NCBI GenBank assembly: GCA_028280565.1
Contig: JANQLQ010000117.1
Location: 1-38,588, forward strand
Source of the DNA: Fulvivirga sp.
Lineage (GTDB): Bacteria > Bacteroidota > Bacteroidia > Cytophagales > Cyclobacteriaceae
Length of the DNA stretch: 38,588 bases
Direction of reading: 5' to 3'
Shown one piece after another: positions 1-38,588 of the stretch (positions within the stretch are counted from its first letter, which is position 1; the number at the start of each line of letters is the position of its first letter). Below the pieces are notes generated by a model. That model worked only from the letters and a program-made list of their open reading frames with translations. It was not told the origin of the DNA and ran no database searches. The translations under genes and the position numbers were made by a program.

Positions 1-90
1 TTGTCACATTCAATTATTTGACAGACAGGGATTTAGCTAAAAATGAGACCGTTGGGTGTCCTCATCAAAAACGAAAAAAAACTTCTCTAT

Positions 91-250
91 CGTCATTCCT
101 TGCAGTTTGTGTGTTGGGCTAGGCGCGACAAGGAATCTGCGAAGTCGTGAAACGAAAACCCAGTATACCCAAAAAAAGGTTCAGGTTCAACGACACAACA
201 GATTCCTGCTCTCGCGCATCGCTCACCCGGCAAGGCCGGCAGGAATGACG
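91..250. repeat. Dispersed palindromic repeat, family A, copy 1
   Basis: The outer arms are CGTCATTCCT at 91 and AGGAATGACG ending at 250, which are exact inverted repeats. A second inner pair is AGGAATCTGC (131-140) against CAGATTCCTG (199-208). The same architecture, with the same arm sequences and the phrase CTCTCGCGC after the inner arm, recurs at 31920-32075. The short open frame across it is a by-product of the repeat and has no protein-like character. No transposase is present, so this resembles a REP/MITE-like non-autonomous repeat. Confidence 0.75.
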
Positions 251-542
251 AGGTTGGAAAGTAAAAATGACGAGGTTAGAAAGTAAGGAATGAGGTTCTT
301 AGGTAGGTTTTGGATGGATTTAGAACAGGATGTGGATCTCCCATCCTTTACAGCTCGCTGGCACTAGGTTTGAAACTAAAAACTCATTATCAATGACTTA
401 AATCTGACAAAGTAGTGCTAGTGTTACTAGCCCACTTGTTCAAGAAACATAAGAGATAGGAATAATAGTTTGTAGCCTGGACTCGATAACCATTTATCAC
501 TTTGATATTACTTGGGATAGTTTTGGCTACAGCTTGGCGACC

Positions 543-614
543 CTTGGTGCATTTGTGCCCTGATGGCGCAGGTTTTCCGGCCACGAAGGCACTAAGACTC
601 AAAGAATCACCAAG
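543..614. repeat. Palindromic repeat, family B
   Basis: CTTGGTG at 543-549 is mirrored by CACCAAG at 608-614. Inside, TTGTGCCCTGATGGC is an imperfect complement of GCCACGAAGGCACTAAG-type sequence at 580-597. The whole block could fold into one long imperfect hairpin. It lies in a non-coding stretch (251-875) in which I see no credible gene. Confidence 0.5.
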
Positions 615-875
615 AGATCTTTTTTACTTTTTAATCCAGCCATATTTTCATACACCCACATTTGTAAGCTGGCCAAGATGTCCCACTGGCCCGTTTACCC
701 TAGCTCTTGTTGGATAATTCTGATGCCTTCGCGGCTCGATGGGGAATTTCACAGGGACAAAGCCATACCCCTAAAGTCGCAAGGCTTTCTACGCTAGCTG
801 GGAAACTCTGCACAAGCTAATTCAGAAGGTAGGGACAAAAACTGACAAAAATCATGTCAAATCAAGGATAAAGCA

Positions 876-907
876 TTGAAGTAGATCAAACTATATACAT
901 ACATTTG
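876..907 (+). promoter_or_regulatory. Promoter of the tetR-rdh operon
   Basis: A -33 type TTG at 876-878 is followed after 21 bases by TACATTTG at 900-907, a perfect match to the Bacteroidota -7 consensus TAnnTTTG. Transcription would start about 915, just ahead of the tetR start at 931. The -7 box lies inside the palindromic operator, so a bound repressor should block it directly. Confidence 0.65.
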
Positions 908-921
908 TTAATGTATGTATA
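894..921. promoter_or_regulatory. TetR/AcrR-type operator palindrome
   Basis: Twelve-base arms, TATACATACATT (894-905) and AATGTATGTATA (910-921), are perfect inverted repeats around a TGTT centre. The inner 24 bases (896-919) differ from the E. coli acrAB operator, as I remember it, at a single central position. The site sits 10 bases before the tetR start and overlaps the -7 promoter box. Autorepression of the whole downstream operon is the natural inference. Confidence 0.85.
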
Positions 922-930
922 ATATAAGGC

Positions 931-1572
931 ATGAGAAGAACTAAAGAAGACGCAGAAAAGACCAGGCAGCAACTTTTAGAAGCGGCCAATATTATATTCC
1001 GAAAAAAAGGTTATGCCGCCACCAACCTGGGGGAGATAGCTGCTGCCGCGGATCTTACACGAGGAGCCATCACTTGGCATTTCCTCAACAAACAAACCAT
1101 TTTTAGAAGCCTTATCCTGGACAGTGCCATGGATGCCATGCACAGGGTAGAAGAAAACTTAAAAAGACCTGTCGACCCGCTGGAAAAGGTTATCGGATTT
1201 ATAAAGGACTTGGTGCATGACCGGGAGCGAAAACATGGGCAGATATGCCTGCTCAATAAACTGCTGGAAGAAAGCCCTGCCGAATTTGAAGATCTTAAAG
1301 AGAAGGTAATTAGTACCCAGGGGTTTATTATCGAGTCTTACAAAGGAATTATCCGCGAGGGGATAGCAGCGGGGGTTTTTCGTACCTCGATGGATCCTAG
1401 TTTTATTGCTAAATCCTTTCTTACCTTTTTCTGGGGCTTTTTTACGAATTATCCCATTATCTACTGTGAGTATACGGATGACCAATTGGTACATCACATG
1501 ACGGATTACTTCAGTCACCTGCTTCAACCTACAGAAAAGCTTAAACTCAAACTCGTTGATTCTCATGATTGA
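931..1572 (+). CDS. TetR/AcrR-family transcriptional repressor of the rdh operon
   Basis: This 213-residue protein has an N-terminal TetR helix-turn-helix: the stretch around residues 10-55 contains LGEIAAAADLTRGAITWHF, closely matching the AcrR recognition region (LGEIAKAAGVTRGAIYWHF from memory). The C-terminal helical part would bind a ligand and dimerise, and includes an aromatic-rich segment near FFWGFFTNYPIIYCEY. It starts with ATG at 931, ten bases after the operator palindrome. Its last 8 bases overlap the ATG of the first reductive dehalogenase gene, so it is the first gene of that operon and probably represses itself and the dehalogenases. Its ligand is unknown; a halogenated compound is a plausible inference. 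AcrR relatives usually guard RND efflux pumps, but no pump gene lies nearby. Confidence 0.9.
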   Translation: MRRTKEDAEKTRQQLLEAANIIFRKKGYAATNLGEIAAAADLTRGAITWHFLNKQTIFRSLILDSAMDAMHRVEENLKRPVDPLEKVIGFIKDLVHDRERKHGQICLLNKLLEESPAEFEDLKEKVISTQGFIIESYKGIIREGIAAGVFRTSMDPSFIAKSFLTFFWGFFTNYPIIYCEYTDDQLVHHMTDYFSHLLQPTEKLKLKLVDSHD

Positions 1573-2926
1573 AAAGATAGAACCTAAGCTAAGGTCCTTC
1601 AAAAAGGACCGGCGGGGATTTATGAAAAAGGCCTCGCTTTCCTTGCTAGCTCCTGTCCTGCCGTTTTCTGCTGAGCCCAATGTCCCGGGAAAGGAGCGTA
1701 AAAAGAAGAAAACGGATTTTGCTTTGTTTCGTAGGCAATACGATGCCATTGACGATATCTACGAGATAGAGTCGAATTATCGTCGCATGGACCAGGTGAA
1801 CACGGTTTTCAATCGTGGTTTCTGGGATGAAAAGGTCAAACCTGTCTTGATGTCCCTAGTTTCCAAAAAAATGGGGATGGCGCCTAATCCCTTAAAGAAT
1901 AAGCCGGGTTGGTCCCCGGTAGATCTTGCACTGGCTTCGGCAGCTACCAAGGCGACAAGCGTAACCGTAGGCTTGCGAGCTATCGGTGCCACCGATCTAG
2001 GCATACTTAATAGCTGGGAAACCCATACGAAAGAAGTAAATCCCAGCAAGCACAAGTTTAAATCTCTGGCGGAAGCCAGTAAGTATGTGAAAAGAGCGGC
2101 TAGGTTCCTCGGGGCTAGTGACGTAGGGATTGCTCCCTATGATGAGCGTTGGACATACAGCAAATGGTATGATGGTACGGCGTCGATTCTATCCGGCGGA
2201 GAAATAAAGCACGTGGAAGGTAAATTTCCTTTCAAGGTAAAGTCTGTGATAGCCATGGTCCATGAAATGGATTATGACGCCATGAAATGCCCCGGTGCGA
2301 TCAATGAAGCTGCTGTTCAAAAGGAATATGCCAGCATGGCGGAGGTGGGCTTTAAAGTGGCTACTTTTCTGAATGAACTAGGGTATCGTTGTATACCTGC
2401 CGGGAATGATCTTGGGTTAAGTGTTCCTGTCGCAATACAGGCCGGTTTAGGTGAGATCAGCCGTATGGGAACACTCATCCATGAAAAATATGGCTCTCGC
2501 ATTCGCCTTTCCAAGATATACACGGACCTGGAACTTCAGCCGGATAAACCCATCACCTTTGGCGTGCAGGAGTTTTGCCGAAAATGTAAAAAATGCGCGG
2601 TCGCCTGTCCTTCCCAGTCCATTAGCCTAGAGACCGAGCCCACAAAAGCCCCTAACACTGGGACCATCTCCAGTCACCCCGGGGTGAAGAAGTGGTACCA
2701 AAATGGTGAAACTTGCTTCCAATACTGGGAACGGCAGGGACTCGGCTGTGGGATATGCGTAGCCGTATGTCCATACAATAAGAAAGACAACTGGGTACAT
2801 GATATTTCCAAGGCCGTGGTGAGTATACCTGTAGGACGCGATGTGGCACGCCAGTTGGATGATGCCTTCGGCTATGGGGATATAAAACCGGGGAACGTCG
2901 AGGAATTCTGGAATAAAGACGATTAA
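1565..2926 (+). CDS. rdhA: Reductive dehalogenase catalytic subunit, copy 1 (RdhA)
   Basis: This is a 453-residue corrinoid iron-sulfur enzyme of the RdhA family, which removes halogen from organohalides by reduction. A twin-arginine signal (DRRGFMK, RR at 16-17) predicts folded export by Tat. Two ferredoxin-type motifs follow: CxxCxxCxxxCP at Cys338/341/344/348, and Cys384-x10-CxxCxxxCP at 395/398/402. Aligning by eye to tetrachloroethene dehalogenase PceA, its catalytic Tyr246, Asn272 and Arg305 correspond here to Tyr255, Asn281 and Arg314 with identical spacing, so the active site looks intact. The ATG at 1565 overlaps the tetR stop by 8 bases (translational coupling); a TTG three codons upstream is less likely. 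A second copy follows after 4 bases. The related QueG enzymes lack Tat signals and these neighbours. The substrate cannot be read from the sequence. Confidence 0.88.
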   Translation: MIEKIEPKLRSFKKDRRGFMKKASLSLLAPVLPFSAEPNVPGKERKKKKTDFALFRRQYDAIDDIYEIESNYRRMDQVNTVFNRGFWDEKVKPVLMSLVSKKMGMAPNPLKNKPGWSPVDLALASAATKATSVTVGLRAIGATDLGILNSWETHTKEVNPSKHKFKSLAEASKYVKRAARFLGASDVGIAPYDERWTYSKWYDGTASILSGGEIKHVEGKFPFKVKSVIAMVHEMDYDAMKCPGAINEAAVQKEYASMAEVGFKVATFLNELGYRCIPAGNDLGLSVPVAIQAGLGEISRMGTLIHEKYGSRIRLSKIYTDLELQPDKPITFGVQEFCRKCKKCAVACPSQSISLETEPTKAPNTGTISSHPGVKKWYQNGETCFQYWERQGLGCGICVAVCPYNKKDNWVHDISKAVVSIPVGRDVARQLDDAFGYGDIKPGNVEEFWNKDD

Positions 2927-2930
2927 GCCC

Positions 2931-4292
2931 ATGGAACAGCATCATTTTAAAAATGACAAAGAGAATTCAAGAAGGGATTTTCTGAAAAAATCATTGCTTT
3001 CCGGGCTGAGTGCCCCCGTTTTAGGAGGATTGGGAGTAGCGAGTGCGGTAGTGGCAGGACAGGAAAAGCAAAAATTTTCCTTTACAACTAAAAAATACAA
3101 GTCGATCGATGACATCTATAAAATCTCACCGGCCTATAAGCGTATGCGTCAAAAGAATACCATTTTTTGCCGGTGGGGATGGGACCCCAAGTATAATGAA
3201 CCTGGAGGGCGTGGGCTTAGTTTCATGACCAAATGGTTTTATATGGTACCTAACCCATTGGTGGAAGAGCCGGGTTTTGGCAAACTGGAGCACGCCCTGG
3301 AGCATGCCAGCTTTGCAGGCCAAAACGATACCACTGGGTTAAGCGGGGCAGGGGTAAGAAATGAAGGGATCTTTGCCGATTGGGATAGGTTTACCAACCC
3401 CAAGATACAGGAAAAGTACCCCTTTAAATCCCCAAAACATGCGGCGCATTACATCAAGCGGGCGGCCAGGTTTTTAGGGGCTGACGATGTGGGGGTCGCT
3501 CCTTACGATGAACGTTGGATCTACAGTAAATGGTACGATGTAGGCAAAGCCCTTAACAAGGTCCCCGGAAACTACGAGGAAGAGGCCGTTTTCCCGTTCG
3601 AGATAAAATCCGTGATCGTCACCATCCATGAAATGGACAAGGAGGCTATGAAAGTGCCCGGTTATTTAATGGACGCTGCGGCCGGCATCGGGTATGCGAA
3701 AATGGCGGAGGCTGGCCACAAAATTTCCGTGTTTCTTAACAACCTAGGCTACAAGGCTATTCCTGCTGGAAATGATACTTCGATGAGTGTACCTACGGCG
3801 ATACAAGCAGGATTAGGGGAGTACAGTAGGATGGGCACCATGATACATCCAAAGTACGGTTCAGGGGTACGGATACAGAAGGTGTATACTGACCTGGCGA
3901 TAGAACCGGACCAACCCATCACCTTTGGGGTACAGGAGTTTTGCAAAAAGTGCAAAAAATGTGCGGATCACTGTCCTTCGAAAGCCATTTCGCTGGATGA
4001 GGAACCGGGTGAAAAACCTACAGTAGATTCTATTTCTTCCCACCCGGGAGTAAAAAAGTGGTACCACGACAATGAGAAATGCTTTAGCCAATGGGAAAAA
4101 TTTGGTACAGGTTGTGGTATCTGTCTTACCGTTTGCCCTTACAACAAACCCGATACTTGGGTGCACGATCTGTCCAAAATGGTCGTGAGCGTACCTATCG
4201 GTCGCGATATAGCCCGCCAGTTGGATGATGCCTTTGGGTATGGAAATATTGAAAATAAAAACCTACAAAATTTTTGGAATAAAGAAGATTAA
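2931..4292 (+). CDS. rdhA: Reductive dehalogenase catalytic subunit, copy 2 (RdhA)
   Basis: This 453-residue paralogue of the preceding gene has the same layout. A twin-arginine signal, SRRDFLKK (RR at 14-15), is followed by a hydrophobic segment. The CxxCxxCxxxCP cluster starts at Cys338, and a second cluster uses Cys384, 395, 398 and 402. The PceA-equivalent catalytic residues are Tyr255, Asn281 and Arg314, at exactly the same numbers as in copy 1. The shared signature APYDERWxYSKWYD and the region around PAGNDxxxSVPxAIQAGLGE are nearly invariant between copies, while the N-terminal thirds (residues 60-140) differ strongly, suggesting different substrate pockets. The gene starts 4 bases after copy 1 ends and is followed 11 bases later by the anchor gene. 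The pair looks like an old tandem duplication with functional divergence. Confidence 0.88.
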   Translation: MEQHHFKNDKENSRRDFLKKSLLSGLSAPVLGGLGVASAVVAGQEKQKFSFTTKKYKSIDDIYKISPAYKRMRQKNTIFCRWGWDPKYNEPGGRGLSFMTKWFYMVPNPLVEEPGFGKLEHALEHASFAGQNDTTGLSGAGVRNEGIFADWDRFTNPKIQEKYPFKSPKHAAHYIKRAARFLGADDVGVAPYDERWIYSKWYDVGKALNKVPGNYEEEAVFPFEIKSVIVTIHEMDKEAMKVPGYLMDAAAGIGYAKMAEAGHKISVFLNNLGYKAIPAGNDTSMSVPTAIQAGLGEYSRMGTMIHPKYGSGVRIQKVYTDLAIEPDQPITFGVQEFCKKCKKCADHCPSKAISLDEEPGEKPTVDSISSHPGVKKWYHDNEKCFSQWEKFGTGCGICLTVCPYNKPDTWVHDLSKMVVSVPIGRDIARQLDDAFGYGNIENKNLQNFWNKED

Positions 4293-4303
4293 AAGAAAAA
4301 GCT

Positions 4304-5749
4304 ATGGAATTATTCACGCTCATTTCTCTCAGTGCCGCTTTTGCTCTTTCACTATATTATTTTATCCTGAAGGCTAAGAAAAACGGCTATTCGACGCGGA
4401 CTTGGAGTTTTGGAATCACCGCTATTATACTGATTCCCTTCGGGGCGGCCTGGGCGGCTACCAGCTTTGGAGAAGGTGAGCCCATGGCGGCCTACATGGG
4501 CATCTTAATTTTTAGCGGGTTAGGTCTTATTTTCGGTTTGCTGGCTTATAACAGCTTGGCGCGGAGTAAAGACCATCCCGATAGATCGGCACAAAGTGAC
4601 GGACAATCCTCAACTGCCAAACTAGGAGTTACCATTGCTTTGATTATGCTTATTAGCGTGGCAGCCATCCTGTTACCCTTGGCCCTTGGCTTGAAAAGAA
4701 CAGCCGGGATGCTCGGGAATAAAGCATCTGTGACCGAGCTAGTGGCAGAAAAAGTTCTATCCGATGAAGCCCTTCCCCTTATAATAAAGAAAACACTAGC
4801 CTATGAAACCCTCTATGGCAAATACCCTGAGACCTTGAAAGAACGGATGATGCAATCCATGCTTTCAGGTGTGGCCCCTGGGGAGATGGTAAGGCTTTTG
4901 GACCCGGTAATTCCTGCCACAGAACGGCTGGCCATACTCGACGAGGCAGCAAATAGCATCAGTAGTTGGTTAACGAGTGAAGAAACTTACCCTCAAATGA
5001 CGCTGGGACCTGGCTTGTATTTCTCCCGGTTGGGAAACGACCCCGAATTCCTGGTACGTTGGATCTACAAAAATTTTACGCTACCACCTATGCGCGATAC
5101 GGTAGTGGCAAAATTCAATGCCGGGGAGTTTTCAGACAATTTTGATCACTACATGGGCACACCCCCCGACTCGATCAAAGAAATGCTAATTGCGCCGGCT
5201 GCCCTAGCATTGCAGAAGCAACTGGCGGCCGTTGAAGTGCCGGCGGCCATCAATCTCGCGGATCAATTGCAACAGCAGGTGACTGCAGAAGAAATAACGG
5301 CCCGGAAGAGCTCTATAAAGCGTGTATTACTGGTTTTTGGGTGGGCATGGCTATTGCCGGTCCTGCTGCTTGTTGCAGCTTCGGTGATTATTGTAACGAC
5401 CAAGCGACCATTATTCAAATGGCTGGCGATCATGCTGTTATGTCTCGGTGTGGTGGGCAGCTTGATGATCAGCCCCTTGAGGGACATGGACGGAACGGTC
5501 TACACCTTGGTAGAAACAGCTTCTGGGCAGGCACCGGCACCGGCATTGGCCATACTTTTTTACACGATGCCAGTACTGCTGGCCCATGTAGGGGAACTGT
5601 TAGTACCCCTGGTCAATGGATTATTGATTGTTGGTCTTATCCTTTTGGCTGTGGCTTACAAGCAGTACATCCACGGCGGTTTCGAAACCCTTAAACAAAA
5701 ATTTGCCCATGGAAAGCACGAGAAGATCGAAGCAGCAAATAAAGCGTGA
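4304..5749 (+). CDS. Polytopic membrane protein with RdhB-like N-terminus, long fusion form
   Basis: This protein of 481 residues lies where the small dehalogenase anchor RdhB normally sits. Residues 1-90 hold three predicted membrane helices and end with a GEGEP-AAYMG segment followed by a hydrophobic FSGLGLIFGLLAY helix, resembling ordinary RdhB (about 90-100 residues, three helices, Glu-rich extracytoplasmic loop). Here the chain continues with a fourth helix (about 107-130), a soluble domain of about 210 residues (131-340), and more helices near 345-369, 375-394 and 411-455. I do not recognise the extra part. By position and topology it should tether the exported RdhA proteins to the membrane, and the added domain may contact them or the electron donor. 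Its end overlaps the rdhC-like gene by 41 bases. The RdhB assignment rests on topology and context, so it is moderate. Confidence 0.6.
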   Translation: MELFTLISLSAAFALSLYYFILKAKKNGYSTRTWSFGITAIILIPFGAAWAATSFGEGEPMAAYMGILIFSGLGLIFGLLAYNSLARSKDHPDRSAQSDGQSSTAKLGVTIALIMLISVAAILLPLALGLKRTAGMLGNKASVTELVAEKVLSDEALPLIIKKTLAYETLYGKYPETLKERMMQSMLSGVAPGEMVRLLDPVIPATERLAILDEAANSISSWLTSEETYPQMTLGPGLYFSRLGNDPEFLVRWIYKNFTLPPMRDTVVAKFNAGEFSDNFDHYMGTPPDSIKEMLIAPAALALQKQLAAVEVPAAINLADQLQQQVTAEEITARKSSIKRVLLVFGWAWLLPVLLLVAASVIIVTTKRPLFKWLAIMLLCLGVVGSLMISPLRDMDGTVYTLVETASGQAPAPALAILFYTMPVLLAHVGELLVPLVNGLLIVGLILLAVAYKQYIHGGFETLKQKFAHGKHEKIEAANKA

Positions 5750-6959
5750 CCGGGTAAAAAAGAAGAAAAGAGAAGAGCGGTTGGCGTGGGTTACCTTGCT
5801 ATTACTGGTAGCCTGTGCGATAGTTGGGTTTAACCGGGCCACGACTGATCTAACGCCTTACTTCTCGAAACTTTTCCCGGGGGCGTCTCGATTTGAAGGA
5901 GATGGCTATGAAACTTACCTGGCCTTTGATTCGGAAGAGCGCTTGATCGGGTGTGTGACCACAAGTGCTTACAATGGTTTTGGAGGGCCGTTAAAGGTGG
6001 CAGTAGCAATAGATACCATGGGTGCTGTCCTTGGAATAGAAGTGGTGGAACACCGGGAGACCCCTTCATGGTTTGATCGGGTGCAGCAAAGTGGATTGGC
6101 CGAAACCCTAGTGGGTAAAACCTACAAAGATCCCATTACACTCTATGAAGATGTAGACGGCGTGACCGGGGCTACATATACCGTACGTGCTATCGTGACC
6201 TCTGTGAAAGAAGCTACATTGGATATCGCCGAGTCAAAGTTTAACATTGACATTACACCCTATCTACCCCAAGAGCGTATCAAATTTGGTATCCCGGAGA
6301 TCAGCCTGGTACTGCTGTTGCTGGTCGCCACGATTGGTACGGCCAAAGTACCTGCCCGTCATAAAAATACCCTGAAATGGACCATTATGGTATTGGGAAT
6401 GATATTCGTAGGTTTTGTATATAACCATCCGCTTACCCTGGTGGACATCAATAAGCTGATCATGGGGTATTGGCCGGATGTTTATCATCAACTTTACTGG
6501 TACCTGCTGATCTTTGGTATCATCTTGATCTTCCTTACTACGGGTAGAAATACCTACTGCAGGTACATCTGCCCCTTTGGTGTGGTACAAGAGTGTGTAG
6601 GTGTAGTAGGGGGTGCAAAAGGGCTACATTCTAAAACCTACCACAACCTGTTTGACTGGACTCGCCGGGTGGTGGTACTTTTGGCCATTATGATCGCGTT
6701 GGTTTACAGGAACCCGGGATTAAGCTCTTACGAAGTGTACGGTACACTTTTCAACCTCTTGGGCACTAACCGGGAGGTACTTTTCCTAGGAGTTGTATTA
6801 CTCTTTTCCCTGTTTATCAAACGGCCTTGGTGTAATTATTTATGCCCTATACCGGTGATCGAACACTATGCCAGGTTCATCTATAAAAAGATACAGCAGC
6901 CCATTACCATGATGCGAAGGAAAAGGGAACCGCAATACCCTACTTTGGAAACAAAATGA
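5709..6959 (+). CDS. rdhC: RdhC/NosR-like membrane flavoprotein
   Basis: Read from ATG 5709, this 416-residue protein has one N-terminal helix (about 24-42), an extracytoplasmic FMN-binding domain, then about five membrane helices. The motif DGVTGAT (residues 150-156) fits the ApbE flavinylation consensus, with Thr156 the expected covalent FMN site. Two CxxxCP motifs (Cys284/288 and Cys375/379) lie in the membrane part, as in PceC/RdhC and NosR. Known relatives are thought to pass electrons from the quinone pool across the membrane, here to the exported RdhA enzymes. A longer TTG-initiated frame from 5628 would overlap the previous gene by 122 bases and add an unlikely hydrophobic leader, so 5709 is preferred. 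No nos genes are nearby, which favours the dehalogenase role. An ApbE gene would be needed elsewhere in the genome. Confidence 0.85.
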   Translation: MESTRRSKQQIKRDRVKKKKREERLAWVTLLLLVACAIVGFNRATTDLTPYFSKLFPGASRFEGDGYETYLAFDSEERLIGCVTTSAYNGFGGPLKVAVAIDTMGAVLGIEVVEHRETPSWFDRVQQSGLAETLVGKTYKDPITLYEDVDGVTGATYTVRAIVTSVKEATLDIAESKFNIDITPYLPQERIKFGIPEISLVLLLLVATIGTAKVPARHKNTLKWTIMVLGMIFVGFVYNHPLTLVDINKLIMGYWPDVYHQLYWYLLIFGIILIFLTTGRNTYCRYICPFGVVQECVGVVGGAKGLHSKTYHNLFDWTRRVVVLLAIMIALVYRNPGLSSYEVYGTLFNLLGTNREVLFLGVVLLFSLFIKRPWCNYLCPIPVIEHYARFIYKKIQQPITMMRRKREPQYPTLETK

Positions 6960-6966
6960 ACAGGTC

Positions 6967-7068
6967 ATGAAAAAGAACAAAGACCAAGTATTGATAGGCC
7001 TTTTCGTAATAGGTATGCTATTCATCATTGTAGAGATTGCAGCTAATATTTTCAGTTTGATCTTCTGA
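6967..7068 (+). CDS. 33-residue single-helix membrane protein
   Basis: A short open frame begins with ATG 7 bases after the rdhC-like stop. It encodes MKKNKDQ followed by a hydrophobic helix of about 22 residues (VLIGLFVIGMLFIIVEIAAN) and ends IFSLIF-stop. Basic residues at the front suggest the N-terminus stays in the cytoplasm. The tight spacing, same strand and clean helix support it as the last gene of the rdh operon. It may be a small accessory subunit of the membrane complex. No family is recognised and homologues would have to be sought. Confidence 0.5.
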   Translation: MKKNKDQVLIGLFVIGMLFIIVEIAANIFSLIF

Positions 7069-7517
7069 GTTATACAAGTGTGCAGCCTAGGTGATAAGCG
7101 AGGCGGTACTAGGATTTTGCCTAATTCTAAACGCGCCCACTTCCAAACGTCCTTGAAAATTAGCTTTGGTAGTAGAACGTTTAATTTTGGCAATTTAAGT
7201 TATGTTTTAAGATGTTCCGGGTAATGCTATCTTCGTAATGAGCAATTCAAGCGGGATTTTGTGGTTCTAAGCCCGGTTTTCATTTTCTTTTGCACGCCCA
7301 AAAGAAAACGAAACAAAAGAAAAGGGTGCCAGCAACAAAGCCCATTTTCCGCGCAAAACACACTATCCAGCCCCTATAGGCCGCTCACCCACAGGCCTCA
7401 AATGGGCCGCGCTGTTCCTGGAGGTCTCCCCTCCATACGCCACTTGAATTTTCAATGATGCCCTACTTCCAAACGGATAGCTACAAATGCCTACTCAGCG
7501 TTTGAGCGATCGACGCT
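7069..7517. other. Non-coding stretch between the rdh operon and the TPR/SH3 gene
   Basis: No credible gene is visible on either strand; the short frames have low-complexity or arginine-proline-rich translations. The stretch contains the hairpin at 7283-7308. It separates two convergent transcription units, so terminators for both should lie here, but I see no classical hairpin plus T-run directly after 7068. Confidence 0.5.
7283..7308. repeat. Hairpin TTTTCTTTTG/CAAAAGAAAA
   Basis: Ten-base arms at 7283-7292 and 7299-7308 are perfect complements around the loop CACGCC. A third purine-rich block (ACAAAAGAAAAGGG) follows at 7313-7326. The sequence resembles dispersed palindromes common between Bacteroidota genes. 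It could also end transcription of the convergent genes on both sides. Confidence 0.5.
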
Positions 7518-8261
7518 TTAAAAAACAGAACGGCCGATATAGCGTAGCTTATCCCTTTTTACAAAAGCCGTTTTGTCTCTCCAAGCTACCCTCACCCATA
7601 CATCCTGCTGGTCCCGGTAGTCGATACGGTGCCCTTTGTCCAAGATATCGATCACCTCTGCCCCGGCAGAGGGGCCGCTCATTAAGTAGGTATTGGATTC
7701 GGAGACGATCGCCTTGTTGTAGTCTCTTCCGAAGTTTAAGGTGTAAAAAAGAATTCCTAAAAATACCACCATCAGCGATGCCGGCAGTATAGGGTTTTGC
7801 TGTCTTTTGAATTTTTGATAATAAGTCAATGACAACATAAGTACGGACAGCGCCAACAGCCCATAAGTGATGATGTCAAAGTATTTATAAAAATTGGTCC
7901 GTAAGAAATCAAAATCGGTAAATTCATAACCGTCTAGCTGTTCTTTCTCTGCCAATTCCTCCATTTTTGTTAGCACTTTTCGATCTGCTGTCTTTAAGTA
8001 GTAAGTATTTAAGTAATACAGTGCGCCGCTGTAATCGCCCAACCCCTCCCGGATAAATGCCATACGCAGTAACATGGCCGAGCTAGATACTTTTTCTACT
8101 TCCAGCAAGTGATCATATACCTCGTATGATTCGGTGTACTTTTTTGCATCAAAAAGTGAATCGGCATAGGCCAACTGTTCCCCAGGCATGGCCTGGGCTA
8201 TAGTAGCCAAACCCCCACTTAGAGAAACGCTAATGACAAACAATGCAATCTTTCCATACAT
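7518..8261 (-). CDS. Membrane protein with TPR-like and SH3-like domains
   Basis: Read from ATG at 8261 the protein has 247 residues. A signal peptide (about 1-24, ending near IAQA) precedes a TPR-like helical region (AYADSLFDAKKYTESYEVYDHLL and following repeats). Two membrane helices lie near 126-148 and 157-177, and a C-terminal SH3-like beta domain (about 190-244) contains the GPSAGAEVIDILDKG and VWVRVAWRDKTAFVKRD features of bacterial SH3 domains. This architecture recalls BatE of the Bacteroidota Bat operon, but no other bat genes adjoin it, so the name is not given. A TATATTTG -7 box (8268-8275, minus strand) lies only 6 bases before the ATG, suggesting a nearly leaderless transcript; a TTG start three codons upstream is the alternative. 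Confidence 0.7.
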   Translation of the reverse strand: MYGKIALFVISVSLSGGLATIAQAMPGEQLAYADSLFDAKKYTESYEVYDHLLEVEKVSSSAMLLRMAFIREGLGDYSGALYYLNTYYLKTADRKVLTKMEELAEKEQLDGYEFTDFDFLRTNFYKYFDIITYGLLALSVLMLSLTYYQKFKRQQNPILPASLMVVFLGILFYTLNFGRDYNKAIVSESNTYLMSGPSAGAEVIDILDKGHRIDYRDQQDVWVRVAWRDKTAFVKRDKLRYIGRSVF

Positions 8262-8366
8262 AACGTACAAATATATGGTGTTGTAAGAAAAAATGAGACT
8301 TGGTCGGCAGGGATTATGTGGGTGGGACCTAGTACAGATATTTTTCCAGTTTTTTTAATGGGTTAT

Positions 8367-8397
8367 TTTGTATTTTATAGTTGGGCTATTACCTTTG
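8367..8397 (+). promoter_or_regulatory. Promoter of tRNA-Lys
   Basis: TTTG (8367-8370) and TACCTTTG (8390-8397) are separated by 19 bases, an excellent match to the Bacteroidota housekeeping promoter. The expected start point is near 8404, giving a precursor with about 50 bases before the mature tRNA. Confidence 0.65.
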
Positions 8398-8453
8398 CAA
8401 CTCTATTGAAAAACAGCGCCCTGGAAAGGGTTTTTTAATGGAATTCAGATAAT

Positions 8454-8526
8454 GATCCGATAGCTCAGTTGGTAGAGCATCTCCCTTTTAAGGAGAGGGT
8501 CCTGGGTTCGAGCCCCAGTCGGATCA
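8454..8526 (+). tRNA. tRNA-Lys (anticodon UUU)
   Basis: A complete cloverleaf of 73 bases can be folded. The acceptor stem is GATCCGA/TCGGATC, the D arm GCTC-AGTTGGTA-GAGC, the anticodon stem TCTCC/GGAGA with loop CTTTTAA (anticodon TTT), and the T arm CTGGG-TTCGAGC-CCCAG, followed by discriminator A. CCA is not encoded. Its 3' half is the target of the duplication seen at 10797-10877. Confidence 0.97.
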
Positions 8527-8528
8527 CG
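8505..8528 (+). repeat. Direct repeat, left copy, at tRNA-Lys 3' end (attL-like)
   Basis: These 24 bases, from the T arm through two bases past the discriminator, are identical to 10823-10846. Similarity continues imperfectly through the terminator and a following ATGnTCAAAGC block. The two copies bracket the AbiE pair. Position at a tRNA 3' end is typical of integrase attachment sites, although no integrase gene is present between them. Confidence 0.7.
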
Positions 8529-8531
8529 TTT

Positions 8532-8557
8532 AAAAGCCCTTTTTGAAGGGCTTTTTT
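8532..8557 (+). terminator. Rho-independent terminator of tRNA-Lys
   Basis: An A-run leads into the hairpin AAAGCCCTT-TTTG-AAGGGCTTT, which continues into T residues. It starts 6 bases after the tRNA. A diverged copy follows the tRNA remnant at 10853-10877. Confidence 0.85.
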
Positions 8558-8854
8558 ATGCTCAAAGCTTTTTTGCAGAAGTTTGCAGATTTTTTTTAAT
8601 ATTCTTGACGGCTGTTCGGATAATTTCAAGGTAGTCTTCTTCTGTTGAAGAACCTATGTTTTTCTAAGGGTACGTCGCTTTATCAATTTGTAATAGAATT
8701 AGAGAATAGTTGTCTACCACTTTGTCTCTTATTAGTTGAACTATATTCTCCTCGGATTTCTGGATTCTGTATTTCGAAAGTGCCTTAACAATACTGTTTT
8801 CGCCCACTATTTTTTGGCCGGTTCTTCGACATCTACTTTTATCTCGTTAATGGC
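8558..8854. other. Gene-poor stretch with a possible minus-strand remnant
   Basis: No confident gene is present. On the minus strand a frame without an ATG runs to a TAG at 8664-8666 and reads like real protein (it includes IVKALSKYRIQKSEENIVQL), but it is only about 60 codons and begins after a stop near 8850. It may be the decayed end of a gene once downstream of the AbiE pair. I do not recognise it. Confidence 0.35.
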
Positions 8855-9889
8855 CTAGTACCAGTAGTAAAAGGCTTCCGGGTTACTTTTCTTGAGTTTA
8901 TTGAGCTTGTTATATGTGGCATTTTCGATCAGCCAATCTTTTATTTCTTCTGGGCTGCTGTACTTCTTTGGAGAACTAGTGGTCCCATTCATGAGTATTT
9001 GACACAAATAGGCGGTTTTGGCTCCTGCGACAATTGCCTCTTCTATTTTGAACCTGCCAATAATGAAATTGGTAATGTTCTGTATCCCTGTTTTCAGGTG
9101 TTGGAAATCCGGTTTTTTCTCATCACGCAGGGCAAGAGCCCAACAAGCCTGAAATGTATCTTCCAGTACCTGGTTTTTATCCAGGTCGAGTTTTCTGAAC
9201 TTGATCTCTTCTTTTACAACTTTATGGTACGATGCTCTGACCGTCCCTATATCCTCACTTACATCGAATAGATGGGAGATATCAAAAAGCTGTTTGATGA
9301 TCTCAGTATGCCTGCCTTTGGTATACAGGATTCCGGTTGTTTTTGGGGCAAAGGCAGTGAGCTTGTCTCCCAAGATGGCCTCCGGTACAGGAACCTCGAC
9401 TGTAACAGGCTTCCCTTCAATTTCCAACCATTCATGAGTTACTTCTAACGTCTGTATCCGTGAGTATGGATTGGCAGTATAGAGTATATCTAGGAGTATA
9501 GGCTCATCGCCATAATGCTGATCGAGTTGACTCGTGTAATAGATCTTATAATGACTCATAGGAGCGCCTATTACATGCTTTCGCTCGTTATCTGCTGACC
9601 ACTTGGTGAAGCTGGTCTCCTTTACAATTTTGTCAAGGGTAGTCTCAATCTCCTCCTGGCTGGTTTCTGTAATAATGTCGATATCTATGGAGAACCTCCT
9701 GGGAGGGTCTGTCATCAACAGTAAGCAAGTACCTCCTTTGAAGATTAACGAAATATCATTGGCCCTTAATTGTTCCAGGAGCGTAAATGCATATACTACC
9801 TTTTCCAGCATTTTTGGATCGACCCTTCTTCCCAACTTTCCAGAAGTCTCTTTTAATCTTTCGGGGTGATATGTGCTTTCGGTTATCAT
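8855..9889 (-). CDS. AbiEii-type nucleotidyltransferase toxin
   Basis: This 344-residue member of the AbiEii/AbiGii nucleotidyltransferase family is the toxin of type IV-like abortive-infection systems. The signature is intact: KGGT (residues 51-54) followed by RRFSIDIDI, placing the metal-binding pair at Asp69 and Asp71, then GDKLTAFAPKTTG and the KQLFDISHLF segment matching the conserved lysine/aspartate motif. Known relatives transfer nucleotides to RNA targets and arrest growth, protecting the population from phage. ATG 9889 lies 24 bases after the stop of the upstream antitoxin-like gene on the same strand, the usual AbiE order. The pair lies between a tRNA-Lys gene and a partial copy of it, suggesting acquisition as a defence cassette. 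Confidence 0.88.
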   Translation of the reverse strand: MITESTYHPERLKETSGKLGRRVDPKMLEKVVYAFTLLEQLRANDISLIFKGGTCLLLMTDPPRRFSIDIDIITETSQEEIETTLDKIVKETSFTKWSADNERKHVIGAPMSHYKIYYTSQLDQHYGDEPILLDILYTANPYSRIQTLEVTHEWLEIEGKPVTVEVPVPEAILGDKLTAFAPKTTGILYTKGRHTEIIKQLFDISHLFDVSEDIGTVRASYHKVVKEEIKFRKLDLDKNQVLEDTFQACWALALRDEKKPDFQHLKTGIQNITNFIIGRFKIEEAIVAGAKTAYLCQILMNGTTSSPKKYSSPEEIKDWLIENATYNKLNKLKKSNPEAFYYWY

Positions 9890-9913
9890 TTCAAATAATT
9901 GGCAAATTCATGT

Positions 9914-10636
9914 CTATATTGCCGAAGTTTTGACTAAGTATTTTTCTACTTCCTCTTGCTGGTTTCTCCGAGAGGCATACCTTCTCATTTTTTGCTTGTT
10001 GATAGAATATTTTTCATTTGCCGCCCTATATATATTTTCAACTTCTCCTTGCTGAGCGGCAAAAAGATTCTTGTCGATCAGCACATCAACTAGTAGTTTC
10101 TCCAAGGGTGCTATCCGGTATCCATTCTGTTTGGAAATTGGAGCTTCTGATACCAGGGGCTTTACTATAATGGCCTCATCAAAATTTGAGACGTATCTCT
10201 CGTACATCGTAGCATCAGGGTTCAGAAATGCCTTTTTGCTAAAATCTGTAATGGAGCTGAAAACCGATTCCAGGACATCCTTTTCCACTTCTGCTACCAA
10301 CTGGTACCGAAAAAGTTGATGAATCATAAATTCATTGAACCACCGGCTGTCCCAAACACAGAATTCGACATATGGAAATTCTTTCTTGATCCTGTCATGC
10401 AGTCTTTTGAGCGAATTAGAGATCGCCGGCTCGAATCCGTTTACCGGTTCCAGTGAGTATTTCCCCCTTGAAACATGATGAATGGCACCCTCTTCTTTGA
10501 GTTTATGGATATTCCAATTAACCGTTTGCTCCGCCCAATCAGGGTAATATTTAACCAAGAAAGAGACCAGTTCTCCTTTTGAAAGAACGGATTTTTCTCC
10601 GAAGGCATTCTTGATTAGTTGATTGATATTCTTCAA
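9914..10636 (-). CDS. AbiEi-like winged-helix antitoxin partner (DUF6577-like)
   Basis: This protein of 240 residues lies immediately upstream of the toxin. The N-terminal 70 residues look like a winged helix: a helical part (LSKGELVSFLVKYYPDWAEQTVNWNIHKLKEEG) leads into the wing AIHHVSRGKYSL. This is the domain by which AbiEi-type antitoxins bind their own promoter. The rest (residues 75-240) contains the EFCVWDSRWFNEFM and PLEKLLVDVLIDKN segments seen in antitoxin-like partners of AbiEii toxins. The start is TTG at 10636; an in-frame stop lies four codons further upstream and no ATG is suitably placed, so this weak start may limit its synthesis. The inverted repeat TACTTT/AAAGTA about 65 bases upstream (10700-10715) is a candidate autoregulatory site. 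The family name is from memory and moderately sure. Confidence 0.75.
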   Translation of the reverse strand: MKNINQLIKNAFGEKSVLSKGELVSFLVKYYPDWAEQTVNWNIHKLKEEGAIHHVSRGKYSLEPVNGFEPAISNSLKRLHDRIKKEFPYVEFCVWDSRWFNEFMIHQLFRYQLVAEVEKDVLESVFSSITDFSKKAFLNPDATMYERYVSNFDEAIIVKPLVSEAPISKQNGYRIAPLEKLLVDVLIDKNLFAAQQGEVENIYRAANEKYSINKQKMRRYASRRNQQEEVEKYLVKTSAI

Positions 10637-10699
10637 ATTTTCAAACTAAATATTAAAGATAGGTAAAACGACCAAATATCAAAACTACGGCAAATAAAA

Positions 10700-10715
10700 T
10701 ATACTTTTGCCAAAG
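10700..10715. promoter_or_regulatory. Small inverted repeat upstream of the AbiE operon
   Basis: TACTTT-TGCC-AAAGTA is a six-base inverted repeat 64 bases before the antitoxin start. AbiEi antitoxins repress their own promoters by binding inverted repeats, so this is a candidate operator. A match this short can occur by chance. Confidence 0.3.
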
Positions 10716-10796
10716 TATTGAAAATCCACCCAAAAAAGCCTTTGGAGATATTGTTAGCATATCTAAGGTCCATTCGGGGTGCTGACACCCCAGTCG

Positions 10797-10844
10797 TACG
10801 TCCTTTTAAAGAGAGGATCCTTGGTTCGAGCCCCAGTCGGATCA
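10797..10844 (+). pseudogene. tRNA-Lys 3'-half remnant
   Basis: The stretch matches tRNA-Lys from the anticodon arm to the 3' end, but the 5' half is absent. The anticodon stem no longer pairs and the T stem has a mismatch (CTTGG against CCCAG). It is followed by a diverged copy of the tRNA terminator. It cannot be a functional tRNA. Confidence 0.8.
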
Positions 10845-10846
10845 CG
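10823..10846 (+). repeat. Direct repeat, right copy (attR-like)
   Basis: These bases are identical to 8505-8528 at the intact tRNA-Lys 3' end. The distance between copies is about 2.3 kb and encloses only the AbiE pair and a short remnant. Confidence 0.7.
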
Positions 10847-10852
10847 CGTATT

Positions 10853-10877
10853 AAAGCCCTTTCAAGGGCCTTTTTTA
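10853..10877 (+). terminator. Diverged copy of the tRNA-Lys terminator
   Basis: AAAGCCCTT-TC-AAGGGC followed by C and six T residues repeats the terminator at 8532-8557 with a shorter loop. Its presence after the tRNA remnant shows that the duplicated block extends beyond the tRNA. Confidence 0.65.
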
Positions 10878-10889
10878 TGTTCAAAGCCT

Positions 10890-11544
10890 CTTAGTAGAAG
10901 ATTAAAAAGATTTACGAAATCTCCTACCCTTATTGCTTGAGGTACTCATGAATATCTCGGCATAACTCCTATGTTGCAGGTGACATTCCCTGTCTTCACC
11001 ATAGTTTTCATATGTCCTTTTTCCTTGGTCATCAATCATGCTAGCTAAGTGGCACAACCGTTCTTCACTCGATCAGGATAGTAAGCCTGAAACCATCTTT
11101 TGATAATAGGTCTTCTCGCAGCAGAATGGAATATGCTATAGGTCCGGTATATTTAAGGACTCGAATGGTAAGCTTGTACTTAGAACGTCTAAGGTCAAAG
11201 CTGATTTTCTATGAAATGTTAAGCGCACAGACCCCAAATACTAATCCCTTAAATAGTTGACCCTCTTAAGGTATTTCACTAGCCGATGTAAGGATCTGGT
11301 TGCTTTTTAGATGCCGAAAAATCGAGTCATTATTCTCCCATTCGAAAGTAGTAAAACTTACATGCACTCGTGTTTCAGTGCAAATTTTTGTATCTCCAAA
11401 TAATGGTTTTTTCGTAAATCTTCCTTTGGTGTATTATTTAAATACTAGGGATACTTACAAGAGTATCTAAAAGTAATGGTTAGCAACGGATGGTATTCAT
11501 TCAATGCCTAGCTTCATGTAACTAAATTTTAAACCCTTACAATT
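10890..11544. other. Intergenic stretch with no gene seen
   Basis: About 650 bases carry no frame with protein-like sequence on either strand. I see no strong promoter or hairpin. Confidence 0.5.
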
Positions 11545-11934
11545 ATGAGAACCAGTAAACAATATTTTGTATGGGTACTGATTTCGTGCCTTTGTGTAGT
11601 GTATTCCTGTAGCGACACAAACCTAAATGAACTAGAATCAAACTTACCTGATGAGTTACCTAATCTTGCAAGTGTCGAAACCATTGATCCATCCCAAAAT
11701 GAAACTAATTTGCAGATCACTAAGGAGTTAACAAAGCTCTTGATGGAATGGGGTAAAGAACTGCTTGTTGCGGCAAAGGACCCCAAGGCAAAATCATTGA
11801 TTTATCATGAGATCAAAAAACAATTTGACGGGGATGAGAACGTTCTTATCTCAACAATGATGGAAGTTTCCACACAACGTAATATTCAATCATTGGTTAC
11901 GGCTAATGAAAAGCTAGTTGCATTTAACTCTTAA
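11545..11934 (+). CDS. Lipoprotein, N-terminal fragment of a probably frameshifted DUF3103-like gene
   Basis: The frame encodes 129 residues and starts with ATG at 11545. A lipoprotein signal (VYSC, Cys22) is followed by a helical segment, ITKELTKLLMEWGKELL, and a KKQFDGDENVLIS motif that resembles the start of DUF3103-type proteins. The frame stops at TAA 11932, yet protein-like sequence continues in other frames: LTSYADVGK, then DGFALIEKSSGERF, then the frame of the next entry. The shifts lie at or next to short runs (A5 near 11955, T5 near 11997). This is therefore probably the front part of one longer lipoprotein gene that is broken, or misread by sequencing. Its function is unknown. Confidence 0.55.
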   Translation: MRTSKQYFVWVLISCLCVVYSCSDTNLNELESNLPDELPNLASVETIDPSQNETNLQITKELTKLLMEWGKELLVAAKDPKAKSLIYHEIKKQFDGDENVLISTMMEVSTQRNIQSLVTANEKLVAFNS

Positions 11935-11999
11935 CCAGCTATGCAGACGTTGGAAAAAGATGGCTTTGCCCTCATTGAAAAGTCAAGTGGTGAACGTTT

Positions 12000-12815
12000 T
12001 TGTCCACAGCTCTTATACCATCGTTTGAAAAAGTACAGTCGCTTAATATGGACCCGGTACTTGTTATTGGATTAGGAGATAAGGATCAATATCCCGGTTA
12101 CATACTAAATGAAAATGGAGAGATAGTCGAGTATAATCGCATGATTGATGAAAAGTTCGCTCAAGAAAACGAAGTTTGGGCGCTCACAATCAACGAACGG
12201 GTTGACGAAAATGGTAAGGTGAGTATTGATAGAATAGATGCGCCACAAAGTAATAACTTAGGAAGGGTTAATGCACACATGGAATTTTTTAGGCTTGCTG
12301 AGCTAAAAGAGAGTTACGTCTCTGGCAAGCCTGATGTTTACCTGAAGCGATTTTCTCTTTTCGATGTAAGGCCGGGACAGAGTGGGAACCGAGAAATCTA
12401 TAAGGTTGGTGATGAAACGAGGGGTAATCAGATTAATGTGATTAATAGGGGCGATTTAAGCCGGACTATTCCTGTGAATTTTACCTACTACAGAAATTGG
12501 GACCCTGTTAATGGGAACGTTCTAGGCGATGTGCTGATATACGTACTGTATGAGAGAGATGGAGTGCCAACTGGTGAAAGAAGAGTCTTTATCACTATTG
12601 AAGGAAGGGAGTGTTTCGGGTCAACTCAACCCCTAACCTGCGCTCAACCTAAAAGAGTAGAATCAATCACCTATCGATCAGCAGATAGCTATTACGATGC
12701 CGGTACTATATATTTTCCTTTACCAATCCCTTTTATCAACCCCCCTAGAACCGCATGTGACTACGACGGGCGAGATTGGGGTGTAAGATCATGGTGGACT
12801 TCAATTTGTATATAA
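12000..12815 (+). CDS. C-terminal fragment of the frameshifted DUF3103-like protein
   Basis: The open frame gives up to 271 residues from a TTG at 12000; the first ATG is 12048. It has no signal peptide of its own although its content (LNMDPVLVIGLGD, then VWALTINERVDENGKV) looks like the middle of an exported protein and recalls the DUF3103 pattern in which a D-x-PVLV-x-NERVD stretch follows the N-terminal helices. The last third is rich in beta-strand-like sequence, ending WGVRSWWTSICI. A missing start plus the continuity of protein-like sequence across 11934-12000 argue that it belongs with the preceding fragment. It overlaps the next gene by 25 bases. Confidence 0.5.
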   Translation: MSTALIPSFEKVQSLNMDPVLVIGLGDKDQYPGYILNENGEIVEYNRMIDEKFAQENEVWALTINERVDENGKVSIDRIDAPQSNNLGRVNAHMEFFRLAELKESYVSGKPDVYLKRFSLFDVRPGQSGNREIYKVGDETRGNQINVINRGDLSRTIPVNFTYYRNWDPVNGNVLGDVLIYVLYERDGVPTGERRVFITIEGRECFGSTQPLTCAQPKRVESITYRSADSYYDAGTIYFPLPIPFINPPRTACDYDGRDWGVRSWWTSICI

Positions 12816-13429
12816 AATCTGCAATTGCAGCACTAGTTATTTTGACAGGCCCTGTTTGCACTTTTGGGCAGGTGAGGGCTGGCCCTAAACTTTCACTGGA
12901 GTTTGGATATTCATTAAGGAGCACAGGTTTCCAGGAACTAAGTGAACACCCAAATATTCCTATTTCATGGCAAAAGAACCTAACCGGAAGTAGAGGGAAA
13001 TTTGGGGTAGGGTATCGAGTCACACCTAAAATTGAGTTAAGATATGCGGCAGGTATTCATTACGATCATTCTAGGGTAGGAGCGCCAGGTAGTGGAGTCA
13101 TTGAATACAAGGATTGGTTTCTTGATCATAATTTCGGAGTCCGCTATTACCCTAGAGAAACCAATTTGTTAAGTCGCTATTTCATATTCGAAGTAAGCCG
13201 GATTAATAGCAACTCGTCTCTCGAGATCTTTTGGAATGGGGAATGGCAAACCTACGATTTGGCCTTTACCGCAGTAGGAGTAGGTGCCGGTTTTAGGGTA
13301 TGGAGATTCATTCTAGAGCCTCGAATAAGCTTAAGCGATTTTGGGAACGCTTTTAATCGAAGCAAAAGATTTACATTCATAAGTATTGATTTGCTCTACC
13401 GGCTTGGACTGATACACAATAAAAAATAG
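12791..13429 (+). CDS. Small outer-membrane beta-barrel-like protein, unknown function
   Basis: Read from ATG 12791, it has 212 residues and a signal peptide ending near CTFGQ (about residue 26). The mature part alternates hydrophobic and polar residues in many short strands (FGVGYRVTPKIELRYAAGIHY, HNFGVRYYPRE, AVGVGAGFRVWRFILEPRI), typical of an 8- to 10-strand barrel of the outer-membrane protein type. It lacks a terminal aromatic residue. A TTG-initiated start five codons upstream is possible. The 25-base overlap with the preceding frame suggests co-transcription with the lipoprotein gene. No family is recognised. Confidence 0.6.
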   Translation: MVDFNLYIKSAIAALVILTGPVCTFGQVRAGPKLSLEFGYSLRSTGFQELSEHPNIPISWQKNLTGSRGKFGVGYRVTPKIELRYAAGIHYDHSRVGAPGSGVIEYKDWFLDHNFGVRYYPRETNLLSRYFIFEVSRINSNSSLEIFWNGEWQTYDLAFTAVGVGAGFRVWRFILEPRISLSDFGNAFNRSKRFTFISIDLLYRLGLIHNKK

Positions 13430-14424
13430 CCAATGGATTTGCAATACAAAAAGTCTTCTATTTGTAAGGTACTTTAATAAATGAGTTGAATATGCATTCT
13501 TCCTTAGAGCCATAAACTTGATGACTAGATAGTATCAATCTGACCTTTTTCCACTCTCCATTTTTTTCCAACAATAGATAATAACGCGTTTCCAAGGATC
13601 CTCAAACTGATAATCTATGAATTTCCGATGACCCTACCTTCAAACAATATCAACTGCCCCTCACTTCAAGCTTCAGTAAAATAAACTACAGCTCCGAAGT
13701 TGGTGTACTTTCTTATTGCTATTGTTCTTACTACTGGTTTCCAATTCTTTGATGATTTACTTCAATCCTTCGAGCATCTTATTGCGCTTTGCATTTTCAT
13801 TTTTCCAATCACCGTAATCCTCTTCCTTCCATTCGCTTTTCATTTTGCAACCACTGCTATGCCCATTGAGTTTTTTTGAGGTCGGAAAGGTTTCACCTCA
13901 GCGAGGACAGCGTTATGGTTGCGCTTCAAGGTAGATACCCGCCTGAACTACAATACTCGAGCGTTTCGCAAATCTAAGTGCACATCATCCGAAATGCTTT
14001 TCAGTCGTATAGAGCATATGGATGAAACTAAAAACGATAATGGGTAGTGTGAAACCTATCGGGGCCGATCTCCAATCACTTTTTTTCGGTAGGAACTGGT
14101 AGGTTAGGTTATGAGCCAAGGAAGCCAACAATAGCCTACAGCCGTCCATATCCACCCCCTTGATACAGTGCTAGGTATATGCCGGATTGCCATGGTCACA
14201 GAGATCTACATTTTCTATTACCCCCTTGTTCTAGTGAGTAATACTTATGCGGCCCATCCTATGTCGAAGGGACTTGACAACTAAAGTTTACAGCTCATAA
14301 CTTCCAAAACAACATCAATTCAGCCCGCAAACGATTGAAATGTTTGACTTTAAATTCTTTTTTACGTAATTAGGAGGCAAAGTTGAAATTCATATCAAGC
14401 GACGTGTAATTTAAAACACTGGTT
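13430..14424. other. Decayed region with gene remnants on the minus strand
   Basis: There is no intact gene in about 1 kb. On the minus strand between roughly 13440 and 13880 several short protein-like pieces lie in different frames (for example DYQFEDPWKR, then YYLLLEKNGEWKKVRLILSS, and separately MKSEWKEEDYGDWKNENAKR), as expected of an eroded gene. The 13985-14149 piece is listed separately. The region marks a boundary between accessory DNA and the polysaccharide locus. Confidence 0.4.
13985..14149 (-). pseudogene. Possible transposase C-terminal remnant
   Basis: A 54-codon frame begins MDGCRLLLASLAHNLTYQ. The LLLASLAHNL phrase resembles the end of IS transposases of the kind that finish with a LALAHNL-type helix. 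Upstream sequence on the same strand is out of frame or interrupted by stops. The resemblance is short, so this is a weak call. Confidence 0.25.
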
Positions 14425-15072
14425 TTGAGATCTATAATAACCCATACAAACCACTCGAAAGATCTTCGAATACGTAATGGCTCTACCCAGCCAGATGAGC
14501 CTGCATTGCTTTGGAGCGAGATGACGAAAGGGAATGAAGCGGCCTTTTGCCAAGTCTACAACACCTTTGTAAAAGATCTTTTCTCTTACGCGAGCCGGAT
14601 CACCAAAAACAAAGAATTGATCGAAGATAGTGTACAAGATCTTTTTATCGAGATCTGGAAGTCACGCGACAGCCTGCCACAGGTCAAGTCTGTTAAGTTT
14701 TACCTGTACAAGCGCATCAAACGCAAGATCATCCGGAAACTCATTGAGAGTCGCAAATTGCCGTTGACCCGGAATATCCTGGAAGAATATAATTTTGAGA
14801 TCACTTTTTCCCATGAAGCAGAGCTGATCAAGAAGCAGATCTCAAAGGAAAAGCAAGAGCGACTTCTGAAATCCTTGAACAAGCTCACGAGGCGCCAAAA
14901 AGAAGCGATAACCTTAAGATTCTATGATGGCCTTCGAAACAGCGAGGTCGCTGCCCTGCTCGCCATGAGCCCTAAATCCGTAAGAAACCTTATTTACCGG
15001 GCCATGATCGTGCTCAAAGACGAGATGTCTGTAGTTTTACTGCTGGCAATTTCTGAGTGGTATTCCCTGTAA
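14425..15072 (+). CDS. ECF sigma factor (FecI/SigX-like) of the polysaccharide locus
   Basis: This protein of up to 215 residues has sigma region 2 (about 30-100: ALLWSEMTKGNEAAFCQVYNTF, then IEDSVQDLFIEIWKSR) and region 4 (about 150-200: LTRRQKEAITLRFYDGLRNSEVAALLAMSPKSVRNLIYRAM). It therefore directs RNA polymerase to alternative promoters. The start is uncertain: TTG 14425 is the first usable codon, while the first ATG (14521) would remove part of region 2, so an upstream start is required. It lies 305 bases before a fecR-like anti-sigma gene and a susC gene with an STN domain. This is the standard trans-envelope set in which substrate binding at SusC frees the sigma factor. The C-terminus carries a short hydrophobic tail (VVLLLAISEW). 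Confidence 0.88.
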   Translation: MRSIITHTNHSKDLRIRNGSTQPDEPALLWSEMTKGNEAAFCQVYNTFVKDLFSYASRITKNKELIEDSVQDLFIEIWKSRDSLPQVKSVKFYLYKRIKRKIIRKLIESRKLPLTRNILEEYNFEITFSHEAELIKKQISKEKQERLLKSLNKLTRRQKEAITLRFYDGLRNSEVAALLAMSPKSVRNLIYRAMIVLKDEMSVVLLLAISEWYSL

Positions 15073-15136
15073 GGCTCATTCTACCATTCCACAGTCTATA
15101 CAACGTTAAAATGAACACCTAGCTATTCACTTGGCG

Positions 15137-15184
15137 CGGGTTTTCCAAACCCGTTTCTACATGTATACAGGTTCTCTGAACCTG
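15137..15184 (+). promoter_or_regulatory. Two consecutive hairpins after the sigma gene
   Basis: CGGGTTT-TCC-AAACCCG (15137-15153) and CAGGTTC-TCT-GAACCTG (15168-15184) are both perfect seven-base stems with three-base loops, 14 bases apart. Neither is followed by a strong T-run. They may end sigma-gene transcription or shape the mRNA leader of the anti-sigma gene. Confidence 0.45.
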
Positions 15185-15311
15185 CTATTGGCATAGGCCG
15201 CATTCCTAGTAAGCGGTATATGACAAGCCCGGGAACCTGCTCCAATAGGTCAACTATACCTCAGTAGCGCTTACCCTTGGCAATTTTTCACCCCCAGGAA
15301 AAAGATTTTAA

Positions 15312-15348
15312 AAAAAGTCGAATTTTTTTGAGGACGCCCCGACTTTTT
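15312..15348 (+). terminator. Inverted repeat with T-run before fecR
   Basis: AAAAAGTCG (15312-15320) is complementary to CGACTTTTT (15340-15348), with a 19-base loop. It lies 30 bases before the FecR start. The T-rich end suggests a terminator or attenuator; alternatively the C-rich stretch after it (CTGCCCC) may be part of an ECF promoter for fecR-susC. Confidence 0.4.
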
Positions 15349-15377
15349 CTGCCCCTTATAGATATAGAACCATAATT

Positions 15378-16457
15378 ATGAAAAAAGCCGATTCACCCGT
15401 CATGAAATTATTGTTGGACCCCAACTTCCAAGATTGGGTGTTGGATCCCACCGATGACCGCGATCATTTTTGGAGCGAATGGATCGCCCAAGACCCTCAG
15501 CGGCAGCAGGACGTCGACCAAGCCAAGGCCCTCATGAAGAGCATAGGTTTCCAAACCCCCGTTTCTGGCCTCGACGAAAAAGCTGTTTTCCAAAAGATCA
15601 AGGCCGGGATACAACTAGAAGAACTTTCCGATGAGCTGAATTTATCGAGAGAGGGCACGGACGAACAAGTAGATGACACCGTCGAAGAGACCGTGATTTA
15701 TTCCCTCCCGGTAAAAGGCTCTTCTACCCGGTGGCTGTACAGGATAGCTGCTACCTTAGCGCTGATCATAGCATCCACCGCCACCTATTTCTATTATTTT
15801 GTAAACAGTACCGAAACTTACACCACTGCCTTTGGTGAAACCAAAGAGGTAACCCTTCCCGATGGGTCATTCGTTGTCCTGAATGCCAATTCAACCCTTT
15901 CACTGGACCCTTCATGGCCCCATGATGAGCGCCGTGTGGAGCTGACGGGAGAGGCCTATTTTTCCGTGATCCATACGGAGAACGACCAAAAATTCATTGT
16001 CCGTTCCAATCATATCGAAGTAGAGGTCTTAGGAACGGAATTCAATTTGAATAACCGGCGGGGCACGACACAGGTCGTGCTGGAATCAGGTGAAGTAAAG
16101 ATCAACCTCCCGGCCGTTGATGGAGTTGAAAAAACGGTTATGATGGCTCCCGGGGACCTCGTGGAAGTGTCTGAAAAGGATAACAAGATCACCAAAAAAG
16201 TGACGAATACCCGGGTGTATTCCTCCTGGAAGAACGGGGAACTGATCTTCAACGGCGTACCCTTGGACCAAGTCTTTGAGACCATACAAGACCGGTATGG
16301 CTACGATGTGATCGTGAAAGGAGAAGAAATTGAAAATATGCTTTTCGAAGCTGAGATCCAGTCTACCGATTTAGACCTGGTCCTGCGAGTGATTTCACGC
16401 TCCTTCAATTTAAGTATAACCAAAAACAACAATGAGATTATGGTAGAAAAAAGATAG
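15378..16457 (+). CDS. FecR-family anti-sigma factor
   Basis: This 359-residue protein has a cytoplasmic sigma-binding part with the typical FxxWVxxPxxxxxxFWxxW pattern (NFQDWVLDPTDDRDHFWSEW, residues 16-35). One membrane helix lies near 118-140. The periplasmic FecR domain (about 145-250, with EVTLPDGSFVVLNANSTLS and ELTGEAYFSV) is followed by a C-terminal DUF4974 domain (about 285-357, GVPLDQVFETIQDRYGYDV). It would hold the upstream ECF sigma factor inactive until the STN domain of the downstream SusC signals transport. The start at ATG 15378 follows a hairpin-containing leader; susC begins 83 bases after its stop. Confidence 0.93.
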   Translation: MKKADSPVMKLLLDPNFQDWVLDPTDDRDHFWSEWIAQDPQRQQDVDQAKALMKSIGFQTPVSGLDEKAVFQKIKAGIQLEELSDELNLSREGTDEQVDDTVEETVIYSLPVKGSSTRWLYRIAATLALIIASTATYFYYFVNSTETYTTAFGETKEVTLPDGSFVVLNANSTLSLDPSWPHDERRVELTGEAYFSVIHTENDQKFIVRSNHIEVEVLGTEFNLNNRRGTTQVVLESGEVKINLPAVDGVEKTVMMAPGDLVEVSEKDNKITKKVTNTRVYSSWKNGELIFNGVPLDQVFETIQDRYGYDVIVKGEEIENMLFEAEIQSTDLDLVLRVISRSFNLSITKNNNEIMVEKR

Positions 16458-16540
16458 AAACTAAAAAACCTGCCAATCTACTCTGCTAGCCCGCATCGAG
16501 ATTGACAGGATTAATTAATGAACAACCTAAAATTAGTATT

Positions 16541-19500
16541 ATGAACAAACACTTACAACGTTCAGGCAAAATTCTGCTGGTGCTCTTCCTTTTTGTTGCC
16601 ATAAAGACAAGTGCCCAGGGTTTAGCCTCCATACAACCCTTACCATCACAACAGATCGAGGGTTTACAAAATGAACAATCCTTAAATGCCGTTCTCAAAA
16701 GAATTGGAGAAAAGTTCAATATCAAATTTGCCTACGACCTGGAGGCCGTCGTGGGTAAAGTAGTAGATGTGGAACTCAACGGGGATAACCCCGAAGATAT
16801 GCTCACCAGGCTCCTCAAGCCTTATGATCTTTTGTTTGAAAAGATCGACGCTCAACACTACGTGATCTATACCGGGGATGAGTCAACAGGAAAAACGAAA
16901 AAGCCAAAAAAGAAAAGGGCTCTTGATCCTGGTCAGTATCTATCCTCTCCCAAGGTAGAAGTATCTTCCACCCGGATTTTAGAGCCTAATGAAGTTTTAC
17001 AGCATACCATAAGTGGTTCAGTGGTTGATGAAGAAGGGGAGCCTTTACCTGGTGCTACTGTACTGGAAAAAGGGACCACAAACGGTACGATAACCGATGC
17101 CAATGGTGCATTCACGTTGATCGTTGCTGATCAGTACGCTACACTAAGTGTTTCATTTGTAGGGTATACACCCGAGGAAATAGCGTTAAATGGGAGGTCC
17201 CAGGTAAATGTGGTCATGTACCCTGATGTTAAGTCGCTGCAGGAGATAGTGGTCGTGGGATACGGAACCCAGAAAAAATCTGACCTGACAGGATCCGTGT
17301 CGTCCATAAAGCCGGAAGAGATACAGGATTTGGCCATGCCTTCACTGGACCAGGCCATACAGGGGCGAGCCGCCGGGGTATTCGTCAGCCGGAATAGCGG
17401 GGCACCGGGCTCCGGGGCTGAAATATTCATCCGGGGCGCAGGCTCTATACAAGGTACTGATCCGCTTTGGATCATTGACGGTATACGTACCTCGCCTGGG
17501 GTCAACTTCAACATGAATGATGTGGAGAGCATCGAGATCCTCAAAGATGCTTCTGCTGCCGCCATCTATGGCTCGGCCGCCGCGAATGGTGTTATCGTGG
17601 TCACAACTAAAAGAGGGCAGGAAGGGACGACCAAAGTCAGCTTCAATTCTTATGCAGGGATCACCTCGCCCTTAGGATTACCGGATCCGCTCAATACCGA
17701 GCAATATGCGGAAATAAAAAACGAAGCGTTTGACCTGGCCGGTGAGCCGCGTATCCAGGCCTTTGCAGACCCCAACAACCTTCCGGATGTATCCACAGAT
17801 TGGCTGGATGTGATGTATGGAAATGGGAACATCCAGAACTATGACCTGTCGATAAGCGGGGGTAACCAAACATCTAGTTTTTTCATATCAGGAGGCTATT
17901 TCAAAGAAGAAGGAACCCATGTGGGTAGCGATTTTGAGCGATACTCCCTTCGTGCTAATTCTGATTTTAGCTTAGGGGACCGGGTGAAGATCGGGGAGTC
18001 TATTTTCCTGACACATTCCCTTAGGGATCCAAAGAATGCCGCCAATAATAGTTGGATCAGGGCTACGCCCGCTTTGCCGGTATTCAACCCTGCCAATAGG
18101 TTTGGAGGGTTCGGTACTGTTGATAGGCAAGAGTACCAATACGCGGGGGGAAACCCTTTGGCGGACGAGCTTAGAATCGACGAATTGCGCAAAGAATACC
18201 GCGTGGGCGGTAATGTCTACCTGGACGTTAAAATAATAGAAGGCCTTAACTTCAGGGCTAATTTAGGAGGGAATTTCAGGTTTCAAAATGACAGGGAATT
18301 TAGAGATACCTATTTAGGAGGCGGCGCAGCACCGCGGACAGTGGCCAGGTTATCCCAGGAATATGACGAGAATCTCAGGCTACTAGGAAATGGCGTACTT
18401 ACCTATAACAAGCAAATTCAGAAACACAAATTTACGATCTTGGCCGGTTATGAAGCGATCAGGACGGATATCCAGCGATATGCGGCCGAAGGAGCTGGCT
18501 TTATAGGCAATTTAGACGTAATCAATGGCTCTGATCCCGATGCCAGGAACTCCACCGGGCAGGACCTCAGTGACCGGATCGTTTCGCAGTTCGGACGTAT
18601 CAACTATAGCTATGATGATAAATACCTTTTTACAGCCAATGTCAGGAGAGACGGCAGCAGTTTATTTTCCGAAGATGAGCGATATGGCGTTTTTCCCTCG
18701 GCATCGGTCGGTTGGAGGATCATCAACGAAGAATTTATGGAGCCACTTTCTTTCTTATCCGATCTTAAGCTGCGGGCCAGCTATGGTATATTAGGAAACA
18801 GCTCCGGGCTAGGGAGGTACCTTTTCCAACCTGCCTACACCAATGCCACCACTCTCTATACTTTTGGTGCTAATCAAAACGTTAGGGAAGGTTTGAGACC
18901 GGCCCGTTTTGCTAACGAGGAAATAAGATGGGAAGAGATTGAGACCTTGGATATAGGGTTGGACCTGGCACTGTTGGAAAACAGGCTCACCTTAACGGCG
19001 GATTATTACATTAGAAACACCAATGATCTTTTGCTTACCGTGGGCCTTCCTCCTTCGGCGGGCTTTTTACAACATGCTTGGTACAGCAGACCTCTCGACC
19101 CGATCGTGAACATAGGTCAGATGCAAAACAGGGGACTAGAGTTGGCTTTAAGCTATAGGGACCAACTCAATGACGATCTCTTTTTCAATATTTCTGCCAA
19201 TGCCTCCTACAATGAAAACGAAGTAAAGAGGCTGAATGAAGACGAAAGGATTGTAGCCGGAAGGTGGGATGGCGATGGAAATGTTACGGTCACGGAGGTC
19301 GGCAGGCCGCTCGGATCCTATTACGGTTTCATCGTAGACGGTATCATTCAAAGCGAGGCAGAACTGGAGGCTTTGAATGCAGGTGCACCGGATGGCATTT
19401 ATACGAATGCAGGTACTGGACCGGGTGATTTCAGGTACCGCGATATTGGCCGCTTTGATGAAAACGGTGAATTTGTGCCCGAACCCGACGGCGAGATCAC

Positions 19501-20026
19501 AAGTGCCGATCGTACGTTTATCGGCAACCCTTGGCCGAAATGGATCTTTGGATTTAATACCAATATCGAATACAAAAACTTTGACCTTTCCTTGTTTTTC
19601 CAGGGTATGGCAGGAGTAGATCGTTTTAATAGCTTTAAATCACTCACGCACAACCTGAATGGAGATTTTAGCATGACCACGGATGCACTGGGTCGTTGGA
19701 CGCCTGAAAACCGTAACAATGATCAGCCCAGGATTATTAACGATGATCCCAACAGGAACCGGTCAAGAGTATCGTCCTACTTCGTGGAAGACGGCTCTTT
19801 CCTAAGACTGAAAAATGTGCAAATAGGCTACACGATCCCCGACGGATGGATCAATGGACTCTCCAGGATGAGGGTTTACGTCAGCGGTCAAAACCTGCTC
19901 ACCTTTACAGCGTATGAAGGGTTCGATCCTGAATTTGATACGGGTAACAATGCCAACAAAGGGATTGACCGGGGAGGATACCCACAGTCTAGGATATTCA
20001 CGGCTGGGTTACAATTAGATTTTTAA
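16541..20026 (+). CDS. susC: SusC/RagA-family TonB-dependent transporter with STN signalling domain
   Basis: From ATG 16541 the protein has 1161 residues. In order: signal peptide (to about 26, KTSAQ), STN domain (about 46-110, LNAVLKRIGEKFNIKFAYD), CarboxypepD-regulatory-like domain (about 155-235, ISGSVVDEEGEPLPGATV), plug domain (about 245-355, with the SusC signature PLWIIDGI and SIEILKDASAAAIYG), and a 22-strand barrel ending in Phe. It imports oligosaccharides across the outer membrane with energy from TonB. The STN domain allows signalling to the FecR anti-sigma encoded just upstream. A TTG 13 codons upstream is rejected because the signal peptide begins at this ATG. The SusD partner follows 10 bases after its stop. 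Confidence 0.95.
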   Translation: MNKHLQRSGKILLVLFLFVAIKTSAQGLASIQPLPSQQIEGLQNEQSLNAVLKRIGEKFNIKFAYDLEAVVGKVVDVELNGDNPEDMLTRLLKPYDLLFEKIDAQHYVIYTGDESTGKTKKPKKKRALDPGQYLSSPKVEVSSTRILEPNEVLQHTISGSVVDEEGEPLPGATVLEKGTTNGTITDANGAFTLIVADQYATLSVSFVGYTPEEIALNGRSQVNVVMYPDVKSLQEIVVVGYGTQKKSDLTGSVSSIKPEEIQDLAMPSLDQAIQGRAAGVFVSRNSGAPGSGAEIFIRGAGSIQGTDPLWIIDGIRTSPGVNFNMNDVESIEILKDASAAAIYGSAAANGVIVVTTKRGQEGTTKVSFNSYAGITSPLGLPDPLNTEQYAEIKNEAFDLAGEPRIQAFADPNNLPDVSTDWLDVMYGNGNIQNYDLSISGGNQTSSFFISGGYFKEEGTHVGSDFERYSLRANSDFSLGDRVKIGESIFLTHSLRDPKNAANNSWIRATPALPVFNPANRFGGFGTVDRQEYQYAGGNPLADELRIDELRKEYRVGGNVYLDVKIIEGLNFRANLGGNFRFQNDREFRDTYLGGGAAPRTVARLSQEYDENLRLLGNGVLTYNKQIQKHKFTILAGYEAIRTDIQRYAAEGAGFIGNLDVINGSDPDARNSTGQDLSDRIVSQFGRINYSYDDKYLFTANVRRDGSSLFSEDERYGVFPSASVGWRIINEEFMEPLSFLSDLKLRASYGILGNSSGLGRYLFQPAYTNATTLYTFGANQNVREGLRPARFANEEIRWEEIETLDIGLDLALLENRLTLTADYYIRNTNDLLLTVGLPPSAGFLQHAWYSRPLDPIVNIGQMQNRGLELALSYRDQLNDDLFFNISANASYNENEVKRLNEDERIVAGRWDGDGNVTVTEVGRPLGSYYGFIVDGIIQSEAELEALNAGAPDGIYTNAGTGPGDFRYRDIGRFDENGEFVPEPDGEITSADRTFIGNPWPKWIFGFNTNIEYKNFDLSLFFQGMAGVDRFNSFKSLTHNLNGDFSMTTDALGRWTPENRNNDQPRIINDDPNRNRSRVSSYFVEDGSFLRLKNVQIGYTIPDGWINGLSRMRVYVSGQNLLTFTAYEGFDPEFDTGNNANKGIDRGGYPQSRIFTAGLQLDF

Positions 20027-20036
20027 ACATACCATC

Positions 20037-21557
20037 ATGAAAAATAGTATAGTTTTCGCAATACCACTCTGCCTGGCCCTGGTGCTTGGCTGTAGTGACG
20101 ATTTCTTGGATATTTCGGATCCTAACAGCTTGGTCACGGATGAGGTATATACAGATTACCAGGCCTCGATCCTGGCCATTAATGGTGCGTATGCCCCGTT
20201 GAAAGAGGTGGACCTTTGGGGAGATCAAATTCATTTTTTTCTCCACCAGGTCACCAATGAATACGGTTTGTTGTGGCAGGGAGATGCCGGGTGGAACCAA
20301 ATGAAAGACTTCTCCCAGCAACCCAATAACCAGACCCTCGATGCGGCTTGGGGCGGTTTGGCTAAAGTGATCCTTCGCTCCAACGAGGCGATACAAGCGC
20401 TGGAGGATTTTGCCGGGACGGAAGCTTTTACCCTTGAGCAAAGAAATGGACTACTAGGGCAGGCTTACTTTCTTAGGGGTTATGCCTTTTTCTTAGGCGT
20501 ACGTACCTTCGGAGAGCAGCCCGTTTCTGTAGATGGCTCGGTAAGAGGCTTCCCGCTGACCCTTTCTCCACCGACAGAACGTGACGCAACTCTTGTACCT
20601 CGCGCCACGGTAGATGAGGTGTACGCACAAATTATCCTGGATTTTGAAAATGCCGAAACCCTGCTGCCTGCTTCATGGGCCAGTGGAGACTTAGGCCGGG
20701 TTACCAGCGGCGCCGCTTCGGCTTACCTGGGTAAAGTTTACCTTTACCAGGAAAATTGGGATCAAGCCATTGCACACTTTGATAAGGTCATCAATAATGC
20801 TTCTTACCAGCTACTAGCCAATTTTGGCGATAACTTCAATGGTGCAGAAGAAAATGGTTCAGAGTCCATTTTCGAGATCCAGTTTTCCAGGGAGCACCCA
20901 TTGAATTCTTTTGACGGAGGACCCGGGCATGTATTTGCGACCCGGCACGCCCCAGAGGAGTTGGATGGATGGGGCAATGTATTTGTGCCGGTAGAAAATT
21001 ATAATAGAATACAAGATGACCCGAGATCGGACGCTACAGTAATAAAACCCGGTGACTTCTTACCTTTTGCAAATGAGGAATACGTGGGTTCGGGACCGGA
21101 AGATTACCGGCCTCGAAAGTTCATTGATATAAACTCCGGGCAGATCAACAATCCCCCATTTGGCTTTTTCAACGGGGGAATAAATATGCCTATGATGCGT
21201 CTAGCCGATGTGTACCTGATGTATGCAGAAGCACAGAATGAAAATGGTAACACAGCAGTAGCGCTAGAATATGTGAATAAGGTAAGAAGAAGAGCCTATG
21301 GCGAACCCATTGATTCCCCATCTATCGTTGCGGACATTGCCGTTGGCGGAGGAGCACCTTTGCTTGCCGCTATCCAGGATGAAAGATACATAGAGCTTTT
21401 TGGAGAGGGGCACCGATGGTTCGACCTGCTACGATGGGAATTGGCCGATGATGTCCTGGGCAGCAGGGGATTTATTCCCGGTACCCATGAAGCAATGCCC
21501 ATCCCGATCGATGAGATCCAACTCAACACAGCGATGGTCCAGAATAATGGCTATTAG
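20037..21557 (+). CDS. susD: SusD/RagB-family surface glycan-binding lipoprotein
   Basis: This 506-residue protein has a lipoprotein signal (LVLGC, Cys19) followed by DDFLDISDPNSLVTDEVYTD, the usual SusD opening. The helical TPR-like body includes LLGQAYFLRGYAFFLGVRTFGEQPV and SAYLGKVYLYQENWDQAIAHFDKVI. The C-terminal RagB/SusD part contains MPMMRLADVYLMYAEAQNENG and the ERYIELFGEGHRWFDLLRW motif. It forms the lid of the SusC transporter and binds the glycan at the cell surface. It is spaced 10 bases from susC and is almost certainly co-transcribed with it. Confidence 0.95.
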   Translation: MKNSIVFAIPLCLALVLGCSDDFLDISDPNSLVTDEVYTDYQASILAINGAYAPLKEVDLWGDQIHFFLHQVTNEYGLLWQGDAGWNQMKDFSQQPNNQTLDAAWGGLAKVILRSNEAIQALEDFAGTEAFTLEQRNGLLGQAYFLRGYAFFLGVRTFGEQPVSVDGSVRGFPLTLSPPTERDATLVPRATVDEVYAQIILDFENAETLLPASWASGDLGRVTSGAASAYLGKVYLYQENWDQAIAHFDKVINNASYQLLANFGDNFNGAEENGSESIFEIQFSREHPLNSFDGGPGHVFATRHAPEELDGWGNVFVPVENYNRIQDDPRSDATVIKPGDFLPFANEEYVGSGPEDYRPRKFIDINSGQINNPPFGFFNGGINMPMMRLADVYLMYAEAQNENGNTAVALEYVNKVRRRAYGEPIDSPSIVADIAVGGGAPLLAAIQDERYIELFGEGHRWFDLLRWELADDVLGSRGFIPGTHEAMPIPIDEIQLNTAMVQNNGY

Positions 21558-21609
21558 TTGCTGGTTGTTATGAATACTTCACTAATTATCATTTTAAAAC
21601 CCATTTAGT

Positions 21610-22344
21610 ATGAAAAATTCAATCCCCCTAGTACTGTGTTCTATGTTGTTGACTTTGTTCACGATCAGCTGTAACGATGCGTCAGAAGAGGTAGTTTCAG
21701 TTGAGTCCGGCACAAAATTGTCGGAAATAGACCTTCTTGAAAAAGAGATGGGAGTCAGCCTGTTTAAAGCTGAAATGGTGTTGACGGATGATGCCAACAC
21801 CAATACTGTGACCCTGCAAATTGCATCTCGAAATGCAGAAGAGTTAAATCATTATTTGACAAACAATGATTTTTCGATCGAACCGGTTCAGTCCATACAA
21901 CCGCTTCAATACCTGGCAGATAGAACGCCAGTGACCCAGGATCAAGAATCTAGTTTGGATAATTCCAAACGAATTTATAGTGAGGTCATCGATCAAAATT
22001 TATCCCCTGGAGTAATGAGTTACAGCATACATGTGAAGCAAAAGATGAGTAAAGCAGGCAGGGAACTGGCCAATGGGTACACATACCAACTTTCCGTCAT
22101 AAGCGGTGAATGGCCCACGTACTTCAGTCTTTACTCTACCGCAAACGTAGGAGTCTCTTTTAAAATCAGACCGATATATCGTGACCCATGGGACATTGCA
22201 GAAATATGTAATGAATTTACGGATTACTGTGATTTTTATCATACCAACTCCTACCACAACTTATACACGGTAGAAGGTAATTACAAAGCCCAGGCACTTG
22301 TAGACTATAATAATATCTCTGATTTTTCTTATAGCTTCTTATGA
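21610..22344 (+). CDS. Uncharacterised lipoprotein downstream of SusD
   Basis: This 244-residue protein has a lipoprotein signal (FTISC, Cys21) and an acidic stretch after the cysteine (NDASEEVVSVESG) that could act in surface export. The remaining sequence is beta-rich with aromatic residues (WPTYFSLYSTANVGVSFKIRPIY, YCDFYHTNSYHNLYTVEG). The position after SusCD is where surface glycan-binding proteins (SGBPs) are often encoded, so a glycan-binding role is possible. It is shorter than typical SGBPs and I recognise no domain. The gene begins 52 bases after susD and is followed by a strong hairpin. Confidence 0.6.
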   Translation: MKNSIPLVLCSMLLTLFTISCNDASEEVVSVESGTKLSEIDLLEKEMGVSLFKAEMVLTDDANTNTVTLQIASRNAEELNHYLTNNDFSIEPVQSIQPLQYLADRTPVTQDQESSLDNSKRIYSEVIDQNLSPGVMSYSIHVKQKMSKAGRELANGYTYQLSVISGEWPTYFSLYSTANVGVSFKIRPIYRDPWDIAEICNEFTDYCDFYHTNSYHNLYTVEGNYKAQALVDYNNISDFSYSFL

Positions 22345-22392
22345 GCCTATTGTTTCTGTTCTGAATGGAATAGAAATGTTGAATGTCTCACC

Positions 22393-22431
22393 AGGCAGTT
22401 AAATGGTCAAACCGTGATCATTTAACTGCCT
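22393..22431 (+). terminator. Long perfect hairpin between the lipoprotein and giant-protein genes
   Basis: AGGCAGTTAAATG (22393-22405) is exactly complementary to CATTTAACTGCCT (22419-22431). With a G-U pair the stem extends to 17 base pairs around a five-base loop (AACCG). It ends 15 bases before the ATG of the next gene and is not followed by a T-run. It may act as a terminator, a 3'-end stabiliser for the susCD part, or a translation control for the giant gene. Confidence 0.55.
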
Positions 22432-22446
22432 ATAAATAAAACACCC

Positions 22447-25400
22447 ATGAAAAACATTTACCATGGATGCAGGGCTCTTATTGTGTCCTGTCTTATCCTA
22501 ACCTTGATACAGGCCGGCTCTTTACCCGGCTATGCGCAAGCACCGACAGCCCCAGCAGGGCTGTCAACTACCGACATAGGAGAAACAACGGTGGACCTGG
22601 TATGGAATGCCGCTACTGATGATGTCGGCGTGACGGACTACGAGGCCGTAGAACTTGGTATAGTAGCCTCCGTACTTCCCCAGGCGGATGCCTTTGTAAG
22701 AGGAGGGAATAATGCCAACGACAACTACGGGCAAGACGAGCTGCTGACCGTTAAAAAGGACGGTAATCTCACCTTTACACGCAGGACGTTCATGAAATTT
22801 GATGTTTCCACGATCCCGGCTTCTTTTGAAAAGGCCATTTTAAGGCTGCATGTGATCGGTTCAGGCGTAGATCTGCATGATATGCACCTGGTCCCAAGCA
22901 ATAGCTGGACCGAAAACGGCATCAAATGGAATAACCAGCCCCCCGTGGATAGTGAGATCCTTGCTACATGGACCACCCCGGGGGTAGGAAATGTCATCGA
23001 TGTAGATCTTACCGGACTGGTAAAGAGCGAGTTAGCAGGAGACCAGTTGTTTTCCATCCGGATCAGCAGCCGGGGGCCACGCTTCATTAATTACGTGAGC
23101 AAAGAGTCCAGTGATGTTGCCCTGCGGCCGGCATTGTTGCTGTTTGACCAAACCTCCGTGTTGGGAACCTCTGCTGGTGATACAACGCTTACCGTGATGA
23201 ACCTCACACCCGGGCAAAGCTATGACCTCGGTGTGCGAGCCCTGGACGGGGACGGCAACCGGTCTGCTATGAGTAACCTCCTTTCGGTAACGACCAACGT
23301 TCCCGTGGAAGAACCATCAGCTCCCGCCAATCTCACTACCACCAGTGTTGCCCAAACTACAGCCGACCTGGTATGGAATACTTCCACAGACAACGTGGCA
23401 GTGACGGGTTATGAAGCCATACAGCTAAGCCCAGCCGATTCTGTGCTGCCGGTCGCGGATGCCTTTGTGAGAGGAGGCAATTCTGCCAATATCAACTACG
23501 GGCAAGATGTGCAGCTCACGGTCAAAAAAGAAGGCAATCTCAGCTTTACCCGGAGGACCTATATGAAGTTTGATGTCTCTTCCTTACCCACATCTTTTGG
23601 TAAAGCCATATTACGACTTCATGTGATCGGTTCCGGGGTGGATCAGCATGACTTGCGACTTGTAGCCACCAACAGTTGGACGGAGAACGGCATCAAGTGG
23701 AACAACCAACCTACAGCAAATAGCGAAGTTCTAGCCACCTGGACCACCCCCGGCGTTGACAATATCATCGAAGTAGACCTTACCGACCTGGTGAGAAATG
23801 AAATGGCCACCGACCAGTTGTTTTCTATCCAGATCCGGAGCCAGGGCCCACGCTTCATTAATTACGTGAGCAAAGAGTCCAGCGATGTAGAGTTAAGACC
23901 TTACCTTATCCTGCTGAATGAGGCACAAGTACTAGGAACGACTCCCGGAGATACCACGCTGACCGTGACAAACCTAAACCCCGGCCAAGTCTATAAAAAT
24001 ATAGCGGTAAGAGCCCTTGACGGCGATGGGAACAAATCGGAGTTCAGTAATCTCGTTCAATTCATTACCGTACCCGACCAGGCTCCCGGTCCCCTGATCG
24101 AAGCGGAGAGTCTGGTAGAGGCCACGTCTGAATTTCCCAAAATATTCAACAATGCCAATGCATCAGGAGGGCAGGTAGTAGCCAATAACTTCACCACCAC
24201 CTTCGTGGACCTGCCCGAGATCTATGGCTTTGATGATGGTACCTTTGTCCTAAGGATAGGGTATCGCAACACGGTTGATCAGCAGAAAAGCCTCGTGGTC
24301 AACGGGGACAAACAGCTTATTACACTTCCAAACAGCAATAACCAATTCTCGGCCACCCAATTTTTACTGCGGCTCAACGTGGGCACATTCAATACCGTAA
24401 GGCTATTGACAGATTTCGGGGACGGAGAAGGAGGGGATTATGACTTTTTCGTACTCGAACAAGCGACAGACGAAATCCCCGATGGCCCCTTGGTCGATGA
24501 CACGAATGATACTTTTGGTTGGAGCCTTGCCGCCAACTATCCCGAGATCGCATCTTATGAGTACTCGCTGGACCGGGGAGAAAGCTGGCAAGATGTAACG
24601 GCAAACCCTCAACCTGTAGGAGATTCCATCTACGCCGTAGGGCAGGTACAGGTACGTGTGAAAGCCGATCCATTGGTCGATAGGCCGGCAGGTTTTCCTG
24701 TGCTTTCCGATAAAGCTTACAGCATTAATGTTTCCACTCCACCCGTAGTGCCGGGGACCCTCATCTGGAGGTTAGGCATAGACGATCAGTCAGCAGGCGA
24801 GCTGACTGCCGAATACGGAACGGTAGATGTAGACTCTCTCACCGTGCCCGCGGATTGGGAAACAAGAAGTGATTGGAGTATCGTAAGAAAGGGACTCAAG
24901 CTGGATCAAAATGGCACATTGGTCTTGAGTTATTCCTTGAGTGAGGTCCCTGGATTTGGCGCAGAGTTCCGTTTCAGGGTACTGGATGCCCACCGGGTCA
25001 TTCCGCAACTCAATGTTTTTTCCAATGAAACCCTGGCAGGACTGATCCAAATTGCGGGGCTGCAAGGGAGTAACGTCAGTTTGAAATACAAAGAGACCTA
25101 TCGCCTTTATATCCCTAAAGAGCTCCTGCAGGTAGGTGAGAATACCCTTCGTTTATCATTGGATAATGGTCTGTTTGCCAACGACCAGGGGGATGCCTTT
25201 CATCGTTTTGAATGGGATTACCTCGCCTTGGAGGCGCTTGGGGCACCTGCCAATGAACCCATACATGGCCGTTATATCACCTTGGGTAATGATTTCCGGG
25301 CAAATGATCAAAACATCAAAGCACGTACCGCCTTCTTGCTGTCAAAATGGAGTGGCATAGCCTACAGCGGTAACTGGATGCGAGTAGGGATTACCATCGA

Positions 25401-28400
25401 GGAAAGTTCATTGACGGAAAGTAGAAGGGCATACCTGGAAGCTCTGAAGCAACTGAACTTGAACACCATGCCCATAGTGTTCACCACGAATTTTATCAAT
25501 AATGAGGCGGGCGATGGTTCGGTCAGCAGTAATGGTATAAAGAGATTCCAGGATTATCTTACCAACTACGGCGACCTTATTACAGCCATCGAGATCTCCA
25601 ACGAACCCGGGCTTTTCAATACACCCCAGGTAGGTAACCTGGCATTAACACAACTGGCGGTAGACGAGCGACCCACCTACGCCCCCCACATGAAAATAGT
25701 CGCCCCGGGATGGGCCTATTGGCCTACCAATGGTACGCCTAACGGCTGGGCACGCGATCCTAACCAGCGCAGACCCATTGAACTGCTTTGCGATTTCACC
25801 AATGGTCATAGTTACACCACTTCCGGTACACAAGGCATCGGGGGATCATTAGCGGAAACCCTTCGTGTCTATGACAGCTACACCGGGGATGGCTTCCCCA
25901 AGCCCATGGCCATGAGCGAGACCGGTGGTAACGACAACGCCTCGGATAACGATGCCTATGGAACGTCGGAAAACCGTTTTGCCGCGGTTTTTGACCGGGA
26001 AATGAGGGCTAACATCGGCTACGTGGACGATATTATGTATCACGCGGATTACAGGCCGGGCAACTTCGCTTTATTTGATTACCCGGGCGGCGTCTCCAGG
26101 ATCAATCCTTTAGATGCCGTGGCCCATCCCAATAGGAATGAGCCTCAAAACCCTCGCCTTAAAACCTACAGGCGATTGGCCCTTGCTTACGCCACCCACG
26201 GAGCGCCTTTGACGTATGAGTATGTGAATCGGGCTGAGCTGGAAGGTAAAAAAGCCTACTTCCGTGCCGTGAATACAGCCACCTTACCTAGGCTGGCTAC
26301 CGGCGCCCAATCGGACAAAGTGCTGCTCAACTTCACAAATTTTGACAATGAAATACTCACCATGAAGGTGAAAGTGGTAATGCCGGACGGTTCGCAGTAC
26401 GTAGGGGACAGGTATGGTGCAGGAAGATCCTATAAGGCTTCACACTCATGGGTAAATTATGGTCCTGGCGCAGAGAATACGATTGAGCTTACGGAAACCC
26501 TGGGTCCCGGTGAGTCGGTTCAGTACATCCTTAGCGCCCAGGAATCACAAGCACCGTCCATACCCTCACAGGTCGTAGCCACCGTCCAGGATTTCAAACG
26601 TATTGACCTGGATTGGGAACCATCTTCCGATAACCGTGCAGTAGCAGGATATAACATTTACCGCGACAATACCTTGCTGAACGTGGTGCCAGCGAGTGTG
26701 ACCTTTTTCTCAGATGTGACCGTCGATGAGAATACCACCTACGCTTACCAACTTGAGGCCTTTGACGACTCCGGGAATCATTCCGCATTGAGTGACCCAT
26801 TACTGGCTACCTCGGACACGATACCGACCACCCCGGGTGGGCCAAAATATGAAGCAGAAGATTGCATTCCCCCGGGAGTTAGTTTCCCCAGGGTAGCGAA
26901 TGATGGCAGTGCTTCAGGAGGCCAAGTGGTCATCAATAACTTCTTCGAAACAAAATGTAAGATCTTCGGTGTGGTAGCCCAACAGGAGGATTACATCATC
27001 ACCGTGCGTTACCGTTCGCCAAACGACGCTGCAAGAGACTTTCGGGTTAACGAGGAACTGAACCTGGCCAGGTTCAACACCTCCGTATCCCTGCCAAAGA
27101 CGGGCAGTGCCTTTGGAGAAGTGAAGCAGCAACTGAAGCTGGTTCCCGGCGAGAAGAACATTGTCACGATATTTACACGTTTCGGGCAAGACCAGGAAGT
27201 AACCTACGATTATTTTGTACTGGAGCCCGGCGTTTTACCGGATCCCGTCCCGGAATGGAAGACAGTGAATCATGACAATTCCGTGATCCTGTACTCGTCT
27301 AACTTCCAGCAAAACGGCACATGGCACGAGGCCAATGCAGCAGGTGAAAGCGCCACTTTTACGTTTGAAGGCACTGGCATCCGGTGGTATTCCAACGTGG
27401 TGGCTGACTTTGGAGCAGCTGCGATCATTATCGATGACGTACCTGTAGACACCGTAGATATCCCATCGGCAGCTTTTGAAGGCCCTGACAAGTTGGTCTT
27501 CGAGCTCACAGGGTTGGAGGATGGACTACACACGGTGAGAATTGTAAGCCAAAGTTCAGCAACCATTACCCTGACCAAATTACAATACCTGGGTATCGAG
27601 GACATCTTGGTGCCTCCGGGGCCGGATGTAGTAGTAGAAGACATCAAAACCATCCCTGCCAATGCACGGGGAGGTGATGCCATCAGGTTCATCGCTACAG
27701 TGAAAAATATCGGCTCACTTCCTACTCCCGCCGGTGTAGTTACCGGGGTAGCGTTCAGGATAAACGGGGGGAATGTAGGATTTTCCGATACATTCAACCA
27801 GGCCATACAGCCGGGCGAAACGGTAGAAATTGTGCAGGTAAGTCCCCCATGGACATCGCCGGTGAACAGCATAGTAGAACTGTCCGCATTCGTAGATGAT
27901 ATTAATCGCTACGGCCAGGCAGGCGTCAATGAGCAATCCAGGGGGAATAATATCCTGCGAAAAGACGTATTTTTCTCCAGCCCCGGGATAGTGTATGAAG
28001 CGGAGGATGCCTCGTTATCCGGGGTAGTAACTGGCAATACCAATACCGGTTTCTCAGGAAGTGGATACGCAGAGTTTTCTGCTGCAGGCGGTTTTGTTGA
28101 GTGGACCATTGACGTAGCTGATACAGCTGTTTACGACGTAGCCTTTAGGTACAATAACAGTGCGGATAGTTCGTCTACAGCCCAATTGGCTCTGAACGGG
28201 GTAATAGTCGCTAGCGAATTCAAATTTGATCCCACTGGCAATTCTGAATGGCTGATCAAAGACCTGCCGCTGCAATTGAATGGAGGAACCAATACGATCA
28301 GGGTCACCTCGAGTTATGCAAGTAATTTGCAAATGGACTTCCTACGCCCCTCTATTTCTGTATCGACAGATATAGTGATCAATCAACCCAGCACGGGAAG

Positions 28401-29568
28401 TATCTTTGATCAAGGTGAGGACGTGTTCATAGAAGTCACTACTTCCCGAACCGACGTTAACAGCGTATTACTGTTCTTGGACGGGGTGCCACTCAATGAA
28501 TTTACTTCGTCCCCATACCAGTTTACCTGGAGCGGGGCTAGTGCAGGTACCTACGTGCTCACAGCCCAGGCCACTACTAGCACAGGACTCGTGCTACAGG
28601 CAGAAGCTGTATTGGTAACCATCGCTGCCGGCAGTCCTGACCTGGTGATCACGGATATTCGTTGGGAACAAAATTATGTTGTCATAGGAGACTCCCTGCG
28701 GCTCAAGGCCATCGTTACGAACCAGGGCGTGGCAAAAAGCCCCGAGGAGACTATTTTATCGGTCAAGTTTAACGCCAACCAGCAATTGGTTACCTGGAGT
28801 AACCGGTTTACAGCGGGGATACTACCCGGGGAATCCGTGGAGATAGTTGCAACTTCTGGTGCGCAAGGAATTCCTACCTGGCCAGTTATTGGTTCGGGAG
28901 AGCTAGCAATAGAAGCTGTGGCTGATGAAGAGGACAGGATATTTGAATTGGATGAAACCAACAATGTCTTCTCCAAAACGCTCTTTGTTTTTGATTCCCT
29001 ACCGGATGTTCAGTCACTGAACCTTACGTCCATGTGTAGCCAGGATCCCACGGTGAGCAGGAGATGGAGGATCAGGAATCCGAACAGCTTCCCGGTATCC
29101 GTGACCTGGGACGTAGTGGGCACCTCTCAAAATGGCAGTGTGGAGGCTCCTCCCGGGGATTCTTTCTTTAATACCGTCACCGTAGGAGGTCCTAACACTA
29201 CCAAAATTTACTGGTACGACGAGCAGGATCAGCTACGTTCAAAAGTGAAGGCTTCAGGCGGTGCACAGTGCAGTGGTAGTAGCAGGAAAGGAGATCTTAA
29301 GGATGCAATGACCGGGGCGTCGGGCCTCATTTACCCCAACCCGGCTTCCAACTCATTCTCCCTGGCCTACCCGGTAGAGCAAAACGGCAACGTCCATATC
29401 GTGATCACCGATACGCGGTCAAAACGGGTTTATGAGCAGGACATCCGTACGGAAGAAAAAACGGTAATGCTGGAGGTGGATGTGCGGCATCTTGTGCCGG
29501 GACTTTACCTGTTACGCATTTCGGAGGGGGATAAGACAATCACGCATAAAATTTTGATTGACAGGTAG
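22447..29568 (+). CDS. Giant T9SS-secreted multidomain glycan-active protein (DNRLRE, CBM-like, GH-A-like barrel)
   Basis: The protein has 2373 residues. After a signal peptide (1-31), two FN3 folds (33-286 and 289-543) each contain an inserted DNRLRE/CBM96-like module (about 77-235 and 333-491). Then come a malectin/CBM-like domain (549-680), an Ig-like domain (683-765) and a beta-sandwich (770-930). A TIM-barrel catalytic region (about 932-1360) resembles clan GH-A enzymes, with candidate acid/base Glu1053 (EISNEPG) and nucleophile Glu1158 (MSETGG). The C-terminal half has FN3 (1367-1455), a second malectin-like domain (1467-1595), another sandwich (1597-1718), CARDB (1722-1845), CBM6/35-like (1847-1972), Ig-like (1976-2060), CARDB (2063-2185) and a T9SS type A sorting domain (LIYPNPASNSF, 2295-2373). 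It is probably a cell-surface or secreted endo-acting glycosidase of unassigned family. Domain borders are approximate. Confidence 0.8.
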   Translation: MKNIYHGCRALIVSCLILTLIQAGSLPGYAQAPTAPAGLSTTDIGETTVDLVWNAATDDVGVTDYEAVELGIVASVLPQADAFVRGGNNANDNYGQDELLTVKKDGNLTFTRRTFMKFDVSTIPASFEKAILRLHVIGSGVDLHDMHLVPSNSWTENGIKWNNQPPVDSEILATWTTPGVGNVIDVDLTGLVKSELAGDQLFSIRISSRGPRFINYVSKESSDVALRPALLLFDQTSVLGTSAGDTTLTVMNLTPGQSYDLGVRALDGDGNRSAMSNLLSVTTNVPVEEPSAPANLTTTSVAQTTADLVWNTSTDNVAVTGYEAIQLSPADSVLPVADAFVRGGNSANINYGQDVQLTVKKEGNLSFTRRTYMKFDVSSLPTSFGKAILRLHVIGSGVDQHDLRLVATNSWTENGIKWNNQPTANSEVLATWTTPGVDNIIEVDLTDLVRNEMATDQLFSIQIRSQGPRFINYVSKESSDVELRPYLILLNEAQVLGTTPGDTTLTVTNLNPGQVYKNIAVRALDGDGNKSEFSNLVQFITVPDQAPGPLIEAESLVEATSEFPKIFNNANASGGQVVANNFTTTFVDLPEIYGFDDGTFVLRIGYRNTVDQQKSLVVNGDKQLITLPNSNNQFSATQFLLRLNVGTFNTVRLLTDFGDGEGGDYDFFVLEQATDEIPDGPLVDDTNDTFGWSLAANYPEIASYEYSLDRGESWQDVTANPQPVGDSIYAVGQVQVRVKADPLVDRPAGFPVLSDKAYSINVSTPPVVPGTLIWRLGIDDQSAGELTAEYGTVDVDSLTVPADWETRSDWSIVRKGLKLDQNGTLVLSYSLSEVPGFGAEFRFRVLDAHRVIPQLNVFSNETLAGLIQIAGLQGSNVSLKYKETYRLYIPKELLQVGENTLRLSLDNGLFANDQGDAFHRFEWDYLALEALGAPANEPIHGRYITLGNDFRANDQNIKARTAFLLSKWSGIAYSGNWMRVGITIEESSLTESRRAYLEALKQLNLNTMPIVFTTNFINNEAGDGSVSSNGIKRFQDYLTNYGDLITAIEISNEPGLFNTPQVGNLALTQLAVDERPTYAPHMKIVAPGWAYWPTNGTPNGWARDPNQRRPIELLCDFTNGHSYTTSGTQGIGGSLAETLRVYDSYTGDGFPKPMAMSETGGNDNASDNDAYGTSENRFAAVFDREMRANIGYVDDIMYHADYRPGNFALFDYPGGVSRINPLDAVAHPNRNEPQNPRLKTYRRLALAYATHGAPLTYEYVNRAELEGKKAYFRAVNTATLPRLATGAQSDKVLLNFTNFDNEILTMKVKVVMPDGSQYVGDRYGAGRSYKASHSWVNYGPGAENTIELTETLGPGESVQYILSAQESQAPSIPSQVVATVQDFKRIDLDWEPSSDNRAVAGYNIYRDNTLLNVVPASVTFFSDVTVDENTTYAYQLEAFDDSGNHSALSDPLLATSDTIPTTPGGPKYEAEDCIPPGVSFPRVANDGSASGGQVVINNFFETKCKIFGVVAQQEDYIITVRYRSPNDAARDFRVNEELNLARFNTSVSLPKTGSAFGEVKQQLKLVPGEKNIVTIFTRFGQDQEVTYDYFVLEPGVLPDPVPEWKTVNHDNSVILYSSNFQQNGTWHEANAAGESATFTFEGTGIRWYSNVVADFGAAAIIIDDVPVDTVDIPSAAFEGPDKLVFELTGLEDGLHTVRIVSQSSATITLTKLQYLGIEDILVPPGPDVVVEDIKTIPANARGGDAIRFIATVKNIGSLPTPAGVVTGVAFRINGGNVGFSDTFNQAIQPGETVEIVQVSPPWTSPVNSIVELSAFVDDINRYGQAGVNEQSRGNNILRKDVFFSSPGIVYEAEDASLSGVVTGNTNTGFSGSGYAEFSAAGGFVEWTIDVADTAVYDVAFRYNNSADSSSTAQLALNGVIVASEFKFDPTGNSEWLIKDLPLQLNGGTNTIRVTSSYASNLQMDFLRPSISVSTDIVINQPSTGSIFDQGEDVFIEVTTSRTDVNSVLLFLDGVPLNEFTSSPYQFTWSGASAGTYVLTAQATTSTGLVLQAEAVLVTIAAGSPDLVITDIRWEQNYVVIGDSLRLKAIVTNQGVAKSPEETILSVKFNANQQLVTWSNRFTAGILPGESVEIVATSGAQGIPTWPVIGSGELAIEAVADEEDRIFELDETNNVFSKTLFVFDSLPDVQSLNLTSMCSQDPTVSRRWRIRNPNSFPVSVTWDVVGTSQNGSVEAPPGDSFFNTVTVGGPNTTKIYWYDEQDQLRSKVKASGGAQCSGSSRKGDLKDAMTGASGLIYPNPASNSFSLAYPVEQNGNVHIVITDTRSKRVYEQDIRTEEKTVMLEVDVRHLVPGLYLLRISEGDKTITHKILIDR
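22541..23310 (+). repeat. Intragenic tandem repeat, unit 1 (FN3 with inserted DNRLRE)
   Basis: A unit of about 770 bases is repeated directly at 23311-24069. The translations align end to end, and near the end of the module (around 23078 and 23848) a run of about 35 bases is identical in both. This points to a fairly recent in-gene duplication. Confidence 0.8.
23311..24069 (+). repeat. Intragenic tandem repeat, unit 2 (FN3 with inserted DNRLRE)
   Basis: This is the second unit of the in-gene duplication; see 22541-23310. Both units carry the order half-FN3, DNRLRE, half-FN3, so the nesting existed before the duplication. Confidence 0.8.
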
Positions 29569-29623
29569 TTAATCTTGCATTGTCAAGTTCTTGTAAGCAT
29601 ATACATTTTATCAAAACTTGAGA

Positions 29624-29732
29624 GAAAATATGAAATCAGGGATAGGAAATATAAAAAATGGGAGTCCATTGAATTTAATTCCGGCCAGGTTTTATGGACG
29701 CCAACATTTTCCGATTTCTGATTTCATATTTC
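29624..29732. repeat. Large imperfect palindrome, family C
   Basis: The arms GAAAATATGAAATCAG (29624-29639) and CTGATTTCATATTTC (29718-29732) are complementary apart from one base. A nested pair, GGAGTCCAT near 29663 and ATGGACGCC near 29695, continues the palindrome inward. The whole of about 109 bases fills the gap between the two T9SS enzyme genes. It looks like another non-autonomous dispersed repeat and could fold into a long hairpin in mRNA. Confidence 0.55.
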
Positions 29733-29754
29733 TGATTTAAAAAACCCATATCCT

Positions 29755-31803
29755 ATGAAAACCAACAAAAACAAATGGACAACAGCAATAATAATGACAG
29801 CACTATTCCTGTCATCGCATTGCCTTTTTGCACAGGTTACCCCTAAGAAAACCGATGACTTTATCGGGTCGATGGGGATCAACATCAAACTGGACCGTGA
29901 CCGGTATAAGAATAACGATGGCTTCAATACGCGGGTAAAACCAGCCATCCGGGACCTGGGTATTCGTCATGTCAGGAGCTCTCACTTCGGGCATTCCACC
30001 TATGGCCCGCAAAACCGCCAGCTTTGGGAAAATTACGGTACCCGGGCGCTCTACGTCACCGGCTCCTATGAAGGCGGTCTCACGCCACAGGGTGTTCGCT
30101 GGCATAGCAGCCAGGCCGCGGATTACATCTATGCCGTAGAAGGGCAGAATGAGCCGGACATCTTCCTGGTGGAAGGTTTTGGATGGACATTCCAACAGTA
30201 CACAGACAGGAATGGGAATTTCCTGGTCAATACCAGCGCTAACTACCGTGCCAGCAGGGCATGGCATGAAGATATGGTCTACTACCTGGAGAATGACCCG
30301 GCTACGAGAAACCTGAAGATCGCCACTACTCCAATGGCTTTTGGGAACAACGTTTCAAAAATTGTCCCCATCACCCATGACCTGGAATCGTTCCATCACT
30401 ACAGCCATAGGGACCCCATTACAACCAACCTGGACAATACGATCAATCAAACTCACGGGTATGCCCAGGGAGGGACACCCAAGCCCTTGATCTTATCGGA
30501 ATTCGGATGGAGAACCAGTGGCTCCAATAATGTGACGGAAAAAACACAGGCCAAAAACATCCTTACCGCTTTCTGTGAATATTTTAACCGTGGCATCAAG
30601 GTGTCTTATATTCATGAGCTGATCGATAACAATTGGGGCCTGCTGAAATCCGGGGGTGTGCGCAAACCGTCTTTCAATGCCTTGAAAAACATTATATCTC
30701 TTTTAGGAGAGGCTACCTTTGATAAAACCAACAAACAATGGATCTATCCGAATTTTACCCCAAGGAGCCTTGACTTGCAAATTTCCGGGGCCAACAGCTC
30801 GACAAATCATATGCTGTTACAAAAGAGTAATGGCACGTATTTCCTGCTGCTTTGGAGAAATATTGACCGAAGTAATGATAACGGAACCGATAAAAACAAT
30901 GGGAATGACGGGGTAACGGTCACCGTAAACGGGAACCTGTCCGCAGCGTCAGAATTCAGGTTCAATTCAAGCTTTGACCTGGTCGAAAGCCAACTGTCGA
31001 TAAATAATGGCTCGGTCAATGTAAACGTCCCGGATAACGTCGTCATTGTCCGGCTCAATGTGCCGATCACCTCGGGCTATCGCAAAATAGAAAATAAGTC
31101 GAACAGGAAGGTGATCAAAATAGACGTCAGTGGCGGCAACGGATCGGCGGTGCTTCAACATGACTGGAGAGACTGGGACAGCCAGGAATGGAAGTTTATT
31201 TCCATAGGTGGCGGATTCTATAAAATAGAAAACAAGCAAAGCGGCAGGGTACTACAAGCCAATGACAGCAATGCAGATGGCGTAGCCATCACCCAGCGCA
31301 ACTGGAACAACTGGAATCCACAAAAATGGAAGATCATCCATGTGGGAAACGGATATTACCAAATCGTCAATAGGGCGAACGGCAAATGCGTCCGGGCAAA
31401 CTTAGACGGTGGAAATAACGCGCCCGTCCTGCAGCATGGCTGCCAAAACTGGGACTCTCAAAAGTGGAAGCTGGCCAGTTTGTCCCCTGCTAACACACGC
31501 GAGGGATCAAAAGATGATAGCAATTCCCTCCAGCATGAAACGAAGCTGTCCGAAGAGTGGCAGATCTATCCGAACCCGGCGTCTACCCGCCTTTGGGTCG
31601 TCCACCCACAGGGAGTTGAAGGACGAGCTATGATCCGGGTGATGGACCTGTCGGGCAAAGAATTGTTCTATTCCGGGTATCGGTTGGAGCAAGGCCAGGA
31701 TGAGTGGGAAGTAAATATTTCATCCCTACCCCCAGGGGCTTACCTGCTGAGCCTGGAAACCCCCGGGGAAACTAAAATGAAACGATTTATGATCACAAAA
31801 TAG
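29755..31803 (+). CDS. T9SS-secreted glycoside hydrolase-like protein with ricin-type lectin domain
   Basis: This protein of 682 residues has a signal peptide ending near LFAQ (about 27). Residues 35-325 form a TIM-barrel-like region with candidate acid/base Glu133 in VEGQNEPD and nucleophile Glu249 in LILSEFGWR, the clan GH-A pattern. A beta-sandwich-like stretch follows. A ricin-type beta-trefoil (about 438-573) has three repeats carrying YRKIENKSNRK, FYKIENKQSGR and YYQIVNRANGK, each closed by a Q-x-W-like WDSQxWK or WNPQKWK. The T9SS sorting domain (about 600-682) begins EEWQIYPNPAS. The lectin should hold the enzyme on a galactose- or xylose-type glycan. The CAZy family cannot be named from reading alone. 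It belongs to the same locus as the giant protein and follows it by 186 bases that contain a palindrome. Confidence 0.75.
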   Translation: MKTNKNKWTTAIIMTALFLSSHCLFAQVTPKKTDDFIGSMGINIKLDRDRYKNNDGFNTRVKPAIRDLGIRHVRSSHFGHSTYGPQNRQLWENYGTRALYVTGSYEGGLTPQGVRWHSSQAADYIYAVEGQNEPDIFLVEGFGWTFQQYTDRNGNFLVNTSANYRASRAWHEDMVYYLENDPATRNLKIATTPMAFGNNVSKIVPITHDLESFHHYSHRDPITTNLDNTINQTHGYAQGGTPKPLILSEFGWRTSGSNNVTEKTQAKNILTAFCEYFNRGIKVSYIHELIDNNWGLLKSGGVRKPSFNALKNIISLLGEATFDKTNKQWIYPNFTPRSLDLQISGANSSTNHMLLQKSNGTYFLLLWRNIDRSNDNGTDKNNGNDGVTVTVNGNLSAASEFRFNSSFDLVESQLSINNGSVNVNVPDNVVIVRLNVPITSGYRKIENKSNRKVIKIDVSGGNGSAVLQHDWRDWDSQEWKFISIGGGFYKIENKQSGRVLQANDSNADGVAITQRNWNNWNPQKWKIIHVGNGYYQIVNRANGKCVRANLDGGNNAPVLQHGCQNWDSQKWKLASLSPANTREGSKDDSNSLQHETKLSEEWQIYPNPASTRLWVVHPQGVEGRAMIRVMDLSGKELFYSGYRLEQGQDEWEVNISSLPPGAYLLSLETPGETKMKRFMITK

Positions 31804-31822
31804 ATTGGACCAGGACCCAGTT

Positions 31823-31858
31823 AGGACACTGCCGGTGTTGATGCCCCGGCAGCGTCCT
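31823..31858 (+). terminator. Hairpin after the ricin-domain enzyme gene
   Basis: AGGACACTGCCGG (31823-31835) pairs with CCGGCAGCGTCCT (31846-31858) with one mismatch and a ten-base loop. It begins 20 bases after the stop codon. It probably separates the transcript of the first half of the locus from the sulfatase-GH92 block. Confidence 0.6.
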
Positions 31859-31919
31859 TACATAAGAAAGTACTTAAAATGAAACTACACTATCCAACAA
31901 CGAAAATAATCTCTTGTGT

Positions 31920-32075
31920 CGTCATTCCTGTCCGCCGGCGGGGTGAATATGTGCGTGAACAGGAATCTGCTAACTCGCCAAACGTGACCTGGAAAGTGTG
32001 CTCGTTTTCGTTTTCTGACAAAGCAGATTCCTGCTCTCGCGCTAACTCCACCCTGCAAAGCTGGCAGGAATGACG
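31920..32075. repeat. Dispersed palindromic repeat, family A, copy 2
   Basis: Outer arms CGTCATTCCTG (31920-31930) and CAGGAATGACG (32065-32075) and inner arms AGGAATCTGC (31961-31970) and GCAGATTCCT (32023-32032) match the copy at 91-250 in order and spacing (156 against 160 bases). The loops differ, so only the pairing arms are conserved. It lies in the gap before the sulfatase gene. Confidence 0.8.
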
Positions 32076-32135
32076 GCACAATTGTGTGTGCAGGGTGATG
32101 GAAATAACTGGATATTAACCATGAAATAAACTTAA

Positions 32136-33542
32136 ATGATTACATTAAAAAATACGGTTTTGTGGGTGGTGACGCTCATTGCTTTGAATACAGTCATGGT
32201 CCGGGGGCAGGATCAAAGTGCTCCCCCCAATATCATACTGATCGTGGCGGATGATATGGGCTATGGCGACCTGTCTTGCTACGGCCAACAAGCGTGGAGT
32301 ACCCCCAGGATCGACGAGTTAGCCTCCCAGGGCGCGCGTTTCACAGATTTTTACGTGCCCACACCCTATTGCGCTCCCTCCCGAGCTACCTTGCTGACCG
32401 GTAAATACCCGTTCAATCATGGGCTCATGGACAACCCGGCACCGGATGCTACCACATACCTGGATACCATAGGCCTTTCATTGAACGAAACACTCATCAG
32501 CCAGCTTCTGAAAGAAAAGGGGTACGCCACTACATGCATTGGCAAATGGCATCTCGGGCATCAAACTCAATTCCTGCCTACCCAACGCGGTTTTGATAGC
32601 TACTACGGCATCCCATACTCCAATGATATGCGCCCGGTCCATGTCCTGCAGGATGAAGAGGTGGTAGAATACCCGGTGGTGCAATCCACACTAACAAAAC
32701 GATATACGGAAAAGGCATTAGACTTTATCGAACAACAAAAAGATCAGCCCTTTTTCCTGTATTTACCTCATGCCATGCCCCACAAACCCTTGGCCCCTTC
32801 CACTAAATTTTATACTCCTAATACCAAAGAAGACCTGTATGCCGATGTGACCCGGGAGCTGGATGCCTCCGTGGGTATGATCATGGATAAAGTGAAGGCA
32901 TTGGACCTGGAAGAAAACACCTTAGTCATTTTTATGTCGGATAACGGCCCGTGGTTCGGGGGCAGTACGGCAGGTCTCCGGGGGATGAAAGCACTCACCT
33001 GGGAAGGCGGATTGCGTGTGCCCTTTATGATCCGTTGGCCCGGTAAAATTCCATCGGGACAGGTGATCAAGGAACCCATGGCATCCATTGATATCGTCCC
33101 TACACTTTTGAAAGTGGCTGGTGTAAACGTACCCGGTCAAGCCCAATGGGATGGTCACGACATGATGCCGGTGCTCACCCAATCTGCCAAAACACCCCAT
33201 GAGGCCTTATACGGTATGTTCCATCATGAAGTATACGTGGTCAGGCGCGGACCGTGGAAGCTACACCTTAAAACACAAACCCATACCCCGGATTATATGG
33301 ATGAAAACTGGGTAGACCCAAGAGGCCCGGACGGGGTCACGATCCTGGGGCCCTGTGCACAGCCTCTTTCGGATCAGTTTCCGGGCTTACTTACCGGGGA
33401 CAGCCCCCAAAGTAACATGCTTTTTAACCTCGAAACTGACCCCGGGGAGCAACGCAACGTGGCAGATGAACACCCCAAGGTAGTCCGAAAGCTTACAAAA
33501 ATGTATAACGAAATCATGTCTCGCGTTGATGCAAAACAATAA
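32136..33542 (+). CDS. S1-family (formylglycine-dependent) sulfatase
   Basis: This 468-residue protein has a signal peptide ending near VRGQ (about 25). The catalytic motif YCAPSRATLLTGKYP places the residue converted to formylglycine at Cys79 (C-x-P-S-R), so activation requires an anaerobic-type or FGE maturase encoded elsewhere. Metal-binding residues are visible in IVADDMGYGD (Asp39, Asp40) and SDNGPW. Supporting S1 motifs are CIGKWHLG, PHAMPHKP and GGLRVPFMIRWPG. It removes sulfate esters from a polysaccharide so that glycosidases can proceed. The stop overlaps the GH92 start by 14 bases, which suggests coupled synthesis of sulfatase and mannosidase. The S1 subfamily and the sulfated position cannot be read directly. 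Confidence 0.93.
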   Translation: MITLKNTVLWVVTLIALNTVMVRGQDQSAPPNIILIVADDMGYGDLSCYGQQAWSTPRIDELASQGARFTDFYVPTPYCAPSRATLLTGKYPFNHGLMDNPAPDATTYLDTIGLSLNETLISQLLKEKGYATTCIGKWHLGHQTQFLPTQRGFDSYYGIPYSNDMRPVHVLQDEEVVEYPVVQSTLTKRYTEKALDFIEQQKDQPFFLYLPHAMPHKPLAPSTKFYTPNTKEDLYADVTRELDASVGMIMDKVKALDLEENTLVIFMSDNGPWFGGSTAGLRGMKALTWEGGLRVPFMIRWPGKIPSGQVIKEPMASIDIVPTLLKVAGVNVPGQAQWDGHDMMPVLTQSAKTPHEALYGMFHHEVYVVRRGPWKLHLKTQTHTPDYMDENWVDPRGPDGVTILGPCAQPLSDQFPGLLTGDSPQSNMLFNLETDPGEQRNVADEHPKVVRKLTKMYNEIMSRVDAKQ

Positions 33543-35808
33543 GATCCTTCTTTCAATACTAGCCTTTGTAATGGCCTGCCAGGGTAAGAATGACCCGGTA
33601 GTACAAAAGGATGTTCCACAGAAAGCTTTAGTATCCTATGTCGACCCTTTCATCGGCACCGGGGCACACGGACATACCTTCCCTGGCGCCGCATTACCCT
33701 TTGGTATGGTCCAATTGAGCCCTGACACGGGCGTGGAGGGCTGGGATTGGTGCTCTGGGTATCATTATTCGGACAGCTCTATTATGGGTTTCAGTCATAC
33801 CCATTTGAGCGGTACGGGAAGGGGGGATTTGTTGGATATCCTGGCCATGCCCACTACTGGGCCGCTGCAAACTGTACCGGGTACCAAGGAAGATCCCGAT
33901 GGCGGTTATCGCTCACGTTTTTCTCACGAGCGGGAAAAAGCATCCCCAGGCTATTATTCCGTCTACCTGGACGATTACCAGGTGCTGGCAGAGCTTACCG
34001 CCACAAAAAGGACAGGAGTGCATAGGTACACTTTCCCTGCAGCTGAAAATGCCCGTATCCTGGTAGACCTTTTCCATGGCCGTAAGGGAGATTCCGTGAT
34101 CACTACCCAGGTAAATATTGTAAATGATACTTTGATCACCGGCTATCGAAAATCACGCGGCTGGGGAGAACCGGGTGAAAAATACTGGGCGGAACAGGAG
34201 CTTTATTTTGCGGCAGCATTTTCAAAGCCCTTCCAAAGCTCGGGTACAGTGCTGGATAACCAGGTCTCAGAAGGGAACACTTCGCAGGAAGGAAGAAAGG
34301 TAAAAGCTTATGTGAACTACAATACCCGTGACAGGGAAGAAATATTATTAAAAGTGGCTATTTCAGCAGTGGATGTGGAGGGAGCCATCAACAATTTAAA
34401 AGAGGTCCCGCATTGGGATTTTGACCGTGTCAGACTTGAAGCTGAGAGGCTATGGGAAGAACACCTGCAATCGATCATCGTAGCAGGCGACCCGGTAAAA
34501 AAGGAAATATTCTATACGGCTTTGTACCACGCCCAGCTTGCCCCTTACCTCTTTTCAGATGTGGACGGGCGATACCGTGGGTCCGATAAAACCATCCGGC
34601 AGGCAGAAGGTTTCGAGAACTACACGGTGTTTTCACTTTGGGATACCTTCAGGGCTTCACATCCCTTGTTCACCTTGATAGACCCGGGCAGGGTCAATGA
34701 TTTTATCCGTGCTATGCTGGCCCAGTACGAGGAGTATGGCCTACTGCCGGTGTGGTCCCTGCACGGCAGTGAAACCAACTGTATGATCGGCTACCATTCC
34801 GTGCCCGTGATTGTCGATGCCTGGTTCAAAGGAATACGGGATTTTGATGTGGAAAAGGCGTATGAGGCCATGAAAACGTCGGCCATGCAGGACGATTTCG
34901 GAATAAAATACCTAAAAGAATACAACTATATCCCCACAGACCTTGAGAATAAATCCGTCTCAAAGACCTTGGAATACGCTTTTGACGATTGGTGCATCGC
35001 CCAACTGGCCCAGGCACTGGGTAAAACGGAAGATTATGAATACTTTATGGAACGCTCCACGGCTTATGTCAATGTATTTGATCCCGCCACAGGTTTTATG
35101 CGCGGAAAAACTTCCGAGGGCCAATGGCAGCCGGACTTTGACCCCACCTTCGCCTCATACGGCAAAAGCGATTTCATAGAGGGAAACAGTTGGCAGTACA
35201 GCTGGTTCGTACCCCATGACATCCCCGGGCTCATCGACTTAGCGGGGGGTAAAAAGGCATTCACCCAAAAGCTCGATGAATTGTTTGAGGAAGCGGATCA
35301 TGTCACCGAAGGAGCACCCGTTGATATTACAGGCCTGGTCGGTCAGTATGCCCATGGCAATGAGCCCAGCCATCACGTGGCCTATCTCTACAACTATGGG
35401 GATCAGCCCTGGAAAACCCAACAAAGGGTGCACCAGGTCATGACAGAGCTATATGACAATACCCCGGAAGGACTACCGGGCAACGAGGACTGCGGGCAAA
35501 TGTCTGCCTGGTATGTTTTCAGTGCCCTGGGTTTCTACCCGGTAAACCCGGCTTCCGGCAGGTACGACATAGGTACTCCTTTATTTAACGACGCCGTGAT
35601 ACGATTAGAGGGTGACAAGTCCTTTAAAATTAGTGCTAAGAACTTATCGGCCCCCAACCTCTATGTACAATCCATACACTTGAATGGCGAAGAGTACGAG
35701 AAAAATTACATCACCCACGAAGACATCGTGAAAGGAGGGGAACTTGTTTTCACTATGGGGAATATGCCCCGGCGGTCGAATAAAAACCCAGGTGATGTTG
35801 AGAAATAA
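33529..35808 (+). CDS. GH92 exo-alpha-mannosidase, lipoprotein
   Basis: From ATG 33529 it has 759 residues and a lipoprotein signal (FVMAC, Cys17). The GH92 hallmarks are all present: YVDPFIGTGAHGHTFPGA near the start, PFGMVQLSPDT, YTVFSLWDTFRASHPL, the EGNSWQYSWFVPHD segment that carries the presumed acid in characterised enzymes, GNEPSHHVAYLYNY, and GNEDCGQMSAWYVFSALGFYP with the acidic base residues. These calcium-dependent enzymes release mannose from alpha-mannosides. The length is typical for the family. The 14-base overlap with the sulfatase gene suggests that a sulfated mannose-containing substrate is handled stepwise. The linkage specificity is not evident. Confidence 0.94.
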   Translation: MQNNKILLSILAFVMACQGKNDPVVQKDVPQKALVSYVDPFIGTGAHGHTFPGAALPFGMVQLSPDTGVEGWDWCSGYHYSDSSIMGFSHTHLSGTGRGDLLDILAMPTTGPLQTVPGTKEDPDGGYRSRFSHEREKASPGYYSVYLDDYQVLAELTATKRTGVHRYTFPAAENARILVDLFHGRKGDSVITTQVNIVNDTLITGYRKSRGWGEPGEKYWAEQELYFAAAFSKPFQSSGTVLDNQVSEGNTSQEGRKVKAYVNYNTRDREEILLKVAISAVDVEGAINNLKEVPHWDFDRVRLEAERLWEEHLQSIIVAGDPVKKEIFYTALYHAQLAPYLFSDVDGRYRGSDKTIRQAEGFENYTVFSLWDTFRASHPLFTLIDPGRVNDFIRAMLAQYEEYGLLPVWSLHGSETNCMIGYHSVPVIVDAWFKGIRDFDVEKAYEAMKTSAMQDDFGIKYLKEYNYIPTDLENKSVSKTLEYAFDDWCIAQLAQALGKTEDYEYFMERSTAYVNVFDPATGFMRGKTSEGQWQPDFDPTFASYGKSDFIEGNSWQYSWFVPHDIPGLIDLAGGKKAFTQKLDELFEEADHVTEGAPVDITGLVGQYAHGNEPSHHVAYLYNYGDQPWKTQQRVHQVMTELYDNTPEGLPGNEDCGQMSAWYVFSALGFYPVNPASGRYDIGTPLFNDAVIRLEGDKSFKISAKNLSAPNLYVQSIHLNGEEYEKNYITHEDIVKGGELVFTMGNMPRRSNKNPGDVEK

Positions 35809-35832
35809 TTCCTGTACAACCCAATGTAACCC

Positions 35833-37326
35833 ATGAATAAATTGAAAAAGATCATCATCATAACCTACTGCGCTTGTATCAGCTTTTTGTCGATAGCCAA
35901 TGGGCAGGGCAATCCCAACGTTCGCTGGGCCTCTAACTACCCGGGTAAAACAGCCAATGAAAAGATCAGCAATGCCCTCAAAGAAGCACTGGCAACCCCA
36001 GGTAACAATGTCATCGGTCTAGGGCCCCAGGGACCCGGTGAAAATGGGCAGTGGGTACTTACTGAAAGCATAAAACTCCCTAGCCATACCACTTTGATCC
36101 TTGCCGGGGCTCATTTAAAAGTCGAAGAAGGCAGGAAAATGCTCATCCTGGAAAATGATGACCCCGTGAACGGGAATACCGATATCCACGTGATCGGCTG
36201 GGGGGAGGCTAAATTAGATGGCAATGCCCGCCGCGAACCCGAACGCAGCGGGGGATCCGTACATTTTTACAAAGTAGATAACTTAACCCTCAAAGGCTTC
36301 CAAATCGGTAGAACGAGTGGTTGGGCGCTAAAACTAGAGGACGTCCGCAACTTGCATGTCAGCGACCTGCACTTTTTTCAAGGCAATGAGCACCCTTGGC
36401 AAGATGGCATCCATGTCGTCGGTCCTGCCCATACGGTGGTGATCAATAACATCACCGGCACGTTTGGCGATGACGTGATCGTGGTAGATGGAGCCATGGG
36501 CTCTAAAGGACCGGGAGGACCTGTGAGAGGAGTCACGGTCACCAACGTAGTAGCCACCAATATTTGGGGAGCGGCCATCCTAAGGACCATAGCTGCCAAA
36601 GGAAAGCCGGTAGAAGGCGTGTATTGCAATAACATGACCTTTTTTACCAACGCAGGGGGGAGTGACGCGGCCATAAAGATCGGGTGGGATGGAAAATTGG
36701 AAAAGTTCAAAGACTGGACCCAGCCATCTCCCGAAGAGCATAAAAATATTGTCATCGAAAACCTGTATATCCCATACTGGAAAGGACCGGTAGTGACGGT
36801 ACAGAACTCGGTGAAAAACCTGACCCTACGCAACGTAACCGCCACCCACGAAGGGTCTTTTTTCTATAACCTGGAACACGAGGTAGACGGGCTCACTATT
36901 GACAACTGCCACTCCACGTTAGTGGGCAATCCCCCCGAAACCATGGTGACAGAGTTTTTTACGGCTTTGGTAGAAAAAAGGGTATATCCGCTCAGCAAAG
37001 ACTACCGGGGCACGTTTCTCCAGGACCCTCCCGGCACTATAGCCTTCGATCATGAATTGATCAAGGACGTCACCATCAGCAACACCATTTTAGATTTCAA
37101 AGGGGAAACTACTTCCAAAGAGTACCCTATCGCCTTACGTGTGTACAATACGGCAAAAGTGGACGGACTCTTCCTTCATAACGTCAAGATCAACAATTAC
37201 AACACCGGTATAAAGATAGATCCGGATCCCGATATCAAAGATTTTGATTACTCAAGAACCAGGTTTCGCGGGGTGGCCAAGCCGATGGATGTGCCGTCGG
37301 AATTTGTAAAACAAAAACAATTCTAA
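35833..37326 (+). CDS. Secreted parallel beta-helix protein, GH28-like
   Basis: This 497-residue protein has a signal peptide ending near SIANGQ (about 25). The body shows the repeating short strands of a right-handed parallel beta-helix (LTLKGFQIGRTSGWALKLEDVRN, then repeated V-x-V-x-N-x turns). WQDGIHVVGP and FGDDVIVVDG sit where GH28 polygalacturonase-type enzymes carry their NTD and DD catalytic aspartates. The usual later GHG and RIK motifs are not clearly seen, so it may belong to a GH28 relative or a lyase of the same fold. It begins 24 bases after GH92 and probably acts on an acidic or capped part of the glycan. Confidence 0.7.
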   Translation: MNKLKKIIIITYCACISFLSIANGQGNPNVRWASNYPGKTANEKISNALKEALATPGNNVIGLGPQGPGENGQWVLTESIKLPSHTTLILAGAHLKVEEGRKMLILENDDPVNGNTDIHVIGWGEAKLDGNARREPERSGGSVHFYKVDNLTLKGFQIGRTSGWALKLEDVRNLHVSDLHFFQGNEHPWQDGIHVVGPAHTVVINNITGTFGDDVIVVDGAMGSKGPGGPVRGVTVTNVVATNIWGAAILRTIAAKGKPVEGVYCNNMTFFTNAGGSDAAIKIGWDGKLEKFKDWTQPSPEEHKNIVIENLYIPYWKGPVVTVQNSVKNLTLRNVTATHEGSFFYNLEHEVDGLTIDNCHSTLVGNPPETMVTEFFTALVEKRVYPLSKDYRGTFLQDPPGTIAFDHELIKDVTISNTILDFKGETTSKEYPIALRVYNTAKVDGLFLHNVKINNYNTGIKIDPDPDIKDFDYSRTRFRGVAKPMDVPSEFVKQKQF

Positions 37327-37349
37327 CCACGGAGCTAGCATAATTTTTA

Positions 37350-38588
37350 GTGAATACCTTTCGAAACTTCATACCTTGCCTGGTTCTGCTCAGTACCCTA
37401 TCCTGTACTGTATTTTTTTCATGCGATCGCCCATCGAATATTCTTGAAACAGGAGAAAGTGGTCTCGTACTCAAGACGGATTCTACTATCGTTAAAGTGA
37501 GTTTTTGCAGCCCTTCTGTGGCCAGGATACAGAAAATCCCAGGGGGCCGGTTTTCCACCCGCAAGAGCCTTTCGGTGATCAACCGGGGGATCGCACCCGT
37601 GGACTTTAGGGTGGAGCAAGACGAAAATCAGACACGGCTGATCTCTTCCGGGCTTGAGGTGGCCATAGGCCATAGGGATGGACAGGTGACCTATTTTACA
37701 CCAAGTGGGGAACTTATTTTGGCCGAAAAAGAAAGTGATTACTCCACCTTTTTACCGGTAAATACCCGTAAAGACACCGCTTACCATATCCAGCAGCAGT
37801 TTGAGATCACCCCTTCGGAAGCTCTTTATGGCTTAGGCCAGCACCAGTATGGCAGTGTGAACTACCGTGGTGAATCATTAAGCCTATGGCAAGGGAATAA
37901 AGTCGCAGTGGTTCCTTTCATGGTATCGAGTAAAGGCTATGGGATTTTATGGGATAACTATTCACACACTCGTTTTGGTATCCCCCATGAGCCCCAGCCG
38001 GTGCCGGCTGATCATTTGTATGATGAAAATGGCAATAAAGGCGGGCTTTCCGGCGATTACTTTCCTAACATGGAATTAAAGGGCCCTGGTGTTGCCCGGC
38101 TGGATCCCACGGTAAACATGGATATGCGCTACAAACCCCCGAAAGGAGTGGAAGGGAACGAATACCTTAAAATGCACCCACTTCCCGCGGAGATTTCGCC
38201 CGAAGCGTTGAGCGTACGCTGGCAGGGTGAGATCGAAACCGACAGGGCCGGTATCTACCATTTCTTTCTTCCCCATGATGATGGGGCTAGGCTTTGGGTG
38301 AATGACAAGCAGATCATCGATGCATGGGAGTATGGCGAGTCCAACGAGATGGGCAAGATCCAACTGGACGCCAACAAAAGATATAACATTAGGCTGGAAT
38401 GGTTCAATAAGACCTGGGGCGGGAAGATCATCTTGAAATGGTTGCCGCCAAGTCCACAATATGAGGATACCTTTTCGTTTTGGTCCGAGATTGGCGATGA
38501 GGTAGATTACTATTTTGTGTATGGCCCCGGGATGGACACGGTTATTGCAGGATACCGGGAGCTCACTGGGCAGGCACCTATGTTCGGA
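37350..38588 (+). CDS. GH31 family glycosidase with PA14 insert, 3' end outside window
   Basis: An open frame from GTG 37350 runs without a stop to the last base (413 codons), so only the front of the gene is here. A stop lies three codons upstream and no in-frame ATG is near, so GTG is the likely start. Hydrophobic residues and a cysteine (LSC19 or FSC25) suggest a lipoprotein. The N-terminal GH31 sandwich includes EALYGLGQHQYGSVNYRG and GYGILWDNYSHTRFG. A PA14 domain (about 231-370, from GLSGDYFPNM to FNKTWGGKIILKWLPP) is inserted, and the GH31 barrel begins after VDYYFVYGPGMDTVIAGYRELTG. The PA14 insert occurs in Bacteroides GH31 alpha-xylosidases. The catalytic aspartates lie beyond the window. 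Confidence 0.88.
   Translation, partial: MNTFRNFIPCLVLLSTLSCTVFFSCDRPSNILETGESGLVLKTDSTIVKVSFCSPSVARIQKIPGGRFSTRKSLSVINRGIAPVDFRVEQDENQTRLISSGLEVAIGHRDGQVTYFTPSGELILAEKESDYSTFLPVNTRKDTAYHIQQQFEITPSEALYGLGQHQYGSVNYRGESLSLWQGNKVAVVPFMVSSKGYGILWDNYSHTRFGIPHEPQPVPADHLYDENGNKGGLSGDYFPNMELKGPGVARLDPTVNMDMRYKPPKGVEGNEYLKMHPLPAEISPEALSVRWQGEIETDRAGIYHFFLPHDDGARLWVNDKQIIDAWEYGESNEMGKIQLDANKRYNIRLEWFNKTWGGKIILKWLPPSPQYEDTFSFWSEIGDEVDYYFVYGPGMDTVIAGYRELTGQAPMFG

What the first reader, a model, noticed from the sequence alone, without database searches (positions are those of the whole stretch)
931..7068. Complete reductive dehalogenase operon in a Bacteroidota background
Two Tat-exported RdhA proteins, each with both iron-sulfur motifs and with the PceA-equivalent Tyr/Asn/Arg (Tyr255, Asn281, Arg314) at identical positions, are followed by an RdhB-like anchor and an RdhC/NosR-like flavoprotein. 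Organohalide respiration is best known in Chloroflexota, Firmicutes and some Proteobacteria. A compact respiratory-type cluster in an apparently polysaccharide-degrading Bacteroidota is unusual and could use natural marine organohalides such as bromophenols.
Basis: partly seen in the sequence, partly recalled or inferred. Interest (0 to 1): 0.9.

Follow-up and report, generated by a model that had tools for sequence, protein, structure and literature searches.

The report
Variant reductive-dehalogenase operon with hidden microprotein
A polysaccharide-degrading bacterium of the phylum Bacteroidota appears to have acquired a complete gene set for respiring halogen-containing organic compounds; the set carries a new fused membrane part and a tiny, apparently unannotated membrane-protein gene that also sits in classic dehalogenating bacteria, so the standard picture of this gene set may be incomplete.

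Summary
Window 931-7068 is one tight operon: tetR, two Tat-type RdhA genes (TIGR02486, 247 and 246 bits; cut-off 160), an RdhB-type anchor, RdhC and a 33-aa single-TM ORF. Catalytic Tyr/Asn/Arg, both Fe-S motifs, menaquinone-site residues and RdhB's EXE motif are present; trees place both RdhAs among RDases, far from QueG. RDases in Bacteroidota are already in print, so the phylum is not the surprise. In this family the gene is rare (2 of 390 genomes, own included; 0 of 14 congeners), and the five congeners read carry another gene at this place: acquired. The genome has three such operons, cobalamin genes and ApbE. New points: (1) the anchor is RdhB fused to a ~375-aa membrane/periplasmic domain without database match, found only beside rdhA in the genomes searched; fused copies track one RdhA clade; (2) a single-TM micro-ORF follows rdhC at 36 of 44 rdhC ends versus 0 of 429 other gene ends, and lies between pceC and pceT in a classic pce operon; (3) the tetR operator matches the E. 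coli AcrR box at 23 of 24 bases. Substrate, activity and translation of the micro-ORF are untested.

The parts
894..921 (.). perfect 12-bp inverted repeat (4-nt spacer), likely operator of the TetR protein; core 896-919 differs from the E. coli AcrR box at 1 of 24 bases; overlaps a promoter-like site (TATAAT 918-923)
   Evidence: (arms with up to 3 mismatches: 0 in 100 shuffles); AcrR box as printed in PMC9769551
931..1572 (+). tetR, AcrR-like repressor, 213 aa; its end overlaps the rdhA1 start
   Evidence: TetR_N 44.8 bits; best NCBIfam profiles AcrS/EnvR, MtrR and AcrR, all far below their cut-offs
1565..2926 (+). rdhA1, catalytic reductive dehalogenase with twin-arginine motif
   Evidence: TIGR02486 247.2 bits; motifs; trees
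2931..4292 (+). rdhA2, catalytic reductive dehalogenase with twin-arginine motif
   Evidence: TIGR02486 246.4 bits; AF2 mean pLDDT 85.1, best PDB match 8q4h_A TMq 0.78
4304..4579 (+). RdhB domain of the anchor protein (aa 1-92), three predicted TM helices, EXE motif E57-G58-E59
   Evidence: profile of two fusion N-termini finds stand-alone RdhBs; PceB chain 8q4h_C is the only PDB sequence match, E 0.018, and matches by fold at prob 1.00, TMt 0.73, E 0.54
4616..5749 (+). new C-terminal 'ext' domain of the same 481-aa protein (gene 4304-5749): TM anchor, ~200-aa helical part likely periplasmic, further TM helices
   Evidence: no Pfam or NCBIfam family, no significant PDB match; only beside rdhA in the genomes searched
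5709..6959 (+). rdhC, membrane flavoprotein (FMN_bind, two CX3CP)
   Evidence: motif consensus from PMC5928378
6967..7068 (+). 33-aa single-TM micro-ORF after rdhC
7518..8270 (-). genus-conserved flanking gene (SH3-like) that marks the insertion point; not part of the operon
   Evidence: 14 of 15 genus genomes, own included; neighbourhood in 5 congeners
8454..8527 (+). tRNA-Lys, same place in the 5 congeners read; not part of the operon

Best explanation
This is a horizontally acquired, inducible menaquinol:organohalide oxidoreductase operon in a Bacteroidota host, of a variant architecture. Proposed working: an AcrR-like repressor sits on the inverted repeat over the promoter and leaves when a hydrophobic ligand, perhaps a halogenated aromatic, binds (inferred). 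RdhA1 and RdhA2 are exported by Tat with a corrinoid and two [4Fe-4S] clusters (motifs shown, cofactors inferred). Menaquinol is oxidised at the site formed by the RdhA C-terminal helices and RdhB TM2/TM3, and electrons pass through the two clusters to cobalt, where halide is removed with help of Tyr255 and Arg314 (inferred from PceA2B2 and PceA). The RdhB domain anchors the complex; the fused ext domain, which has no invariant Cys or His and so probably no redox cofactor, most likely is a structural or assembly collar on the periplasmic face (weakest step). RdhC, probably flavinylated by ApbE at Thr156, and the 33-aa single-TM protein form an accessory membrane unit for electron input or maturation (inferred).
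For: Family scores over the curated cut-off; catalytic and Fe-S residues; the K489, H495, D515 and Y520 menaquinone-site residues of 8Q4H (PMC10624902 passages) correspond without gaps to K406, H412, D432 and Y437, with R499 as K416 (alignments; residues); E61/E63 of PceB correspond to E57/E59; fold matches; trees. Acquisition: 0 of 14 congeners and 2 of 390 family genomes, own included, at E 1e-40; the five congeners read carry another gene at this place. Corrinoid cluster with CobN, CobQ, CobB, CbiB, PduO and CobW over their cut-offs and ApbE. Ext: 11 copies in 8 of 31 rdh-bearing genomes, all 11 beside rdhA, and none in 394 other genomes of the phylum. Micro-ORF 36 of 44 rdhC ends versus 0 of 429 other ends, pN/pS 0.38-0.45. 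Operator.
Against: No activity, expression or substrate data. PF13486 (Pfam's dehalogenase domain) is not matched, though it rang in none of 14 control genomes either. Of the polar corrinoid-edge residues that PMC10624902 names for D. hafniense PceA, H395, N454, H461 and S479 are not kept (read from the alignments), K399 is (K317) and N68 lies outside the alignments. The ext and micro-ORF roles are guesses from topology. The AcrR box is not found in the sister operon L080 or any other locus scanned. The left border of the insertion is not in the contig.
Confidence: 0.72

Rival explanations
1. The enzymes are corrinoid/Fe-S reductases of the RdhA fold whose real substrate is not an organohalide, or they serve detoxification rather than respiration.
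For: No assay; corrinoid-edge residues differ from D. hafniense PceA (alignments); RdhA is patchy in this family; AcrR-like regulation is more typical of stress and efflux genes (recalled).
Against: Catalytic and menaquinone-site residues are kept; twin-arginine motifs, RdhB and RdhC point to a quinone-linked periplasmic enzyme; the closest solved relative is a PCE dehalogenase.
Confidence: 0.2
2. The ext domain is itself an electron-transfer or ion-translocating module that adds energy conservation to the complex.
For: It is a multi-TM domain fused to the quinone-side subunit and stays next to rdhA when separate.
Against: No Cys or His among the 16 invariant columns of 9 copies; invariant charged residues are one Glu and one Lys only; no significant match to a redox or pump fold.
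Confidence: 0.12
3. The contig is a mis-binned foreign sequence rather than part of this genome.
For: 337-contig assembly with 2.19% contamination; 0 of 14 congeners have RdhA.
Against: The flanking gene is genus-conserved (14 of 15 genomes, own included) and stands beside tRNA-Lys in the 5 congeners read as it does here; two further rdh operons lie on other contigs; GC of the operon equals the rest of the window (0.472 and 0.468).
Confidence: 0.04
4. The micro-ORF is chance hydrophobic coding potential after rdhC.
For: Very short; sequences differ strongly between groups, so common descent across phyla is not shown; it is missing at 7 of 45 uncut rdhC ends; many of the operons are close relatives, so the counts are not independent.
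Against: 36 of 44 versus 0 of 429; 12 of 13 rdhC ends in the phylum of L042 with looser placement (6 of 13 strictly), control 1 of 92 by the strict rule; pN/pS 0.38-0.45; AGGAGG before the ORF in the pce operon; more positive charge on the N side in 19 of 21 peptides chosen by me.
Confidence: 0.06

Closest known systems
PceA2B2 menaquinol:organohalide oxidoreductase of Desulfitobacterium hafniense (PDB 8Q4H; pceABCT)
   Same: RdhA fold (TMq 0.78), catalytic Tyr/Arg, menaquinone-site residues, RdhB with EXE, RdhC present, single-TM small ORF after pceC in a pce operon (L121)
   Different: Two RdhAs per operon, RdhB fused to ext, no pceT-like gene in the operon, AcrR-like regulator, Bacteroidota host
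Hybrid RdhAs with N-terminal TM helices in Bacteroidetes and Deltaproteobacteria (Atashgahi 2019, PMC6797604, parts 1-2 of 4 read)
   Same: Bacteroidota RDases; a module with three TM helices and EXE takes part in a fusion
   Different: Here RdhA keeps its twin-arginine motif and is separate; RdhB is fused to a different, new domain
rdhABC operons of Marinilabiliales and Flavobacteriaceae records and RDase bins of Aarhus Bay (PMC12090745, passages)
   Same: rdhA-rdhB-rdhC order; micro-ORF after most rdhC genes of the fetched loci
   Different: Their RdhAs belong to other clades; in flavobacterial loci L015-L017 ext is a separate gene and RdhB is small
tetR-rdhA-rdhBX-rdhC operon in genome G201 (L080; the genome that also holds the Croceivirga MAG locus L015) and MAG loci L008 and L009
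   Same: Same RdhA clade (SH-aLRT 100) and the same RdhB::ext fusion; L080 also has a TetR-like gene upstream and the micro-ORF
   Different: One rdhA instead of two; in L008 rdhC precedes rdhA; L080 lacks the AcrR box

Membership tests
Respiratory reductive dehalogenase RdhA | TIGR02486 above curated cut-off | tested here: met
   247.2 and 246.4 bits, cut-off 160.35
Respiratory reductive dehalogenase RdhA | Twin-arginine signal | tested here: met
   RRGFMKK and RRDFLKK; by profile weaker: TIGR01409 scores 15.3 against a 16.7 cut-off for RdhA2 and is not among the 25 families shown for RdhA1
Respiratory reductive dehalogenase RdhA | Two Fe-S motifs | tested here: met
   CX2CX2CX3CP at 338 and CX2CX3CP at 395 in both
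Respiratory reductive dehalogenase RdhA | Catalytic Tyr/Asn/Arg | tested here: met
   Y255, N281, R314 in both, aligned with SmPceA; Y246 and R305 named, N272 recalled
Respiratory reductive dehalogenase RdhA | Menaquinone-site residues of PceA2B2 | tested here: met
   K406, H412, D432, Y437; R499 is K416 (PMC10624902 passages)
Respiratory reductive dehalogenase RdhA | PF13486 dehalogenase domain | tested here: inconclusive
   Not matched, but matched in 0 of 14 control genomes, and no known RdhA was scanned as a positive control
Respiratory reductive dehalogenase RdhA | Bound corrinoid and halide release | not testable with these tools
   Needs protein
QueG epoxyqueuosine reductase | QueG model above cut-off / tree position with QueG | tested here: not met
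   TIGR00276 55.3 and 48.3 bits, cut-off 200; the host's own QueG-like gene (L006) is a long outgroup branch
RdhB membrane anchor | Three TM helices and EXE motif | tested here: met
   Helices 2-27, 31-56, 60-88; E57-G58-E59
RdhB membrane anchor | Small protein (89 aa in 8q4h_C, ~95-125 aa open frames in the fetched loci) | tested here: not met
   481 aa; fused to ext
RdhC | [ST]G[AS]TX[ST] flavin motif and two CX3CP | tested here: met
   TGATYT at 153, CX3CP at 284 and 375; consensus PMC5928378
RdhC | Covalent FMN on the protein | not testable with these tools
   ApbE is present in the genome
Hybrid RdhA of Atashgahi 2019 | RdhA with N-terminal TM helices and no Tat signal | tested here: not met
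   Twin-arginine motif present and RdhB on a separate gene
AcrR regulator | AcrR model above cut-off | tested here: not met
   68.7 bits, cut-off 271; the operator matches the AcrR box at 23 of 24 bases, so it may work like AcrR without being AcrR

The most novel reading that the evidence does not exclude
rdhC-bearing reductive dehalogenase operons of several phyla, the paradigm pceABCT included, encode an overlooked single-TM micro-subunit (about 30-60 aa, N-terminus inside) that works with RdhC, as CydX does with cytochrome bd (comparison recalled); and one lineage has in addition built a new RDase complex in which RdhB is fused to a large periplasmic domain that holds a pair of RdhAs.
Probability: 0.5. 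Interest if true: 0.78.

Novelty: new variant of a known kind. Interest (0 to 1): 0.62.

Why it matters
The function of RdhC and the full subunit list of respiratory dehalogenases are open questions; PceC was found about 50-fold less abundant than PceA (PMC8905343, passages). A conserved micro-gene after rdhC, also between pceC and pceT, can be tested at once in existing Dehalobacter or Desulfitobacterium proteomes and preparations. The RdhB::ext fusion gives a natural, covalently linked partner of RdhB. The operon also adds a carbohydrate-degrading Bacteroidota lineage, which got it by transfer, to the candidates for halogen cycling.

Tried and rejected
QueG or another non-dehalogenating clade: rejected by cut-offs and trees. 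Plain RdhB: rejected, since the protein is 481 aa with a second domain. Hybrid RdhA of the 2019 type: rejected, since RdhA has a twin-arginine motif and RdhB is a separate gene. Contamination: unlikely. The B12 receptor profile TIGR01779 gave 79 TonB-receptor hits, none over the cut-off, and says nothing alone. PF13486 rang nowhere. A profile search of ext against PDB gave three hits at E 0.12 to 5.7, taken as chance; Foldseek gave no match at E <= 0.001 for the whole model, and only the RdhB part has a high-probability match. RdhC finds no plasmid record; RdhA finds 10 records, none covering 80%. A literature search with TetR was useless because the term also matches 'tetrachloro'. For an rdh micro-ORF in print I saw listings only: 123 papers, 12 listed; 1 paper; 257 papers, 10 listed; no listed title or start of abstract names one. 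Word searches inside PMC8905343 and PMC5928378 gave 0 for 'open reading', 'ORF' and 'small protein'. Subscription papers are mostly not held, so this is weak evidence of absence.
Full report
What is there. Between 894 and 7068 lies one tight transcription unit: operator 894-921, tetR 931-1572, rdhA1 1565-2926 (overlaps tetR), rdhA2 2931-4292, a 481-aa anchor gene 4304-5749, rdhC 5709-6959 (overlaps the anchor gene), and a 33-aa ORF 6967-7068. Both RdhAs pass TIGR02486 (247.2 and 246.4 bits against 160.35) and carry twin-arginine motifs, both Fe-S motifs and Y255/N281/R314. Pfam's PF13486 is not matched; it rang in none of 14 control genomes and I scanned no known RdhA with it, so I count this as uninformative.

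Respiratory coupling. The PceA2B2 structure paper (PMC10624902, passages) places menaquinone between PceA's C-terminal helices and PceB, with K489, H495, R499, D515 and Y520 of PceA and E61/E63 of PceB. In the gap-free alignment these are K406, H412, K416, D432 and Y437 in both window RdhAs; the EXE pair is E57/E59 in the anchor. The same K, H, D and Y are invariant in all five RdhAs of this genome. The AF2 model of RdhA2 (mean pLDDT 85.1) matches 8q4h_A best (TMq 0.78), then S. multivorans PceA (up to 0.70), NpRdhA (up to 0.58) and QueG (about 0.3). Of the corrinoid-edge residues named for D. hafniense PceA, K399 is kept and H395, N454, H461 and S479 are not, so cofactor details and substrate may differ.

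Phylogeny. In a tree of 82 rows (rows left out beforehand are told under Tried and rejected) the two window RdhAs, the C333 RdhA (L067), L080 (genome G201), L008 and L009 (MAGs labelled Deltaproteobacteria and Desulfobacteraceae) form one clade (SH-aLRT 100). It falls in a 12-row group (91, not starred) with D. hafniense PceA and the near-identical PceA of L121; the host's QueG-like gene is a long outgroup; S. multivorans PceA and NpRdhA lie elsewhere. A first tree of 76 rows gave the same six rows as a clade (99), with the place of D. hafniense PceA unresolved. The quick method gives SH-aLRT only, no bootstraps.

The anchor is a fusion. A profile of the first ~92 aa of two fused anchors of this genome finds the small RdhBs next to rdhA in most fetched loci. 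In the AF2 model (mean pLDDT 77.9) this part matches PceB of 8Q4H (prob 1.00, TMt 0.73, E 0.54), while nothing else matches convincingly. The remaining ~375 aa ('ext') have no Pfam or NCBIfam family and no significant PDB sequence match. Hydropathy and the model give one TM helix, a helical part with pLDDT near 90 that should be periplasmic, and further TM helices modelled at only about 60-75. None of the 16 invariant columns in 9 copies is Cys or His. A whole-genome search with the ext alignment hit 8 of 31 rdh-bearing genomes with 11 copies, all beside rdhA, but only the window's own genome among 395 genomes of the phylum (up to 5 candidates scored per genome). Fused copies (window, C333, L080, L008, L009) go with the six-row RdhA clade. 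Separate copies (C34, L015, L016, L017, L040, and in L026 a copy cut off by the contig end) follow directly after an RdhA of another well supported clade.

The host. G000 has 9.05 Mb in 337 contigs and three rdh operons: this one, C333 (rdhA-rdhB::ext-rdhC) and C34 (rdhA-rdhA-ext-rdhB-rdhC; two downstream ORFs look by eye like 2-oxoacid:ferredoxin oxidoreductase subunits). It has a cobalamin locus with CobN, CobQ, CobB, CbiB, PduO and CobW over their cut-offs and a CobD-like protein below its cut-off, and ApbE. RdhA occurs in 2 of 390 genomes of the family, own included, and in 0 of 14 congeners, at E 1e-40. The gene right of the operon (7518-8270) is found in 14 of 15 genomes of the genus, own included. 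In the five congeners read it stands beside tRNA-Lys as here, while the side where the rdh operon lies carries a gene of about 890-955 aa (open frames). So the operon most likely is an insertion at a conserved site; the left border is outside the contig.

Regulation. A perfect 12-bp inverted repeat ends 9 bases before tetR and overlaps a promoter-like site (such sites are not more frequent in the region than in shuffles). Its 24-bp core differs at one base from the AcrR site of the E. coli acrAB promoter printed in PMC9769551 (passages); none of 100 shuffles has the arms with up to 3 mismatches. The protein is not AcrR by cut-off (68.7 of 271 bits). With up to 5 mismatches the box was found in no other locus held (L002 is a copy of the window), L080 included, so the link between regulator and box rests on this operon. 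AcrR among regulators expressed in the RDase cultures is mentioned in PMC12090745.

The micro-ORF. The 33-aa ORF has counterparts after rdhC in 38 of 45 uncut operons. With a strict rule (single TM, at most 55 aa, start -60 to +30 of the gene end) it is at 36 of 44 rdhC ends and at 0 of 429 ends of other genes of at least 250 aa in the same loci; with the looser rule 37 of 44 and 5 of 429. Many of these operons are close relatives, so they are not independent. In 20 stretches that I chose from 10 genomes of the phylum of L042, 12 of 13 rdhC ends have a TM small ORF starting within -73 to +61, 9 of them with Met, 6 of 13 by the strict rule; control 1 of 92 by the strict rule. One of the 13 is the same locus as L042, and two have the same peptide. 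Four groups give pN/pS 0.38-0.45, with pS near saturation (0.58-0.83), so this is rough. In L121, whose PceA is nearly identical to D. hafniense PceA, the order is pceA, pceB, pceC, a 47-aa TM ORF preceded by AGGAGG, pceT; the pceB, pceC and pceT frames contain the reference peptides printed in PMC8905343. More positive charge lies on the N side in 19 of 21 peptides that I picked. Whether all are descended from one ancestor is not shown. I saw no report of it in the listings or in the word searches.

Compared with what is known. RDases in Bacteroidota are in print: PMC6797604 (parts 1-2 of 4 read) and PMC12090745 (passages read; 112 Bacteroidota genomes, RDase genes of Bacteroidales bins transcribed). 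A search for Flavobacteriaceae with rdhA gave two papers; the one opened (PMC8443593, passages) lists RdhA as a trait of the community. I did not see the RdhB::ext architecture or the micro-ORF in what I read. Hence a new variant of a known kind, with a micro-subunit claim that can be tested quickly.

Shown and inferred. Shown by computation: gene content, motifs, clades, linkage of ext to rdhA, over-representation of the micro-ORF after rdhC, a different gene at the same site in congeners. Inferred: export, cofactor load, menaquinol coupling, derepression by a ligand, roles of ext, RdhC and the micro-protein, and any halogenated substrate.

Noticed in passing
window 15378-37326: Polysaccharide-utilisation locus: FecR, SusC, SusD, a 2373-aa CBM96/fn3/Por_Secre_tail protein, ricin-lectin protein, sulfatase, GH92 and GH28.
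   Followed up: partly
window 8855-10636: AbiEii-type nucleotidyltransferase gene next to a DUF6577 gene, a possible toxin-antitoxin/defence pair.
   Followed up: no
L066 9020-14711 (own contig C34): A third rdh operon, rdhA-rdhA-ext-rdhB-rdhC, whose two RdhAs belong to two clades shared with Flavobacteriaceae records and, for one of them, a Melioribacteraceae MAG.
   Followed up: partly
L121, reverse complement, between pceC (end 4796) and pceT (frame 4879-5874): 47-aa single-TM ORF with AGGAGG in front, inside a classic pce operon; the papers read in passages name only pceA, pceB, pceC and pceT there.
   Followed up: partly
L059 9338-12292 and L065 9507-12458: Shewanella loci carry an RdhC-like match in open frames of 984 and 983 aa, perhaps RdhC fused to something else; no micro-ORF follows there.
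   Followed up: no
L049 2973-4718: 581-aa RdhA open frame that also matches the RdhB profile, perhaps a hybrid of the type described in 2019, in a MAG labelled Bacteroides.
   Followed up: no
L088 1-20000 (own contig C214): Cobalamin synthesis cluster (CobN, CobQ, CobB, CbiB, PduO, CobW, CobD-like) beside a TonB receptor.
   Followed up: partly
G087 C421 (L007/L068): A second genome of the same family has a divergent RdhA on a 3-kb contig; it joins long branches in both trees.
   Followed up: no
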